This document shows positions 1-64,000 of a DNA stretch of 64,000 bases, one piece after another. Source of the stretch: Shewanella colwelliana ATCC 39565 (lineage in GTDB: Bacteria > Pseudomonadota > Gammaproteobacteria > Enterobacterales > Shewanellaceae); contig NZ_JAEC01000017.1 in assembly GCF_000518705.1 (NCBI RefSeq), forward strand, positions 1-64,000, read 5' to 3'. Position 1 is the first letter of the stretch. Each line of letters begins with the position of its first letter. Under the pieces are notes generated by a model that ran no database searches, had not been told where the DNA came from, and was given only the letters and a program-made list of their open reading frames with translations. The position numbers were made by a program, and so were the translations under genes.

Positions 1-191
1 ATCAGTTGAGCAAAGTAGCGCTTCAAATCGTCGGTGCTCAGGTTATCAGGGCAACAGTCAAAGTAAGCAGCAATACGCCGAACTGCTCGGCTATAGGCAT
101 CGATGGTAGCGGGTCGCTTGCCTTGCAGTGTTAAGTTGGTAAGATGTTGTTCATAAAGAGAATCAAAGCGTTGTTGTTCGGATGTGTTCAT
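1..191 (-). CDS. Tyrosine recombinase, N-terminal part (IS91-associated type), cut by window edge
   Basis: The reading frame starts at the ATG at 191-189 and runs off the left edge, so only about 63 residues are visible. The peptide begins MNTSEQQRFDSLYEQH and contains GKRPATIDAYSRAVRRI, followed by a segment ending TDDLKRYFAQLI. This is the usual SAM-like core-binding domain of tyrosine recombinases, which grips DNA before the catalytic domain (not visible here). I recall this N-terminus from recombinases encoded beside IS91-family transposases, so a mobile element probably continues to the left. It does not look like an integron IntI, which matters because cassette recombination sites lie immediately to the right. 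The family is fairly clear; the IS91 link is from memory. Confidence 0.75.
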   Translation of the reverse strand, partial: MNTSEQQRFDSLYEQHLTNLTLQGKRPATIDAYSRAVRRIAAYFDCCPDNLSTDDLKRYFAQL

Positions 192-297
192 GACAATACT
201 CCTAGATTTACGACCAAGGCCGGTCGCCTCTAGAAAGTATTTAGGATGGAAAAGTAAACAGGCTTGTTATCTCTTCTGCCGCACAGCGGCTTCGTTC
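1..297. mobile_element. Right-hand part of a probable IS91-like element
   Basis: The recombinase start, about 85 bases of non-coding DNA and a short hairpin (GCCGC-ACA-GCGGC, 278-290) are followed by TTC and then GTTC at 294-297. IS91-family elements insert beside a GTTC/GAAC-type tetranucleotide and often have a hairpin near one end, so the boundary is placed here by inference. The tetranucleotide also belongs to the left core of the first attC site. The transposase and the other end are outside the window. Confidence 0.35.
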
Positions 298-423
298 AAC
301 AAAGCGTTTAAGACAGATTCCCAACGCATGGCATTTTTCATTCCATCGTTGGGTTTTGTGTTTACGCTGCAATGGTTTAGGTTAGGTGGTCGCGTTGCTC
401 ACTACTTAACGCGGCGGTAGATT
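294..423 (+). other. attC-like cassette recombination site 1 (VCR-like, about 130 bp)
   Basis: The left core GTTCAAC (294-300) fits RYYYAAC. The left arm AAAGCGTTTAAG pairs with the right arm CTTAACGC with one extruded T, and inner CCAACGC pairs with GCGTTG. The central part is long and imperfectly palindromic, as in Vibrio-type attC sites. The right core reads GGTAGAT at 417-423, with G in place of the first T of GTTRRRY, so the site may be slightly degenerate. It sits directly before the first cassette gene. Confidence 0.7.
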
Positions 424-437
424 TTTTGGAGACATTA

Positions 438-896
438 ATGGGTGATTTCGCATATTTGAGTAATAAATATGGTTTGAGTGCCGAAAATGCTGATGAATTA
501 GTAGAACGAATTTTAGAATCAGACGTGAAAATCGCTAAAAGTGAGGCTGAAAAAATTTCTCTCAACAAAGGTAGGGACGTACACCTCATTCGGTTGACGA
601 AAGAGAAACCAGCGAAAGTGTTCGAAGTAGAGCTTAATACTCAGTTGAGTGAATCTATTTTATTTTCTGGTTTTAACTACCTTGATAGCCCAGATTATCG
701 AAGTCCTGGTTCTTGGTTCGTTGATAGGGGCTTTACTGTTAGGTCTAAGGATTTTGGGAGTTATTGGCTACAAGTAGCATTTGCAGAGTCTGGTCCTGTA
801 AATATTACTAGAAGTGAAGTTATTGAATATTTGAAGCTAATCGGACTGCCTTTCGATGAGAGTAAGATAGGTGAGTTTTGTGTCACTAAAATTTAG
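438..896 (+). CDS. Integron cassette-encoded protein of unknown function (152 aa)
   Basis: I do not recognise this protein. The ATG at 438 is preferred over the in-frame TTG at 426 because GGAG (428-431) lies six bases upstream of it. The product has no signal peptide or membrane segment, is acidic at its N-terminus (helical, with AENADELVERI) and has a C-terminal half rich in aromatic residues (GSYWLQVAF). It fills the space between two attC-like sites, starts a few bases after site 1 and stops shortly before site 2, which is the classic one-gene cassette layout. Base composition is AT-richer than the chromosomal genes further right. Cassette genes usually lack their own promoter, and I see none. 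Confidence 0.7.
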   Translation: MGDFAYLSNKYGLSAENADELVERILESDVKIAKSEAEKISLNKGRDVHLIRLTKEKPAKVFEVELNTQLSESILFSGFNYLDSPDYRSPGSWFVDRGFTVRSKDFGSYWLQVAFAESGPVNITRSEVIEYLKLIGLPFDESKIGEFCVTKI

Positions 897-913
897 ATGC
901 GTTTGTAAACACA

Positions 914-1036
914 AATCTTACAAACAATTTAAGAGTGATTCGGCACACGTGGCATTTTTACTATGCGTTAGTTTTAATGGTTAAGGTGGCATGCGGAAGC
1001 ATCGGTATTGCTTGCGTACGTTGGGCCTTAGAGTAA
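914..1036 (+). other. attC-like cassette recombination site 2 (left half clear, right half degenerate)
   Basis: The left arm TTACAAACAATTTAAGAGTGATTCG shares the stretch TTTAAGAGTGATTCG exactly with site 3 and is followed by CACACGTGGC, matching the AACGCNTGGC block of the other two sites. The expected complementary right arm is not clear; the best candidate end is GGGCCTTAGAG near 1023-1033, which would be CTTAGAG in place of GTTRRRY. Site 2 may be too decayed to recombine. Confidence 0.5.
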
Positions 1037-1047
1037 TTGGAGATAAA

Positions 1048-1463
1048 GTGGATATTATTAGTATATTAGGAACGATAGTTGGTTGTGTTGGCCTTATCGT
1101 TGCATTTTGGCAATATCGGAAAACTAAGAGCCTTGAAGGCAATATTCGTTCCCATAATTGGTTTATGTATCAGAGAGTTAACAATACAAATGGAACCACG
1201 CAAATAGCGTTAGAACTATACAAAAAAATCACCAATCTGAAATAGACTTAGATGTATTTGAGCAGTTAGCAAGAGCTGACAGTTGTGGTCAGGAGCTATT
1301 CAAAGAGATAATCAAACAAATTCATATGCATGAGCCTTCTTTTACAGAGAAGGACTTTGAGCGCTGGAAACGTGAGGGTAAGTTGTCAGACTCTAAGTTT
1401 GATTTGTTCTTGCAATTTTCTACTGATGCAGAAATGAAAGTAATAAATAAAAGCACGGAGTAA
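1048..1463 (+). pseudogene. Integron cassette gene, frame broken at an A7 run
   Basis: A GTG at 1048 opens a frame encoding MDIISILGTIVG and a single membrane segment (about residues 4-21), then WQYRKTKSLEGN. It ends prematurely at 1243-1245. Reading in the minus-one frame from the seven A residues near 1220-1226 continues without a stop through HQSEIDLDVFEQL and FTEKDFERWK to TAA at 1461-1463, just before attC site 3. One extra A would restore a frame of about 138 residues. I do not recognise the family; the layout is one N-terminal membrane anchor plus a soluble helical domain. It is either a one-base deletion, a sequencing error, or a product made by slippage on the A run. An upstream in-frame ATG at 991 lies inside attC site 2 and is less likely as start. 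Confidence 0.65.
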
Positions 1464-1466
1464 AAT

Positions 1467-1563
1467 TACTCTACAAAGCATTTAAGAGTGATTCGCAACG
1501 CTTGGCAGTTTCGCTTCGCTCAAGTATAGCCAAGCGTCGCTCACACCTTAATGCGGCGTTACG
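1467..1563 (+). other. attC-like cassette recombination site 3 (about 97 bp)
   Basis: The left arm contains TACAAAGCATTTAAGAG and CAACGCTTGGC; the right arm contains GCCAAGCGTCGC and CCTTAATGCGGCGTTACG. GCTTGGC pairs with GCCAAGC, and GCATTTAAG pairs with CTTAATGC with one extruded T, so the folded strand has the unpaired bases typical of attC. The end GTTACGA departs from GTTRRRY. This is the best-preserved site of the three and marks the end of the recognisable cassette array. Confidence 0.75.
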
Positions 1564-1618
1564 AATACTTTTCCTAATCCTTCAGTCTACCTTTAGAGTG
1601 TTTGCGTTAGCGCACTTC

Positions 1619-1900
1619 TGTCCAAAAATGATTTAACTTTTGATTGTTAGATTGATACCCGAAAGGTTAAATCGGAGAGATAAAATAACCCTGTGTAGAT
1701 GCGGCTGAGGGTATCGAAAACATGGATGTTTTCGTTAAGCGGTCAGGGATGACGTATAGCGTCCCGAAGCAGTATCTGCACATAAGCGAGCCGCAGGCTT
1801 TTAACTACAATGAAGATTCGACTTTAAACACAAATTCCAATTCCAATTCCAATACAGCCAAATGTTACAAGCCAAAAATGCCAACACCTTCATTCGAAGG
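1619..1900 (+). repeat. Modular repeat, copy A
   Basis: This copy begins TGTCCAAAAATG, includes GATTGATACCCGAAAGG and GGAGAGATAAAATAACCC, and ends near CCAACACCTTCATTCGAAGG. It carries a palindrome at 1715-1734 (nine-base arms around a central GG), a GGGATG/CGTCCC stem and GCAG-TAT-CTGC. A CCAATT microsatellite occupies about 1835-1855. Copy B follows within 13 bases. The short frames across it are not convincing genes. Confidence 0.8.
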
Positions 1901-1912
1901 CCAACACATTTT

Positions 1913-2291
1913 TGTCCAAAAACGATTTAACTTTTGATTGTTAGATTGATACCCGAAAGGCTAAATCGGAGAGATAAAATAACCCTGTGTAGATGCGGCT
2001 GCGAACGTTGATGGCATGGCCGAAAATGTTCCCGACATTTATCGGCACTCCCTACTTCCATGTAGGTCAGATGTTTTCGTTAAGCGGTCAGGGATGACGT
2101 ATAGCGTCCCGAAGCAGTATCTGCACATGAAGGTCGTTCCGTCACATCCATGTGATCACGACATTCGTATATCCATATACATCACCGCTGCAGGCTTTTA
2201 ACTACAATGAATATTCGACTTTAAACACAAATCCCAATTCCAAAACAGCCAAATGTTAAACCACAAAAATGCCAACACCTTCATTAGAAGG
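1913..2291 (+). repeat. Modular repeat, copy B, with extra palindromic modules
   Basis: The outer parts match copy A almost base for base, but two segments differ. One after GCGGCTG adds a CCGAAAATGT / ACATTTATCGG stem (2020-2045) and CTACTTCCATGTAG (2052-2065). A second after CTGCACAT adds TCACATCCATGTGA (2142-2155) and GTATATCCATATAC (2167-2180). Each added palindrome is centred on CC between A/T-rich flanks. Between this repeat and xseA I see nothing further. Confidence 0.8.
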
Positions 2292-2344
2292 CTTACCTAG
2301 TAGGGGGGAAATAACTGAGTTAGTTAGGCTAACTTAGCCGTCAG

Positions 2345-3673
2345 TCATAACACGGTTGATTGCACTTCACCATCGATGAGCTTAGTGGTTAGCTTGTCGC
2401 CGGCGTTAACATCGGTAACCTTCTGAACGACTTTTCCATTGATGTCCAAGGTGATGCTATAACCGCGACTTAAGGTGGCGAGCGGGCTGACAGTGTCTAA
2501 CTGATGGGCTGTGTGGCGCAGCGAATTGTCCGCGTGACTTAATTGGCGATTAATTGCCCCTTGCAGTCTTTGGTTGAGGTGATCGAGACGATTAAACTCT
2601 AGCGTTAGCCGATTGCATGGAGACTGTTGATTGAGTCTTGCCTGTAGCGATTGATGTCGATTCTCAAGTCGGTGGAGTTTGTGGCTCATTACCGCCCAGA
2701 GCCTTAATTGCATCTCATCGAAACTTTGCTCAAATTGCTGTAGGCGACGTTTGGGGTCCTGACGTTGTAATCTGTGTTCAAGCTGATTAAAGCGTTGTCC
2801 CTGTTTAAGCTGATAATGTTGCCAGCTTTGTTTAAGCCGGGTTATAGCCATCGTCAGCTTGTCGCTTTTACTCAAGGCATCTTGTGACAATACCTCAGCA
2901 GCCGCTGAAGGCGTTGGCGCGCGCAGATCGGCAACATAGTCACTGATAGTGGTATCAACCTCGTGACCGACCGCTGAGACCACTGGAAGCGCACTGTTAT
3001 AGATAGTATGGGCTAAGGCCTCGCTATTGAAACACCATAAATCTTCTAACGAACCGCCGCCGCGGGTGACCAAGAGTACATCGACCTCGTTGCGGTCATT
3101 GGCTTGCATAATGGCGTGGCAGATTGAGCGGTCAGCGTGTTCGCCCTGTACCGCAGTAGGGTAAATGATCACTTCAAGGGATGGGTCGCGACGTTTTAAT
3201 ACATGCAAAATATCGCGTATTGCAGCGCCGGTGGGCGAGGTAATAATGCCGATACGTTGGATATTGCTTGGCAGTGGGCGTTTAGTGTCAGCGGCGAACA
3301 AGCCTTCAGCAGCCAGCTTCATCTTGAGTGCTTCATATTGCTGAGCTAGCAAGCCGTCACCAGCGGGTAGCATCGACTCAATAATCAGTTGATAGTCGCC
3401 TCGCGGCTCATAAACGCTAATGGAACCTTTTACCAGTACCTGTTGACCATTGACGGGACGGAAGCTGACGCTGCGGTTTTTTCCTTTGAACATCGCCGAG
3501 CGGATTTGAGCCAAATTGTCTTTTAAGGTTAAATACCAATGGCCTGAACTTGGCGCCGAAAAATTGGAGATCTCGGCTTCTAGCCAGATCCTGCCCAGTT
3601 CGCCTTCAAGCAGTTGTCTGACCTCTCCATTGAGGCGTGACACGGTGTAAACGTTATTTTTCGGCATTTTCAT
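2345..3673 (-). CDS. xseA: Exodeoxyribonuclease VII large subunit
   Basis: The 442-residue product matches XseA in length and layout. An OB-fold nucleic-acid-binding domain lies at about residues 8-105 ([22 protein letters not shown]). The catalytic domain at about 125-320 carries the conserved [15 protein letters not shown] and [13 protein letters not shown] motifs and [21 protein letters not shown] long coiled-coil arm rich in Gln, Arg and Leu follows, with a C-terminal domain containing LSRGYSI. The enzyme degrades single-stranded DNA into oligonucleotides together with several small XseB subunits, which are not encoded here. It is divergent from guaB, as in related genomes, and is the first core gene after the cassette region. 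Confidence 0.97.
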
Positions 3674-3713
3674 AGAAATTTTGCATCTAAAGCGACTTTT
3701 TTACTATTTTCCA

Positions 3714-3742
3714 TTTACCAAGCCCAATATGCAAGGTATAAT
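3714..3742 (+). promoter_or_regulatory. guaB promoter (sigma-70 type)
   Basis: A perfect -10 box TATAAT is at 3737-3742 and TTTACC at 3714-3719 is a fair -35 box with 17 bases between them. Transcription would start near 3750, leaving a leader of about 43 bases with GGGGAG before the guaB ATG. I see no convincing PurR box. Confidence 0.7.
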
Positions 3743-3792
3743 CCCGCCGCAATATTTTACCTCTTATATCACCTACATGGGGAGATGTTGCC

Positions 3793-5259
3793 ATGCTACG
3801 TTTAAAAAAAGAAGCACTAACCTTTGACGATGTTTTGCTTGTTCCTGCACACTCGACTGTACTCCCTAATACTGCTGTTCTCAAAACACGCTTAACTCAA
3901 ACAATAGAACTCAATATGCCGATTGTGTCTGCAGCCATGGATACCGTGACTGAAGCACGTCTTGCCATCGCAATGGCGCAAGAAGGCGGTCTTGGTTTTA
4001 TTCATAAAAATATGAGCATAGAGCAGCAGGCGGAGCAAGTTCGCCAAGTGAAGATCTATGAGGCTGGTATCGTGCAGCAACCTGTAACGGTCACGCCTTC
4101 GACAACCCTTGCTGACCTTAAAATATTAACCCAAAAGAATGGCTTTGCGGGTTACCCCGTTGTTGATGATGCGAACGAATTGGTGGGTATTATTACCGGC
4201 CGTGACGTACGTTTTATCACAGATTGGAGCCGCACCGTTGAGCAAGTGATGACGCCTAAAGCGCGCCTTGTGACAGTACCAGAAGGTACGCCGCTTGATG
4301 AAGTGCAAAAGCTGATGCATGCGCACCGTGTTGAGAAAGTGCTAGTGGTCGATGCTGATTACCGACTTAAGGGTTTGATCACCGTAAAAGATTTCCAAAA
4401 AGCAGAAGAGAAGCCAAACGCCTGTAAAGATGAGTTTGGTCGTTTACGTGTTGGCGCTGCTGTTGGTGCTGGTGCAGGTAACGAAGATCGTGTTGACGCA
4501 CTCGTTGCTGCTGGTATCGACGTACTGCTTATCGACTCATCGCACGGCCACTCTGAGGGCGTGTTACAGCGTATTCGCGATACGCGTGCTAAATACCCAG
4601 ATCTACAAATTGTTGGCGGTAACGTTGCAACGGCTGAAGGCGCATTAGCCTTGGTTGAAGCGGGCGTTAACGCGGTTAAAGTCGGCATTGGCCCTGGCTC
4701 TATTTGTACTACGCGTATTGTTACCGGTGTAGGTGTGCCACAAATTACGGTGGTATCTGATGCGGCAGCCGCGATTAAGCACCTAGATATCCCTGTGATT
4801 GCCGATGGTGGTATCCGTTTCTCGGGTGACTTGGCTAAAGCATTGGCTGCAGGTGCATCATGTATCATGGCCGGTTCTATGTTTGCTGGTACTGATGAAG
4901 CACCAGGCGAAACAGAACTACACAATGGCCGTGCGTATAAATCATACCGTGGTATGGGCTCACTGGGCGCCATGACTCAAGGTTCATCAGACCGTTACTT
5001 CCAAACCGATAATGCGGCGGACAAGCTTGTCCCTGAAGGGATTGAAGGCCGTGTACCTTATAAAGGTAAGCTTAAAGAGATCATTCATCAGTACATGGGT
5101 GGTTTGCGTTCATGCATGGGACTAACAGGCTGTCCTACCATTAAGGACCTCAGCGAGAAAGCGGAATTTGTGAAGGTGACATCGGCAGGTATGGGTGAGT
5201 CTCATGTGCATGATGTGACCATCAGTAAAGAAGCGCCTAACTATCGTAGCCGTTCATAA
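3793..5259 (+). CDS. guaB: Inosine-5'-monophosphate dehydrogenase
   Basis: The product (488 aa, normal length) oxidises IMP to XMP with NAD+, the first committed step to GMP. The TIM-barrel opens with [17 protein letters not shown]-domain pair is inserted at about residues 90-205 ([16 protein letters not shown] and [16 protein letters not shown]). The catalytic loop GPGSICTTR places the nucleophilic cysteine at residue 305, and the flap carries YKSYRGMGS. The start is fixed by GGGGAG at 3779-3784. guaA follows 108 bases downstream, giving the usual guaBA order. Confidence 0.98.
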
Positions 5260-5273
5260 AAGATTGATATCAG

Positions 5274-5304
5274 GCAGTGTTATTGAAAAATGCACTGCTT
5301 TTTT
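5274..5304 (+). terminator. Stem-loop with T run between guaB and guaA
   Basis: GCAGTG (5274-5279) pairs with CACTGC (5293-5298), followed by seven T residues. The six-base stem and 13-base loop suggest a partial terminator that trims guaA expression. A TATAAT at 5304-5309 just after it could provide guaA with its own promoter, although the -35 match (TTGAAA, 15-base spacing) is weak. Confidence 0.55.
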
Positions 5305-5367
5305 ATAATTGTATTGGTCGATGCTAAGTCGACCATCAGCAACAATTTGAAAGAGATAAGGTAAACC

Positions 5368-6945
5368 ATGAGCAATATTCATGATCATAAGATCCTAATC
5401 CTAGATTTTGGATCTCAGTACACGCAATTGATTGCCCGCCGTATTCGTGAGATCGGTGTTTACTGTGAGCTTTGGGCCTGGGATGTGTCTGAAGCGCAAA
5501 TCAAAGAGTTTGCCCCAAACGGTATTATCCTTGCTGGTGGCCCTGAAAGCGTGACCGCTGAAAACTCACCGCGTGCGCCTGAGTATGTATTTAATGCAGG
5601 CGTGCCAGTGTTGGGTATCTGTTATGGCATGCAAACTATGTCTGAACAGCTTGGCGGTAAGGTGATCCAAGGTGTTGGTGAAGGCGAGTTTGGTTATGCT
5701 CAAGTTGAGGTTCAAACCACTTCTGCACTGTTTAAAGCCATTGAAGATGCAGTAAGCCCTACCGGTAAGCCGCTGCTTGATGTTTGGATGAGCCACGGTG
5801 ACAAGGTTTCAGAAATTCCTGAAGGGTTTGTGACGGTAGCCAATACTGAAACCTGTCCGTTTGCAGCAATGGCCAATGAAGAGAAGCAGTTTTACGGCGT
5901 GCAGTTTCACCCAGAGGTGACCCATACCCGTCAGGGTAAGCGGATGCTAGAGCACTTTGCGTTAGATATCTGTCAGTGTGAAGCCAACTGGAAGCCATCA
6001 TCAATTATTGAAGATGCCGTTGAGCGCTTAAAGCAACAGATTGGCGACGATGAAGTGATTTTAGGTTTGTCTGGCGGCGTTGATTCATCGGTTGTAGCTA
6101 TGCTATTGCACCGTGCTATTGGTAAAAAACTGACCTGTGTATTCGTCGATAATGGTTTGTTACGCCTTAATGAAGCGGACCAAGTATTAGAGATGTTCGG
6201 CGATCATTTTGGACTTAACATTGTCCATGTTGACGCAGAAAATCGTTTCCTTGATGCCTTAGCCAGCGAAGCTGAGCCAGAAGCTAAGCGTAAGATCATT
6301 GGTAAAGTGTTTGTCGATATTTTCGATGAAGAGTCGAAGAAATGCGCCAATGCAAAGTGGCTAGCACAAGGCACTATCTACCCAGATGTGATTGAATCTG
6401 CGGGCAGTGCAACAGGCAAAGCGCACGTGATTAAGTCGCACCATAATGTGGGCGGGTTGCCTGATGATATGGAGCTGGGCTTAGTTGAGCCGCTGCGTGA
6501 GCTGTTTAAAGATGAAGTGCGTAAGATTGGCCTAGAACTCGGTCTGCCTTACAATATGCTTTACCGTCACCCGTTCCCAGGACCTGGTCTTGGCGTACGT
6601 GTGCTAGGCGAAGTGAAAAAAGAGTATTGTGATCTGCTTCGCCGCGCAGATGCTATCTTTATTGAAGAGCTGCATAAAGCCGACCTATACAATAAAGTTA
6701 GCCAAGCCTTTACTGTGTTTTTACCGGTTCGTTCGGTTGGCGTTATGGGTGATGGTCGTAAATATGATTGGGTGGTATCGCTACGTGCAGTAGAAACAAT
6801 CGACTTTATGACGGCACACTGGGCACATCTGCCTTACGACTTCTTGGGTCGTGTGTCGAACCGCATTATTAATGAGATTGATGGCATCTCGCGTGTGGTT
6901 TACGACATTTCAGGTAAGCCACCTGCGACCATTGAGTGGGAATAA
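5368..6945 (+). CDS. guaA: GMP synthase (glutamine-hydrolysing)
   Basis: The 525-residue enzyme aminates XMP to GMP. The N-terminal class I glutaminase domain shows the triad Cys85 (GICYGMQ), His181 and Glu183 (FHPEVTHT). The ATP pyrophosphatase domain has the P-loop-like [10 protein letters not shown] near residue 232, and the C-terminal dimerisation domain carries [16 protein letters not shown] and ends KPPATIEWE. The length equals that of the E. coli enzyme. An AAAGAGATAAGG ribosome-binding region precedes the ATG. It is the second gene of guaBA and is followed by a strong terminator. Confidence 0.98.
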
Positions 6946-6979
6946 TGGGTTAAGTTTTACCCATTAGATGATTGAAAAA

Positions 6980-7007
6980 AGGAGCATACAACTATGCTCC
7001 TTTTTTT
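6980..7007 (+). terminator. Strong terminator after guaA
   Basis: AGGAGCATA (6980-6988), loop CAAC, TATGCTCCT (6993-7001) and seven T residues make a textbook intrinsic terminator. Its right arm contains an ATG in frame with tadA, which argues against using that ATG as the tadA start. Confidence 0.9.
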
Positions 7008-7035
7008 GCTTACGATGTTGTATGGAGAGATGATA

Positions 7036-7545
7036 GTGTCTCAGCAAGAGCTTGATATTCATTATATGCAGATGGCTTTAGCTTTGGCGGAGCAAGCTGA
7101 GCAGCATGGTGAAGTGCCCGTGGGTGCAGTACTGGTGCAGAAAGACAAAGTTGTTGCGCGTGGCTTTAACCTCAATATCCTTAATCATGATGCATCGGCG
7201 CATGCCGAAATGGAGTGTATTCGCGCGGCGGGTAAAGTGTTGGATAACTATCGTCTGCTTGATACCACACTTTACGTCACACTCGAGCCCTGTGCCATGT
7301 GTGCGGGGGCGATGGTGCATGCAAGGATCTCAAGGTTGGTATTTGGCGCAGCCGATTTGAAAACAGGGGCGGCGGGCAGCGTACTTAATCTGGTGAACAA
7401 CGAGGCATTTAATCATCAGCTTTCAGTTACCTCTGGTGTTTTAGCCCAAGAGTGTAGTGAGCAGTTGAGTGCGTTTTTTCGACGTCGTCGTAAAGAGAAG
7501 AAGGCGTTAAAGATGGCGGAAAAACAAAAAGGGCTTAATGAATAA
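7036..7545 (+). CDS. tadA: tRNA-specific adenosine deaminase
   Basis: TadA converts A34 to inosine in the anticodon of tRNA-Arg(ACG). The zinc site is complete: HAE with His56 and Glu58, and PCAMC with Cys86 and Cys89. I chose GTG at 7036 (169 aa, MSQQELDIHYMQMAL) because GGAGAG at 7024-7029 is six bases upstream. The ATG at 7030 abuts that Shine-Dalgarno sequence, and the ATG at 6994 lies inside the guaA terminator. The C-terminus is lysine and arginine rich (RRRRKEKKALK). The stop codon lies inside a terminator hairpin. Confidence 0.95.
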   Translation: MSQQELDIHYMQMALALAEQAEQHGEVPVGAVLVQKDKVVARGFNLNILNHDASAHAEMECIRAAGKVLDNYRLLDTTLYVTLEPCAMCAGAMVHARISRLVFGAADLKTGAAGSVLNLVNNEAFNHQLSVTSGVLAQECSEQLSAFFRRRRKEKKALKMAEKQKGLNE

Positions 7546-7557
7546 GCCCCCGTTCTT
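7531..7557. terminator. Hairpin overlapping the tadA stop codon
   Basis: GGGCTTA (7531-7537) pairs with TAAGCCC (7543-7549), followed by CCGTTCTTTT. On the minus strand the hairpin is followed by TTTTTGTTTTTCC, so it can end transcripts from both sides, including the small gene at 7569-7697. Confidence 0.7.
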
Positions 7558-7568
7558 TTCGTTGATAG

Positions 7569-7697
7569 TTAGCTGTCCATACAAGGCTGCTTGATAAAGG
7601 TAAAGTACTGTTTCTGCCTATTCATGGTTTGCTGGTGCCGCGTTTTAAGTTGAGTACGGCGTCTTGATGACATGCTGTTTAATGTTTTTTTTCTCAT
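7569..7697 (-). CDS. Small basic protein candidate (42 aa)
   Basis: An ATG at 7697 is preceded at seven bases by a good AGGAG, and the frame runs 42 codons to TAA just before a terminator hairpin. The peptide (MRKKTLNSMSSRRRTQLKT, then HQQTMNRQKQYFTFIKQPC) is very basic, with 12 Lys/Arg residues, and has one Cys near the end. I do not recognise it. It is the gene after mltF on the same strand, 56 bases beyond the mltF stop codon. Support is the ribosome-binding site, the terminator and the compact fit; homology evidence is missing. Confidence 0.5.
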   Translation of the reverse strand: MRKKTLNSMSSRRRTQLKTRHQQTMNRQKQYFTFIKQPCMDS

Positions 7698-7752
7698 CTT
7701 GTTGCTCCTGTAAGTCTTAGCAGACAATCCTTTTGTACTGCATTGGCTTTTT

Positions 7753-9186
7753 TTATTGAGGTTGCGCCCCAGACAACTGGTTTTCCTCTTGTTTCTCAGC
7801 GGTCTGCTGAGTTTCATCCATTAAATCTTGCTGTAATTCTTGATTCTGATTATCAATCCATACCAAGGTATCATAATAACGCCTTATGTTATCAACATAA
7901 TGCACCGCTTCACTGCCTCGGGCATAGCCATAACGGGTTTGCTTATAGTATTTACGTTTTTGCAGCAGGGGTAATACCTGTTTCAGATCCCGCCATGCAC
8001 TGGGGTTGAGTCCCATCGATTGCGCTAGCTTACGTGCATCTTCCACATGGCCATAGCCAATATTATAAGAGGCCAATGCAAACCACATGCGTTGGTTTTC
8101 TGGGATCGACTCTGGCAAGCGATTGAGAATGTCATTGAGATATTTAGCACCGCCTTTAATGCTCTGCACCGGATCGAGACGATTAGAGATCCCCACTTGC
8201 TTCGCTGTTGGTAGGGTTAACATCATCAGGCCGCGAACACCGGTCGGTGAGCGAGCGTTAGGGTTCCAATGGGATTCTTGATAGGCCGTTGCGGCGAGCT
8301 TACGCCAGTCGAGATCGCCCGCATATTCTTGAAAGCGCTCTCGATACTTAGGTAACTTACTATCGATGGCGCGTAAAAAGGCGCGAGTATCGACGTAGTC
8401 AAAACGTTTAACGTGGGCAAAATATTTTTCATTGAGATGAGCTAAGGTGCCCGATCGGCGCTCGTTGTGCCAAAAGTTCAATAGCTGGCTCATCAGCAGG
8501 TCGCTATTGTTTGGCGGTAACAGCCATACGACGGCTTGATCCTCGCGCAGTACTGGACCTGCTCTCAGTTCAGGCATATAGCGGCGATTAATTTCAAAGG
8601 TGGTGGAGTCGGCAATGGTATAGGCTATCTCATCGCGGGCGATCATTGCCAATAACTCTTCGCTGTCTTTATCTTCCTCTTGTGCCCACACCAATTCAGG
8701 GTAGAGCTTTTGCAACTCGGCTAGCGTTTCAATAAACGACGAGTCAGAGATGACGGTGATGTCCTTGTCCAGTTGACTGACATCGCCTGGGTATTTGATC
8801 CCCTGTTTGTAGACTAAGACTTGGTTGACATAGTACAGCGGTGGCCCTAGCCGAAACTGTTGACGTCGGCTGTTGGTGTCGGCCAAACCGGCGGCAATTA
8901 GATCAATTTCCCCCGATTGTAAGGCTTTGTAGAGTTCACCAATGGTGGCATACGCTTGCATGTCGAGTTCAAGGTTTAAATAGTCGGCAAATCGACTGGC
9001 CATTTCATAGTCAAATCCTGCCGTGCCTTGGCCTGTGGTGACGTAGATTTGGGCCCCATAGAGCGTGCCGACGTTCAGGTGAGTTTTGACCACTTGTGGG
9101 GAGGGCGATTTTGTCTGTTCCACGCTGGGTTGCTGACAGGCAGTCAGTAACAAAAGGCAGCTTAGAATAAACAAAATTTTTCTCAT
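7753..9186 (-). CDS. mltF: Membrane-bound lytic murein transglycosylase F
   Basis: The product is a 477-residue lipoprotein with lipobox LTAC (Cys17). A periplasmic solute-binding-like domain occupies about residues 35-265 ([26 protein letters not shown]), followed by a C-terminal SLT domain with the catalytic Glu304 in AYQESHWNP, then GVRGLMMLT and [13 protein letters not shown]. It cleaves the glycan strand of peptidoglycan to 1,6-anhydromuropeptides at the outer membrane. The last 30 residues are Gln/Glu rich and probably disordered. It is divergent from purL, which fits MltF neighbourhoods in related bacteria. Confidence 0.95.
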
Positions 9187-9507
9187 TAAGGTCCTATTTT
9201 TAAGTCAGTTTTTACAGGGCAGTCGACAATTATATCATAAGGAAATCAAACTGAATAATGGCTGGGTTTTGCGGGCGCCTACCCACACTAAATTGGGGCG
9301 AAAACAGCGACAAATACGCTTTAATTATGGAGCATATTTAGCGGTGCGGGTGACTTTCTTTATCTCGCGAAGCTGTTTTCGCTTTATGGTGATAATAAAA
9401 CTCAGGAAACTCTGTTTTGAAGCGACTCTACGGATGATTTGTGGGCGACATTTCCCTATAATAGCGCCAGATCTGACCCTGCAATTATAAATATAAGGTG
9501 AATAGAC
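9187..9507 (+). promoter_or_regulatory. mltF-purL intergenic region with purL promoter
   Basis: A perfect TATAAT lies at 9457-9462, about 50 bases before purL; the -35 region (TGATTT, 16-base spacing) is poor. Further upstream GCGAAGCTGTTTTCGC (9367-9382) is a weak match to the PurR operator and might be involved in purine control. AAGGTG before the start serves as ribosome-binding site. No gene is supported in this gap. Confidence 0.5.
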
Positions 9508-12500
9508 GTGATGGAGATCATCCGCGGAGCCCCTGCTTTATCAGCGTTTAGAGTTCAAAAGTTAATGGAAGCCTGTGAAAATGCAGCACTTCCAGTACAA
9601 GAAATCTATGCTGAGTATGTTCATTTAGCCGATTTAACTGATGCGTTAGATGCTGAAGAAACTCAGCAACTAGAGAAACTATTGACCTACGGTCCAGCCA
9701 TCGAAGCGCATGCGCCTGAAGGTGCACTGTATTTCGTAACCCCACGCCCCGGTACCATCTCTCCATGGTCATCAAAAGCAACCGACATTGCGCATAACTG
9801 CGGCTTAGACAAAGTTAAGCGTTTAGAGCGCGGTGTTGCTTACTATGTTCAAAGTGACACGCTGAGCGATGAGCAACAAAAACTGTTAAAGAGCTTACTG
9901 CATGACCGCATGGTTGAAGTGATCATCAGTGAATTTACTCAGGCTAGTCGCTTATTTGTCAAAACCGCTCCAGCTGCAGTGACTAGCGTTAATATTCTTG
10001 GTGAAGGTAAGCGTGCCCTAGAGGTCGCAAACGTTGAGCTTGGTTTAGCACTCGCCCCTGATGAAATTGATTACCTGGTTGAGAACTTCGTGCGATTAGG
10101 GCGTAACCCTAACGACGTGGAGCTGATGATGTTTGCTCAGGCAAACTCTGAGCATTGTCGTCACAAGATTTTCAACGCCGATTGGACAATAGACGGTGAA
10201 GTGCAGCCTAAATCATTATTTAAAATGATTAAGAACACTTTTGAAAAAACGCCAGAGTATGTGTTGTCTGCCTATAAAGATAACGCCGCCGTGATGGAAG
10301 GCTCTGTTGCTGGACGCTTCTTCCCTGAGCAAAACGGTGTCTATGCTTATCACACCGAACCTATGCATATCTTGATGAAAGTTGAGACCCATAACCATCC
10401 AACGGCAATTAGCCCTTATCCAGGCGCAGCGACAGGTTCTGGCGGTGAGATCCGTGATGAAGGGGCGACCGGGCGTGGCTCTAAGCCAAAAGCCGGCTTA
10501 ACAGGTTTTAGTGTCTCTAACCTTAAAATACCAGGCTTTGTTCAGCCATGGGAAGCCGATTACGGTAAGCCTGATCGTATCGTGACCGCATTAGATATTA
10601 TGACTGAAGGTCCGCTGGGCGGCGCAGCATTTAACAATGAGTTTGGTCGTCCGGCACTATTAGGTTATTTCCGTACCTACGAACAAGAAGTGGCCAGCCA
10701 TAATGGCGTTGAGGTGCGTGGTTATCACAAACCTATCATGCTAGCTGGTGGCTTAGGTAACATTCGCGAAGAGCATGTGCAAAAAGGTGAGATCACCGTT
10801 GGTGCAAAATTAATTGTACTGGGTGGCCCTGCGATGAACATCGGCCTTGGTGGTGGTGCTGCCTCTTCAATGGCCTCTGGCCAGTCTAGCGAAGATCTCG
10901 ATTTTGCTTCTGTACAACGTGAAAATCCAGAGATGGAACGTCGTTGCCAAGAGGTTATCGATCGCTGTTGGCAGATGGGCGACGACAACCCAATTCAGTT
11001 TATTCACGATGTGGGCGCGGGTGGTTTGTCTAATGCTTTCCCTGAGTTAGTGAACGATGGTGAGCGTGGCGGTAAATTTGAGCTGCGTAATGTCCCCTCT
11101 GATGAACCAGGCATGAGCCCACTTGAGATCTGGTGTAACGAGTCGCAAGAGCGTTACGTGATGTCAGTCGCGCCTGAAAACCTAGAGGTTTTCACTAAGA
11201 TTTGTGAGCGTGAACGCGCACCCTTTGCAGTAGTGGGTGTAGCAACCGAAGAACGTCACCTATCACTGTCTGACGAGCATTTTGATAATAAGCCTATCGA
11301 CCTGCCGCTTGAAGTGCTACTAGGTAAAGCGCCTAAGATGAGCCGTGATGTTGAGACCAAGAAGGCGGTATCGCCAGCATTGGACCAAGCTCAAGTCGAT
11401 CTGAAAGATGCCGTGCGCCGCGTACTACGTCTTCCAACGGTTGCAGAGAAAACTTTCCTTATTACCATTGGTGACCGCACGGTAACCGGCTTAGTCAATC
11501 GTGATCAGATGGTCGGCCCTTGGCAGGTTCCTGTCGCCGATTGCGCCGTTACTGCGTCGAGCTTTGACTCTTACACGGGTGAAGCGATGTCTATGGGTGA
11601 GCGCACACCGCTAGCGTTACTCGATTTTGGTGCCTCAGCCCGTATGGCCGTGGCCGAGTCAATCATGAATATCGCGGGTAGTGATATTGGTTCCTTCAAG
11701 CGTATTAAGCTATCGGCGAACTGGATGTCAGCAGCGGGTCACCCAGGTGAAGATGCAGGTCTTTATGAAGCTGTTAAAGCGGTTGGCGAAGAGTTATGTC
11801 CTGAACTTGAGCTGACGATTCCTGTTGGCAAAGACTCTATGTCGATGAAGACGGCTTGGCAAGACAATGGCGTCGATAAAGCGGTTACCTCACCGATGTC
11901 TTTGGTGATCACCGCGTTTGGTGTCGTACAAGACATTCGTAACACTGTGACCCCAGAATTACGCAGTGATAAGGGCGATACACAACTGCTGCTGCTTGAT
12001 TTAAGCCAAGGTCAAAATCGTCTGGGTGGTTCATGTTTGGCTCAGGTCTATAGTGAGCTAGGCGATGTTGCTCCAGACCTTACCGATGCCGGATTACTGC
12101 GCGGTTTCTTTGAGGTGACCCAAGCTTTAGTGGCAGACAAGCGTGTGATCGCTTACCACGATCGCAGCGATGGTGGTTTACTCACGACGCTAGTTGAGAT
12201 GGCCTTTGCGGGGAATACCGGTCTAGATATCGATGTTAGCCGCTTAAGCGGTACCCATGTTGAGCGTCTATTTAACGAAGAGTTGGGTGGCGTGATTCAA
12301 GTGGCTGCTGGTGAGGCTGCAGAGATCACTGCAATGTATGAAGCGGCGGGCGTTGCTTGTCATTGTATCGCCACTCCAGTTGCTGGTGACACCCTTGTTA
12401 TCCGTGACGGTGATACGCAACTGTTAACTGAGTCTCGTACAGAACTGCGTACCATTTGGGCTGAAACGACTTATCGTATGCAAGCGATGCGAGACAACCC

Positions 12501-13392
12501 TGAGTGTGCGCTTGAAGAGTTCAAGCTCAAACAGGTCGCCGATGCGCCAGGTTTGACTGTCGACCTAAAATTTGACCCAAGCGAAGATGTTGCAGCGCCT
12601 TATATCCTTAAGGGCGTGGCACCTAAAATGGCTATTTTACGTGAGCAGGGCGTGAACTCCCATCTTGAGATGGCAGCGGCATTTGATCGTGCTGGTTTCG
12701 AAAGTCGTGACGTACATATGTCAGATATCTTAGCTGGTCGCATTAACCTTGAGGAATTCCAAGGCTTAGCAGCATGTGGTGGTTTCTCATACGGTGACGT
12801 ATTAGGTGCGGGTGAGGGTTGGGCGAAGTCGATATTGTTCAATGCGCGTGCGCGTGAGCAGTTCAGCCAGTTCTTTGCTCGCCAAGATAGTTTTGCTCTT
12901 GGTGTGTGTAACGGTTGTCAGATGTTGTCTAACCTGAAAGATATCATTCCTGGTACCGAGCACTGGCCGCATTTTGTGCGTAACCGCTCTGAGCGTTTCG
13001 AAGCGCGTTTCAGCTTAGTTGAAGTGCAAAAGAGTCCATCGTTGTTCTTTGAGGGCATGGAAGGCTCGCGTATGCCAATCGCTGTGTCTCATGGCGAAGG
13101 TCGTGCCGAATTTGCATCAGCTGAAGCCCTAGCAGCTGCTGAGGCCTCGGGCACAGTTGCACTGCGCTTTGTTGATGGGTATGGGCAAATTGCCACTCAG
13201 TACCCAGAAAACCCAAATGGATCACCTAATGCACTAACAGGGATTTGTAGCACTGATGGCCGTGTGACTATCATGATGCCACATCCTGAGCGTGTATTTA
13301 GAACGGTGGCTAACTCATGGCATCCGGATGAGTGGGGTGAAGATAGTCCATGGATGAGAATGTTCCGCAATGTAAGAGCTAATTTAGGCTAA
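9508..13392 (+). CDS. purL: Phosphoribosylformylglycinamidine synthase (single-chain)
   Basis: The 1294-residue enzyme performs the fourth step of purine synthesis, FGAR to FGAM, using glutamine and ATP. It follows the long single-chain form of gamma-proteobacteria: N-terminal PurS-like region ([14 protein letters not shown]), two AIRS-like halves ([59 protein letters not shown]) and a C-terminal class I glutaminase with Cys in LGVCNGCQM and MPHPERVFR. The start is GTG followed by ATG (MMEI), the same double Met as in E. coli. A strong terminator follows directly, so it is a single-gene unit. Confidence 0.98.
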
Positions 13393-13416
13393 ACGTAAGT
13401 TCAGCGCTAACTCGCT

Positions 13417-13449
13417 AAAAAGGGCCTCGAAATTTCGAGGCCCTTTTTT
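13417..13449 (+). terminator. purL terminator
   Basis: AGGGCCTCGAAA (13421-13432) is directly followed by its complement TTTCGAGGCCCT and five T residues, with four A residues in front, so it could work in both directions. Confidence 0.9.
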
Positions 13450-13674
13450 ATACCTATTTATAGATACTTTAAAGGCTCTTTTAAACAGTAGCTTAGTTGA
13501 TAAATGCTATATCACTGGATGCTAAATCGCCACAAACTCACCTTATAGACTGATTTTTATCTAACAGTGGGGAAAGTGAGTTTTTTTACAGAATAGGTGT
13601 TTAGTGCAGAAAACTAGGTTAGGATTATTAGCGTTCGCTAAAGTAGCGGTGTTGTGAATGCCGTTTTGCGGCAT

Positions 13675-13710
13675 AACAAAAAGCCACCACTCCGTAAACG
13701 AGGTGGTGGC
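13675..13710 (-). terminator. Terminator of the short minus-strand transcript
   Basis: On the minus strand GCCACCAC (complement of 13703-13710) pairs with GTGGTGGC (complement of 13683-13690) and is followed by TTTTTG. It lies 50 bases beyond the stop of the 25-codon frame at 13761-13838. Confidence 0.75.
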
Positions 13711-13760
13711 CGCTTTGCGCTAACAAAACTTCAAGTAAATCTTTGGTACTAAAAAGCGGG

Positions 13761-13838
13761 TTAAAGCTCTCTAGCTGTATACAGTTCAACGAAAGTACGC
13801 TTGTAGCTGTTAACTAGACGTTCGAATAGGTTTCTCAT
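13761..13838 (-). CDS. Very small protein candidate (25 aa) on its own transcript
   Basis: An ATG at 13838 has GGAGAG five bases upstream and opens a 25-codon frame, MRNLFERLVNSYKRTF then VELYTAREL. The peptide can form an amphipathic helix with alternating basic and hydrophobic residues and has no membrane segment. A good promoter (13936-13964) and a terminator (13675-13710) frame it, giving a transcript of about 255 bases that stands apart from purL and cydA. I do not recognise the peptide. The unit could be a small mRNA, a regulatory RNA that happens to carry a frame, or both. Confidence 0.55.
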   Translation of the reverse strand: MRNLFERLVNSYKRTFVELYTAREL

Positions 13839-13935
13839 TTTAACTCTCCACACAGTGATTGATGATGTGAGCGGAGTTGGACTTTACCGGGCTACTTCAC
13901 CGGGTTGACCAGGCCGTCTCCTTAACACAGGGCAT

Positions 13936-13964
13936 ATATTAAGGGTTTTGAATGAGCACGACAA
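13936..13964 (-). promoter_or_regulatory. Promoter for the short minus-strand transcript
   Basis: Reading the minus strand, TTGTCG (13964-13959) and TAATAT (13941-13936) are separated by exactly 17 bases. The start point would be near 13929. The leader of about 90 bases contains a direct repeat CCCGGTRAAGT (two copies, about 13876-13900) before the ribosome-binding site. Confidence 0.65.
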
Positions 13965-14119
13965 ACGATTAAAACTTTAAATTGGGATTAGTTTTTTTAA
14001 TGGTTGGTTTGTTCTTTTGTTTTTATTATTTGCTTTGACTCGATACAACTGGTTGATTTGCATTGATATTTGTGGGTCTGGCCTTTCTGGTTTTCATCAG
14101 TTATGCTATCCCTTGATTT

Positions 14120-14134
14120 GTTAAGTTTTGTTAA
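14120..14134 (+). promoter_or_regulatory. Possible ArcA-type direct repeat upstream of cydA
   Basis: GTTAA occurs twice with a 10-base period (14120-14124 and 14130-14134). ArcA recognises GTTAA-like repeats with about 11-base spacing, so the match is only approximate; the position upstream of the cyd operon makes it plausible. Confidence 0.25.
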
Positions 14135-14290
14135 ATACTATCTTTTCCTGCTATATGCTATTAAGTGGGTGAAAAAATATTTTTCATTACTCCAGGTTGC
14201 GCTCCTACCATTTTTTTTAATTATTAGCAATAGTGTTGCCAGGTGAACTGTGTAGTCGGCCGCAAAACCCATTATTCGCACTATGATTGA

Positions 14291-14320
14291 TTGATTTGAA
14301 TCAATTTTGAATGGTATAAA
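14291..14320 (+). promoter_or_regulatory. FNR/EtrA-type operator and candidate cydABX promoter
   Basis: TTGATTTGAATCAA (14291-14304) is a perfect match to the FNR consensus TTGAT-N4-ATCAA. A TATAAA -10 box lies at 14315-14320, and its -35 position falls inside the operator, so binding here would more likely repress or modulate than activate in the usual -41.5 position. The leader to the cydA start is then about 310 bases and I see no gene in it. Confidence 0.6.
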
Positions 14321-14636
14321 ATACCCACGGCATACTTGCGTTTTATTTCGTAAGCTCCTGAATAAAAAGATTTAAAGTATTTGTTGTTTTTGTTTTTGTT
14401 TTTAGTAATCTTGATCGCAGAATACTTCCGATTTGTGATCTAGGTCTCTAGATTGAGTGTGAAATGTTCATTTTGAATTATGTGAGAGTCAAATTGAGCA
14501 AAAAGTAAAAAATTGACGGTTTGCGGGGCTAGCCCATTGCTGACCACTTTTTATAATAAAATTCCTACATAGGCATCTATTATGGTTGATGGGGATCTAA
14601 TCATAGTAGATGGTCGTACCACCTAAGGAGTCACTG

Positions 14637-16193
14637 ATGATTTTAGAAGAGGTTGTAGAGCTATCGCGTTTGCAGTTCGCGTTAACAGCTATGTATCACT
14701 TCCTGTTTGTACCTTTGACCTTGGGGCTAGCATTTATTCTAGCCATTATGGAATCACTTTATGTGATGACCGATAAGCAGATCTATAAAGATATGACCAA
14801 GTTTTGGGGTAAGTTGTTTGGTATTAACTTTGCCCTCGGTGTTACCACCGGTCTGGCGATGGAGTTCCAATTCGGAACTAACTGGTCATATTACTCACAT
14901 TATGTGGGCGATATTTTCGGTGCACCACTTGCGATTGAAGGTCTAATGGCCTTCTTTTTAGAATCTACGCTTGTGGGTATGTTCTTCTTTGGTTGGGATC
15001 GCTTCAGTAAGCGTCAGCATCTCGCCGTGACCTGGTTAGTGGCTTTAGGCTCTAACATGTCTGCATTGTGGATTTTGGTGGCTAACGGTTGGATGCAAAA
15101 CCCAGTGGGTAGCGTTTTTAACTACGAAACCATGCGTATGGAGATGACCAGCTTTGCAGAGGTGTTGTTTAACCCTGTTGCTCAGGTGAAGTTTGTTCAT
15201 ACCGTTGCATCGGGTTATGTCGCAGGTGCCATGTTCGTCTTGGCGATCAGCTCATACTATATTTTGAAAAAGCGTGACCTACCTTTTGCACGTCGCTCAT
15301 TTGCGATTGCGGCAAGCTTTGGTATGGCCTCAATTCTATCTGTCATCGTATTAGGCGACGAGTCTGGCTATAAAGTGGGTGAGGCGCAGCGTGTTAAGTT
15401 AGCGGCTATCGAAGCGGAATGGCACACAGAGCCTGCTCCTGCAGCATTTACTGCGGTAGGTTTCCCTAATCAAGAAACCATGCATACCGATTATGCTATC
15501 AAGATCCCTTATGCAATGGGGATTATTGCTACCCGTTCATTGGATGAAGAGGTGACCGGTATTCATGATCTCATTATTGATCATGAAGTACGTATTCGTA
15601 ACGGTATGAAAGCCTACGCTATGCTAACCGAGCTTCGTGCGGGTAATGAAACGCCTGAGCTACGTGCCGCTTTTGAAGAGGCTAAGGTTGATTTAGGTTA
15701 CGGCTTACTGCTTAAACGCTATACGGATAAAGTGGTTGATGCGACTGAAGAGCAGATTAAAGCGGCGGCTAAAGATTCGATTCCGAATGTTGCGCCTATG
15801 TTCTGGACTTTCCGCGTGATGGTGGGTGCTGGTATGGTGATGTTACTGGTATTTGCCGCAGCGTTTTGGCAGAGCACACGTCATCGCATTGAAGAGAAGC
15901 CTTGGGTCCTTAAAGCTGCGCTATATAGCTTACCGCTGCCATGGATTGCCATTGAGTGTGGTTGGTTTGTGGCTGAGTATGGTCGCCAACCTTGGACTAT
16001 CTCAGAGGTGCTACCTACCTTTATGTCGGCATCAAGTCTGTCGGTGGGTGACTTGTGGTTCAGTATTATCTCTATCACGCTGTTCTATTCAATTCTATTG
16101 GTTATCGAGCTGTTCTTAATGATTAAGTTTGCTCGCAAGGGACCAAGTAGTTTGAAGACGGGTCGTTATCACTTTGAAAAGCTAGATGCTTAA
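14637..16193 (+). CDS. cydA: Cytochrome bd ubiquinol oxidase subunit I
   Basis: The start is set at ATG 14637, eight bases after AAGGAG, giving 518 residues; an upstream in-frame start at 14610 lies before that site. CydA spans the inner membrane about nine times. Haem ligands are visible: His21 in AMYHFL (b595-type), the His in KFVHTV (b558) and the Met in VGAGMVM. The quinol-binding loop has [12 protein letters not shown] with the conserved Lys and Glu, and the loop is the long type (L-subfamily). GRQPW is present in the C-terminal half. The complex reduces O2 to water with high affinity. It is the first gene of cydABX. Confidence 0.97.
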
Positions 16194-16208
16194 GCCGGAG
16201 ATCTGATT

Positions 16209-17348
16209 ATGTTTGATTATGAGATGTTAAGATTCATCTGGTGGGCACTGATTGGTGTGCTTTTCATCGGATTTGCCGTGACAGACGGTTTTGATATGGG
16301 CGTTGGTGCGCTGTTGCCGATTATCGGTAAGGATGACACTGAGCGTCGTATCATGATTAACTCCATCGCTCCCCATTGGGATGGCAACCAAGTATGGCTG
16401 ATTACTACTGGTGGTGCGTTGTTTGCTGCGTGGCCTATGGTATATGCCGTATCATTCTCTGGTTTCTATGTGGCGATGATGCTTACCCTGTTTGCCTTGT
16501 TCTTAAGACCTGTAGGCTTTGACTACCGCTCTAAGATTGAAGATCCAAGATGGCGTAAGTCTTGGGACTGGGCACTGTTTGTTGGCGGATTTGTTCCACC
16601 TTTAATTATTGGTGTGGCATTTGGTAATTTGCTCCAAGGTGTACCGTTTAACTTTGATGAGTATTTACGTGCCACTTACCATGGTGGATTCTTCGGTCTA
16701 CTTAATCCATTTGGTTTACTCGCGGGCTTAGTTAGCGTCAGTATGTTTATGATGCAAGGTGCCTCGTGGTTACAGATGAAGACTGAAGGAGAGCTACGTG
16801 TTCGTGCCGTGAGAGCTACCCAAGTGTTTGCAGCGCTGTTAGCGGTACTCTTTACCCTTGCGGGTGTGTGGCTAGCGACAGGCATTGATGGCTACGTTAT
16901 TACCTCTACAATTGATACCGCAGGTGCATCGAACCCTGAGTTGAAAACCGTCGCCATTGAAGCGGGTGCTTGGTTGGCCAACTATGATAAGTATCCGTTA
17001 ACCATGCTATTCCCAATATTGGGTATCGCTATGCCGTTGCTAGTGCTTGTGGTTAGTCACTTTAATCGCTCAGGTTTTGCGTTTTTATTTAGCTCTGTGG
17101 CCGTTGCTATGGTTATTTTAACTTGCGGTGCAGCCATGTTCCCGTTTGTTATGCCATCTTCACTTGAGCCAAATGTGAGCTTAACCATGTGGGATGCGAC
17201 AGCAAGCCACATGGCACTAACGGTAATGACTTGGGCTGCAGCCATCTTCGTCCCGATTGTATTAAGTTACACTGTGTGGACTTACTTGAAGATGTTTGGT
17301 CGCCTAAGCCGCAGCTTTATTGAAAACAATAAAACGTCACTTTACTAA
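16209..17348 (+). CDS. cydB: Cytochrome bd ubiquinol oxidase subunit II
   Basis: The 379-residue protein equals the E. coli CydB length and starts 15 bases after cydA with GGAGATC as ribosome-binding site. Its first membrane segment carries the conserved FAVTDGFDMGVGALLP motif, and SIAPHWDGNQVWLI follows at about residue 50. Eight or nine membrane segments can be traced. CydB partners CydA and stabilises the haem site. Confidence 0.97.
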   Translation: MFDYEMLRFIWWALIGVLFIGFAVTDGFDMGVGALLPIIGKDDTERRIMINSIAPHWDGNQVWLITTGGALFAAWPMVYAVSFSGFYVAMMLTLFALFLRPVGFDYRSKIEDPRWRKSWDWALFVGGFVPPLIIGVAFGNLLQGVPFNFDEYLRATYHGGFFGLLNPFGLLAGLVSVSMFMMQGASWLQMKTEGELRVRAVRATQVFAALLAVLFTLAGVWLATGIDGYVITSTIDTAGASNPELKTVAIEAGAWLANYDKYPLTMLFPILGIAMPLLVLVVSHFNRSGFAFLFSSVAVAMVILTCGAAMFPFVMPSSLEPNVSLTMWDATASHMALTVMTWAAAIFVPIVLSYTVWTYLKMFGRLSRSFIENNKTSLY

Positions 17349-17362
17349 TAGGAGCCTAGACT

Positions 17363-17479
17363 ATGTGGTATTTTGCTTGGATTTTGGGCGTATTGTTAGC
17401 TTGCTCCTTCGGTATTATTAACGCGCTTTGGCTTGAAAATACTGAGAATATGGATAGAGATATCGATAAAGAAGATTAA
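17363..17479 (+). CDS. cydX: Cytochrome bd small subunit CydX
   Basis: This 38-residue gene begins 14 bases after cydB behind GGAG and encodes MWYFAWILGVLLACSFGI with a C-terminal acidic tail (DRDIDKED). The WYFAWILG start and single membrane helix are the signature of CydX, which binds CydA and is needed for a stable and active oxidase. It is the last gene of the operon, ahead of a strong terminator. Confidence 0.93.
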   Translation: MWYFAWILGVLLACSFGIINALWLENTENMDRDIDKED

Positions 17480-17546
17480 GCGCGTGCCGCTGTTGCATCC
17501 GCTTATTGATTAAATCGATCGCTGGTTTTATCTGTAAACATTGACT

Positions 17547-17580
17547 AAATCCGAGTGCATAACATGCACTCGGATTTTTT
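17547..17580 (+). terminator. cydABX terminator
   Basis: A 14-base arm starting AAATCCGAGTGC pairs across a three-base AAC loop with its exact complement ending GGATTT and runs into six T residues. Confidence 0.9.
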
Positions 17581-17641
17581 ATTGCAAAACGATTAGGTAA
17601 CGACTGATACCGATTGGTATTAAGTACGCGGATAGACGGAC

Positions 17642-17676
17642 GAAAAAAACCGCATCCATTAGGGATGCGGTTTTCG
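17642..17676. terminator. Terminator of the porin gene
   Basis: ACCGCATCC (17649-17657) pairs with GGATGCGGT (17663-17671); the minus strand continues into seven T residues, so it serves the minus-strand porin, and the plus strand has a short T run as well. Confidence 0.85.
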
Positions 17677-17718
17677 TTATCGATTGAACTGCTTTGACTT
17701 ACCTAATGATGGCTTCGT

Positions 17719-18936
17719 TTAGAAATAGTAACCGAAGTTGATGTTTAGGCGTTTGTTGGTTTCACCATCACCGACCATAGTACCGCCGATAAAAGGCTGA
17801 TTCTCTGCGACGACAAAGTCGACATAGGTATACAAGCCGCCAGCAGTTATGGCCATGCCAGTTACGTTCATAAAGGTATCAGCTTGCATTGACGGTTTGT
17901 CGGTAACTAATGAGTAATCATTATAGAAAGTCAGATTGGATATAGGGCCAATATCAACGGGAAGGCTATAAGCGACGTTGGCGATATAGGTAGTTGCTTC
18001 TGACGGAATTGAGTCGTAGAAGTGGTAGGCGGCGACGACAACACGTTCTAGATCCATACCATCAACATCGTATTTATAGTCAGTGACCTGCAACTTAACG
18101 TTCCAGCGGTCATAGTTAATCACACCATGTAAGGCGGCTGCGACGTTGTCGCCATCGGTACCACTTTCAATCTCCAGTTGACCAGCTTGCAATGACACAC
18201 CCAGTTCAATTTTTAGATCATCAAATGCCATATTATGGGCATAACGGCCATTGAACGTATTGAGTTCGGCTGCAGCATTCCCGTCACTCGGGGCATCATA
18301 GATCCCTTCGCCTGGTAAGCGAATCCCAACCACGTCATAGGCATAACGGTCGGTTCGGTCAGAGACATAACCATCAAGGCCACCTTGCTCATCATTTTTG
18401 TAGAAAGCGAGGTCAAGTTGATTATTGTCACCCTTATAGGTGTAATTAAGGCCTAAATCATAGTCATCCTCTAAGCCTAGGTAGAAGTTAGAACTAAAGA
18501 AGTAGTTATTAGACGCGTAAGTCAAAATACCAAACGGCACCTGAGTCACACCAATTTTACCTTGTTGTTTATCATCAAAGTTGTAACCCACCCAAGCATG
18601 ATGGATGACGTTCATGTACTCGAACCAGCGGTATTGCGCTGAAAAAATGATGTCGTCGAGGTTGCCATTAACATCTATGCGAAACAGGTCGAAGTCAAAA
18701 TCACCACTACGATCGCTATTGCCATCGTTATAGTCTTCATAGGAGTATTGGAAACGGGCTGCACCGCCAAATTTAATGGCGTTGCCTTTATCTTGCGCTG
18801 TCTGCTCTTTGTCAGACTCCAACTGATCGATACGCGCTTTAAGCGCCGCGATCTCTTCATCTACTGGCGCAGCATAGGCGTTAGCGGTGAGTGCTAACGC
18901 AATACAGGAGGCCACAAGTGTATGTCGAATCATCAT
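17719..18936 (-). CDS. Outer-membrane porin with N-terminal coiled coil
   Basis: A Sec signal peptide (MMIRHTLVASCIALALTANA, cleavage after AYA) is followed by a short coiled coil (EEIAALKARIDQLESDKE), which often trimerises such porins below the barrel. The remaining 350 residues alternate in beta-strand fashion with many Tyr, Asp and Asn and end in aromatic NFGYYF, the usual C-terminal barrel signal. It resembles phosphate-selective-type (OprO/P-like) porins, but the substrate cannot be read from sequence. It stands alone with its own terminator. Two adjacent ATG codons are possible starts behind AAGGA. Confidence 0.8.
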   Translation of the reverse strand: MMIRHTLVASCIALALTANAYAAPVDEEIAALKARIDQLESDKEQTAQDKGNAIKFGGAARFQYSYEDYNDGNSDRSGDFDFDLFRIDVNGNLDDIIFSAQYRWFEYMNVIHHAWVGYNFDDKQQGKIGVTQVPFGILTYASNNYFFSSNFYLGLEDDYDLGLNYTYKGDNNQLDLAFYKNDEQGGLDGYVSDRTDRYAYDVVGIRLPGEGIYDAPSDGNAAAELNTFNGRYAHNMAFDDLKIELGVSLQAGQLEIESGTDGDNVAAALHGVINYDRWNVKLQVTDYKYDVDGMDLERVVVAAYHFYDSIPSEATTYIANVAYSLPVDIGPISNLTFYNDYSLVTDKPSMQADTFMNVTGMAITAGGLYTYVDFVVAENQPFIGGTMVGDGETNKRLNINFGYYF

Positions 18937-19530
18937 TTATCCTTGTTTGCTCAAATTGTTTTGTGAGTCGTTGTTAGTAGAAGAACCTGATTGCTAGGCA
19001 CAAGTGATTCTTCCTAGTTTCGTTGGTTTTATGGTATTTGCTACTCTCAGTTGGGACTCAACGGTGAGTCCCATTTATCAGCGTTCATACTCATATAGCG
19101 AATGTATTGTATACATGCCGCCCTTAATAATAGTTAGTGTTGAAACTACTCGTGCTGGTTTTTTGTCGAGCGACCATTATTGTTTAACTCTTATTTTCCA
19201 AAATATAAGAAAAAGATATTAAAAGTAGTGGTTAAACCGTAACATATGCGGCCTTTGCTTAACAGTTTTGTGCGTAAAAGTTGTTATCTGAAACGAATTT
19301 TCGTATTGGCATTGTTAGTGGACTAACTAATTTTGGCGGCTTAGAAACCTAAATTTAGGACGACGCTGTTGATGCCTAGCCTTTTAACCTCTGATTTGAG
19401 GTGGAAACAACGTCGGTGAGGTTTGTGTGTTAGTGAGGTGTCAAGCAATGACATTTTATCAGGCTTTTTTAGCATGGTTAGCGCTGATTAGGTTACGGCT
19501 GTCAAAACCTTCAATAGATTGGCGGTGGGG
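18937..19530. other. Porin upstream region, no gene supported
   Basis: The 594 bases between the porin and the solute-binding gene hold short frames that lack ribosome-binding sites and do not look coding. The only notable content is a nested structure at 19345-19424 (separate entry). The porin promoter should lie at 18940-19050, but I cannot pick clear hexamers. Confidence 0.5.
19345..19424. other. Nested inverted-repeat structure of about 80 bases
   Basis: AAACCT (19345-19350) pairs with AGGTTT (19419-19424). Inside, CGACGCTGTT (19361-19370) pairs with AACAACGTCG (19406-19415) with one mismatch. ACCTC-TGATTT-GAGGT (19387-19402) forms an apical hairpin, and CCTAAATTTAGG (19348-19359) is itself palindromic. 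This could be a structured RNA, a decayed mobile palindrome or chance. Confidence 0.35.
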
Positions 19531-19531
19531 T

Positions 19532-20338
19532 TTACTGAATGTCTGCTGTCGACTTTTTAGACTGCAAGCCAGGTGTATATTTTGAGTAAATTTGATCGTG
19601 TAGCGGACTGTCTTTTAATGCTTCAAAGTGCTGATTAAATGCATCTCTTGCTGCTTTGCTTCTAAATAAAAAACCACAATGGTTTTGTCCAAATAACGGA
19701 AACATATCCACGCTCTGCTGGGTATTTATGATTGCTTTTTGGCTTACTAAGCCCTGATAGTATTTGAAAATTTGTAAGTCCATCTGGATCACATCGACCC
19801 GTTTGAGGTAGAGCATTTTGATTTGGTTTTCTTGATTGTAGGTTTCAGCATAATTGGGGTTCGCGCGAACCATCTCGACATATTCCCCACCCAGTGTATT
19901 CGCTGCACCTTGCCAAGACAGCACGTTTAAAGTGGTTAAGTCCATAATCTTGTCAAATTGATAATTGCGTTCAGAGAGTGAAATTGCAAAATTCTCATAG
20001 CGATAAAACAGCAGTGATAGATAACCTTCGAGACCTTCTTTGGCTACCATACTGGGGGTTATATCGGTAACCACATCAACCTGATGCTTTATATAGGCTG
20101 TCACACGTCTAGCATAGGGGTAGTATACCGGCACGACTTGATACCCCGCGGGCTCAACACTGGCACGAGTGATATCCAGCAAAATTCCGCTATCGGTATC
20201 GGCAAATACCCATGGGGGTAAACTATTTCCGTAGGCAATTCTCAATGGCGTAGCACCTGCAACCGTCGGCCAAATAAATAACGCCACAGCGAGCCATTTC
20301 AAGCAGGCTCTTGGAATAAGAATCAAGAACTCAGTCAT
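19532..20338 (-). CDS. Periplasmic solute-binding protein, family 3-like
   Basis: From ATG 20338 the protein has 268 residues; a GTG at 20359 would add seven. A hydrophobic signal segment (WLAVALFIWPTVAGA) precedes the mature start TPLRIAYGNSLPPWVF. The pattern ILLDITRASVEPAGYQV then QVDVVTDITPSM fits the bilobed family 3 fold. No permease or ATPase gene is adjacent, so it is an orphan binding protein, a group common in Shewanella and not always linked to transport. The ligand cannot be inferred. The ribosome-binding site is poor for both starts. Confidence 0.75.
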   Translation of the reverse strand: MTEFLILIPRACLKWLAVALFIWPTVAGATPLRIAYGNSLPPWVFADTDSGILLDITRASVEPAGYQVVPVYYPYARRVTAYIKHQVDVVTDITPSMVAKEGLEGYLSLLFYRYENFAISLSERNYQFDKIMDLTTLNVLSWQGAANTLGGEYVEMVRANPNYAETYNQENQIKMLYLKRVDVIQMDLQIFKYYQGLVSQKAIINTQQSVDMFPLFGQNHCGFLFRSKAARDAFNQHFEALKDSPLHDQIYSKYTPGLQSKKSTADIQ

Positions 20339-20789
20339 CCGTATGGGTCCAGTATGCACAGTTAAGCGAGTGCATTAAGTATAATGCATAATTTTCTACC
20401 TAGATTGGCATGCAAATCCATGCATCGAAATCTTCTGGTCATCCATAGTGAAGTAACACTGCTCGATTGGGTGTGCTCTGCAATTGTTTGTGTGCCTGTT
20501 GCTAGCCTGTAATGGCAGCTGAAAATGATCGGGAAGGGATTGGCTTGCTCGACGGTCAAGGCCATTCGCTGCGAGGTGTTGAAGCGCGTGTTGAGTTAGG
20601 GCGAAAATTCGGATTAGATGTACCAGATCAAGAAGGGGCGACTTTGTTAGGCAGTGACTTCGGCCTTGATTAAGGGGGGATTTTAGCGTGCCCAAACAGC
20701 CCCTTAATAGAGTGGGGCTGTTTGGGCACAGTGTGGTTTGACGATGTCGGTGCGGTCATTAAGCTGGGTAGCGTCATGACCGCCTTTAT
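20339..20789. other. Intergenic region between SBP gene and add
   Basis: A plus-strand frame of 54 codons at 20513-20677 (MAAENDREGIGLLDGQGHSL, ending GSDFGLD) has plausible coding composition but no ribosome-binding site and no recognised relative; it may be a gene remnant. Minus-strand frames across the same bases look like shadows. The hairpin at 20688-20729 is listed separately. Confidence 0.35.
20688..20729. terminator. Perfect 16-base stem-loop downstream of add
   Basis: A 16-base arm beginning GTGCCCAAACAG pairs without mismatch with its complement ending TTTGGGCAC across a ten-base loop. It lies 60 bases beyond the add stop codon on the minus strand. There is no good T run on either side, so it may be an mRNA 3'-end stabiliser or a factor-dependent site rather than a classic terminator. 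Confidence 0.5.
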
Positions 20790-21785
20790 CTATTTGGCGA
20801 AACTTAGCAGATGTTGTTTGACGTCGTTAGAGGTAAAAGCCTGATCGATACTGGTGCGGTAGATGTTGTAGTAATCCGCTTCAGACAGATCAAATGTTTG
20901 CATGATTTTGCGCACTTCATCGGTCATTGTAGTATTCGATACCGTGCGGTTGTCGGTGTTGATGGTTGTTGGTAAATTATCATCGTAAAATGCCTTGATG
21001 GGGTGGTCACTGAGCACCTCAACCGCTTTGGTTTGAATATTACTGCTCGGACAAGTTTCTAAGCCAACATTGTGCAGTTTAACTTGCTGATAGGCCCCTT
21101 CATGACTCGTGATATGAATACCGTGTCCAACGCGCTGAGCATGAAGCAAAGTGATTGCATCAAAGACGTTTTGGCCAACGCCTTGCTCTCCCGCATGAAT
21201 GGTGATGTTGTAACCTTTTTGTTTAGCGTATTCAGCGTAAGGAATAAACGCTTCGCAAAAGCCGGGTAACTCGGCTCCCGCTAAATCAAATGCTGCAACA
21301 CCTTTGTTAAGAAACGCTGCACCGGCATCAATGACGGCGTAGATATTGTCTTTGGGGAAGGTTCTTAATATCGATAAAATATAGTTACCCTTGATATCAT
21401 ACTTTTGCTCAGCGCGTTGCATTCCTGCAACGGCGGCCGCAATAATGTCATCAAAGCTAAGGCCTTGCTGTTGGTGCAACTGTGGACCAAAGCGGACCTC
21501 TAAATATTTAACATTTTCTAGGGCAGCATCTTCAAACAACTCAAAGGAGGTGCGCTCAATGGCGTCGGCGGTCTGCATCACGGATAGTGGCAGCTCGAAA
21601 CGCATTAAATACTCTTCTAAGTTGGGACAGGTTTCCGGCGCAATCATCAATGCATTGATTTCATTAATGTCTTGGCTGGGTAATGATAGATTTTGGCTAG
21701 CTGCAAGATCGATAATTGTTTGTGGGCGAACACTACCGTCTAAGTGACAATGAAGATCGATCTTGGGTAAGCTTAAATAATTCAT
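20790..21785 (-). CDS. add: Adenosine deaminase
   Basis: The 331-residue enzyme hydrolyses adenosine and deoxyadenosine to inosine forms in purine salvage. Zinc ligands and catalytic residues are visible in order: LHCHLDGS near residue 12, HAGE near 198, GHGIH near 220 and [10 protein letters not shown] near 280, where Asp binds zinc. The length fits the family. It stands alone between two gene-free stretches; a TATAAT on the minus strand at 21862-21857 is a candidate -10 box. Confidence 0.96.
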
Positions 21786-22355
21786 GAGTCTCTACCTTTA
21801 TGAGATAACGCCAAATTTGCTCTATTAATGAATGCAAGCGCTCGACTTCCATACTGATTATAGATAGACAATATCTGGCTGGGTATAAAGTTACAGACTT
21901 CATAATCAAGAATTTAAGGCTCTTGGTAGAAACTCCCAAACCATATTATTGGGATTATACGAAGCGATTTTTCGGACTATACCATCCCAGATACTGCCAT
22001 GCAACGGCCGTAATGTGTTTATGTTAATGGAATATCTCAATAGTGTGAAGCCAATATAGTTGAGTCGCTAACAAAAGCAAAATGCCAGCTATAGCGACAG
22101 ATTGTGATTGGTATAAAGAGTGTTTATTCCTCTTTCGGGGCGATTACCTAATGAAGAGTGAGTGCGGTAGGTTGAACACGCTGTTGATCTGACTGTGGCC
22201 AATAACGCTTATCGACAATGTATAGCGTAATATCAATCGGTGGTTGTTTATGAGTCATAAAAAAACGCCTAGATCACTCTAGGCGTTTTTATTTATTTGC
22301 TGTCAGTCATGACGATACAAACTCAATTCATTCAGTCTGAGTTAACCCGTCTAAT
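21786..22355. other. Intergenic region between add and proS
   Basis: A 36-codon minus-strand frame at 22148-22258 (MTHKQPPIDITLYIVD...) has no ribosome-binding site and begins right beside the proS terminator; I do not call it a gene. Apart from that terminator and the add upstream region I see nothing. Confidence 0.45.
22261..22290. terminator. proS terminator
   Basis: AAAAACGCCTAGA pairs with TCTAGGCGTTTTT across TCAC; the symmetric A and T runs allow termination in both directions. Confidence 0.9.
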
Positions 22356-24065
22356 CTAGCTATTAGACTTAATGAAGTCGATGATTTTATCGAATGGGAT
22401 ATCTTGCTTTTCACCCGTGCGACGATTCTTATATTCGAATACGCCATTGTCGATGTTACGATCTCCAATCACGATAACATGTGGCAAACCAATTAGCTCC
22501 ATATCGGCAAACATCACACCTGGGCGCTCTTTACGGTCGTCAAACAGTACTTCGATACCCGCATCATTAAGGTCTTTATACAGCTGTTCAGCCATATCTT
22601 TGACGCGATGTGACTTATGCATGTTCATCGGTAAGATACCGACTTTGAATGGCGCAATGGCTTCTGGCCAGATGATACCGCGATCATCATGGTTTTGCTC
22701 AATGGCTGCGGCAACGATGCGGCTAACACCGACACCGTAGCAACCCATGAGTAGGGTTTTTGACTTACCGTTCTCATCTAGAACGTTAGCGCCCATAGAC
22801 TCTGAGTAGTTAGTTCCTAACTGGAAGATATGACCCACTTCGATACCGCGCAGTAGACCGATAGTACCTTGACCACATGGGCTGGCTTCGCCTTCAATCA
22901 CATTACGTAGGTCGGCTACCTCTGCTTGTGGCAGGTCTCGCTCCCAGTTAATACCCACATAATGCTTACCATCTTGGTTAGCACCAGCTGAAAAATCGCT
23001 CATGATATTAACACTGTGGTCAATATATACTGGGATCTCAAGGCCAACTGGACCTAATGAACCAGGTCCTGCGCCAAGGGCTTTACGGATATCGGCTTCA
23101 TCGGCCATTTCGAACGGTGCAAGCACCGCGTCAATTTTTTCCGCTTTCACTTCATTTAGCTCATGATCGCCACGAACGATGATAGCAACTAGCGGTGTCT
23201 CCTCGCTCGCACCCTTAACTATAATGGTCTTAACTGTTTTTTCGATAGCGATACCATGTTGCTCAACCAGCTCTTCGATAGTTTTAGCATTTGGCGTGTC
23301 GATAACGCTCATTTCCATCGTTGCTACGCCACGAGGCTCTGTTGGGATTGGCGCTTCGGCTTTCTCGATGTTAGCGGCGTAATCACTCTCAGTAGAGTAG
23401 GCGATTAAATCTTCACCACTATTGGCCAGTACGTGGAACTCATGGGACAGGCTACCCCCGATTGAACCGGTATCGGCCAATACAGGACGGAAGGCTAGAC
23501 CCATACGGCCTAGAATATTGCTGTAGGCGCTATACATGTCTTGGTAGGTGGCGTCCATCGTGTCTTGATCAAGATGGAAAGAGTAGGCATCTTTCATCAA
23601 GAACTCACGTGAGCGCATCACACCAAAACGTGGACGTACTTCATCACGGAACTTAGTTTGGATCTGGTAAAGGTTTAGTGGTAACTGCTTATAAGAGTTC
23701 ACTTCTTTACGCACGATATCGGTGATCACTTCTTCATGGGTTGGGCCTAAGACGAAGTCACGGTTGTGACGGTCTTGGAAGCGCAGTAGCTCAGGACCAA
23801 ACTTTTCCCAACGACCCGTTTCAACCCAAAGATCTGCTGGCTGAACCATGGGCATTAAGATCTCAACAGCACCTGCATTGTTCATCTCTTCACGAACGAT
23901 TGCTTCAACCTTACGCAATACACGTAAGCCTGTCGGCAACCAGCTGTAAAGACCTGATGCGTTACGACGGATCATACCCGCACGTAGCATTAATTGATGA
24001 CTAATCACCTCAGCGTTAGCTGGGGTCTCTTTTTGTGTTGACAGCAGGTACTTGCTAACTCGCAT
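22356..24065 (-). CDS. proS: Proline--tRNA ligase
   Basis: I start at ATG 24065 (569 aa, [20 protein letters not shown]), which matches the family N-terminus; a longer frame adds 21 unrelated residues. The class II core shows motif 2 ([25 protein letters not shown]) and motif 3 ([13 protein letters not shown]). Between them, about residues 225-385, lies the YbaK-like editing insertion typical of bacterial ProS, which clears Ala-tRNA-Pro. The C-terminal anticodon-binding domain includes [18 protein letters not shown]. It charges tRNA-Pro in the cytosol. Confidence 0.97.
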
Positions 24066-24427
24066 TCCCAATATCCAGTTTAATAGTGAAATAGGCCGAC
24101 ATTTTAGCACCCTGTGTCTTGATGTCACCTAGTTTGTGAGCTGGTTGAGTCGCGATTGCCTGCGGGGAGGGACTAACGGCTAAAACCACGCTAAATCGAT
24201 GATGTGTCAAAGAGTGAACAAAGATGACAAGGTTCAAATATGCCCTTAAAAACCCTAGCGGTACCGAATATGTCGCACATAAAGCGGCTTAAAATTTGCT
24301 TTATTAGTACGAACAAGGATACTTTTGCTAAATTGGAACCATTGCAGTGCCATTAACATTTTGTGTCGAGAATATTCGGCCTGCTAATAGCTTGCTAGGC
24401 TCGCCTAGCGAACAGGGAGTTTGACTA
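24066..24427. other. Divergent region between proS and a GNAT gene
   Basis: This gap of 362 bases contains the promoters for both flanking genes. A minus-strand frame reaching from 24237 into proS is a shadow. I cannot name promoters or operators with confidence. Confidence 0.4.
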
Positions 24428-24964
24428 TTGGAAATAAGAGTCGCAACACGTTCAGATTTACCCGCTTTTTTTGAATACCTTGATAAGCAGATAAGAGAGA
24501 ATGGCGCTGATGACTTTCCACTGTTTCAGCCCATGTCCCGTGACGAGTCATATTTGAACGACGCGATGAGAACGCGCTTTACTCAAGGTATCGACAAGAT
24601 GATAGGGGAGAGTGGTTGGCGTAAAATGTGGTTAGCAATGGTCGACGACAGGGTGGTGGGTCACATAGATATTCGACCGCATCCAGAGAATCATACCCAG
24701 CATCGTGCACTATTGGGGATGGGCGTTGACTTGGCGATTCGTGGTCAAGGCCTTGCTGGAAAATTGCTTAATACCTTGTTTGATTGGACGGCGAATAGCA
24801 GCCATTTGGAGTATCTTGATTTGTGGGTGCTATCTGATAATCAAGCGGCTTATAAGCTCTACCAGCGCAATGATTTTATTAAATGCGGTGAAGTGAATGA
24901 CATGTTCAAGATTGATGGTCGCTCACTCTCTTACACCATGATGTCGCGTCGAACTGCGCTCTAA
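24428..24964 (+). CDS. GNAT-family N-acetyltransferase
   Basis: The 178-residue protein starts with TTG at 24428, nine bases after GGGAG. The GNAT fold is visible: N-terminal MEIRVATRSDLPAFFEYLD, central strand MWLAMVDDRVVGHIDIR, acetyl-CoA loop GVDLAIRGQGLAGKLL (the R/QxxGxG/A motif) and LDLWVLSDNQAAYKLYQRNDF, where N and Y are the usual motif B residues. The substrate is unknown. It is followed by a strong bidirectional terminator, so it is a single-gene unit divergent from proS. Confidence 0.9.
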   Translation: MEIRVATRSDLPAFFEYLDKQIRENGADDFPLFQPMSRDESYLNDAMRTRFTQGIDKMIGESGWRKMWLAMVDDRVVGHIDIRPHPENHTQHRALLGMGVDLAIRGQGLAGKLLNTLFDWTANSSHLEYLDLWVLSDNQAAYKLYQRNDFIKCGEVNDMFKIDGRSLSYTMMSRRTAL

Positions 24965-24986
24965 TCTCATCAGGGATTAATCGAAT

Positions 24987-25014
24987 AAAAAGGGAGGCTT
25001 TCGCCTCCCTTTTT
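24987..25014. terminator. Bidirectional terminator between GNAT gene and M28 peptidase gene
   Basis: AAAAAGGGAGGC pairs with GCCTCCCTTTTT across TTTC. It can stop both converging transcripts. Confidence 0.92.
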
Positions 25015-25022
25015 CAATCCTT

Positions 25023-26609
25023 TTATAAGCCATCTTGCGCGCGGCGCTTCTTAAAATCAGAGGCTTCGAGCCATTTAGGCCAATCACTGCTATTGGCTAA
25101 CTGATTTAATATATCGCTGATAAGACTCAAATCTTGCGCGACGCCACCAAGATCCCAATTGGGAGCATAATCATCGGCTCCCTGATGGTATTTATGGGCG
25201 ATATAGTCTGGGTCGGTATCACCTAGGCTCATAAACATTAAGCCTGGTACGCCTTGCTTGGCGAGCGCAAAATGATCTGAGCGGAACATCAAGCCATTTT
25301 GGGGACGCGGATCGGCTTTAACCCAGCGACCGTTCGCTTTCGCTGCCTTATCTAAGTAGCTCTCTAGCTCAGAGACTCCTTCACCATAGCGTAAAATGTA
25401 ATCGACCCCTTTACCAACATTCATGCCATCGATATTTAAAAATGACACCAATTTTTTGGTGGCAACGGGAGGATGCTCGGCAAAATATTGCGCCCCAATC
25501 AGTCCCGTTTCTTCGGCGGTAAAGGCGGCAAATAGCATAGAACGTTTTGGCGCATCATCACCTGTTAACCCTTTGAAGTGACGGGCAAGTTGCAATACCC
25601 CTGCGACGCCAGAGGCATTGTCGACTGCACCATTATAAATACGTGTTTTGCCATCTTGAACCGTTTTACCTAAGTGATCCCAATGGGCATGCATCACTAG
25701 CCACTCATCTGCTTGGCTGGTGCCTGGCAACAAGCCTGCAATATTATAGGAGGTGGCGAGCTCAATCTCATTGTCTAGCGTGAGGTTGGCTTTTAGATTG
25801 AGGGGAATGGCTTTGAATCCGGGCTTGGCAGCGGTTAGCTTGAGTTGATCGTAATTGCGTCCTGCAGCGGTAAATACCTTTTGTGCCACACTGTGCTGTA
25901 TCCAGCCCATGACGCCAACTTGAGACAAGTTGTTATTGTTATCCACTAAAGTGTATTTGGTGTTGGTATTGCTGTTTTGCACCACATTCCAGCCATATGC
26001 TGCGGGTGCGGTCTCATGGACGATAAATACCGCTTTCGCCCCTTGTCTGGCCGCTTCCTCATATTTATAGGTCCAGCGCCCATAATAGGTCATGGCGTTG
26101 CCTTTAAAGAGGTTGGGATCTTGGGTGGCAAAACCGGGATCGTTGACCAGTACGATAACGGTTTTGCCTTTAACGTCGATATTGGCATAATCGTTCCACT
26201 TATATTCAGGCGCATTAATACCATAGCCAACGAAGATAACGTCGCTGTTGTTGACGGCGACTTTTTCTTGGATCTGCTGAGTACGTGCGGTGAACTCTAT
26301 GCCATTGTTAAAGCTTAAATCACCGATGTGGAGCTGCATCGTTTGTGCGGCGCTGATCTTTGCCATCGGCACACTCTGTTTGTAGCTGTCACCAAAGCCT
26401 GGTTTTAGGCCCATCGCTTTATAGGCTGTTTCAAGGTAATCAAGAGTGAGTGTTTCTCCCTTTGACAAGGGGCCGCGTCCTTCGAACTCGTCGCTGGCGA
26501 GGGTTTGTACGTCTTGACGGAAGGAGGCTTGGTCAAACACAAATGGTGCGGCACTGGCGGCTGGCAACAGCAATAGGCAGAGCACACCCAAGAGGCGAGA
26601 GGTATTCAC
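25023..26609 (-). CDS. Secreted M28-family metallopeptidase (aminopeptidase)
   Basis: GTG at 26609 follows AAAGGA at eight bases and begins a signal peptide (LLGVLCLLLLPAASA). The 528-residue product carries a PA-domain-like insertion (about 120-280) and an M28 catalytic domain with the di-zinc ligands in order: HAHWDHLG, NGAVDNASG, FTAEETGLIG, FLNIDGMN and HKYHQGADD. This fits periplasmic or secreted leucyl-type aminopeptidases that act on short peptides. It may be co-transcribed with no neighbour, since a 130-base gap and converging genes surround it. Confidence 0.92.
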   Translation of the reverse strand: MNTSRLLGVLCLLLLPAASAAPFVFDQASFRQDVQTLASDEFEGRGPLSKGETLTLDYLETAYKAMGLKPGFGDSYKQSVPMAKISAAQTMQLHIGDLSFNNGIEFTARTQQIQEKVAVNNSDVIFVGYGINAPEYKWNDYANIDVKGKTVIVLVNDPGFATQDPNLFKGNAMTYYGRWTYKYEEAARQGAKAVFIVHETAPAAYGWNVVQNSNTNTKYTLVDNNNNLSQVGVMGWIQHSVAQKVFTAAGRNYDQLKLTAAKPGFKAIPLNLKANLTLDNEIELATSYNIAGLLPGTSQADEWLVMHAHWDHLGKTVQDGKTRIYNGAVDNASGVAGVLQLARHFKGLTGDDAPKRSMLFAAFTAEETGLIGAQYFAEHPPVATKKLVSFLNIDGMNVGKGVDYILRYGEGVSELESYLDKAAKANGRWVKADPRPQNGLMFRSDHFALAKQGVPGLMFMSLGDTDPDYIAHKYHQGADDYAPNWDLGGVAQDLSLISDILNQLANSSDWPKWLEASDFKKRRAQDGL

Positions 26610-26743
26610 AGACGACGTCCTTTAGTGATGATTATGGATGTTATTGTTAGCGCATTGTAACGCTAATTCCGTCGATGATGATAGTTTATGAGCAAGGCAT
26701 TGCCACAGTCGGAAGGTGGCGTATATGGTTGATCCGCTTTACC

Positions 26744-27388
26744 CTATCTTTTATCTCTTCTATCGCCAATGATTTTGGCTGGATTACCGGCGACGATGGC
26801 GTAATCGGGCACATCTTTGGTGACGACTGCGCCCATGCCAATGACCGCGCAATCACCTATGGCGACACCATCGACAATACCCGCTTGAGCACCAATCCAC
26901 ACATCCTTACCGATAACAATGCCTTGAGAGTTAGCGCTTTGCTGGTAGATTGGACTATCTGGCGACATGCCGTGGTTAAAAGCGTAGATGGTGACATTAT
27001 TGGCGATGCGAGTTTGGTCACCAATGATGATTTTTCCTCGGCCACCATCTAATGAGCAGCCATGGTTGATGGCGACTTCGTTGCCCATAACAATAGGACC
27101 GTGTAAAAAACTATCGGCGGCTATCATACATTGGTCGCCCATCACGATATCACGCCCCGGTTCGGCAAACAGTTTTGCTTGTGGTGCGATAAAACAGTTG
27201 TTACCAATGGATACGGTTTCTACTGCCATCAAATGGGCTTGAATGGCGTCTTGCCAAGGTCTGGCCCAGCTCAGGTGTTTTGGCTTTAATGAGAAATAGA
27301 GCCAAGGCATGTAAGCTAAGCGTTGCTTATGTTGGGCTTGATAATCAATGGCCTCAGACATGTTTTCGGTCCAAGTCCTGTTGTTCAT
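26744..27388 (-). CDS. Hexapeptide-repeat acetyltransferase (maltose/galactoside O-acetyltransferase type)
   Basis: The 214-residue protein has a left-handed beta-helix made of repeated [LIV]GxxxxI units ([50 protein letters not shown]) and the C-terminal AGNPAKIIG motif shared by sugar O-acetyltransferases; the catalytic His is in YAFNHGMSP. The start at 27388 overlaps the end of trmO by 35 bases, with GAGG upstream, so the two are translationally linked. It probably acetylates a hydroxyl group of a sugar or polysaccharide; the acceptor cannot be inferred. Confidence 0.88.
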
Positions 27389-28115
27389 TGGCGCCCTCGG
27401 CTATGGTCGAGCGCCGTATCGCTTCGACGATTATCACTTCATCAACCACTCGCCACAAAATATCTAAATCGTATAGTGCGACTTGATACTGCTTAGGGTC
27501 GGCTTTCGCTTTCTTGTAAGCTGGTCTTGGGTCTTGGGCGAGTACGCCTTCAATAATAGCTTGCAGGTTAGGGTATTGTTGTTGCTCATATTTGGCCAAT
27601 TGAGCGACCACATCATTAGCAAATTTAACTTTGGCTAATATAGGTGCCTCATGGGCAATACCACCCTGTGCATCGCTAATGGCATCGGAAAAGGGGATGT
27701 AAGGTTTAATGTCTAAAATGGGCGTGCCATCGAGCAGATCCATCGCCGAGATCTCTAACACCACCTTACCTTTGCGCTGATGGATGCCGTGCAGTTTCAC
27801 TACGGATTGACCTATACCGTTGGGTCGAAAAGTTGAGCGAGTCGCAAAGACCCCTAATTTTTCATTGCCGCCCAAACGCGGTGGTCTTACCGTGGTTTTC
27901 CAGCCCTGTGCTAAGTTTTCGTGAAAGCTAAATAGCAGCCAGATGTGAGAGTACTGCTCAAGCCCACGTACAGTGTCGATATGATTGAACGGGGCTTGTA
28001 GTTCAACATATCCGCGGGCGGCCGTGACTAGGCCTGGTTGTCTAGGTATGCCGAATTTTTGCTTATAGGGGCTGCGGCAAATCGCCACTGCCTGAATTTC
28101 ACGGGTCATGGTCAT
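27354..28115 (-). CDS. trmO: tRNA (t6A37) N6-methyltransferase TrmO
   Basis: TrmO (formerly YaeB/TsaA) methylates N6 of t6A37 in tRNA-Thr using S-adenosylmethionine. The 253-residue sequence has the VirR/TsaA-type beta-barrel motifs: [45 protein letters not shown], and a C-terminal domain with [16 protein letters not shown]. It lies 37 bases after rcsF on the same strand, an order also found in E. coli near proS, so the neighbourhood is an old conserved cluster that has been opened by insertions. Confidence 0.93.
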
Positions 28116-28152
28116 TAATTAGGTTTCTTCTGCGGTGCAGGGCGATGATAGA

Positions 28153-28539
28153 TTAGTTAGCTTTAGCCGTTGGTGTGAGAATCGCTTGGCCAACACAGAT
28201 TGCACGGGTAACGCAGGCCTGGGTGGCTTCTTCAAACATAAGGCAACGTTTGACCAATAGTCCATTAGCCCCTTTGTCTGCAGCGGCACGGCGTGCTGCA
28301 GTGCGTGCTTCGCTGATAGACGCAGGCACATCATTTGCGCGTGCTTGGCAAGACTCGCCTTCGACTAAACCTTTGACCTCATAGACCTCACTGGGCTGGC
28401 TACCCTCTTGGTAAAGCACGACATCGGTGACGGCAAAATAGTCGTTAATGGCTTGACCATCTAAGTTACTGTTGAAGGTGTATTCACCTGCACAGCCACC
28501 TAAGAGTAAGGCGAATAAAGCGAGCGTTGTCTTTTTCAT
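28153..28539 (-). CDS. rcsF: RcsF-like outer-membrane lipoprotein
   Basis: From ATG 28539 the protein has 128 residues with lipobox LLGGC (Cys16); a longer frame adds ten residues before the signal peptide and is rejected. The mature part contains the RcsF core: GLVEGESCQ, PASISEARTAARRAA, KGANGLLVKRC, and CVTRAICVGQAI. Four cysteines match those forming the two disulfides in E. coli RcsF. In enterics RcsF senses envelope stress and signals through IgaA to RcsCDB; none of these partners is in the window. It sits just upstream of trmO, as in E. coli. Confidence 0.88.
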   Translation of the reverse strand: MKKTTLALFALLLGGCAGEYTFNSNLDGQAINDYFAVTDVVLYQEGSQPSEVYEVKGLVEGESCQARANDVPASISEARTAARRAAADKGANGLLVKRCLMFEEATQACVTRAICVGQAILTPTAKAN

Positions 28540-28616
28540 GGTAAAGGCCTGTGTTGTGGGGCCAGCCAATGTAGATCAGGATAACTGACCTACATTGAAC
28601 TGTTTAGGGCAAAATT

Positions 28617-29891
28617 CTAACGCTTTAGATACTTTTGATAAAGTTGTTGTTGACGATTATTGAGATCTATTTGGCGACCATCGATAAACAGCGCTTCAAT
28701 CTTGCTCGATAATGGGTCAAGAATGTCGCCAGCAGAAATGATTAGGTTGGCTTTATAGCCGACGCCTATCGCGCCCATATCCTCAAGACCTAAGATTTTT
28801 GCGGCATCTAAGGTGATGCTTTTTAGCGCCTCTTGGCGGCTGAGTCCGTAAGCAACGGTTTGGCCTGCGGCGAAGGGCAAGTTACGCGCGTTCCAATCAG
28901 AGCTAAAACCGAGGGCAAAAGGGATATCGGCTTGCTTTAACAGTGATGGGATCTTAAAGCTCATCTCTGTCGGTTCATCGGTGCGCATCGGCAGGCTTAA
29001 GGTGCGGGTATAGATAACCTTAGCGTCGACCTCTTTGAGTTGGTCTGCCACACGCCAAGCATCATATCCGCCTACAATCACCAGCTTAAACTGGTAAGGC
29101 TTTGTCATCGCAATGGCTTGCTCAATCTGCTCGGCGCTATTGGCGTGCACAAATAGCTGACCTTTCCCTTGATAGAGGGATTGCATGGCTTGCCAACGGT
29201 TGTCGGTTTTATCTATGGTGCCAGCCTGCGCCGCCATATGGTACCTATAGCCGTCGATGAGTGTGGTCTCGATAGTATCGAGTTGCGCATCATATTGGGC
29301 TAATTGCTTTTTTTGTGTCTCTTCGTCGTGGGCAAGGCGCCTAAGGGTTGGCCAATAAAGATGAAATTGTGCTTGGGTTGGCACTAAAGCATCTTCAATG
29401 GTCCAACTGTCTAATGACACCAGTGATGACTGACCCGCTAGTGCTTCACCTTGGGGCACGACTTGAGCATGGGTAATGCCATTAACGCGGACGGTGGGGA
29501 TGATCTCTGAGTCAGGATTAAAGGCACTTATTGCCAGTAGTTGTGGGTTGCTTTCGCCTGCCTCATAACTGTCGTTACTCGGGCGCATCATTTCCACTTC
29601 CACTAAGCCCATGCTGGTGTCTAGGGCGATTAAGCCAGGGTAAACATGTTTGCCTTTGGCATCAATAACCTGTGCATCTTGAGTACTGACCTCTGGTCCT
29701 ATGGCCACAATCTGCCCCTGCTCAATGCGCAGTGAACTGCCCGTTTGTACACCATCAATGACGGTATGTAAGGTGGCATTTTGAATGACAATTGGCCCTT
29801 GTTGAGGGCTGGCTGGCACCATGTCGTGAGCTAAAACAAGGCTACTGCTTAGTGCACAGGTGACGGCTAAAAGTCTTGGAAATTGTTTCAT
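28617..29891 (-). CDS. Secreted amidohydrolase-family protein, catalytic histidines missing
   Basis: Start ATG 29891 shares its A with the stop codon of the upstream gene (TAATG), so the two are coupled. The 424-residue product has a signal peptide (PRLLAVTCALSSSLVLA) and an amidohydrolase outline: IQNATLHTVIDG, the metal-site position YPGLIALDTSMG and a C-terminal LGLEDMGAIGVGYKANLIIS. The HxH motif that normally follows PGLID is absent (LDTSM), so metal binding as in active members is unlikely. It may be a partner domain of the larger upstream protein. Confidence 0.85.
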   Translation of the reverse strand: MKQFPRLLAVTCALSSSLVLAHDMVPASPQQGPIVIQNATLHTVIDGVQTGSSLRIEQGQIVAIGPEVSTQDAQVIDAKGKHVYPGLIALDTSMGLVEVEMMRPSNDSYEAGESNPQLLAISAFNPDSEIIPTVRVNGITHAQVVPQGEALAGQSSLVSLDSWTIEDALVPTQAQFHLYWPTLRRLAHDEETQKKQLAQYDAQLDTIETTLIDGYRYHMAAQAGTIDKTDNRWQAMQSLYQGKGQLFVHANSAEQIEQAIAMTKPYQFKLVIVGGYDAWRVADQLKEVDAKVIYTRTLSLPMRTDEPTEMSFKIPSLLKQADIPFALGFSSDWNARNLPFAAGQTVAYGLSRQEALKSITLDAAKILGLEDMGAIGVGYKANLIISAGDILDPLSSKIEALFIDGRQIDLNNRQQQLYQKYLKR

Positions 29892-32800
29892 TAGTGCGCC
29901 TCCGTTGCCGCTGTTTGATGCCAAACGTCATATTGTGTATCGCAGTGCCATTCCGGTTCGAGGATTTCGGCTGGTTTTTCGCCCTCTACCGCAGGATGTT
30001 CACTTTGTAATATGGCTTGGATCAATGCGGCGCGCTCTGTTGCAACAGCAGTCTGCATCGCTTTGTCTTGCTGGCGGTCAAAGTAGCGACGTCCCTCAAT
30101 CCAGGTGGCATCAACTGTGGCATATACTGATAAAGGTGAGTTATCCCACAGTACTAGATCCGCCTGTTTACCTCGCTCGATTGAACCGACATATTCATCG
30201 ATACCAAGTTGCTTGGCAGGATTAATCGTCAGCATATTCCATGCGTCGACCTGACTCATGCCGCAATACATCACAGACTTAGCTGCTTCTTGATTGAGGC
30301 GTCGTTGCATCTCATAGTCGTCAGAGTTAATGCTGGTTAATACGCCCTTGTTGTTCATTAAGCAGGTATTTTGCGGAATGGCGTCATACACCTCAAACTT
30401 GTATGCCCACCAATCGGAGAACGTTGAAGCATAGGCACCATGTTTTGCCATCTCATCGGCGACCTTGTACCCTTCCAAAATATGGGTGAAGGTGCCAACG
30501 CGAAAATCATAGGCTTCGGCGAGCCGTAAAAACATTAAGATTTCAGATTGCACGTAGGAGTGAATATGCACTTCACGCTCGCCTTTGAGCACTTGGCTTA
30601 TCGCTTCTAGGCGGTAGTTAGGCTTAGGCGCTATCTGGCGACGTTTCTCGCTTGAGCGTAGATTTTGATAATCACGTGTGGCCTTGTCATAGGCTAATGC
30701 TTCATTAAAGGCTTCTTCGAAAAGCGACCTGACACCCATACGACTTTGTGGAAAGCGACGGGTAAAGTTATCGCCCCAGTTACTCTGTTTAACATTTTCC
30801 CCTAAGGCGAATTTGATACTGGCGGGGGCTTGGTCAAACTTAATGCCCTCGGCATCTTCGCCCCAACGCATCCGAATTACTTGCGCCTGCCCACCGATAG
30901 GATTAGCGCTGCCATGCAGCAGTTGAGCTGTGGTCACACCACCTGCCAGCGCACGATAGATTCCGATAGAGTCTGGATTGAGTACATCGCTGATGCGAAC
31001 TTCAGAGGTGATGGCGTCGGTGCCCTCATTCGTACCGCCATTGAGGGCGATATGAGAGTGCTCATCAATAATCCCGGCGGTAATGTGTTTGCCAGTTCCA
31101 TCGATCACCTGGTAGCCAGAAGGCGTTGATAGCTTTTGCCCTACCTTTTCTATTTTTCCTCGTGTGATTATTAGGTCGCTATTGGTCAATATCCCTTCGG
31201 GCGTTGATGTCCAGATGGTGGCATTTTTGATATGTAGCTTTTCGGTTTTTGGTTGATTTAGCAAACCATAAGCGACATTGGGCTGTGTCAGCCGTGAGAT
31301 TAACATCTTACTGGGCTTGTTGGTTTGGTCAGATTCTTCCGCCTCTTTAGCCAACTGAACACCTGCGACTGGGTGGGTGCGGTTATTTTTGTCTAACATG
31401 CGTCCATGGATCCCTTGCTCGTCAAACCAGAGTGTAAAGCGGTTGACGCCATCAAAACCTGCTTGGCCCATATCGGCATTAAAGGTGAGTCGCTGCTTGG
31501 CGTAGCTGACATCTCGTAGTGTGATCTCCTGTTCGCCGCTGCTTAAGAGCCCTTTAAGCTTGTCACCGGTTTCAATGCTTAGATCTAAGGTTAAATCACC
31601 AAGACTTATTTGGTAATCATGGTTTAACCACTGCTGGTCGCGCGAAATAAGCGCTGTTTCTTGGCCTTGTAGCCAAACGCTGTGGATTTTCCCGTTATCA
31701 AATAGATCCCCATTTGCGATAACTAAGTCAGCCATGTAGCCAGCTTTTAACTTGCCGCTAAACTCACTTATTCCTGCTATTTCTGCGGCATCAGTGGTTA
31801 ACGCTGCAAGCGCCGCTTGTTTACTTAAACCCGCTTTGACCGCTTGTTTAAGGCGTGGCCAAAATGCGTCGGGTTTGATGCCATGCTGAGTCAAGGCAAA
31901 GGGGATTTCTGCGTTGGCGATAACCATTGGGTTACTTGGCGCTCTGTCCCAATGCCGTAATTGTGCCAGCGGAATTTGGCGTTCACTGCCATCATCTTTT
32001 ACTTTTGGCGCCGCAGGGAAATTAAGCGGCAAAATAAGGCTATATCCGGTGGCCTTAATTTCATCTATTCGTACATATTCTCTTCCACTTGCTAATAAAC
32101 TGCCTGGTAATTGATGCTCATTCAGTAACCGGCCTGCGCGTAATAATCCGTTAAGGTCATTGCTAGCAAATATCGTTGGCTCTTTTTCTATATTGGCTAA
32201 ACGGGCCAAGGCGATATTAAATTCTATTTTCTCATTAGTGGTGTTTGAAAAAGATTTATCGATATTGGCGTTATACCATTTTGCATCAGCAAGAGTTTGT
32301 CTGATTAGCGCCATACTGCCCATTAATGAACTGGGGTAATCTTGCAACGAACTGCCTTTATCGAATGCCATTAAATGGCTAGACTTGGCCTGATAGATAA
32401 TGTCGTTGGCTTTTAATTGTGCCAATGACACTGTGGTGGCTCGGCCTCTAAAAATACCGTCTTGGAGTCCGGTTTGCACACTGGTAAAGCCATTATTGAC
32501 CCACTTTTTAGCAGCTTCACTATCAGGGTAGATATAGTTAATCCACTCTTTTTCTGCATGGACGGCCCCATTTTCAGCATTACCGCCGATACGCTTAATT
32601 TCGTAAACCGGTGGGCTGGTCGTTTCCTGAGGGTATTTAAAATCGATGCCATACTCGGCATAAGGATCAATAAACCCCGGGTAGATAGTGTGGCCAGTTA
32701 AATCGATAATATACGCATCTTGAGGGAGCTTTCCGTCGGTGATGACAGCGCGTATTTTACTATTCTCTATCAGTAGGGTGGCATTATCGAGTTGTTTACC

Positions 32801-32941
32801 GGGTTCTACCATCAGCCTTGCATTGGTTAACGCAGTTAATTTTGGTGTATTATCAGTGAGTTGACTGTTTGCTTGCAGTGTTGGACTCATCAATATACCC
32901 GCTAGTATCGATAGAGTCGCAAGAGAGTGAGCGTTAGACAT
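29891..32941 (-). CDS. Tandem amidohydrolase protein (1016 aa), one active-looking domain
   Basis: After a signal peptide (residues 1-24, ending LQA) two amidohydrolase units are fused. The first (about 30-440) has IYPGFIDPYAEYG where HxH is expected and so looks inactive. The second (about 570-980) has GIIDEHSHIALNGG with His628 and His630, then HIHSYVQSEI, GTFTHILEGYKVADEM and the metal Asp in LTSINSDDYEM, and looks active. Such imidazolonepropionase/prolidase-like proteins are frequent in Shewanella; the substrate may be a peptide or cyclic amide. It heads a run of five minus-strand genes. Confidence 0.88.
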   Translation of the reverse strand: MSNAHSLATLSILAGILMSPTLQANSQLTDNTPKLTALTNARLMVEPGKQLDNATLLIENSKIRAVITDGKLPQDAYIIDLTGHTIYPGFIDPYAEYGIDFKYPQETTSPPVYEIKRIGGNAENGAVHAEKEWINYIYPDSEAAKKWVNNGFTSVQTGLQDGIFRGRATTVSLAQLKANDIIYQAKSSHLMAFDKGSSLQDYPSSLMGSMALIRQTLADAKWYNANIDKSFSNTTNEKIEFNIALARLANIEKEPTIFASNDLNGLLRAGRLLNEHQLPGSLLASGREYVRIDEIKATGYSLILPLNFPAAPKVKDDGSERQIPLAQLRHWDRAPSNPMVIANAEIPFALTQHGIKPDAFWPRLKQAVKAGLSKQAALAALTTDAAEIAGISEFSGKLKAGYMADLVIANGDLFDNGKIHSVWLQGQETALISRDQQWLNHDYQISLGDLTLDLSIETGDKLKGLLSSGEQEITLRDVSYAKQRLTFNADMGQAGFDGVNRFTLWFDEQGIHGRMLDKNNRTHPVAGVQLAKEAEESDQTNKPSKMLISRLTQPNVAYGLLNQPKTEKLHIKNATIWTSTPEGILTNSDLIITRGKIEKVGQKLSTPSGYQVIDGTGKHITAGIIDEHSHIALNGGTNEGTDAITSEVRISDVLNPDSIGIYRALAGGVTTAQLLHGSANPIGGQAQVIRMRWGEDAEGIKFDQAPASIKFALGENVKQSNWGDNFTRRFPQSRMGVRSLFEEAFNEALAYDKATRDYQNLRSSEKRRQIAPKPNYRLEAISQVLKGEREVHIHSYVQSEILMFLRLAEAYDFRVGTFTHILEGYKVADEMAKHGAYASTFSDWWAYKFEVYDAIPQNTCLMNNKGVLTSINSDDYEMQRRLNQEAAKSVMYCGMSQVDAWNMLTINPAKQLGIDEYVGSIERGKQADLVLWDNSPLSVYATVDATWIEGRRYFDRQQDKAMQTAVATERAALIQAILQSEHPAVEGEKPAEILEPEWHCDTQYDVWHQTAATEAH

Positions 32942-33107
32942 AGTTATTATTAGGCTTTACAGAGCGTGAAGATGGTCAAAGATTATCTTAATTTGTGAAC
33001 AATTACCAAAGTGGCGTGTGCTTGTGAGATAAAATTTATGCTGGTCTTATCAGTTTATCATTTAGCGGTATTGTAAACGCGCCAAGTTAGTTCAACGCTG
33101 TCGACGA

Positions 33108-33144
33108 AAAAATAAAGCCAACATAAATATGTTGGCTTTATTTC
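33108..33144. terminator. hns terminator
   Basis: AAATAAAGCCAACATA (33110-33125) pairs with TATGTTGGCTTTATTT (33128-33143); the A/T-rich stem base gives T runs on both strands. It lies 40 bases beyond the hns stop codon. Confidence 0.85.
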
Positions 33145-33182
33145 TGACTAAGTCATTTACTCACTTAGTTTTGCAAAATGTG

Positions 33183-33575
33183 TTAGATAAGGAAGTCTTC
33201 TAGACTCTTACCATTGTCTAACTCATTTTTAAATACAGTCGGTGTACGACCTTGGCCCGTCCAAGTGATTGTTTCACCATCGACGACAATTTTATATTTA
33301 GCTGGACGCGGGGCACGTTTCTTCGGTGCCGCTTTAGTCGCTACAGCACCTAAATCATCAATAGATAAACCGACAGCTTCCATCTGTAGGCGGATCTCTT
33401 CGATTTTTGCATTACGTTCAGCCATTGCTGCACTTTCTTCTTCAGCTTGCTGGGCTTTTTCAGTGATGATTTTTTCAAGCTTAGCTGCAACATCTTTTAA
33501 ATCTTCAACTGACAGTTCTTTAACAGCAGCTTTAAAACGGCGACCATGGGTCAAAATATCTAGAAATTCGCTCAT
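33183..33575 (-). CDS. hns: H-NS family nucleoid protein
   Basis: The 130-residue protein has an N-terminal coiled-coil oligomerisation region (residues 1-75, EELSVEDLKDVAAKLEKI-like heptads), a basic linker (KAAPKKRAPRPAKY) and the C-terminal DNA-binding motif TWTGQGRTP near residues 104-112, ending in SLEDFLI. It coats and silences AT-rich, often foreign, DNA. The gene stands alone with a long AT-rich upstream region (33576-33720), as expected for autoregulated hns. Confidence 0.95.
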   Translation of the reverse strand: MSEFLDILTHGRRFKAAVKELSVEDLKDVAAKLEKIITEKAQQAEEESAAMAERNAKIEEIRLQMEAVGLSIDDLGAVATKAAPKKRAPRPAKYKIVVDGETITWTGQGRTPTVFKNELDNGKSLEDFLI

Positions 33576-33776
33576 GTTAATAAATTCCTGCTCGAATATA
33601 TAAAGTAAATATGATTACGGCGTTAATAATAGAAACTAATATCCGCTTTATCAAACTAATTAAATAATTATTTAGCTATATATTGTAAATATTATTTCAT
33701 AAGGGCAATTTCGGCTTAATTAGCTACTGTAATTCAGGCCATACATCCTAGACACAAACAACTGTTTGACTTCTTG

Positions 33777-33792
33777 TTGACGTTAACGTCAA
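33777..33792. promoter_or_regulatory. LiuR-type operator upstream of etfBA
   Basis: TTGACGTTAACGTCAA is a perfect 16-base palindrome fitting the published LiuR pattern (about TTNACGTNNACGTNAA). It lies 80 bases before etfB. A related box precedes liuR at 49437-49452, so both operons are probably controlled by the MerR-family LiuR encoded in this window. Confidence 0.7.
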
Positions 33793-33872
33793 TGGCACGT
33801 AAAGTGACATAAGTTTGTGATAGCTCGCTATGCACTATTTTGTCCAGATTAAAGACGTAAGAAGGAAGCCTT

Positions 33873-34622
33873 ATGAAAGTTTTGGTGCCAGTTAAACGCG
33901 TCGTCGATGCCAATGTTAAAGTCAGAGTTAACGCTGACAATACTAATGTCGATACCGCAAATCTTAAGATGGCGATTAACCCATTTTGTGAGATTGCTGT
34001 AGAAGAGGCCGTTCGTTTAAAGGAAGCTGGTGTTGTCAGCGAAATCGTTGTCGTAACGATTGGCCCTAAAGCGGCACAAGAGCAACTTCGTACAGCCATG
34101 GCACTTGGTGCTGATCGCGGTATCCATGTTGAGACCGATGATGAGTTTGCATCGCTTTCAATTGCTAAGATGCTTAACGCGATTCAAAATCAAGAACAGG
34201 CACAGTTAATCCTTCTGGGTAAACAATCTATTGATGGTGACAACAACCAAACAGGCCAGATGTTGGCGGCGCTTGGTAACATGCCACAAGCGACTTTTGC
34301 TTCTGAGGTCAAGGTTGAAGGTGACAGTGTTATTGTGACTCGAGAAATCGACGGTGGACTCCAAACCCTTAAGATGCCTATGCCTGCGGTGATCACCACA
34401 GATCTGCGTTTGAACGAACCTCGTTACGCAAAACTGCCAAATATTATGAAAGCAAAACGTAAGCCACTCGATACTGTTACGGTTGAAAGCTTAGGTGTGA
34501 CGTTGAAGCAGCATCAAAATATCGTCAAGGTTGCACCGCCAGCGCAGCGTCAAGCGGGTGTGATGGTTGCGTCTGTGGAAGAGCTGGTTGAAAAGTTAAA
34601 GAATGAAGCGAAGGTGATCTAA
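33873..34622 (+). CDS. etfB: Electron transfer flavoprotein beta subunit
   Basis: The 249-residue EtfB begins [16 protein letters not shown] and carries the family signature around [32 protein letters not shown] (AMP-binding) and the recognition loop near [21 protein letters not shown], which contacts acyl-CoA dehydrogenases. It follows AGAAGGAAG at a good distance and overlaps etfA by one base. With EtfA it carries electrons from acyl-CoA dehydrogenases, such as LiuA in this window, to the quinone pool through ETF dehydrogenase encoded elsewhere. Confidence 0.97.
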
Positions 34623-35545
34623 TGGCTATTTTAGTAATTGCAGAACATGATAATGCGACCCTAAAACTAGATACGGCTAAAGTCGTTGCCTGCGCTCAGG
34701 CAATTGGTGCTGACGTTGATCTATTGGTTGCAGGAGATGATTGTAGTGCAGTGGTTGATGCTGCGAAACAGTTAACGGGTGTGCGCAAGGTATTGGTTGC
34801 CGATAATGCCGTGTATGGCAATGGTATTGCTGAAAACCTAGGTGATTTATTGGTGTCGATAGCCGCTGATTACCAACATATGTTAGCAACCGCATCGAGC
34901 TTAGGTAAAGATGTCATGCCACGCGTTGCGGCGCTACTTGATGTCGCGCAGATCTCTGAAGTGGTTGAAGTGGTTAGCGAAGATACTTTTGTGCGTCCTA
35001 TCTATGCTGGTAGCGCATTGGCAACAGTGCAGAGTTTAGATGCGGTCAAAGTAATGACCGTTCGTAGCAGTGCATTCGATGCCGTTGCCAATGATGGCAA
35101 TGCAGAGGTGGTCAGCTTAGATGGCGTATTTAACAGTGCGGTAGAGTTTGTGTCGCAAACTTTGACTAAATCTGAGCGCCCAGATCTGGGTGCTGCATCA
35201 GTGGTGGTTTCAGGTGGCCGAGCGATGGGTAGTGCAGATAATTTTGCAATACTTGAGCAGCTTGCCGATAAACTTGGCGGCGCACTAGGTGCCTCACGTG
35301 CTGCAGTGGATGCGGGTTATGTGCCTAATGATCTTCAGGTTGGACAAACGGGTAAAATCGTTGCACCGGATCTCTATATCGCTGTAGGTATCTCAGGTGC
35401 GATTCAGCACTTAGCCGGGATGAAAGACTCTAAGGTGATTGTGGCGATTAACAAAGATCCAGAAGCGCCTATTTTCCAAGTTGCTGACTACGGTTTGGAA
35501 GCGGATCTGTTTGATGCGGTGCCTAAGCTACTTGAGCTTATTTAA
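34622..35545 (+). CDS. etfA: Electron transfer flavoprotein alpha subunit
   Basis: The 307-residue EtfA starts at the ATG within TAATG shared with the etfB stop. The C-terminal FAD-binding domain has [31 protein letters not shown] and [21 protein letters not shown], the signature of this subunit. The N-terminal domain contains the repeated Ala/Val-rich strands typical of ETF. It forms the heterodimer with EtfB in the cytosol. Confidence 0.97.
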
Positions 35546-35593
35546 AATTATGTAAACAGTTGGTGAATGCGTTGGTGTTCATTACAATCTTAT

Positions 35594-35609
35594 TGTGATA
35601 TAGATCACA
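35594..35609. promoter_or_regulatory. CRP-type operator
   Basis: TGTGATATAGATCACA is a perfect TGTGA-N6-TCACA match. It lies 50 bases after etfA and before the terminator hairpin, about 85 bases ahead of the riboswitch, so its target promoter is unclear; activation of the lysine-transport leader is the most natural guess. Confidence 0.55.
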
Positions 35610-35612
35610 GCG

Positions 35613-35655
35613 AGCGGCTTTGAGGTAGCATCCTTTAAGCCGCTTATGTTTTTAT
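35613..35655 (+). terminator. etfBA terminator
   Basis: AGCGGCTT (35613-35620) pairs with AAGCCGCT (35637-35644) across a 16-base loop, followed by TATGTTTTT. Confidence 0.65.
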
Positions 35656-35687
35656 GTGCCTCACGTTGACCGATAGTGACATTGGTT

Positions 35688-35865
35688 GGCGTCCTGAGAC
35701 GTAGAGGTGCATTAAATATCAGTAGTATTCGTTAGGGTGATGCCGTATAGCGAATAGGAAAGGATTTGGTGCCGAAGTGGTTGAGTTCATCAAAGCTCGC
35801 TGCTGGGGCTGTCATCGAATAGAGACAGCACTGCCATAGTGCTTTTTATCCGGAATGATAAAAAG
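35688..35865 (+). promoter_or_regulatory. Lysine riboswitch (L box)
   Basis: Conserved L-box blocks appear in the right order: GACGTAGAGGTGC, AGTA, GGTGATGCC, AAGGATTTGGTGCCGAAG, CGCTGCTGGGGCTGTCATCG and CAGCACTGCCA. The aptamer is followed by CTTTTTATC-CGGAAT-GATAAAAAG (about 35842-35866), which is a candidate expression platform. The carrier gene starts 120 bases later. Lysine would be expected to turn expression off. Confidence 0.82.
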
Positions 35866-35988
35866 ATTGTATACCGAAGCATGGTATCACTATGGAGCGC
35901 TACTGATAGGACAGGTGAGGTATCGTTAGCTATATGCCACCAGTTCAGTTGCCCTCCATTCGTAATTAAACGAAGACAATATAAAACA

Positions 35989-37557
35989 ATGACAACTTTG
36001 AGTTATGCCGATTCGGCACTTTCTTTGCTGCCGCCTGTAGTAGCGATTCTGCTTGCGATTTTTACACGCCGTGTTTTGCTCTCTTTGGGGTTAGGGATCC
36101 TGCTCGGTGCCATTTTTATTGCCGACTATTCACTCTCGGGCACAGGGCAATATCTAGGTCAGCAGGTGGTGGGACTATTTTGGGATGATGGTTCCTTAAA
36201 CAGCTGGAATGTTTATCTACTCGGCTTTTTGATTTTACTGGGGATGATAACAGCGCTGATCACTGTCAGTGGCGCGGCTAAAGCCTTTGCCGATTGGGCA
36301 CGTCAACATATCCGTAGTAAGCGTGATGCCAAGTTACTCACCATGTTCTTAGGTTGTGTGGTCTTTATCGATGACTACTTTAACAGCTTAGTGGTGGGGA
36401 GTGTCGCGCGTCCATTGACCGACCGCTACTATATTTCACGCAGTAAACTCGCTTATTTGCTGGATTCAACTGCTGCGCCGATCTGTGTGATTTCACCAGT
36501 ATCAAGCTGGGGCGCGTATATTATTGCCCTCATCGGCGGCATCTTAACCGCACATGGCTTTACCGACACGGGCCATTTGAGTGTGTTTATTCAGATGATC
36601 CCCATGAATTTCTACGCCATCTTTGCGCTATTGCTGCTACTTTGCGTTGCCTTTATGGGCTTAGATGTTGGCCCAATGCGCCAGCATGAACTCAATGCCC
36701 AAAAAGGCATATTATATGATGAGAGCAAAGGCTTACCGCCAGGCGCAAACAGTGATCTACCCGAGGCCGATACTGGTAAGATTCTGGGTCTGTTTTTACC
36801 GATAACTGTATTGGTCTTTGCGACTATCTATTTCATGATCAGCAGTGGCGCTGACGCCCTCGCGGCCGACAGCCTGCCCTTTAGTGTGATTGGTGCGTTT
36901 GAAAAAACTGACGTTGCTTCATCACTTTTTTACGGGGCTATCGTTGGTTTACTGGCGACTTTAGTGTTGGTTGTTAGCCAAGGGCTAGACAAGAAGTTAA
37001 TTGTTAAAGGTGTCGTTGCAGGCGCACGCTCTATGCTGCCAGCTATCTATATCTTGTTGTTTGCGTGGACCATCGCCGGTGTCATTGGACAGATGGAAAC
37101 CGGTAAATATATGGCTAGCCTAGCCACGGGTAACATTCCGTTTGCTCTGTTGCCTGCGGTACTGTTTGTACTGGCTGGCCTGACAGCATTTTCAACAGGC
37201 ACCAGCTGGGGAACGTTTGGGATTATGTTGCCTATCGCCGCCGATATGGCGATGGGGACGCATACCAATATGATGTTACCTATGTTAGCGGCTGTGTTGG
37301 CGGGGGCGGTATTTGGTGACCACTGTTCACCTATCTCTGACACGACCATTTTGTCGTCAACTGGCGCTAACTGTCATCATATCGACCATGTGCTTACCCA
37401 GCTACCTTATGCCGTGATAGTGGCGGTGATCAGTCTTGGTGGTTATACAGTGCTTGGCTTTACTGAGTCATTAGCTGCTGGATTGGCAACCTGTAGTATC
37501 TTGTTTGTGATAAGTATTTTTATACTACGTCACAAGGCAAACCAGCCGGTTAGCTGA
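35989..37557 (+). CDS. lysW: NhaC-family carrier, probable lysine transporter
   Basis: I start at ATG 35989 (MTTLSYADSALSLLPP, 522 aa); the longer frame would run through the riboswitch leader. The protein has about 12 membrane segments and NhaC-superfamily motifs such as FIDDYFNSLVVGSVARPLTDR, FSTGTSWGTFGIMLPIAADM and FGDHCSPISDTTILSSTGA. NhaC-family members under L-box control have been assigned as lysine transporters (LysW), and the riboswitch here supports that role. It may exchange lysine with Na+ or H+. A strong terminator follows. Confidence 0.85.
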   Translation: MTTLSYADSALSLLPPVVAILLAIFTRRVLLSLGLGILLGAIFIADYSLSGTGQYLGQQVVGLFWDDGSLNSWNVYLLGFLILLGMITALITVSGAAKAFADWARQHIRSKRDAKLLTMFLGCVVFIDDYFNSLVVGSVARPLTDRYYISRSKLAYLLDSTAAPICVISPVSSWGAYIIALIGGILTAHGFTDTGHLSVFIQMIPMNFYAIFALLLLLCVAFMGLDVGPMRQHELNAQKGILYDESKGLPPGANSDLPEADTGKILGLFLPITVLVFATIYFMISSGADALAADSLPFSVIGAFEKTDVASSLFYGAIVGLLATLVLVVSQGLDKKLIVKGVVAGARSMLPAIYILLFAWTIAGVIGQMETGKYMASLATGNIPFALLPAVLFVLAGLTAFSTGTSWGTFGIMLPIAADMAMGTHTNMMLPMLAAVLAGAVFGDHCSPISDTTILSSTGANCHHIDHVLTQLPYAVIVAVISLGGYTVLGFTESLAAGLATCSILFVISIFILRHKANQPVS

Positions 37558-37576
37558 TTTTGAATGTGTTTAGATA

Positions 37577-37608
37577 ATAAAAATGCCGCTAAATTAGCGG
37601 CATTTTTT
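37577..37608. terminator. Bidirectional terminator between lysW and dcp
   Basis: AAAAATGCCGCTAA pairs with TTAGCGGCATTTTT with almost no loop; T runs are on both strands. Confidence 0.9.
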
Positions 37609-37633
37609 CTGGGTTGATTGCTGGGTGATAAGC

Positions 37634-39772
37634 CTAATTTAGTCCACGACGCTTAAGTAGCGCATCTGTGGTGGGGGCTTCACCGCGGAAGGCTTTATAG
37701 GCTTCCATTGGAGGGATGCTATTACCCACTTCACGAATGGTCTTACGGAACTTCATCCCTATCTCACGGTTTAAGCCGCCTTGCGTCTGTACGTAAGCAA
37801 AGGCATCGGCCGCTAAGATCTCACTCCACATATAGGCATAGTAGCTGGCAGAGTAGCCACCTGGGAATGCATGAGCAAAGTAGGTCGACTTATAGCGTGG
37901 TGGCACGGCGGCGATATCGACGCCATGTTTTTTCAGTGCTGCCGCTTCAAACTGTGCAACATCTTGCAAGGCGGCGTCTGCAGGCAGTGAATGCCACTCT
38001 AAATCTACCAGAGCTGCAGCCATATACTCGAGTGTATCGAAGCCTTGGTTAAAGCTGCGAGATTTGAGCAGTTTGTTTAAAAGCTCCTTAGGGATCACTT
38101 CACCTGTCTGATAGTGTTTGGCGTAATTGGCTAACACTTCTGGGTGCGCGGCCCAATCCTCTTCGAAAGTCGATGGGAACTCAACAAAGTCACGGGATAC
38201 TGCCGTTCCAGATAGGCTAGGGTAGGTCACCTTTGAGAACATGCCATGGGTACCGTGACCCATCTCATGGAACATGGTGGTGACTTCATCGTAGCTGACG
38301 AAGGTTGGCTCGCCATCCGGTGCCTTTTTGATGTTCATGACATTGACGACTACAGGCTTGCTGTTTAATAGTGTTGATTGGGTCACGAATGAGCTCATCC
38401 ATGCACCGCCACGTTTGCCTTCTCGGGCAAAATAGTCGGCGTAGAAGATAGCCATTGAGCTACCATCGACATCAAACATCTCGTAGGCTTTAATATCTTC
38501 ATGGTATACAGGCAGATCAGGACGTGGTTTTAAGGTGACACCGTAGAGTTTTTCTAGGGTAAAGAAGACACCATCTTCTAGTACGCGGTTGAATTCAAAA
38601 TAGGGTTTGATTGAAGCTTCATCGAGATCGAATTTTTCCTGACGCACTTTTTCGGCATAGAATGCCCAATCCCAAGGCGCTAGCGTAAACTGGCCGCCCG
38701 TTTTGTTGATCATCGTCTGAATGTCGTCGGCTTCTTTTTGGGTGTTGGCCACAACAGCTGGAACCATAGAGCCAAACATCTCGTATACAGCTTCAGGCGT
38801 TTTAGCCATCTGCGGCGTCAGGCGATAGTCAGCCCAGCTATCATAACCTAGCAGTGCCGCACGCTCGGCGCGCAGCTGTGCTAGGCGTGATACCAACGAG
38901 GCGGTTTCATTGTCACCGCTCATGCCGCGATCAGAAGAGGCTTGCCAGACTTGTTGGCGTAGTTCGCGATTTTCCAGTTTAGCCAATATCGGCTGACGGG
39001 TGGTGTTGGTAATACTGATAAGGTACTTCCCCTCATGACCTTGTGCTTTGGCGTCAGCCTTTGCTGCGCGGATTTCACTGTCGGAGAGGCCTTTCAGTTC
39101 ACCTGCAGAATCAACGATGACCGCGATCTCTTTAGTGAGTCTCAGTAGGCGCTGACTAAATTCGTTGGTCAGGGTTGATTGCTCTTCATTAAGCACACGA
39201 ATTTGGGCTTTTTGGGTGTCGGTTAACTTAGCGCCAGCCATGACGAAACGTTGATGGTAGATCTCAATGAGGCGCACTTCTTCGGCAGTTAGCCCTAACT
39301 GCTGGCGTTGCTGATAAAGGGTGTCGATACGGGTAAATAGCGCCGAGTTAAGGTGGATGTTGTCAGAGTGCGCCGCCATTTTGGGGGCCATCTCACCTTG
39401 AATTTTCCGCAAGGTTGGGTTGCTGTTGGAGCCCGCTAAATTATAGAACACCTTTGAGGCGCGGTTCAGTAGTTCGCCACTGGTTTCTAGGGCGACGATA
39501 GTGTTTTCAAAACTCGGTTGCTCGCTGTTATTAGCAATCGTGAGTACTTGCTGATAATGCGCCGCAATGCCTTGTTCTAGTGCAGGTTGAAAATGGATGT
39601 CTTTAATGATGCTAAAGTCAGGTGCTTGATACTGAAGTAAGCTGGCACTCATCAATGGGTTTTGACTTTGAGGTGCGGCTATAGCTGGGGAGTTTGTGGT
39701 GTTATCACTTAACGAACAGCCTGAGATCATCAATGTCGTGGCTATCGATACTGCAAGTAATGTTTTACGCAT
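37634..39772 (-). CDS. dcp: M3-family dipeptidyl carboxypeptidase, lipoprotein
   Basis: From ATG 39772 the protein has 712 residues with a lipoprotein signal (LAVSIATTLMISGC); an in-frame upstream extension of 34 residues is rejected. The M3 zinc motif HEMGHGTH places His502, Glu503 and His506 in the active site, with the third ligand in the downstream EFPSTFEEDW segment. The family (Dcp) removes dipeptides from peptide C-termini. E. coli Dcp is cytosolic or periplasmic, whereas this one is predicted to be membrane anchored. It is monocistronic. Confidence 0.92.
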   Translation of the reverse strand: MRKTLLAVSIATTLMISGCSLSDNTTNSPAIAAPQSQNPLMSASLLQYQAPDFSIIKDIHFQPALEQGIAAHYQQVLTIANNSEQPSFENTIVALETSGELLNRASKVFYNLAGSNSNPTLRKIQGEMAPKMAAHSDNIHLNSALFTRIDTLYQQRQQLGLTAEEVRLIEIYHQRFVMAGAKLTDTQKAQIRVLNEEQSTLTNEFSQRLLRLTKEIAVIVDSAGELKGLSDSEIRAAKADAKAQGHEGKYLISITNTTRQPILAKLENRELRQQVWQASSDRGMSGDNETASLVSRLAQLRAERAALLGYDSWADYRLTPQMAKTPEAVYEMFGSMVPAVVANTQKEADDIQTMINKTGGQFTLAPWDWAFYAEKVRQEKFDLDEASIKPYFEFNRVLEDGVFFTLEKLYGVTLKPRPDLPVYHEDIKAYEMFDVDGSSMAIFYADYFAREGKRGGAWMSSFVTQSTLLNSKPVVVNVMNIKKAPDGEPTFVSYDEVTTMFHEMGHGTHGMFSKVTYPSLSGTAVSRDFVEFPSTFEEDWAAHPEVLANYAKHYQTGEVIPKELLNKLLKSRSFNQGFDTLEYMAAALVDLEWHSLPADAALQDVAQFEAAALKKHGVDIAAVPPRYKSTYFAHAFPGGYSASYYAYMWSEILAADAFAYVQTQGGLNREIGMKFRKTIREVGNSIPPMEAYKAFRGEAPTTDALLKRRGLN

Positions 39773-40036
39773 GTGTGGAAAAGTCCTCAATTGTTGTATG
39801 ACTATTATTCTTGTAGATTCAAGGTAACAAGGCTTACTTAAAACTGTCTGAAAACCTTGATGGTTCACGCTCATTATTCATGGTTTTCGAGGCGCAATTA
39901 TATTTAATGTGCTTAATTGAGATTTGCGTTGTAAAAAGCGTGTTAAAGGTCTTTTTATACGCGGGGTTTACGCTGCTAAATTGCACGAGATAATGCTAGA
40001 ATCTCAAGCTAAAAAATAAATAAAGGAAACTTTCCC

Positions 40037-40615
40037 TTGGCGCAGCTCTATTTCTACTACTCGGCGATGAATGCGGGTAAATCGACGTCTCTATTACAGT
40101 CTTCTTATAACTATCGTGAACGTGGTATGAACACCTTAGTGATGACCGCATCCATTGATGATCGTTATGGGGTGGGTAAAGTCGCATCACGTATCGGTAT
40201 TGAGACCGATGCTCAGGTGTTTGGCAGTAATGATAATTTAAGTGAGATGATTCGTAGCGCCAATGAAGCACAAACATTGCACTGTATCTTAATCGATGAA
40301 TCTCAGTTTCTCAGTAAAGAGCAAGTTAAGCAGCTGACTTATGTGGTGGATATATTAGACATCCCTGTGCTGTGTTATGGCCTTAAAACCGATTTCCAGG
40401 GGGAGCTATTTAGCGGTAGCCAATATTTGCTCGCATGGGCAGATAAGCTGGTTGAACTTAAAACCATTTGTCACTGCGGCCGTAAGGCGAACATGGTAGT
40501 GCGATTAGATGGTGAAGGTAAGCCGATGAAAGAGGGTGAACAGGTCGCTATTGGTGGTAACGAGAGTTATGAGTCGGTGTGCCGTAAACACTTCCGTGAG
40601 TTTTTGTGGGACTAA
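40037..40615 (+). CDS. tdk: Thymidine kinase
   Basis: The 192-residue protein starts at TTG 40037 after AAAGGAAAC. It has the P-loop [13 protein letters not shown], the Walker B-like [10 protein letters not shown], the [13 protein letters not shown] segment and a zinc-binding lasso with TICHCGRKA and VCRKHF. This is the type II thymidine kinase family that phosphorylates thymidine in salvage. It is monocistronic and converges with the liu operon across a terminator. Confidence 0.96.
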
Positions 40616-40710
40616 TTTCACTTCTCTCACTGTATATTCACAAAAAGGTGACTTAAAAAGGTCTCTTTTATGTTGAGTGAGCCAAAGCTGTAAGTCCTGT
40701 ATTTGATAAG

Positions 40711-40736
40711 AAAACCACCCAGTTGGGTGGTTTTTG
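40711..40736. terminator. Bidirectional terminator between tdk and the liu operon
   Basis: AAAACCACCC pairs with GGGTGGTTTT across AGTT. It ends the long liu transcript on the minus strand and tdk on the plus strand. Confidence 0.9.
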
Positions 40737-40762
40737 ATACTGACGCTATTGGATAGGTAATA

Positions 40763-41419
40763 CTAAAACATCATCTCAGGGACATGCTCTGGTACGACAA
40801 GCTTACCTGCTGTTTTTTCAACGATCTCCTCAACGCTAACACCTGGTGCACGCTCAAGCAGGTGGAAGGCGCCGTCTTTGATCTCAAGAAATGCTAAATC
40901 AGTGAGCACTCGTTTAATGCAGCCATATCCTGTTAGCGGTAACTCACATACAGGTAACAGCTTTGAGTTGCCATATTTATCAGCGTGCATCATGGTGACA
41001 ATAATATTGTCAGCACCAGCCACTAAGTCCATGGCACCACCCATTCCTTTGATCAGTTTGCCAGGGATCATCCAAGAGGCGATTGAACCGTTCACATCGA
41101 CTTCAAATGCACCTAATACGGTTAAATCAACATGGCCGCCGCGGATCATGGCAAAGCTTTCCGCCGATGAGAAAAAAGACGCGCCAGCCACTGCGGTAAC
41201 GGTTTGCTTACCCGCATTAATCAGATCGGCATCGATAGTCTCTTCAGTGGGGAACTCCCCCATACCCAGCAGGCCGTTTTCAGATTGCAGCATGACTTCC
41301 ATGCCATCAGGAATATAGTTAGCAACTAACGTTGGAATACCAATACCTAGATTGACATAAAAGCCATCTTGCAGCTCTTGGGAAACACGTTGTGCCAGTT
41401 GTTCTCTTGATAAAGCCAT
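40763..41419 (-). CDS. liuG: 3-oxoacid CoA-transferase subunit B
   Basis: The 218-residue subunit contains GIGIPTLVANYIPDG, the catalytic-glutamate segment LQSENGLLGMG (SENG motif of family I CoA-transferases) and WMIPGKLIKGMGGAMDLVAG. With the A subunit it moves CoA between succinyl-CoA and acetoacetate. As the last gene of the liu operon it handles the acetoacetate released by HMG-CoA lyase. It starts 11 bases after the A-subunit stop codon. The liuG symbol follows comparative-genomic naming of this operon; atoA or scoB would be an equivalent label. Confidence 0.92.
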   Translation of the reverse strand: MALSREQLAQRVSQELQDGFYVNLGIGIPTLVANYIPDGMEVMLQSENGLLGMGEFPTEETIDADLINAGKQTVTAVAGASFFSSAESFAMIRGGHVDLTVLGAFEVDVNGSIASWMIPGKLIKGMGGAMDLVAGADNIIVTMMHADKYGNSKLLPVCELPLTGYGCIKRVLTDLAFLEIKDGAFHLLERAPGVSVEEIVEKTAGKLVVPEHVPEMMF

Positions 41420-41430
41420 GGTGTTTCCTC

Positions 41431-42138
41431 CTAGTTAGCCGCTGTTTTAACGGTACGTTGCTCGATGCGTTTTTCAAAAGTCCCTTGGATCACGCGGTCA
41501 ACATAGATCCCCGGAGTGTGGATATGATCCGGATCAAGTTCGCCAGGTTGCACGATATGTTCAGCTTCTACCACGGTAATTTTACCTGCGGTGGCCATCA
41601 TAGGGTTGAAGTTAGCGGCTGTTTTGCGGAACACTAAGTTACCCATTGTGTCGGCTTTCCACGCACGAACTAAGGCAAAATCTGCTGTGAGTGCAGGCTC
41701 TAGCACATAATGACGCCCTTCAATCTCTCGGGTCTCTTTGCCTTCAGCGACTGGCGTGCCGTACCCTGTTGCGGTAAAGAAAGCGGGAATCCCCGCGCCG
41801 CCCGCTCGAATTTTTTCAGCTAAAGTTCCTTGAGGCGTCAAGATAACGTTTAGCTCGCCCGACAACATCTGCTGCTCAAAGGTGGCATTTTCGCCCACGT
41901 ATGAGGCGATCATTGTACTGATTTGACGGCTTTTAAGCAGCAAGCCTAAACCAAAGTCATCAACGCCTGCGTTGTTTGAGATTGCGGTAAGTCCGGTAGG
42001 ACCCATTTTGACCATCTGCGCGATGAGCCCCTCTGGGATACCACATAAACCAAATCCGCCGACCATAACAGTCATGTTGTCGCTTAACCCTGCGAGTGCT
42101 TCATCGTAGCTGCCAACCAGCTTATTGAGTCCTGCCAT
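41431..42138 (-). CDS. liuF: 3-oxoacid CoA-transferase subunit A
   Basis: The 235-residue subunit shows [15 protein letters not shown] near residue 25, the signature of the alpha subunit, and [25 protein letters not shown]. It pairs with the following subunit B and makes acetoacetyl-CoA from acetoacetate, linking leucine breakdown to central metabolism. It lies 47 bases after liuE in the same operon. GGAG precedes the start at a suitable distance. Confidence 0.92.
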
Positions 42139-42185
42139 TATAATTATCTCCTTTGAGAGTCATCCTAGACTAGGTCTAAGACTAT

Positions 42186-43076
42186 TTATGCTGTTGTCGC
42201 TAGTGCGACCTTTGAACCCGAGGCTCTACCAATCGCGCGGCTAATACTGTTACCAGCGTCGATAAGTTGCTGAAGTTCGATACCAGTATCAATACCTAAT
42301 CCATGTAACATATAAACGAGATCTTCCGTCGCCAAATTACCCGATGCGCCTTTGGCGTAGGGACAACCGCCAAGCCCTGCGACTGAACTATCAATCACGC
42401 TGACACCGGTTTCTAAACAGGCGAGGATATTGGCAAGTGCCTGACCATAGGTGTCATGAAAGTGAAGTGCGAGCTTATCAACGGGGACTTTATTGGCGAC
42501 AGCTTCCACCATATTACGGGCATTTTTAGCTGTGCCAACGCCTATGGTGTCACCCAGTGAAATCTCATAGCAGCCCATTTTGTAAAGGATTTCTGCCACG
42601 CGAGCCACTTCGCTCACCGCAATATCCCCCTCATAAGGGCAACCCAATACACAGGACACATAGCCACGAACGCGGATATTGCTCGCGCTAGCGCGCTCCA
42701 TTACTGGGATAAAGCGTTCAATAGACTCTTCAATTGAGCAGTTAATATTACGTTGGCTAAAGCTTTGCGACGCGGCGCCAAAGATGGCAACCTCATCGGC
42801 ACCAGCGTCAAGCGCAAGTTCCAGTCCCTTTAGGTTAGGGGTGAGGGCGCTGTAGACCACACCGCTACGCTTGTTGAGGCGTTTGAATATCTCAGCCGAA
42901 TCGGCCATCTGCGGTACCCACTTAGGTGATACAAAGCTGCCCGCTTCAATGCGGGTTAACCCTGCGGCACCGAGTTTGTCGATAAGCAGCAGTTTATCGG
43001 CTGTCGTGACGGCTTTCTCATTTTGCAGCCCGTCGCGAGCCCCAACTTCGAAGATGCTAACTTTAGTTGGCATCAT
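42186..43076 (-). CDS. liuE: Hydroxymethylglutaryl-CoA lyase
   Basis: The 296-residue TIM-barrel enzyme cleaves HMG-CoA to acetyl-CoA and acetoacetate, the last step of the leucine pathway. [10 protein letters not shown] near residue 13 holds the metal Asp, [11 protein letters not shown] the metal His residues, and [18 protein letters not shown] carries the signature catalytic Cys. Two adjacent ATG codons are possible; with the first, start and the liuD stop overlap as ATGA. Confidence 0.96.
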
Positions 43077-45112
43077 GATGGTTTATCCTCTTTAGGCGTG
43101 ACCTCTAACAGTAGCGCACCGTCGCTGACCAGTTCACCTGGTTCAAAAAAGAAAGCGTTAACTGTGCCATCAAATGGCGCTTCGATGGTGTACTCCATTT
43201 TCATCGCCTCCATGACCATTAAGCCTTGGCCCTGGGTGACCTCATTACCGACCTCCACCAAATGGGTCACAATAGTGCCATTCATCGGCGCTTTAAGCTT
43301 ATCTTCACTACTGGATTGTTCTTCAATCACTTCGGTTTGAAGGGCGCGGTAGTGGTAGCTGCCCGTTGGTAAAAATAGGGTAAAGTCATCACCTTCACGG
43401 CTGACAGGAACTTTACTCTTATGACCATTGATCTCGGCATGCAGCAGATCTTGTTTAAGCTCGCCGCTGAGGATCAGTCGCTGCTCATTGAGCATTAGGT
43501 AGTAACAATCGCCCACTTGGCTTAAGGTGAGGTGCTGTATTTGTTGCTGATCATCAAGCAGTGACAACTGATGTATGCCGCTGCGATTTAGTCTAAACCC
43601 TGTGACCTCACCCCATGGTGAGTAGGGATCTTGGCTGTTTGTTGCGGTCAGCTTTGCCTGCTCTTTTTGCGCGCTTAGATGATAAAGTGCGGCCAGTGCT
43701 AACGCACTATTTTGCTCGCCACTATTGTCACCATCGAGATCTGCGCCAATCAGGGTTTCGCCGTAACGGTCTATGAAGTCGGTGCTAAAGTCAGCGTCAC
43801 TAAAGGCGCGATGCTCAGCAATATTGGCTAAGAACTCGATATTGTGTTTTAGGCCACTGATTTGATAAGACTCAAGCGCATGCACTAAGCGTTGCAGTGC
43901 ACGTGGCCTCGACTCATCCCAGACGATGAGCTTGGCGATCATCGGATCGTAAAAGTTACTGATCACATCGTTTTCGCGAATACCAGAGTCGATACGCACA
44001 TAGCGGTTTTGCTCTGGTTCACGTAGAAAGTTCAACTTACCGCTAGCGGGTAAAAATTCATTTTGGGGATCTTCAGCGTAAATGCGCACTTCAAACGAGT
44101 GGCCGTGAATACGTACTTCATCTTGGCTGAGGGGTAACTCGCTACCGCTGGCGACCATTAACTGCCATTTGACCAAGTCTTGCCCTGTAACCATCTCGGT
44201 GACCGGGTGTTCGACCTGCAGACGGGTGTTCATCTCCATAAAATAGAAACTGCTGGCCTCGTCAGTGGCGTGGGTATCGAGTAGGAACTCGACCGTACCA
44301 GCGCCTACATAATCAATGGCTTTAGCCGCTGCCACTGCTGCCTCTCCCATGGCGCGACGTAAGCTGTCTGATAGACCCGGTGCTGGGGCTTCCTCTACCA
44401 CTTTTTGGTGACGACGTTGAATTGAGCAGTCTCGGTCTGACAGATAGATGCAGTTACCTTGGGTGTCGGCAAATACTTGTACTTCCACATGGCGCGGCTG
44501 TCTTAAATAACGCTCAATCAGTAACTTATCATTACCAAATGAGGAGGCGGCTTCACGGCGGGCAGAGTTAATGGCCTCTAAAGCTTCCTTTTCAGACTCA
44601 ACAATTCGCATCCCTTTCCCGCCGCCGCCATAGGCTGCTTTGATAAGTTGTGGGAAACCAATCTCTGTTGACGCCTTAAGGAGCGTCTCATCGCTCTGAT
44701 CGTCACCATGGTAGCCAGGCACTAATGGTACATTGGCTTTTTCCATGATGATCTTAGCCGCACTTTTACTGCCCATGGCATCGATGGCATCGGCACCAGG
44801 CCCAACAAAGGCGATACCCGCTTGTTCACACTGGCGAGCAAAGCCTGCGTTTTCCGACAGGAACCCGTAACCTGGGTGAACGGCTTGGGCGCCACTGCGC
44901 TTAGCGATATCTAAAATTAGCTCACCTTTTAGGTAAGACTCGCTCGGTGCGCTGCCGCCCAGATAGAAAGATTCATCAGCCATGGCCACATGACGTGCAT
45001 CTTTGTCGGCATCAGAGTATAAGGCTACGGTTTTTACGCCCATGGCATTGGCGGTCTTGATGATGCGACAAGCAATTTCACCGCGGTTGGCAATAAGTAA
45101 TTTGGTAAACAT
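43073..45112 (-). CDS. liuD: Methylcrotonyl-CoA carboxylase, biotin-containing subunit
   Basis: Starting at ATG 45112 ([18 protein letters not shown]) gives 679 residues; the longer frame runs into liuC and is rejected. Domains in order: biotin carboxylase (1-450; [44 protein letters not shown]), a linker domain, and a biotinyl domain with [10 protein letters not shown], whose Lys at about residue 638 carries biotin. It carboxylates biotin with ATP and bicarbonate for transfer by LiuB to 3-methylcrotonyl-CoA. It overlaps liuE by four bases. Confidence 0.96.
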
Positions 45113-45167
45113 AACTAGCGTGCTCCCGGGTTTGGCTTGGCAATAGGGTATTGATTCATCGTTGTTT

Positions 45168-45974
45168 TCATATCGCTTTCCAATCAGGCTTGCGTTTATC
45201 AAAAAAGGCGTTGAGTCCCTCTTGGCCCTCATTAGAGACCCTAATGCGGGCAATGCGCTCACTTGTATAGGCCAGCGTATCGGCATCGATAACCCCATCT
45301 TCGAGACGGGACAATAAGGTTTTGACCCATGCCATGCCCTGAGGACTGTTGCTCAATAGGGCTGCAATGATCGGCTCGGCGGCGGCTTCAAGATCGTCGC
45401 TAACTTCATGCACCACATCGAGCTTTAGCGCTTGCTCGGCGCTAAAACGTTCGGCGGTTAGCATGTAACGGCGTGACGCGCGTTGTCCCATGGTGCGTGC
45501 CACGTAGGGGCTTATTACGGCTGGAATTAATCCCAGTTTTACTTCGCTTAAACAGAAGCTTGCTCGTGTGGTGGCGATAGCGATATCACTGGCGCAGATT
45601 AAACCCAGCGCGCCGCCAAATGCAGCGCCTTGCACTAAAGCAACTGTGGGTTTAGGAAACTTATCTAATTTATGCATCAAGGTGGCTAGCGCATTGGCAT
45701 CGGCCAAGTTTTGCTCAAAATCCATCTTTGCTTGTTTGCGCATCCAGTTGAGATCGGCACCGGCGCTGAAATTCTTGCCATTGGCTTTAAGCACTAATAC
45801 TTGGCAGTCATCATTGCTGGCAAAGCCATCTAGCGCAGCGATCATCTCGCTTATCATCACCTCATCGAAGGCGTTGTGTTTGTCGGCGCGATTTAGCACC
45901 ATCTCTCCCACGCCGCTATGTAAAGCGCAAGAGAGGTACTCAAATTGTGTGGTGTGTGGTGTGTTACTTGTCAT
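45168..45974 (-). CDS. liuC: Methylglutaconyl-CoA hydratase
   Basis: The 268-residue crotonase-family enzyme hydrates 3-methylglutaconyl-CoA to HMG-CoA. It shows the oxyanion loops NFSAGADLNWMRK and GAAFGGALGLICASDIAI, and ARASFCLSEVKLGLIPAVISPYV with the conserved Glu position. Its place between the two carboxylase subunits is the usual liu order, which distinguishes it from general enoyl-CoA hydratases. It ends 55 bases before liuD. Confidence 0.93.
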   Translation of the reverse strand: MTSNTPHTTQFEYLSCALHSGVGEMVLNRADKHNAFDEVMISEMIAALDGFASNDDCQVLVLKANGKNFSAGADLNWMRKQAKMDFEQNLADANALATLMHKLDKFPKPTVALVQGAAFGGALGLICASDIAIATTRASFCLSEVKLGLIPAVISPYVARTMGQRASRRYMLTAERFSAEQALKLDVVHEVSDDLEAAAEPIIAALLSNSPQGMAWVKTLLSRLEDGVIDADTLAYTSERIARIRVSNEGQEGLNAFFDKRKPDWKAI

Positions 45975-46025
45975 GATATTGCTTCCTTAGCTGCAGGTCA
46001 GAAACTCGGTTAACTGGAGGTTCGC

Positions 46026-47633
46026 TTACATGCGGAACACACCAAACTTAGTCTCTTTGACTGGCGCATTTAAGGCCGCTGACAAGGCTAAACCGACAAC
46101 ATCACGTGTTTGTGCTGGGTCAATAATGCCATCATCCCACAAGCGTGCGCTGGCATGATACGGATGACCCTCTTTGTCATATTGCTCAACAATCGGCGCG
46201 CGAAACGCGGCTTCATCCTCACTTGACCATTCAACCCCTTTACGGGCAAGTCCGTCTCGGCGAACGGTCGCCAATACGCCTGCAGCTTGTTCGCCACCCA
46301 TGACTGAGATTCGTGCGTTAGGCCACATCCACATCATGGTCGGTTCAAATGCTCGGCCACACATACCGTAGTTACCTGCGCCATAACTACCACCAATAAT
46401 GACAGTGAATTTAGGCACGTTGGCACACGATACCGCAGTCACCATTTTGGCTCCGTGTTTCGCAATGCCTTCATGCTCATATTTTTTGCCTACCATAAAG
46501 CCTGTGATGTTTTGTAAAAACAGCAGTGGGATTTTGCGTTGGCAACATAGCTCAATAAAGTGTGCGCCTTTTTGCGCCGACTCTGAGAATAAAATGCCGT
46601 TGTTGGCCACGATACCGACAGGATAGCCATGAATACGGGCAAAGCCACACACTAAGGTTGCGCCATAGTTAGCTTTGAACTCGTCAAAATCAGAGTCATC
46701 GACGATACGGGCAATGACCTCTTTAACATCGAAAGGCTTCTTCAAATCGGTACCGACGATGCCGTAGAGTTCGTTAATATCGTACTTAGGGGGTTTAGCT
46801 GGGCTGAGTAAGCTTTCTATCTGCTTATTATGATTGAGACGTGTAACGGCTTTACGTGCCAGTTCTAATGCGTGTTCATCGTTTTGTGCCATATGGTCGG
46901 CAACACCCGATATTTTAGTGTGTACTTCAGCGCCACCGAGTTCTTCGGCCGTGACCTCTTCACCGGTTGCAGCCTTTACTAATGGTGGCCCCGCCAAGAA
47001 GATAGTGCCTTGCTCTTTAACAATAATTGACTCATCGGCCATGGCAGGCACATAAGCGCCACCTGCGGTACATAGACCCATTACCACTGCGATTTGCGGA
47101 ATACCCAACGCTGACATTTGGGCTTGATTGTAGAAGATGCGGCCAAAATGGTCGCGGTCGGGGAACACCTCATCTTGACGTGGCAAGTTAGCTCCGCCCG
47201 AGTCCACCAAATAGATGCATGGGAGGTGGCATTGTTTGGCGATATCTTGAGCACGAAGATGCTTTTTGACCGTAATAGGGTAGTAGGTGCCGCCTTTAAC
47301 GGTGGCGTCGTTAGCGATGATCATGCATTCGACACCACTAACACGGCCAATACCCGCAATGATCCCTGCTGCGGGCACGACATCATCGTAAACTTGATAA
47401 GCGGCAAACTGTGAGATCTCTAGAAAAGGCGAACCCGAGTCGAGTAGTTTCTCAACCCGCTGGCGTGGTGATAGTTTACCGCGCGCCAGATGGCGCTCCA
47501 TGGCGACAGGTCCGCCACCTAGCTCTATGTCGGCGAGTTTAAGTTTAAGATCGGCGACCACATCGCTCATCTGTTGATGCTTAGCTTTGAACTCATCGCT
47601 GCGGGGGTTGATTCTACTGCTCAGTTGCGTCAC
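46026..47633 (-). CDS. liuB: Methylcrotonyl-CoA carboxylase, carboxyltransferase subunit
   Basis: The 535-residue protein has the acetyl-CoA carboxylase-type N- and C-terminal carboxyltransferase halves. Motifs include [65 protein letters not shown], and [17 protein letters not shown] with [13 protein letters not shown]-like sequence. It transfers CO2 from biotin of LiuD to 3-methylcrotonyl-CoA. The start is preceded by AAGGAACA. A hairpin at 47691-47709 separates it from liuA. Confidence 0.96.
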
Positions 47634-47690
47634 GGCAATGTTCCTTTTTAATACTGTGAAGGTCTCGATAAGCGCGGTGGCTTACCCGTT

Positions 47691-47709
47691 GGCCGAGCAG
47701 TGCTCGGCC
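47691..47709. other. Intercistronic stem-loop between liuA and liuB
   Basis: GGCCGAGCA-G-TGCTCGGCC is a perfect inverted repeat in the 91-base liuA-liuB gap and has no T run. It more likely protects or processes the liuA part of the mRNA than ends transcription. Confidence 0.6.
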
Positions 47710-47724
47710 TAGTAGAAGCTAAGC

Positions 47725-48894
47725 CTATTTCGACTCGTTGAACAGTTCTCGGCCAATCAACATACGGCGAATTTCCGAGGTGCCTGCGCCAATTTCATAC
47801 AGCTTGGCATCACGCAGTAAGCGACCCGTCGCGTATTCGTTAACGTAACCGTTACCGCCAAGTAATTGGATAGCATCTAGGGCCATTTTTGTGGCCAACT
47901 CGGCTGAGTAAAGAATAGCGCCAGCGGCATCTTTGCGGGTGGTTTCACCGCGATCGCACGATTTAGCAACGTTATAGATGTAAGATTTTGCCGCGTTCAT
48001 ACCTGTGTACATGTCTGCGAGCTTGCCTTGAACTAGCTGGAATTGACCAATAGACTTACCAAACTGCTCACGTTCATGGATGTATGGCACCACAATATCC
48101 ATACAAGCCGTCATGATGCCAAGCGGCCCACCAGACAACACGACGCGCTCATAATCTAGGCCGCTCATCAGTACCTTAACGCCATTGTTGAGGCCACCTA
48201 GGATGTTCTCTTCAGGTACTTCGCAATCTTCAAACACAAGTTCACAGGTGTTTGAGCCGCGCATGCCCAGTTTGTCTAGTTTCTGTGCTTGACTAAACCC
48301 TTTGCTGCCGCGCTCAACGATAAAGGCGGTGATGCCGTGGGCACCTTTGTCTAAATCGGTTTTGGCGTAGATAACATAGGTGTTAGCATCGGGGCCGTTA
48401 GTGATCCACATCTTATTGCCGTTGAGGATATAACGATCACCCTCTTTACGAGCATGTAGCTTCATCGACACCACATCTGAGCCAGCATTGGGCTCGCTCA
48501 TGGCCAAAGCGCCAATATGTTCGCCACTCACCAGTTTGGGCAGGTATTTAGCTTTTTGCGCTGCGTTGCCGTTGCGGTTGATCTGGTTAACACATAGGTT
48601 AGAGTGCGCGCCATAGCTGAGACCAATTGACGCAGAGGCACGTGATATCTCCTCCATCGCGACGACATGAGCAAGGTAGCCCATGTCTGCGCCGCCATAT
48701 TCTTCGGGGACGGTAACCCCTAATAGTCCCATGTCACCTAGGACTGGCCAGAGTTCATTTGGGAAGGCATTTTCCTGATCGACCTTGGCAGTGATAGGGG
48801 CGATTTCGTTGGCTGCGAAGCTTTGCACTGCATCACGCAGCATATCGACATCTTCACCAAGGCCGAAATTTAGAGAGGAGTAGAGTTGAGTCAT
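47725..48894 (-). CDS. liuA: Isovaleryl-CoA dehydrogenase
   Basis: The 389-residue flavoprotein oxidises isovaleryl-CoA to 3-methylcrotonyl-CoA and passes electrons to EtfBA. It shows [31 protein letters not shown] (FAD and acyl-CoA contacts), and the IVD-type catalytic glutamate in the [12 protein letters not shown] helix, which separates isovaleryl from straight-chain acyl-CoA dehydrogenases, where the base lies elsewhere. [12 protein letters not shown] and [15 protein letters not shown] close the protein. It is the first enzyme gene of the operon, 100 bases after liuR. Confidence 0.96.
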
Positions 48895-48994
48895 TGTTTT
48901 ATCCTACAGGTCTATTTTTTATAATTTTTTTAATAATGATTGTTTTAGTATTCGTTGCTTGTGTTAATTTTGTATGGTCTACGCTAACAGATGA

Positions 48995-49390
48995 TTATTG
49001 CTGTTGTTCAAGCGCTGCACGGCATTGCTGCTCGGCGGAGTTGAGTTCCATTAGCACTACTTTGATATCATCCATCTGCTGCTGCAGCGCCGATTTTTTA
49101 TCTTCAACGAGCTCAAGCATGGTATGCAGTTGGCTAGAGCTGTTTTTGTCGGCATCGTAAAGCTCAAACAAGCGACGTGTTTCCGCCAAGGAGAAGCCGA
49201 GGCGTTTACCGCGTAAAATCAGTTTGAGGCGTACCCTATCTTTCAGACCATAGATGCGAGTTTGCCCACGACGCTTGGGCTTTAGCAGGCCTTGGTCTTC
49301 ATAAAAGCGGATACTACGGGTGGTGATATCAAACTCTTTCGACAGCTCGCTAATCGAATAAGTGGTTTGGGGGCTGTGTTTGTCACTCAT
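48995..49390 (-). CDS. liuR: MerR-family regulator of leucine degradation
   Basis: From ATG 49390 the protein has 131 residues; an upstream in-frame ATG at 49420 would add ten and neither has a strong ribosome-binding site. The MerR winged helix is clear (YSISELSKEFDITTRSIRFYEDQGLL, RIYGLKDRVRLKLILRGKRLGFSL), followed by a dimerising coiled coil (QLHTMLELVEDKKSALQQQMDDIK). It heads the liu operon and has a LiuR box upstream at 49437-49452, so autoregulation is likely. Known LiuR proteins repress branched-chain amino-acid degradation genes. Confidence 0.93.
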   Translation of the reverse strand: MSDKHSPQTTYSISELSKEFDITTRSIRFYEDQGLLKPKRRGQTRIYGLKDRVRLKLILRGKRLGFSLAETRRLFELYDADKNSSSQLHTMLELVEDKKSALQQQMDDIKVVLMELNSAEQQCRAALEQQQ

Positions 49391-49795
49391 CAAAAAAATA
49401 CCATAACAATTAACATTCATTGAACGATATATGAAGTTTACGTAAAGGTAAAGATTTTAGGTTTGTCAATTGGGGTTAATTATTGATTTAGCTGTCAGGA
49501 TTTTGTGACGTAAAAGGGCAATGCTTTTTTGCTGAGATTTAGCTAACCAATTAATTAAAATCAATAAAGTTAGTGTTTAGTTAGTTTTTCTTTCAAGTGT
49601 GATATTTCTCCTCGTGCTGTTTGATCTACTTTAGGGGTTATCCCAAGGTCTAATGGGCAATGTGTGGCCTTTGTTCATAATGGCTGCAATGGTCTGATGG
49701 CGGATAACGCTGTTGTGCCAACCAAACACGCAGGAAGGGGTAGTCGACAGTCAATGTGACCATAGTGTCAACGGCTGTCATGGGGAGACGGTCAC
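49391..49795. other. Divergent control region between liuR and prpE
   Basis: This 405-base gap holds the LiuR operator at 49437-49452, close to liuR. A minus-strand frame at 49650-49832 overlaps prpE and is a shadow. A GGGGAG ribosome-binding site for prpE lies at its right end. No other operator is clear. Confidence 0.5.
49437..49452. promoter_or_regulatory. LiuR operator upstream of liuR
   Basis: TTTACGTAAAGGTAAA differs by one base from the ideal palindrome TTTACGTAAACGTAAA and fits the LiuR pattern. It lies 47 bases before the preferred liuR start. Confidence 0.75.
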
Positions 49796-51700
49796 ATGAA
49801 GGAATTGCATAACCAGTTACATCAAGAATCAATTAATCATCCAGAAACCTTTTGGGCAAAGGCTGCTGATGCCTTGAGTTGGCAAACGCCGTTTGCCAAG
49901 GTGCTCGATGCTAGCGACGCGCCAATGTATCGCTGGTTCAGCGGCGGGGAGCTTAATACTTGCTATAACGCCGTGGACAGGCATGTAGAGGCAGGTCGAG
50001 GTGATCAGGTTGCTATTCAATATGTTAGTCCGGTGACAGATACCGAGTATGGCATAACCTATAACGAGTTACTGGCGCAAGTGAGCCGTCTAGCAGGTTA
50101 CATGGCAAGCCAAGGAGTGACTAAGGGGGATAGGGTGATCATCTATATGCCGATGATCCCTGAGACCGCTTATGCGATGCTGGCTTGCGCGCGTCTTGGT
50201 GCCATTCATTCGGTAGTGTTTGGTGGTTTTGCTGCCAATGAGCTGGCGACACGCATTAATGATGCAAAGCCAAAAATGATCTTATCTGCCTCTTGTGGTA
50301 TCGAACCCTCAGGTGTCGTGGCTTATAAACCTCTGCTTGATGATGCAATTGCTCAGGCAAGTCATCAGGTAGAGCAATGCCTTGTTCTGAGTCGCTCGCA
50401 GTTGCATGCTGATTTAGTGGCGGGACGGGATGTGGATTGGCAAAGGGCGATGGCCGATGCGCCAAATATTGATTGTCAGCCCGTTGCTGCCACTGACCCA
50501 CTCTACGTGCTTTATACCTCAGGTACTACAGGGCAACCAAAAGGCGTTGTGCGGGATAATGGCGGCCATGCCGTGGCGCTCGCTTGGTCGATGAAGAACA
50601 TTTATGACATTAATGCTGGCGATGTATTTTGGGCGGCCTCAGATGTGGGTTGGGTCGTTGGCCACTCATACATTGTTTATGGTCCCCTATTAGTCGGTGC
50701 GACCACCTTGCTATTTGAAGGTAAACCAGTCGGTACTCCCGATCCTGGTATTTTTTGGCGCACCATAGCCAACTATAACGTTAAGAGCTTCTTTACTGCA
50801 CCGACAGCGATTCGCGCAATTAAGCGTGACGATCCCGATGGTGATTTTTTAAATGATGTCGATTTAAGCGGCTTACAAACCTTATTTTTGGCGGGTGAAC
50901 GTTGTGACCCAGATACCTTACATTGGGCTGAGCAGCGACTTAATAAACCTGTTATCGACCACTGGTGGCAAACGGAGACAGGTTGGCCTGTAGCGGCAAA
51001 CATGATGGGCACAGCACCGGTTCCGGTTAAGGCCGGATCGCCAGCGTTAGCCGTGCCTGGTTATGACGTGCAAGTGGTTGATGAGGTGGGCGAACAGGTA
51101 CCAGCTGATCAAACGGGTAATGTGGTGATTAAATTGCCATTGCCCCCAGGTACCTTGGCAACCCTTTGGCAAAATGAGGCGCGTTATAAAGAGAGTTACC
51201 TGTCGATGTACCCGGGATTTTATCTTACCGGCGATGCGGGTTACATGGATGAAGAGGGCTACCTTTATATCATGAGTCGCATTGATGACATCATCAATGT
51301 TGCGGGTCATCGTCTATCGACGGGGCGTTTTGAAGAAGTGTTGTGTCAACATGAAGCAGTAGCTGAGGCTGCGGTGATCGGTGTCGATGATAAGCTCAAA
51401 GGTCAGGTGCCGTTGGGACTGGTCGTTCTGAAGAAGGGGTGTACCTTAAGTGATGAACAACTCTATAAAGAGTTGATTGCTATCGTTCGTGATCAAATCG
51501 GCCCAGTGGCTTCTTTTAGGCTGGTGAGCGCGGTACCTAAATTGCCCAAGACACGTTCGGGTAAAATTTTGCGCGGTACCATGCGTAAAATTGCCGATAA
51601 TCAGAACTATAAGATGCCCGCCACTATTGAGGATCCCTATACGTTAGAGTTAGTGCGCAATGCATTGACCCGCATGGGATACGCCGATGCACATGTATAG
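49796..51700 (+). CDS. prpE: Propionyl-CoA synthetase
   Basis: The 634-residue acyl-AMP-forming ligase activates propionate (and probably related short acids) to the CoA thioester. It aligns with PrpE throughout: APMYRWFSGGELNTCYNAVDRHV, LYTSGTTGQPKGVVRDNGGHAVAL, FWAASDVGWVVGHSYIVYGPL, and HWWQTETGWP. The C-terminal PKTRSGKILRG has the catalytic Lys590, whose acylation shuts such enzymes off. It is divergent from liuR across 405 bases, which suggests a shared control of branched-chain or odd-chain acid catabolism. A terminator follows. Confidence 0.93.
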   Translation: MKELHNQLHQESINHPETFWAKAADALSWQTPFAKVLDASDAPMYRWFSGGELNTCYNAVDRHVEAGRGDQVAIQYVSPVTDTEYGITYNELLAQVSRLAGYMASQGVTKGDRVIIYMPMIPETAYAMLACARLGAIHSVVFGGFAANELATRINDAKPKMILSASCGIEPSGVVAYKPLLDDAIAQASHQVEQCLVLSRSQLHADLVAGRDVDWQRAMADAPNIDCQPVAATDPLYVLYTSGTTGQPKGVVRDNGGHAVALAWSMKNIYDINAGDVFWAASDVGWVVGHSYIVYGPLLVGATTLLFEGKPVGTPDPGIFWRTIANYNVKSFFTAPTAIRAIKRDDPDGDFLNDVDLSGLQTLFLAGERCDPDTLHWAEQRLNKPVIDHWWQTETGWPVAANMMGTAPVPVKAGSPALAVPGYDVQVVDEVGEQVPADQTGNVVIKLPLPPGTLATLWQNEARYKESYLSMYPGFYLTGDAGYMDEEGYLYIMSRIDDIINVAGHRLSTGRFEEVLCQHEAVAEAAVIGVDDKLKGQVPLGLVVLKKGCTLSDEQLYKELIAIVRDQIGPVASFRLVSAVPKLPKTRSGKILRGTMRKIADNQNYKMPATIEDPYTLELVRNALTRMGYADAHV

Positions 51701-51724
51701 CGAAAAAGTCACTTAGCATCAACT

Positions 51725-51748
51725 AAAGGGCCTTTTGGCCCTTTTTTA
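51725..51748 (+). terminator. prpE terminator
   Basis: AAAGGGCC pairs with GGCCCTTT across TTTT and continues into a run of T. Confidence 0.9.
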
Positions 51749-51836
51749 ACGTCATTTTTTAAAAGAGACTTTATTCATTGTTAAAGAGTGATGTAGCTTA
51801 GCGAGACACCTTGTTTAGCAATCATGGCGACCAAAG

Positions 51837-52169
51837 ATGAAGTATAGTCATTTAGGCATCCCAACGACTGAATCTTTTGAAGGCGAAATTGATATTCCGC
51901 ATCTTCAATTGACTGTATCAGATCACCTTAATAACCCATATGGGATTCAATGGATGCGCTTTTGGCCGGATGCACCCTATCCTGAATTGGTTAAAACCGT
52001 GCCACATGCTGCATTTGAAGTTGATGATCTCGTTGCAGAACTTAAGGGAAAAAATGTGCTGATTGCCCCCAACTCGCCTAGTGACGGGCTACTGGTCGCT
52101 TTTATTGAGGTAAACGGGGCACCTGTAGAACTGATGCAATATGTGAATACAGCAAAGATAAGTCGGTAA
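51837..52169 (+). CDS. VOC-superfamily (glyoxalase-like) protein
   Basis: The 110-residue protein MKYSHLGIPTTESFEGE ... HAAFEVDDLVAELKGKNV ... FIEVNGAPVELMQY matches the C-terminal part of glyoxalase/bleomycin-resistance-like folds, with His and Glu positions that could bind a metal. It is about 15 residues shorter at the N-terminus than usual and has a weak ribosome-binding site, so the start is uncertain. The substrate is unknown. It is first in a loose row of small plus-strand genes. Confidence 0.75.
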   Translation: MKYSHLGIPTTESFEGEIDIPHLQLTVSDHLNNPYGIQWMRFWPDAPYPELVKTVPHAAFEVDDLVAELKGKNVLIAPNSPSDGLLVAFIEVNGAPVELMQYVNTAKISR

Positions 52170-52202
52170 GGAATCAATATGATGATCAACTAAGTTGGTA
52201 AC

Positions 52203-52583
52203 ATGGTTATTGAGCCAATCCATCGGGCGACCTGTGTTTGCGGCGCAGTTGAGTTAGCATTGACCTTGCCAAACGGTATCGAGAATCCTCGGCGTTGCGG
52301 TTGCTCTATTTGCAGAAGGAAGGGCGCTATCGTTGGCTCTGTGGCGTTAAGTGGTATTAACCTTGTTAAAGGAGCCGAGTTTTTGAAGGCTTATCAATTT
52401 AATACCTGTATAGCCAAACACTACTTTTGCAGCCAATGTGATATCTAGACTCATCACCAACGTCGTTCGAATCCCTGTGAGTATGGATTCAATAGTAGCT
52501 GTTTAGAGGGGGTTAACCCGTTTGATTTAGGTGATGCCGTGACGAATGACGGGGTTAATCACCCCGCAGATAGAACTGAATGA
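52203..52583 (+). pseudogene. GFA-family (Mss4-like) protein gene interrupted by an amber codon
   Basis: The first part (81 codons) has the zinc-binding TCVCGAVEL, CGCSICRRKG and HYFCSQCDI motifs of the glutathione-dependent formaldehyde-activating-like family. TAG at 52446-52448 then interrupts it, and the same frame continues as THHQRRSNPCEYGFN and GVNHPADR to TGA at 52581. In relatives this position is Tyr (IYTHHQRR), so a single base change TAT/TAC to TAG explains the stop. The break is just after the last zinc ligands, so a truncated product may still fold, but it lacks the conserved C-terminal part. Confidence 0.8.
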
Positions 52584-52647
52584 AATTGGGCAACAATCTT
52601 AGCTTGACGGGACTGCTTGCCATCAAAGTTAACGTTAAGGAGATTAT

Positions 52648-53064
52648 GTGACATTTGAAGTGATTAACGAAGAAGATACGCAGGTGTTTGACACCTTGGT
52701 TGCAGGCGTGCGGCAGCACAATATTGAACATATTAGCGCCGAAACTTCTAAGCCGTTATCTGTGGTGTCACGTGATGGAGCTGGCAATATTATTGGTGGT
52801 GTGTCAGGGCGAACCGTTTATAAAAACTTCCTTATAGGCGTGCTTTGGGTCGATAAGGTGGCCAGGGGAACGGGGCTTGGTCGTCAATTAATGGCATTGG
52901 CTGAAGCAGAAGCCAAGCAGCGCGGCTGTGTAGTGGCTCAGGTTGATACCTTGTCAGTACAAGCGCCGAAGTTCTATGAAAAACTGGGGTTCGATGTTGT
53001 GGGCAGAGTACCGAGTTTTGCGGGTAGCCCTGAGCGGTTTTTTATGTTGAAACAATATCAGTGA
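52648..53064 (+). CDS. GNAT-family N-acetyltransferase (small)
   Basis: GTG at 52648 follows AAGGAG at five bases; the product has 138 residues. GVLWVDKVARGTGLGRQLMALAEAEA carries the acetyl-CoA loop (RGTGLG) and VDTLSVQAPKFYEKLGFDVVG the motif B Tyr. The substrate is unknown; small GNATs of this shape are common. It is followed 50 bases later by a membrane-protein gene. Confidence 0.88.
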   Translation: MTFEVINEEDTQVFDTLVAGVRQHNIEHISAETSKPLSVVSRDGAGNIIGGVSGRTVYKNFLIGVLWVDKVARGTGLGRQLMALAEAEAKQRGCVVAQVDTLSVQAPKFYEKLGFDVVGRVPSFAGSPERFFMLKQYQ

Positions 53065-53114
53065 TAGATAGCGGATTTCGCTATTGTGTCTTGGGGTAAA
53101 CAGGCAAGATCTTA

Positions 53115-53564
53115 ATGCATAAATCGATATCATTAGCAGCGTATGTAAAAAAGCGTAATGGGGTGCCACTTGGCGAATCTGGCTCGATGCGCAATATGTT
53201 GCAGCGCTCATTGGGGGCTGGTAATTTTTATTTCTTTTGGCGATATTGGAACCCTATTTGGGGCTATTATCTGTCGCGGCAAGTTATGAAGCCACTAAGC
53301 TATGCGTTACCCATCTGGTTGGCGACCATTTTGACCTTCAGTGTCAGCGGGGCATTGCATGATTTAGCTGTGATGTTAGTAAAGTGGCAACTCGTTTTCT
53401 TATTTACGCCCTGGTTTACGCTGATGGGAATAATCGTGGTGTTGTCTAAGCAGTTTGACTGGTCTTATGCAGGTTTCCCTTGGGTAGTGAGAATGTTGTT
53501 TAATGTTGCCTTTATTGGCGGTAGTCTCATGCTAGTGCACTGGGGGCAGTCGTTGATAGGATAA
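53115..53564 (+). CDS. MBOAT-like membrane protein (short)
   Basis: The 149-residue protein has three or four membrane segments. The start AAYVKKRNGVPLGESGSM is followed by GNFYFFWRYWNPIWGYYLSRQVMKPLS and TFSVSGALHDLAVMLVKW. The FWRYWNP motif and the His in a SGALHD context resemble the C-terminal part of membrane-bound O-acyltransferases, which are usually 450 residues or longer. It is therefore either a minimal member or a family of its own. I am unsure of its activity. No alginate or lipid genes lie nearby. Confidence 0.65.
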   Translation: MHKSISLAAYVKKRNGVPLGESGSMRNMLQRSLGAGNFYFFWRYWNPIWGYYLSRQVMKPLSYALPIWLATILTFSVSGALHDLAVMLVKWQLVFLFTPWFTLMGIIVVLSKQFDWSYAGFPWVVRMLFNVAFIGGSLMLVHWGQSLIG

Positions 53565-53646
53565 GACGAGCTTGATCTTATCTCGTTGGACTCTAGCTGC
53601 TGTATAAAGTACATAAATTCATAAAAATAAAGGATGTAGATTCATT

Positions 53647-53838
53647 ATGGTCAACAAATTAATAGGTATTGCGTTCATCGCGGTCGGTGTCGCGTTGGCG
53701 GTGTGGGGCTATAACATTTATGATTCGGCGACGTCTCAGATAAGCCGCGCATTCAGTGGTGATACGCCACTTGAAGCGTGGGCTGGTATGGTGGGCGGCG
53801 GAGTATGCGTGCTGTTAGGTATAGTTAAGTTAAAATAG
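53647..53838 (+). CDS. DUF3185-type small membrane protein
   Basis: The 63-residue protein MVNKLIGIAFIAVGVALAVWGYNIYDS ... MVGGGVCVLLGIVKL has two membrane helices separated by SQISRAFSGDTPLEAW, the layout of DUF3185 proteins. The function is unknown. AAGGATG precedes the start, and a strong terminator follows. Confidence 0.85.
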   Translation: MVNKLIGIAFIAVGVALAVWGYNIYDSATSQISRAFSGDTPLEAWAGMVGGGVCVLLGIVKLK

Positions 53839-53858
53839 TCTTACGCGATAACGAAATG

Positions 53859-53890
53859 AAAAAGCCGACTCATCATAAGTCGGCTTTTTA
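53859..53890. terminator. Bidirectional terminator
   Basis: AAAAAGCCGACT pairs with AGTCGGCTTTTT across a seven-base loop and separates the small-gene row from curA. Confidence 0.9.
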
Positions 53891-53907
53891 ACCGTTAAGT
53901 AACGAAT

Positions 53908-54906
53908 TTAGGCGAGTTTTACCACCATTTTGCCGCTGTTCTTACCTTCAAATAGACCGATGAATGCATTTGGTGCTTGCTCAAGTCCTTCGTAGATAGT
54001 TTGCTCAGCTTTGACCTGACCACTCGCTAACCATTGCCCCATCTGCTTGGCAAATTCAGGATAGTGTGCCCAGTGCTCAAATACGATAAAACCTTCAATC
54101 TTCAGTTTTTTCATGATGATGTAGGCTAGATTACTCGGTCCTGGTGTGGGGATAGTGTCATTGTACTGTGAAATCATGCCACACACGGCGATACGGCCAT
54201 GGTCGTTCATGTTATCCAGCGCTGCAGAAAGGTGCTCGCCACCTACGTTTTCATAATAGACATCGATACCTTGTGGCGCAGCGGCTAATAATGCGGCGCT
54301 TAAATTATCAGTGGTCTTATAGTTAATCACTTGTTCGACGCCCATGGCTTTTAGGGTCTCAGCTTTTTCATCTGAGCCAACAGACGCGACCACCTTTGCT
54401 CCCATTAACAGCCCAAGCTGGCAGGCTACACTGCCCACAGCACCAGAAGCTGCTGACACAAAAAGTGTCTCACCTTCTTTGAGTTCGGCAATACGGTTAA
54501 GACCTGTCCACGCCGTCATCCCAGGCATTCCCAGCACGCCAAGAAAATGTGATGGGCACAATGGCGTTTCAGGTAACAGGGTATGGTCGCTGCCGTCTGT
54601 TATATAGTGACTGCGCCAGCCATTCATGCTGCTCACTTTGGCACCGACAGGAAAATCAGCATGGTTAGATTCGATTATCTCGCCGATGGCACCGCCTTCA
54701 AGCACCTCGCCCAGTGCAAATGGCGCGATGTAACTTTTTCTATCAATCATGCGGCCTCGCATATAGGGGTCGACAGACATCCAGAGATTCTTCACCAAAA
54801 ACTCACCCGCTTTGATTGGCGCTAGGCTGGCATCAGTGAGCGAGAAGTTTGTTAGGCTTGGCATGCCTTCGGGACGAGAATTCAAAACAATTTGTTGTAC
54901 GTTCAT
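53908..54906 (-). CDS. curA: NADPH-dependent MDR-family oxidoreductase (CurA/PTGR type)
   Basis: The 332-residue zinc-free MDR enzyme has the N-terminal RPEGMPS, the LWMSVDPYMRGRM motif, the NADPH-binding FVSAASGAVGSVACQLG and the YYENVGG motif typical of 2-alkenal or prostaglandin reductases, including E. coli CurA. It reduces carbon-carbon double bonds of reactive enones. It is divergent from a MarR gene across a 197-base region with a palindromic operator candidate, so it is probably induced by reactive electrophiles. Confidence 0.9.
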   Translation of the reverse strand: MNVQQIVLNSRPEGMPSLTNFSLTDASLAPIKAGEFLVKNLWMSVDPYMRGRMIDRKSYIAPFALGEVLEGGAIGEIIESNHADFPVGAKVSSMNGWRSHYITDGSDHTLLPETPLCPSHFLGVLGMPGMTAWTGLNRIAELKEGETLFVSAASGAVGSVACQLGLLMGAKVVASVGSDEKAETLKAMGVEQVINYKTTDNLSAALLAAAPQGIDVYYENVGGEHLSAALDNMNDHGRIAVCGMISQYNDTIPTPGPSNLAYIIMKKLKIEGFIVFEHWAHYPEFAKQMGQWLASGQVKAEQTIYEGLEQAPNAFIGLFEGKNSGKMVVKLA

Positions 54907-54978
54907 AAAAAACCTTTTTACTTTGTGCGCTAATTAATTGTGGTGCACTCTACAACCATCTTGTGTACAATGCAAATG

Positions 54979-54992
54979 CTTTGCGCGCAAAG
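54979..54992. promoter_or_regulatory. Palindromic operator candidate between curA and the MarR gene
   Basis: CTTTGCGCGCAAAG is a perfect 14-base palindrome. A related half-site ACTTTGTGCGC occurs near curA at about 54918-54928. MarR proteins usually bind such palindromes in divergent regions. Confidence 0.6.
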
Positions 54993-55103
54993 TAAATGTG
55001 ACGCTAGACTATCTGTTTTGCCGAGATTGACACAAGGCTTACTGCATCATAGTGTGCAAAATGCGGCTTTCAGTATATAGAGATAAATAAGTAATCTAGG
55101 GTA

Positions 55104-55592
55104 ATGACAGTGACTGAACAATCCATTCCATCGACATCCGTTGGTGATGAAACGGCAAGCTTAACCACAGGCAAAGGCTTGTCTGATAATGTTTGCTTTG
55201 CACTTTATACTGCGTCCAATGCGCTGGTTCGTGCTTATCGCCCATTATTGGAGCGCTGTGATCTCACCTATCCGCAGTATTTGGTGATGCAGGCGTTATG
55301 GTTTGAAGATGACGCAAGTTTGACGGCGCTGTCGCTGGCGACTCGACTTGATCTGGGGACCTTGACCCCTATTGTCAAACGATTAGAAGCAAAAGGCTTG
55401 GTGGCGCGTAAAGTGGACCTGACTGACGAGCGTAAGAAGGTGATTAGCGTCACTGCGGCAGGCGTAGCCCTTAAGCAAGAGGCCTTGGCGCTGAAACAGG
55501 TGTTACTCGAGAAGGTAAGTATCTCAGAGCAAGAGATTGCTCAGTTGCGCGATCTCTGTCTGACTTTGACTCATGATTTGAATCAAAAGTAG
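55104..55592 (+). CDS. MarR-family transcriptional regulator
   Basis: The 162-residue protein carries the winged helix-turn-helix (LTYPQYLVMQALWFEDDASLTALSLATRLDLGTLTPIVKRLEAKGLVAR) and the wing VDLTDERKKVISVTAAG, with C-terminal dimerisation helices. It starts with a conserved Cys in LLERCDLTYPQY, the position of the redox-sensing Cys in OhrR, so oxidant or electrophile sensing is plausible; a second Cys is near the N-terminus (NVCFALY). It is divergent from curA and probably controls it. Confidence 0.88.
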   Translation: MTVTEQSIPSTSVGDETASLTTGKGLSDNVCFALYTASNALVRAYRPLLERCDLTYPQYLVMQALWFEDDASLTALSLATRLDLGTLTPIVKRLEAKGLVARKVDLTDERKKVISVTAAGVALKQEALALKQVLLEKVSISEQEIAQLRDLCLTLTHDLNQK

Positions 55593-55696
55593 TGTTTTGA
55601 TTCAACAAATTGTGCTTATTTTTTTTGAGAATACACTGTTCGCTACTGTGTTCAGTGATTCGAGATATTGCCTAGTAATTAACTTACCAATTTTTG

Positions 55697-55702
55697 TATA
55701 AT
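55697..55702 (+). promoter_or_regulatory. -10 box for gnd
   Basis: TATAAT is perfect; the -35 position reads AGTAAT, a weak match, so activation may be needed. Transcription would start near 55709, giving a leader of about 135 bases. Confidence 0.5.
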
Positions 55703-55824
55703 CCCCGCCAATTTATTGCCTATCAACAGTGCAATGTCATGAGCGTGGTTGTAAACGAATACAAGCGCCTGATTTGACTAAACTTGAGCTGAAAACTATA
55801 ACAGATAGGCGTCTACAACCTCTG

Positions 55825-55838
55825 TTTCCCGTGGGAAA
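55825..55838 (+). promoter_or_regulatory. Hairpin over the gnd ribosome-binding site
   Basis: TTTCC pairs with GGAAA across CGTG, and the GGGA Shine-Dalgarno sequence is inside it, five to ten bases before the ATG. It may lower translation initiation. Confidence 0.4.
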
Positions 55839-55843
55839 ATCTA

Positions 55844-57385
55844 ATGCAAAATCACCCAGACCTTCTCGATATAGGTGTGATTGGCTTAGGTGTGATGGGT
55901 AAAAACCTCGCACTGAACATTGCCGATAATCACTACAACGTTGCCGCTTTCGATCTCGATACTCAAAGAATCGCTGGGCTGCTAAAGCAGGAGAAAGATG
56001 AACGGCTTGCAGGCAAAGCACAACGGATTGAAGGCTGTAGCAATCTTTCAGAAATGTTGTCTAGACTCGCAACACCACGGGTATTGGTGTTGTCCGTGCC
56101 AGCGGGTGGGCCCGTTGATGGTGTGTGTAACGCACTGATTGAGGCGGGGATTGAGTCAGACGATATTGTCATCGATACGGGTAATAGTCTATGGACTGAT
56201 ACCGTCGCGCGTGAAGCACACTATGCAGGGAAGTTTGTCTTTTTTAGCTGCGCAGTGTCTGGCGGTGAAATGGGCGCGCGTTTTGGTCCATCGTTAATGC
56301 CAAGTGGTGATGCAAAAGCGTGGGATAGGATTAAACCTATTTGGCAAGCCATTGCGGCTAAAGTCGACCCGACGACAGGCTTACCCATCGAACGTCAAGA
56401 ACCAGGTAATCCCGTGACAGAAGGGGAACCTTGCACAACCTACATTGGTCCTGCTGGCGCTGGCCACTACGTTAAAATGGTGCACAACGGTATTGAATAT
56501 GCCGACATGCAACTTATTTGTGAAGCATATCAGCTATTAAGCGATGCCTGTGGCATGAGTGCCAGTGAGATTGGTCAGGTGTTTGCGCGTTGGAACAAAG
56601 GGGACTTAAACAGCTATCTGATGGAGATCAGCGCCGATGTGCTGTCTCAAGCCGACCCGATTACGGGTAAACCACTGGTGGAGATGATCCTTGATAAAGC
56701 GGGCCAGAAAGGCACAGGTTTATGGACCGCAGTCAGTAGTTTGCAAATCGGCTGTCCAGCGCCGACCATTGCCGAGGCCGTTTATGCGCGAGCGGTTAGC
56801 ACCCAGAAAACCCAGCGTCAGCAGTTAAGCAAACTGTTAGCGGGCCCGCAGCCGATGAAAATGAGCGCTGAAGAGCAGGCTCAATTTATCTCGCAGTTAG
56901 AAAATGCCCTCTACTGCGCCAAGATTGCCTGCTACGCCCAGGGGTTTCAGCTAATGGCGATGACGGCAAAAGAGAAACAATGGCAATTAGACTTTGCTGA
57001 AATCGCTAAGATTTGGCGTGCAGGCTGTATTATCCGTGCCACGTTTTTACAATCCATCACCAAGGCGTATCAACAGGCCAGTGATCGCGGTGAAGAGCTC
57101 GCTAACTTGCTGATGGCTGACAGTTTCAGCAATGCACTGTCGGCAAAGCAGCTAGATTGGCGTCAAGCGGTAGCCAAAGCCATTATTGGTGGCGTGCCAG
57201 TGCCGTGTATCGGTTCTGCTCTGGCGTATTATGACAGCTATCGCTGTGAAACCTTGCCCGCCAATCTGCTTCAAGGTCAGCGTGATTTCTTTGGTGCTCA
57301 CACCTTTGAGCGCATTGATGCACCAGCCGGTGAAAAATATCACCTTAATTGGAGCCATAGTGAGCGCACGATAGAGAAGCGATAA
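55844..57385 (+). CDS. gnd: 6-phosphogluconate dehydrogenase (decarboxylating)
   Basis: The 513-residue enzyme oxidises 6-phosphogluconate to ribulose 5-phosphate with NADP+ in the pentose phosphate pathway. The N-terminal nucleotide fold has GLGVMGKNLALNIAD, the substrate loop SGGEMGARFGPSLMPSG, the catalytic KMVHNGIEYADMQLICEAY with Lys and Asn-Glu, and the C-terminal domain IWRAGCIIRATFL. It is longer than the 468-residue E. coli form because of an insert around residues 175-200 (DPTTGLPIERQEPGNPVTEG). No zwf or pgl gene is adjacent. A hairpin overlaps its ribosome-binding site. Confidence 0.96.
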   Translation: MQNHPDLLDIGVIGLGVMGKNLALNIADNHYNVAAFDLDTQRIAGLLKQEKDERLAGKAQRIEGCSNLSEMLSRLATPRVLVLSVPAGGPVDGVCNALIEAGIESDDIVIDTGNSLWTDTVAREAHYAGKFVFFSCAVSGGEMGARFGPSLMPSGDAKAWDRIKPIWQAIAAKVDPTTGLPIERQEPGNPVTEGEPCTTYIGPAGAGHYVKMVHNGIEYADMQLICEAYQLLSDACGMSASEIGQVFARWNKGDLNSYLMEISADVLSQADPITGKPLVEMILDKAGQKGTGLWTAVSSLQIGCPAPTIAEAVYARAVSTQKTQRQQLSKLLAGPQPMKMSAEEQAQFISQLENALYCAKIACYAQGFQLMAMTAKEKQWQLDFAEIAKIWRAGCIIRATFLQSITKAYQQASDRGEELANLLMADSFSNALSAKQLDWRQAVAKAIIGGVPVPCIGSALAYYDSYRCETLPANLLQGQRDFFGAHTFERIDAPAGEKYHLNWSHSERTIEKR

Positions 57386-57411
57386 GCGCAAAAACATTAT
57401 GATAAATGCTT

Positions 57412-57446
57412 AAAGGCCGCCATCTTGGGAAAGAGGGCGGCCTTTT
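57412..57446. terminator. gnd terminator
   Basis: AAAGGCCGCC (57412-57421) pairs with GGCGGCCTTT (57436-57445) across a 14-base loop. Confidence 0.8.
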
Positions 57447-57476
57447 CATTATACCCATCATTACTGGGCGGCAGCA

Positions 57477-59009
57477 TTAACCACCGCAGGTGCCACTTTC
57501 ATAACAGCTTGGTTTACGCGGACAGGTTGAGCCTCGAGAGCAAATTAATCGGGCTTCATTATCTATACCTCGTTCAACCCAATTGATGTTGAGGATTTTT
57601 GCAACGCGCTTGATATCTGTTTTTATGCTGGTGGGTAAGTTCGCCGAGCCACCATTATCAACGCAGACCTTTTTGAGTTCGTGAGCGATGGATTGTGCAT
57701 CGCCACCTTGCGCTTCGATAGCAGGGTTCAGATCTATGCCTGCACACAACACATGAGGGTTGCCCGCTAAATCACTAACACGAATTGATTCGCAGCAATA
57801 GATTTTGGGTTCGGCAGCAACATCCAAAATTGATATCTGCGCTGATGAGCCCGTTGACGCGGCATTAATCATGCGAAACACAGCCCAATGTTGGCAAGGA
57901 TCTTCGACTTGACGCATATTGCCCCAGGGCAGCGGGATACCGTTACCGCGATAAACGGCTTTGAGCTTACCTGGTGAGTACGCATCAAAATAGTGCCAAT
58001 GGCTATAGGGAGAAACCGCTGTCATACGCCGCATGGCAACCGATGGTGAAACCCCCACAAGTTTAGCGACGTCAATTTCATAACCATGGCGGTCGAGCAG
58101 TTGTCTAAACGGGACTTTAGGGCAGAGCAGAGCACCGGCAAAAAAGCTGGACTCAAAATCACGCCACGCATGCAATATGTCCTGGGCATCGACCGTAGAT
58201 GATTGCGGCGCGTTAAAGGTCTCCTCGCCAAGGCTAGTACCGTGGCTGCGACCAGCAATCATCACGCTCTTCAGACCATCTTTATTGTGTAAAACGCTGT
58301 GGCCAATATGGACCGCAAGGTCATATTTAAGGCGGTTGGTATGGGATTTGAGTAACTTATTAAGGTAGATTTTATTAGGCAGCTCAAAGTAGGAGGTGAT
58401 GATATGTTGCTCGCTAGCACCGGCCTCTTTGACTATCTCTAACGGGGCTTTGTTAAACCATTTGATGGTGAGCCCTAGGCGTTCAACAATACCTTGCAGA
58501 TCCTCAAGGCTCAGCGGCATACGCTTAAGCCCTACCTCTTCGGCAGCTCGTTCAAGATCTGGGAAGTGATTTTGGTGATGTTCCTGATGCGCTCTGATTA
58601 ACAGATGAGCAAATTGTCGGCCGCTAATACCGGTTTGTGACAGCATCTCGGGAATGGCAATCTGTAAAATTTCATTAGAAAATAAAAAGCTGGGCTCCAG
58701 TGCCATGCCGCTAATTCCACCACGAGAACCTTTTACTGGCGTGATCGCTTGCTCTTCTGGAGCATCGTCGAGGAACCAGTCGACCTCTTTTTGAAATACT
58801 GCGGCTATTACCGCTAACATGCCCGCACTGGGTACTCGCTTACCCCTTTCTATCATAGATAAGTAGGAGACAGAGGGTGCGGAGTCGGCATCGACTCTGA
58901 CACAGCGAGCCGATAGATCTTCCATGGTCAAATTATTTCGTTTTCTAAGGTTGCGGATCTTAGTGCCTAGAAAATGTGACTTTCTCATCAAGCTGGTTGT
59001 TGTCTTCAT
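57477..59009 (-). CDS. XRE-type regulator with DUF3612-like sensor region and Cys-rich tail
   Basis: The 510-residue protein has an N-terminal helix-turn-helix (LGTKIRNLRKRNNLTMEDLSARC, SYLSMIERGKRVPS; residues 14-65) followed by a 400-residue sensor region. That part contains an IrrE-like stretch with HIGHSVLH and later FFAGALLCPKVPFRQLLDRHGYEI, resembling short-chain fatty-acyl regulators (ScfR/RamB group), where a CoA ester is the usual signal. The tail has five Cys within 25 residues (ICSRGSTCP, SCYESGTCGG), which could bind metal. It is divergent from a malate-synthase-domain gene with a palindromic site between them. I recall DUF3612 proteins next to glyoxylate-shunt genes in relatives. 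Confidence 0.82.
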   Translation of the reverse strand: MKTTTSLMRKSHFLGTKIRNLRKRNNLTMEDLSARCVRVDADSAPSVSYLSMIERGKRVPSAGMLAVIAAVFQKEVDWFLDDAPEEQAITPVKGSRGGISGMALEPSFLFSNEILQIAIPEMLSQTGISGRQFAHLLIRAHQEHHQNHFPDLERAAEEVGLKRMPLSLEDLQGIVERLGLTIKWFNKAPLEIVKEAGASEQHIITSYFELPNKIYLNKLLKSHTNRLKYDLAVHIGHSVLHNKDGLKSVMIAGRSHGTSLGEETFNAPQSSTVDAQDILHAWRDFESSFFAGALLCPKVPFRQLLDRHGYEIDVAKLVGVSPSVAMRRMTAVSPYSHWHYFDAYSPGKLKAVYRGNGIPLPWGNMRQVEDPCQHWAVFRMINAASTGSSAQISILDVAAEPKIYCCESIRVSDLAGNPHVLCAGIDLNPAIEAQGGDAQSIAHELKKVCVDNGGSANLPTSIKTDIKRVAKILNINWVERGIDNEARLICSRGSTCPRKPSCYESGTCGG

Positions 59010-59018
59010 TTTGTAAAA

Positions 59019-59048
59019 TTCACACTGTGAAATTTCTATTGTGAAATT
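59019..59048. promoter_or_regulatory. Operator candidates between the XRE regulator and the MSG-domain gene
   Basis: TTCACACTGTGAA (59019-59031) is a perfect palindrome around a central C. A second TGTGAAATT half-site follows at 59040-59048, repeating TGTGAAATT of the first site. The location next to the regulator start suggests autoregulation. Confidence 0.6.
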
Positions 59049-59199
59049 GTAATGAAAAAAGCGCTAGACTACAAATTAAGCAATCAGGGAAGTTTACTGG
59101 ATGCCCAATTAGCCTAGTTTGGCAGGGTTCATTCACTGAATTCTTGAGATGCAAAACGCGAGCGATACCCTACTAAGTCACTAATAAAAGGATGAGGCT

Positions 59200-59748
59200 A
59201 TGAATATTCAGGCAGCGCAACATAATCTAATAGACCAAAGTATTTACAACTTCATCAAGCAGGTAATACCTATGACATTGAGCAACGGAAATACAGCCAT
59301 AGATCAAACCAACCAAACTAATAATACGATGGTTTATGCCAAGCAGATCCTTGACCAGTACTTTCCACTCAGTGTCGGCTCACACCAGGATGTGTGTAGT
59401 TATGTGATTTACTACAACCAGCTACTCGCCTTTTTTGCCGATGGCACTCAAAGTGGCCTAGAGCAGCCCAAGCAGTTTGTGGCATTAACGGGTCATAAGT
59501 GCGAACCAACCTCTTTGGTACTAAAGAATAACGGCTTCCATGTTGAGATCTCCATCGATCGTCGTGGCACGCAAGGCATTGAAGACCTTGCTGGTATTGA
59601 TGATGTGCAAGTAGAAGCGGCACTCATGACGATTGTAAACAGTGAACAAGCACCGAATAAACGCAGTTGGAGCAGCCTTGTCACTGGACAAGCAGGGTGT
59701 AGTGGTAAGCAGTTTACAGCTAAAGATGGTAGTGACTACCAGTTATAA
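59200..59748 (+). CDS. Stand-alone malate synthase G insertion-domain protein
   Basis: The 182-residue protein corresponds to the alpha/beta insertion domain of malate synthase G (about residues 170-330 of 720). Shared landmarks are the ILDQYFPLSVGSHQDV region, ADGTQSGLEQPKQFVALTGH, LVLKNNGFHVEISIDRRGT, AGIDDVQVEAALMTI and FTAKDGSDYQL. The catalytic TIM barrel and the acetyl-CoA and glyoxylate residues are absent, so it cannot be a malate synthase. It starts at ATG 59200 after AAAGGATGAGG, has its own terminator, and lies opposite the XRE regulator. It may be a regulatory or scaffolding protein of the glyoxylate shunt, or a retained fragment. Confidence 0.85.
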   Translation: MNIQAAQHNLIDQSIYNFIKQVIPMTLSNGNTAIDQTNQTNNTMVYAKQILDQYFPLSVGSHQDVCSYVIYYNQLLAFFADGTQSGLEQPKQFVALTGHKCEPTSLVLKNNGFHVEISIDRRGTQGIEDLAGIDDVQVEAALMTIVNSEQAPNKRSWSSLVTGQAGCSGKQFTAKDGSDYQL

Positions 59749-59773
59749 GCTAGGGGATGCTCGCTAGATAGCA

Positions 59774-59802
59774 AACGCCAGTCGATAGACTGGCGTTTTT
59801 TG
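59774..59802. terminator. Terminator between the MSG-domain gene and menA
   Basis: AACGCCAGTC pairs with GACTGGCGTT across GATA and runs into six T residues. Confidence 0.92.
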
Positions 59803-59811
59803 TGGTTGCGC

Positions 59812-60687
59812 TTACTGAATGGCGATTAACCCAGCACTAAAGAGTGCACTAAAGATAACCGTTAATTTAGCGGTTCTCCCCAACAGCGGATTAAGCGCCT
59901 CGCCAGAGGTTTGGCTAAACTCGCTATGCAGTTTGCGGGCTAATATAATCGACAGTCCCGCTAGTAGTACGGGCATGCCAGGTAAAAAACCCAGAAAGAA
60001 ACCACCAATAATGAGAGCGAATGGCAGGTAAACCAGTGCTTGGTAGAGCACACGGGCCTGACCTTCACCAATCTTAACGGCCAAAGTATGTTTACCCGCT
60101 TTGGTGTCGGTAGGAATATCGCGGGTGTTATTGACTAACATTACCGCGGCATTGAATAGTCCGATAGCACTGCCTAGCAGCCAAGCGGCACCACTGGTGT
60201 CACCGGCTTGTAAAAAGTAACTGCCAACAACAGCGACTAGGCCAAAAAAGATAAAGGCCGCAACTTCACCCAGCCCGTGAGAGGCTAACGGATAGGGGCC
60301 ACCACTATAACCCAATGCTCCCAGCACTGATGCGGCGGCTAATATCGCAATCGGCCAGCCGCCGTGGTAGATGAGGTAAGAGCCAACAGTTAATGCCAAT
60401 ATTAAGCATAACCCCATCGCATTACGCACTTTTTCCGGCGAGAGTAAGCCACTTTGTGTGACACGTACAGGACCCAAACGCTCTTCGGTATCGACCCCAC
60501 TTTTAAAGTCAAAATAGTCGTTTGCTAGATTTACGGCAATCTGCAATAGCAAAGCACAAAGCATTGATACAGCCGCGACTAGCCAGCTAAATTGGTCTAA
60601 ATGTAGGGCGAGAGCGTTGCCCACCAGTAATGGGCCAATCGCTGCAGGTAGCGTACGGGGGCGGGTAGCAAGGATCCAAGGATTCAT
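59812..60687 (-). CDS. menA: 1,4-dihydroxy-2-naphthoate polyprenyltransferase
   Basis: The 291-residue membrane enzyme attaches the polyprenyl chain to 1,4-dihydroxy-2-naphthoate in menaquinone synthesis. The UbiA-family first Asp-rich motif NLANDYFDFKSGVDTEERLGP lies near residue 55, and the second region LVNNTRDIPTDTKAGKHTLAV near 185. About eight or nine membrane helices are present. Menaquinone carries electrons for anaerobic respiration, which is central in Shewanella. No other men gene is in the window. Confidence 0.95.
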   Translation of the reverse strand: MNPWILATRPRTLPAAIGPLLVGNALALHLDQFSWLVAAVSMLCALLLQIAVNLANDYFDFKSGVDTEERLGPVRVTQSGLLSPEKVRNAMGLCLILALTVGSYLIYHGGWPIAILAAASVLGALGYSGGPYPLASHGLGEVAAFIFFGLVAVVGSYFLQAGDTSGAAWLLGSAIGLFNAAVMLVNNTRDIPTDTKAGKHTLAVKIGEGQARVLYQALVYLPFALIIGGFFLGFLPGMPVLLAGLSIILARKLHSEFSQTSGEALNPLLGRTAKLTVIFSALFSAGLIAIQ

Positions 60688-61096
60688 TATTATAGTTCAA
60701 TTATGTTAGGTGAAAGGCAGAACGCTTTAAACCAACAGCATAGCAAAAAATGGCAATCTGCTGAAGCGCTTGTATTGGCTTATTGTGAACTCTCCCTGTT
60801 AATTTACGCAGATTAATAGCGGGCTATCTGCTTAAGAGTTAAGCGATTTGTCAACAGCTGTTAATAAATTGTGAAATCATGATCGGGCGCACATACATCG
60901 GCTTCAATTTGGTGAAATTTGTCGATAGCTTCAAAGAATAAGCTGATGACATGTGCTGTTATAAGGCACTGTAGTGTGCAAGGTTATCTCTCTATAAATT
61001 ATTGTATCTAATTGGTTTATATTGTTTTTACATTAATTAGGTGGGTCTGTATTGAGCGTGCACATGTAAGCTGATGTTGAATAAGGAATTAAGCTG
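60688..61096. other. Divergent region between menA and the SDR gene
   Basis: A gap of 409 bases without a supported gene. It contains short palindromes such as AACAGCTGTT near 60854-60863, but no clear operator or promoter hexamers. AAGGA precedes the SDR start at its right end. Confidence 0.4.
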
Positions 61097-62014
61097 ATGC
61101 GTTTTGATGATCAAGTTGCTGTGATCACTGGAGCAGGAGCTGGCTTAGGAAGAGCTTATGCTATCGCCCTCGCTGAGCGTGGTGCTCGGGTTGCACTCAT
61201 TGATTCAGGTTGCGCCGATAGTCGCTATCCTAAAGAGCTGCGCTCAGGGCTTGATAACACACTAAGAACGCTGAAGGAGCTTGGCGCTACAGCGGTGAGT
61301 TATCGAATCGATGTGCGAGATCATGATGCTGTTGTCACTATGATTGAGTGTTTGCAGTCATTGTGGGGACGTATCGATATTTTGATTAATAATGCCAGCA
61401 TTCATCAACCCTGCGCATTTGATGCGCTTACCATAGAGCAATGGCAGCAGCAGTTAGATGTCGATGTCAACGGTAGCTTTTACTTAGCCAAAGCGGTGTG
61501 GCCACTAATGAAGTTGCAGGGATATGGCCGAATAATCATGAGTGGCGCGGCCAGTGGTCTCTATGGTGATATGCATGAAACCTGCTTTAGTACCAGTAAA
61601 ATGGCATTAATGGGCTTGGTCAATAGTTTGTCTATTGAGGGAAGAGAGTACAACATTGGGGTTAACTCGATTACGCCCCATGCATTAACCGACATGACGG
61701 CCAGCCATTTAGCCCCTTCGGTTAAACCGCTATTTTCAAAGTCTTCGGTCAATGCCACCATGTTATACCTAAGCTCAAAGTGGGCACCAACGGGTCAACA
61801 TTTTCTGGTGGCTGCTGGCAGTGTCAGTCATGGTATGTTTACAGAATTTCAACCGCTTAGAATTGGCGAAGATGATTGTAAGCCTGAAGTTATCCACGAA
61901 AATTGGCATACCCATTATCAGCAACTCCCAGTGGTGTTGCATCAAAGTGGCGAAGAGCAGATAACGGCTTGGGCCAAACGCAGCGCCGCAGAGCGTCATG
62001 TGGTTATCGAGTAA
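61097..62014 (+). CDS. SDR-family protein lacking catalytic Ser and Tyr
   Basis: The 305-residue protein has the SDR nucleotide site TGAGAGLGRAYAIALAERGA, ILINNAS, and the MFE-2/hydroxysteroid-dehydrogenase-like segment GRIIMSGAASGLYG ... SIEGREYNIGVNSI. Aligned with FabG or 17-beta-HSD type 4, the catalytic Ser position is Ala151 and the YxxxK tyrosine is Phe164 (FSTSK); only Lys168 remains. The C-terminal 90 residues form an extension seen in peroxisomal-type enzymes. It probably binds NAD(P) but would not act as a normal dehydrogenase. tesB follows 108 bases downstream. Confidence 0.87.
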   Translation: MRFDDQVAVITGAGAGLGRAYAIALAERGARVALIDSGCADSRYPKELRSGLDNTLRTLKELGATAVSYRIDVRDHDAVVTMIECLQSLWGRIDILINNASIHQPCAFDALTIEQWQQQLDVDVNGSFYLAKAVWPLMKLQGYGRIIMSGAASGLYGDMHETCFSTSKMALMGLVNSLSIEGREYNIGVNSITPHALTDMTASHLAPSVKPLFSKSSVNATMLYLSSKWAPTGQHFLVAAGSVSHGMFTEFQPLRIGEDDCKPEVIHENWHTHYQQLPVVLHQSGEEQITAWAKRSAAERHVVIE

Positions 62015-62122
62015 TGGTTATGTTGGTTTAGGTTACAGGGTTAAAATCGCAGCGACGCTAGCAAGATAATGGCTAACTAAGGTAAGCTTACCGGTCTATA
62101 TTTTTGTGGTCGGTGGGATCTC

Positions 62123-62986
62123 ATGAGCCAAGTGTTAAATGATCTATTGTCGCTGCTCTCTCTAGAGCAGATAGAGGTTGGACTGTATAGAGGACAAAGC
62201 CAAGATTTGGGTTTTGGCCATGTCTTCGGTGGCCAAGTGATGGGTCAAGCCTTAAGTGCTGCCGCGCAAACGGTAGCGGCAGACCGACAAGTTCATTCAT
62301 TTCACTCCTATTTTTTGCGTGCTGGCGATGAGAAACTCCCCATTGTTTATGATGTTGAAATCATGCGAGATGGCGGCAGTTTTAGCGCTCGTCGTGTCAA
62401 AGCGATTCAAAAAGGTCGGCCTATTTTTTATATGACTTGTTCATTCCAACGTCATGAAGAAGGGTTTAATCATCAGAGTCAAATGCCAGAGGTGCCAGGA
62501 CCTGATGGGTTGCTCAATCAACAAGAACTGGCAATGACACTTCGCAATAAAGTGCCTGCAAAAGTGTTAGAGAAGTTTATGGCCGACTCACCGCTGGAGA
62601 TGCGTCTAGTTAACCCCAGCGATCCCTTTGCGCCTAAAGAGAGCGAGCCTAAACGCTATGTTTGGATCCGTGCCAATGGTAGTATCCCTAACGATCTCTC
62701 TGTACATGAGTATCTACTGGCTTATGCATCAGATTTTAATTTCTTGGTTACCGCAGCGCAGCCACACGGTGTGTCTTTTGTGACCCCAGGAATGCGTATG
62801 GCTACCATAGATCACGCCATGTGGTTCCACCGCCCCTTGGATCTTAATCAATGGCTACTTTATGCCATTGATAGTCCTAATGCTGGTGGGGGTAGGGGCT
62901 TTGTGCGTGGTGAGTTTTATACCCAAAGTGGTGAGTTAGTTGCGTCAGCCACCCAAGAGGGATTAATGCGTTTAGTGAAAGATTAA
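62123..62986 (+). CDS. tesB: Acyl-CoA thioesterase II
   Basis: The 287-residue double-hot-dog enzyme hydrolyses acyl-CoA to free acid and CoA. Landmarks are [53 protein letters not shown] with the catalytic Asp, [22 protein letters not shown] and [26 protein letters not shown]. The length equals E. coli TesB. The ybaY gene follows, as in E. coli. Confidence 0.96.
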
Positions 62987-63004
62987 ACCGTTACTAGGAT
63001 ATAA

Positions 63005-63403
63005 ATGAATATGAAAGTGAAAAGTGTAATCGCGTTTTTTTGTCTGTTGCTGTTAAGTGCGTGTGTGACTGTTGAGCCTGAGCCACCGGTGATTATTAAT
63101 GGTGCGGCGGGGTATTTGGAAAAGGTCAACTTGCCTCAAGGTAGCTCTATTACCATTGCGGTGATCGATTTGGACACGCCTGGCGCTATCATCGCACAGA
63201 AGTCGTTTAATATTGCCAGAGCACCCGTGCCCTTTAAGTTTACCTTTGATGCTGAAACCATTGACAGCAAAGTTAATTACGGTGTGGTAGCCATGATTCA
63301 ATATCAAGGTAAGGTGATCTTTCAAACCTACGACAAGTTTCCTGTGATAAACAATGGTAAGTTCACCACTGAAGTACTGATGAAATTGGTAAATAACCGA
63401 TAA
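63005..63403 (+). CDS. ybaY: YbaY-family lipoprotein
   Basis: The 132-residue protein has a lipoprotein signal (FFCLLLLSAC) and one Ig-like beta domain with YLEKVNLPQGSSITIAVIDLDTP, VPFKFTFDAETI and FQTYDKFPVI. The pattern of 'type III secretion chaperone-like' YbaY proteins fits, and so does the location 18 bases after tesB. The function is unknown; it is thought to sit at the envelope. AGGA lies five bases before the first ATG. Confidence 0.88.
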   Translation: MNMKVKSVIAFFCLLLLSACVTVEPEPPVIINGAAGYLEKVNLPQGSSITIAVIDLDTPGAIIAQKSFNIARAPVPFKFTFDAETIDSKVNYGVVAMIQYQGKVIFQTYDKFPVINNGKFTTEVLMKLVNNR

Positions 63404-63425
63404 CTAGTATTATGAGCTATTGATT

Positions 63426-63450
63426 AAAAGGAGCTAAGGCTCCTTTTTTT
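63426..63450 (+). terminator. tesB-ybaY terminator
   Basis: AAAAGGAGC pairs with GCTCCTTTT across TAAG and runs into more T residues. Confidence 0.9.
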
Positions 63451-63569
63451 GTGGATGATAAATAAGGATATACTGATTAACAATGAGCTTTTTTCATCTA
63501 TAAAGGCTTGCTCTTGAATATTGTATCCAATACTCTGGTTGGATAATAATAATTTCAAGGAGTGAATAC

Positions 63570-64000
63570 GTGACTTTTATTGGCAGTCATCAAGTTATTG
63601 GTAGCTCGCGAGCCAGCGAGTTATCTGATGAGCAAACGTGTGACACTGTTTACTCATCCCCTACCCAGATGCATTTAACCGCCCCTCAATGCTTGCCTCA
63701 TCTCGGCCTATTGTTGATAGGAATCTTCATGGTGTTGATAATGGGATGTGGCCAGTCCCCGTCAGAAAAACTGCTGACAGAGTCGCCCAAGTCAATTGAG
63801 CAAGCAAGCCCACAGGCTACAACCGTGGCCTCCGTTAATGCGCTGGCCAAGGAGTATCATCAATATTGGCAGTTGGCGGAACAGGGGATCCGCTGGCAAG
63901 TTGGGCAGCCACATAGCGATCAGTTAGAGATGAGTGGCCTACAGATATCGGCAGTGATTGATTATGGTGTGGATGAGGCGGGTAATACAGCACTGTCGCG
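63570..64000 (+). CDS. Lipoprotein of unknown function, cut by window edge
   Basis: GTG at 63570 follows AAGGAG at seven bases and the frame stays open to the end (143 codons). A hydrophobic segment ends in the lipobox IMGC (Cys60), unusually far from the start; an internal ATG at 63669 would give a normal-length lipoprotein signal of 26 residues. The mature part continues YHQYWQLAEQGIRWQVG, HSDQLEMSGLQISAVIDYGVDE and ALSR. This recalls the N-terminal part of some glycoside-hydrolase-like proteins, but I cannot assign it. Confidence 0.7.
   Translation, partial: MTFIGSHQVIGSSRASELSDEQTCDTVYSSPTQMHLTAPQCLPHLGLLLIGIFMVLIMGCGQSPSEKLLTESPKSIEQASPQATTVASVNALAKEYHQYWQLAEQGIRWQVGQPHSDQLEMSGLQISAVIDYGVDEAGNTALS

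Follow-up and report, generated by a model that had tools for sequence, protein, structure and literature searches.

In the structure of Escherichia coli malate synthase G (MSG), the alpha/beta domain is discontinuous. An insertion of about 200 residues in MSG is mentioned in the literature, and the available part of that paper gives no function or ligand for it (PMC3832036). Among regulators, Mycobacterium tuberculosis PrpR has an IrrE-like core that lacks the HEXXH residues, according to the accessible portion of PMC6765138; the ligands of this core are CoA and acyl-CoA of short chain length, and a CX2CX4C 4Fe4S cluster lies close to it. Paracoccus RamB directly controls the glyoxylate operon via two repeated upstream boxes, as described in the part of PMC10370305 that was available. 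For Shewanella, the sections available of a regulon paper (PMC3223726) name five regulators of aceBA (LiuR, TyrR, HexR, PdhR and PsrA), none of them called DUF3612. The open-access literature yielded nothing on DUF3612, PF12268, PRK08951, MSG_insertion or PF20658, and papers found there with the phrase 'malate synthase-like protein' concerned zebrafish and fungi only, as judged by their titles. Among the matches listed in the open-access literature for Shewanella, Vibrio, XRE and glyoxylate, none dealt with the gene pair described here, by title or start of the abstract.

This pair lies in a stretch of 64,000 nucleotides from Shewanella colwelliana ATCC 39565, which we call the window. A gene for a stand-alone MSG insertion domain (SA) faces a gene for a DUF3612 regulator, and the following features were assigned.

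57477..59009, minus strand: DUF3612 regulator of 510 residues with HTH (residues 18-79), IrrE-like region (212-329), DUF3612 (330-504) and a Cys tail (Pfam, alignment).
59012..59048, plus strand: candidate operator of three TGTRAAATT repeats (at 59012, 59026 and 59040) with a 14-bp period, 2 bp from the regulator ATG (sequence conservation).
59064..59074, plus strand: block CTAGACTACAA, which recurs after the operator in many loci of the genus; putative site of the SA promoter (sequence; no call by the promoter scan).
59190..59197, plus strand: ribosome-binding-like GGATGAGG ahead of the SA ATG (sequence).
59200..59748, plus strand: SA, stand-alone MSG alpha/beta insertion domain protein of 182 residues (intact ORF, profile matches).
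59332..59529, plus strand: residues 45-110 of SA, which form its PF20658 (MSG_insertion) core (Pfam).
59668..59745, plus strand: C-terminal segment of SA, residues 157-182, MSG-like until just before the barrel motif GRSLL.VRNVGHLM (alignment with paired MSGs).
59773..59798, plus strand: terminator-like hairpin of 11 pairs, 3' of SA (terminator scan).

The sole Pfam match of SA is to PF20658 (MSG_insertion; E 3.9e-18, 65.9 bits, cut-off 24.8), and the Pfam search gave no match to the TIM-barrel family PF01274 in the 182 residues. SA exceeds the cut-off of the NCBIfam family NF006511/PRK08951 (208.7 bits vs 173, spanning positions 1-184 of 190) and stays far below both MSG equivalog cut-offs (94 bits vs 565 and 86 vs 989). 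With phmmer, it matched residues 165-273 of E. coli MSG at 1e-19. The sequence-only reading had described an intact gene for the MSG insertion domain only, with its own start, ribosome-binding site and terminator. This description was borne out by the 182-residue ORF with PF20658 and without the barrel, by GGATGAGG and by the hairpin at 59773-59798, which is one of four terminator-like sites in a scan total close to the shuffle mean of 2.7. The promoter scan called no promoter-like site between the SA and regulator genes, and no Rfam family reached the gathering threshold in 56500-61500. SA proteins from three Shewanella loci are 74-75% identical to the window SA. Many of the residues that are invariant in SA alignments fall in the PL..GSH, DG...GL..P.QFV and G.H.E stretches, and many are also kept in unlinked catalytic MSGs. 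Two AlphaFold models from 4-row alignments had mean pLDDT values of 38 and 33 and were too poor for use.

The regulator matches HTH_3 with 44.9 bits and DUF3612 (PF12268) with 342 bits, against a gathering cut-off of 25. Its IrrE-like match to Peptidase_M78 is marginal (22.3 bits vs a cut-off of 22); the regulator of genome G675 reached 28.3 bits, and no such match was listed for that of G436. VHIGH stands in place of HEXXH in the IrrE-like region of the window protein, and Cys490, Cys496 and Cys502, spaced as C-x5-C-x5-C, are invariant in 33 of 33 aligned regulators. PF09856 (ScfRs) gave no match in the window regulator at E up to 1, and hhalign aligned the DUF3612 profile with a pair of ScfR proteins across 337 columns, with a probability of 92.6 and an E value of 4.5e-7. 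A search of PDB sequences with the regulator profile returned HTH stretches only, and the PADLOC matches of the regulator are likewise due mainly to the HTH. Within the genus, identity to the window protein is 67-95% for the regulator, compared with 39-78% for SA; in G034, the regulator gene is broken into three ORFs and SA is intact. The gene had been read as an XRE regulator of a kind tied to control of the glyoxylate shunt or of short-chain acyl-CoA, with a Cys-rich tail. We agree as to the tail and the shunt: the tail has the three invariant cysteines, and the tie to the shunt rests on gene context. Because the neighbors in relatives are shunt genes, the DUF3612 family likely regulates the glyoxylate shunt, and by analogy the regulator may act as an acyl-CoA sensor.

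We read all 119 DUF3612 loci above the cut-off, which came from a survey of relatives (37) and a survey of the order (95), with 13 common to both. In every one of them, the divergent gene encodes the insertion domain, as SA in 90, as an intermediate form in 3 and as MSG in 26; the loci of G034 (split regulator ORF) and G085 (over-long regulator ORF) were assigned by eye, and one 'MSG', in G265, is a 445-residue ORF ending inside the barrel. A survey of relatives for the pair had been proposed in the sequence-only reading. Of 36 genomes of the genus, 33 carry SA together with DUF3612 and three carry neither. SA is intact in the same-genus loci that were read, with the stand-alone form in 53 of 53, and of the 33 genomes of the genus that carry SA, 32 score above the NF006511 cut-off. 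The order survey found PF20658 in 144 of 394 genomes and DUF3612 above the cut-off in 95, all within these 144. The 49 genomes with PF20658 only had 53 matches, each in an ORF of at least 573 residues among the matches listed; judged by eye among the same matches, none of the 49 has a stand-alone domain ORF without DUF3612.

DUF3612 is rare in the rest of the class, where 5 of the 368 genomes searched have it. We compared three of these five loci; G770 was left out, and the regulator gene of G662 starts 140 bp from a contig end, with the partner beyond reach. DUF3612 faces isocitrate lyase and then MSG in G585, and malate synthase A and then isocitrate lyase, without the insertion domain, in G436. 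The G675 regulator faces a 137-residue stand-alone domain, followed by isocitrate lyase and monomeric isocitrate dehydrogenase.

Alignment of 10 SA, 3 intermediates, 26 paired MSGs and 13 unpaired MSGs revealed how SA relates to the enzyme. SA proteins of the window clade open with about the first 25 residues of the MSG at the same spot, as seen by alignment with MSGs of other families; this likeness is weaker in SAs of other clades and absent in that of G272. After this stretch, SA skips to the start of the alpha/beta domain, continues through the second domain segment (W.SL ... K.FTAKDG.DY.L) and ends just before GRSLL.VRNVGHLM, where the MSG barrel resumes. SA hence has no N-terminal domain beyond about the first 25 residues and no C-terminal domain. 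The intermediates (G122, G310 and G401) have 334-403 residues and no barrel match. Paired MSGs matched the window SA at 2e-30 to 9e-41 and unpaired MSGs at 5e-27 or weaker. Complete MSGs of 728 and 723 residues are divergent from DUF3612 with the same geometry in G046 and G038, which belong to other families. Paired MSGs look like working enzymes, because all those sampled (6 of 26) passed both MSG equivalog cut-offs.

Of the 26 paired MSGs, 22 have isocitrate lyase directly 3', the exceptions being all four loci of family f20. The lyase was found 3' of SA in 0 of 83 loci with enough flank (of 90 SA loci, five had a short flank and two had no partner coordinates) and 3' of intermediates in 0 of 3. 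The domain in 119 of 119 loci, 26 times as MSG and 22 times with isocitrate lyase, indicates at the level of sequence comparison that the ancestral locus was a glyoxylate-shunt operon and that SA arose from its MSG by deletion. Full-length MSG at this spot in close relatives had been named as a sign that the gene is a deletion remnant. Within the genus we found none (SA in 53 of 53 loci), and in other families it is present (MSG in 26 of 119). SA in all same-genus loci read and MSG in 26 of 119 loci of the order therefore show that SA is a deletion derivative that was kept and not a dying remnant.

We next considered the number of origins. Parsimony on the regulator tree, for which 92 of the 119 rows were used, gave three changes between the MSG, intermediate and SA states, and AU tests did not reject a single SA clade (p 0.50, and 0.62 with the intermediates). 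In the insertion-domain tree, a branch with support 100/99 separates 13 MSGs away from DUF3612 from 39 DUF3612-linked domains, and the 10 SA and 3 intermediates lie on one side of a branch with support 98/92. When rows were added, a branch with support 98/88 set off every SA and intermediate but the G585 SA. The latter groups with the MSG of its own genome (98/89); its branch is very long, and the data did not reject one origin (p 0.26). It matched this MSG with 32% identity over 157 residues (4e-18) and the window SA with 27% over 100 (2e-8), in searches whose settings differ. Its match to its own MSG begins at GSL.DALYG, a stretch that is missing from the SA rows of the excision alignment, and this start likewise hints at an origin of its own. 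Because it is closer to its own MSG and has a different start point, the G585 SA is possibly the product of a second, independent excision from MSG, and the best candidate for one.

The SA protein is under purifying constraint. In 22 of 25 pairs with a defined value, dN/dS (Nei-Gojobori) was 0.015-0.150; 12 of the 22 have dS below 1 and cover the same range, 10 have dS above 1 and are near or in saturation, and three of the 25 are undefined with saturated dS. Four MSG pairs gave 0.020-0.095, the single pair of intermediates gave 0.121, and the defined values for the regulator were 0.004-0.070. Synonymous sites of SA vary much more than protein sites. Signs of a pseudogene, such as relaxed selection or broken frames, were not found in SA, given the low dN/dS and the intact same-genus ORFs. 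SA is thus not decaying, because dN/dS is as low as 0.015-0.15, and the earlier claim that the domain is conserved without its enzyme is strengthened: it is retained in 53 of 53 same-genus loci and selected at dN/dS of 0.015-0.150.

Upstream of SA, the conserved feature is a triple direct repeat. It occurs in 117 of 119 loci with at most 2 mismatches over 27 scored positions, compared with 7 for the best of 1524 control segments; the remaining two loci also carry repeats with at most one mismatch per pair, so that repeats are present in all 119. The sequence-only reading had placed a palindromic site between the genes. There is a conserved site, and the palindrome TTCACAcTGTGAA lies at 59019-59031, but it is found by eye in only 13 of 117 extracted intergenic regions. 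Outside the order, intergenic repeats of the operator type are present in G585, G436 and G675; the form in G436 is diverged and was recognized by eye, as the pattern scan misses it. When 26 genomes were scanned at up to one mismatch, 25 had matches and the reversed control pattern matched once overall; G436 had no match, and in G249 the main locus (2 mismatches) was missed and the aceB site found. At places distant from the main locus, the operator also stands ahead of a second stand-alone domain gene in G055, ahead of the second matches to the domain that G146 and G098 have (by position only) and ahead of stand-alone domains of 150 residues in G122 and 188 residues in G585. It lies upstream of aceB in G033, G034, G008 and G249. 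Among 16 same-genus aceB loci, three (G033, G034 and G008) have a perfect site some 365-370 bp ahead of the start of the longest ORF, two (G019 and G011) have 3-mismatch sites that were not counted and 11 have none. Operator-like sites with up to one mismatch at G055 C1:642871, G114 C9:179050 and G142 C1:3198415 adjoin no known SA or malate synthase gene.

In the window genome, the two-repeat operator at up to 3 mismatches matched 21 times, compared with 22 for the reversed control. The only two zero-mismatch matches overlap and are both at the SA locus; a match with 2 mismatches lies at C17:55164. No operator was found at the aceBA locus of this genome (L033) at up to 3 mismatches, which leaves control of the shunt in this genome hypothetical.

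The same aceBA locus (C7) encodes malate synthase and isocitrate lyase, the former as a 547-residue malate synthase A ORF with aceA, so the window genome does have the insertion-less malate synthase that the sequence-only reading suggested looking for. At least one malate synthase barrel is present in 54 of 54 DUF3612 genomes checked, and by eye never at the SA locus in SA genomes. SA occurs alongside malate synthase A alone, MSG alone or both. We rejected SA as a general partner of insertion-less malate synthase A: such a partnership, raised as a possibility in the sequence-only reading, is not a general rule, because SA is also found where MSG is the only malate synthase found (G026, G405, G160, G315, G272 and G329). 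G007 has malate synthase A and no SA.

In the simplest view, SA is a protein dedicated to the regulon of a glyoxylate-shunt regulator. The account that we tentatively favor is that the pair is a reduced control module of the glyoxylate shunt, in which SA is a non-catalytic regulatory protein acting in trans and most likely feeding back on the DUF3612 regulator. As the comparison of loci supports, the regulator and its operator would ancestrally have driven a divergent operon of MSG and isocitrate lyase. In the window lineage, the lyase would have been lost and MSG trimmed to its alpha/beta domain, with about 25 first residues in most copies. Comparison also suggests that the trimmed domain stays under purifying selection behind an unchanged operator and that extra copies share the operator type. 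The regulator would be a sensor of the ScfR/RamB/PrpR type that responds to acyl-CoA or to something related; it would sense shunt demand and switch the SA promoter, and SA would then act on the shunt. For its biochemical role, we infer a regulator partner or a shunt-enzyme modulator. The favored target would be the regulator itself, through binding or ligand presentation, because SA consistently goes with the regulator, whichever malate synthases are present; the shunt enzymes would follow closely, because in G675 SA immediately precedes isocitrate lyase. An association with the regulator would also be expected if SA were no more than a gene product under its control. Three observations speak against feedback: the G436 regulator faces malate synthase A and isocitrate lyase, so members of the regulator family can do without the domain; G034 has an intact SA beside a split regulator gene; and within the genus SA shows lower conservation than the regulator, which is unexpected for a tight interface.

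SA could instead modulate or scaffold isocitrate lyase or malate synthase, being made when the DUF3612 regulon is on and having no contact with the regulator. We consider this possible and rather unlikely. It would fit the isocitrate lyase next to paired MSG in 22 of 26 loci, the G675 SA directly before isocitrate lyase and isocitrate dehydrogenase, and the malate synthase barrel carried away from the SA locus by SA genomes among the 54 checked. However, no single enzyme partner suits SA, which occurs alongside malate synthase A, alongside MSG or alongside the two together, and in the order at loci with no neighboring lyase; and G007 has malate synthase A without SA. An improbable alternative is a protein that binds or buffers glyoxylate, acyl-CoA or another metabolite and insulates the pathway without any protein partner. 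The many invariant residues in the PL..GSH, DG...GL..P.QFV and G.H.E stretches would suit such a protein, but many of them are shared with unlinked catalytic MSGs and may be structural, and the available part of PMC3832036 mentions no ligand for the insertion domain.

A non-functional MSG remnant that persists by chance, or solely on account of its promoter, would agree with the origin of SA by deletion and with full-length MSG at the same spot in other families. Against dN/dS of 0.015-0.15, SA in 53 of 53 same-genus loci and extra copies with their own operator, we regard it as very improbable. Hardly credible is a conserved DNA or RNA element within the SA gene in place of a conserved protein: the adjoining operator is indeed very conserved, but the gene varies far more at synonymous than at protein sites, and 56500-61500 has no Rfam family at the gathering threshold.

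Returning to the control module, a wider form of this idea is that the alpha/beta domain of MSG is an autonomous regulatory module of the shunt, freed at least twice (in the window family and in G585), each time under a DUF3612 operator, and reporting to or restraining the regulator. This wider form is a doubtful extension. The loci form a natural series behind one operator, from the MSG-isocitrate lyase operon to MSG alone, partly eroded MSG and the stand-alone domain, and this series makes the role of the MSG insertion domain and the paring of a catalytic gene to a control protein testable. It also points to DUF3612 as a likely family of glyoxylate-shunt regulators.

Overall, SA is homologous to the insertion domain of MSG (TIGR01345/PRK02999) over the stretch that runs from the PF20658 core up to the final segment ahead of the resumed barrel. 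MSG has the TIM barrel, whereas SA lacks the barrel and the C-terminal domain and retains about the first 25 residues of the N-terminal domain. SA is a member of the 'malate synthase' subfamily NF006511 (PRK08951), a database family whose name implies an enzyme and whose members, as far as read, lack the catalytic domain. The DUF3612 regulator resembles ScfR, RamB and PrpR in having an HTH, an IrrE-like region and a Cys-rich C-terminus, but these regulators have a PF09856 C-terminus and the window regulator has DUF3612 (PF12268) instead. Its C-x5-C-x5-C spacing does not match the CX2CX4C 4Fe4S site of PrpR, and its operator has three boxes with a 14-bp period, compared with two boxes and an 18-bp spacer for RamB. 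Unlike ScfR, RamB and PrpR, DUF3612 regulators usually have as their divergent neighbor a gene for a non-catalytic protein.

The start codon of the window's DUF3612 regulator gene lies only 2 bp from the beginning of the operator (window 59009-59012), which leaves no space for the usual ribosome-binding site. Translation of this regulator is possibly leaderless, or possibly starts at a codon further downstream. The compared genomes (G numbers; L, loci) hold related arrangements of the insertion domain of malate synthase G (MSG) and of the regulator:

G675, L226 5727-11750: DUF3612 locus
G034, L043 5159-6686: split DUF3612 regulator gene
G585, L262 5048-5614: separate stand-alone domain gene, 188 aa
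G585, L262 5658-5694: perfect triple operator of that gene
G055, L035 7847-8574: second stand-alone domain gene with its own operator
G122, L108 1978-2982: partly eroded MSG gene
G310, L109 5482-6510: partly eroded MSG gene
G401, L122 1463-2674: partly eroded MSG gene

In G675, genes for a 137-aa stand-alone insertion domain, isocitrate lyase (ICL) and monomeric isocitrate dehydrogenase all diverge from the regulator gene; the MSG fragment is the same as at the window, but this genome belongs to a different taxonomic order and has the fragment as part of a lyase operon. The regulator gene of G034 is broken up into three ORFs, with the stand-alone domain gene intact and a perfect operator at aceB. 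G585 has a DUF3612/ICL-MSG locus besides its 188-aa domain, which possibly represents a second, independent excision, and the second domain gene of G055 directly follows a full-length MSG gene. The eroded genes encode products of 334-403 aa that retain an MSG-like N-terminus, the insertion domain and a stretch C-terminal to it; their RNVGH motif is altered, and none of the three matches the catalytic barrel.

Further operator-like sites occurred (C, contigs; G000, the window's genome); those in G055, G114 and G142 are away from known stand-alone domain and malate synthase genes:

G000, C17:55164-55186 (L201): operator-like site, two mismatches
G055, C1:642871 (L250): single two-repeat match, 0-1 mismatch
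G114, C9:179050: single two-repeat match, 0-1 mismatch
G142, C1:3198415: single two-repeat match, 0-1 mismatch

In G000, the beginning of an ApbE-like ORF falls within the site, which is ∼180 bp upstream of a lipoprotein-like gene (440 aa, open-ended); both are named by reading of the sequence. A LysR-type gene precedes the G055 site, and a similar one adjoins aceB in G249.

NCBIfam NF006511 labels stand-alone domain proteins like the product of window 59200-59748 'malate synthase', a name by which metabolic models could wrongly count them as the enzyme.
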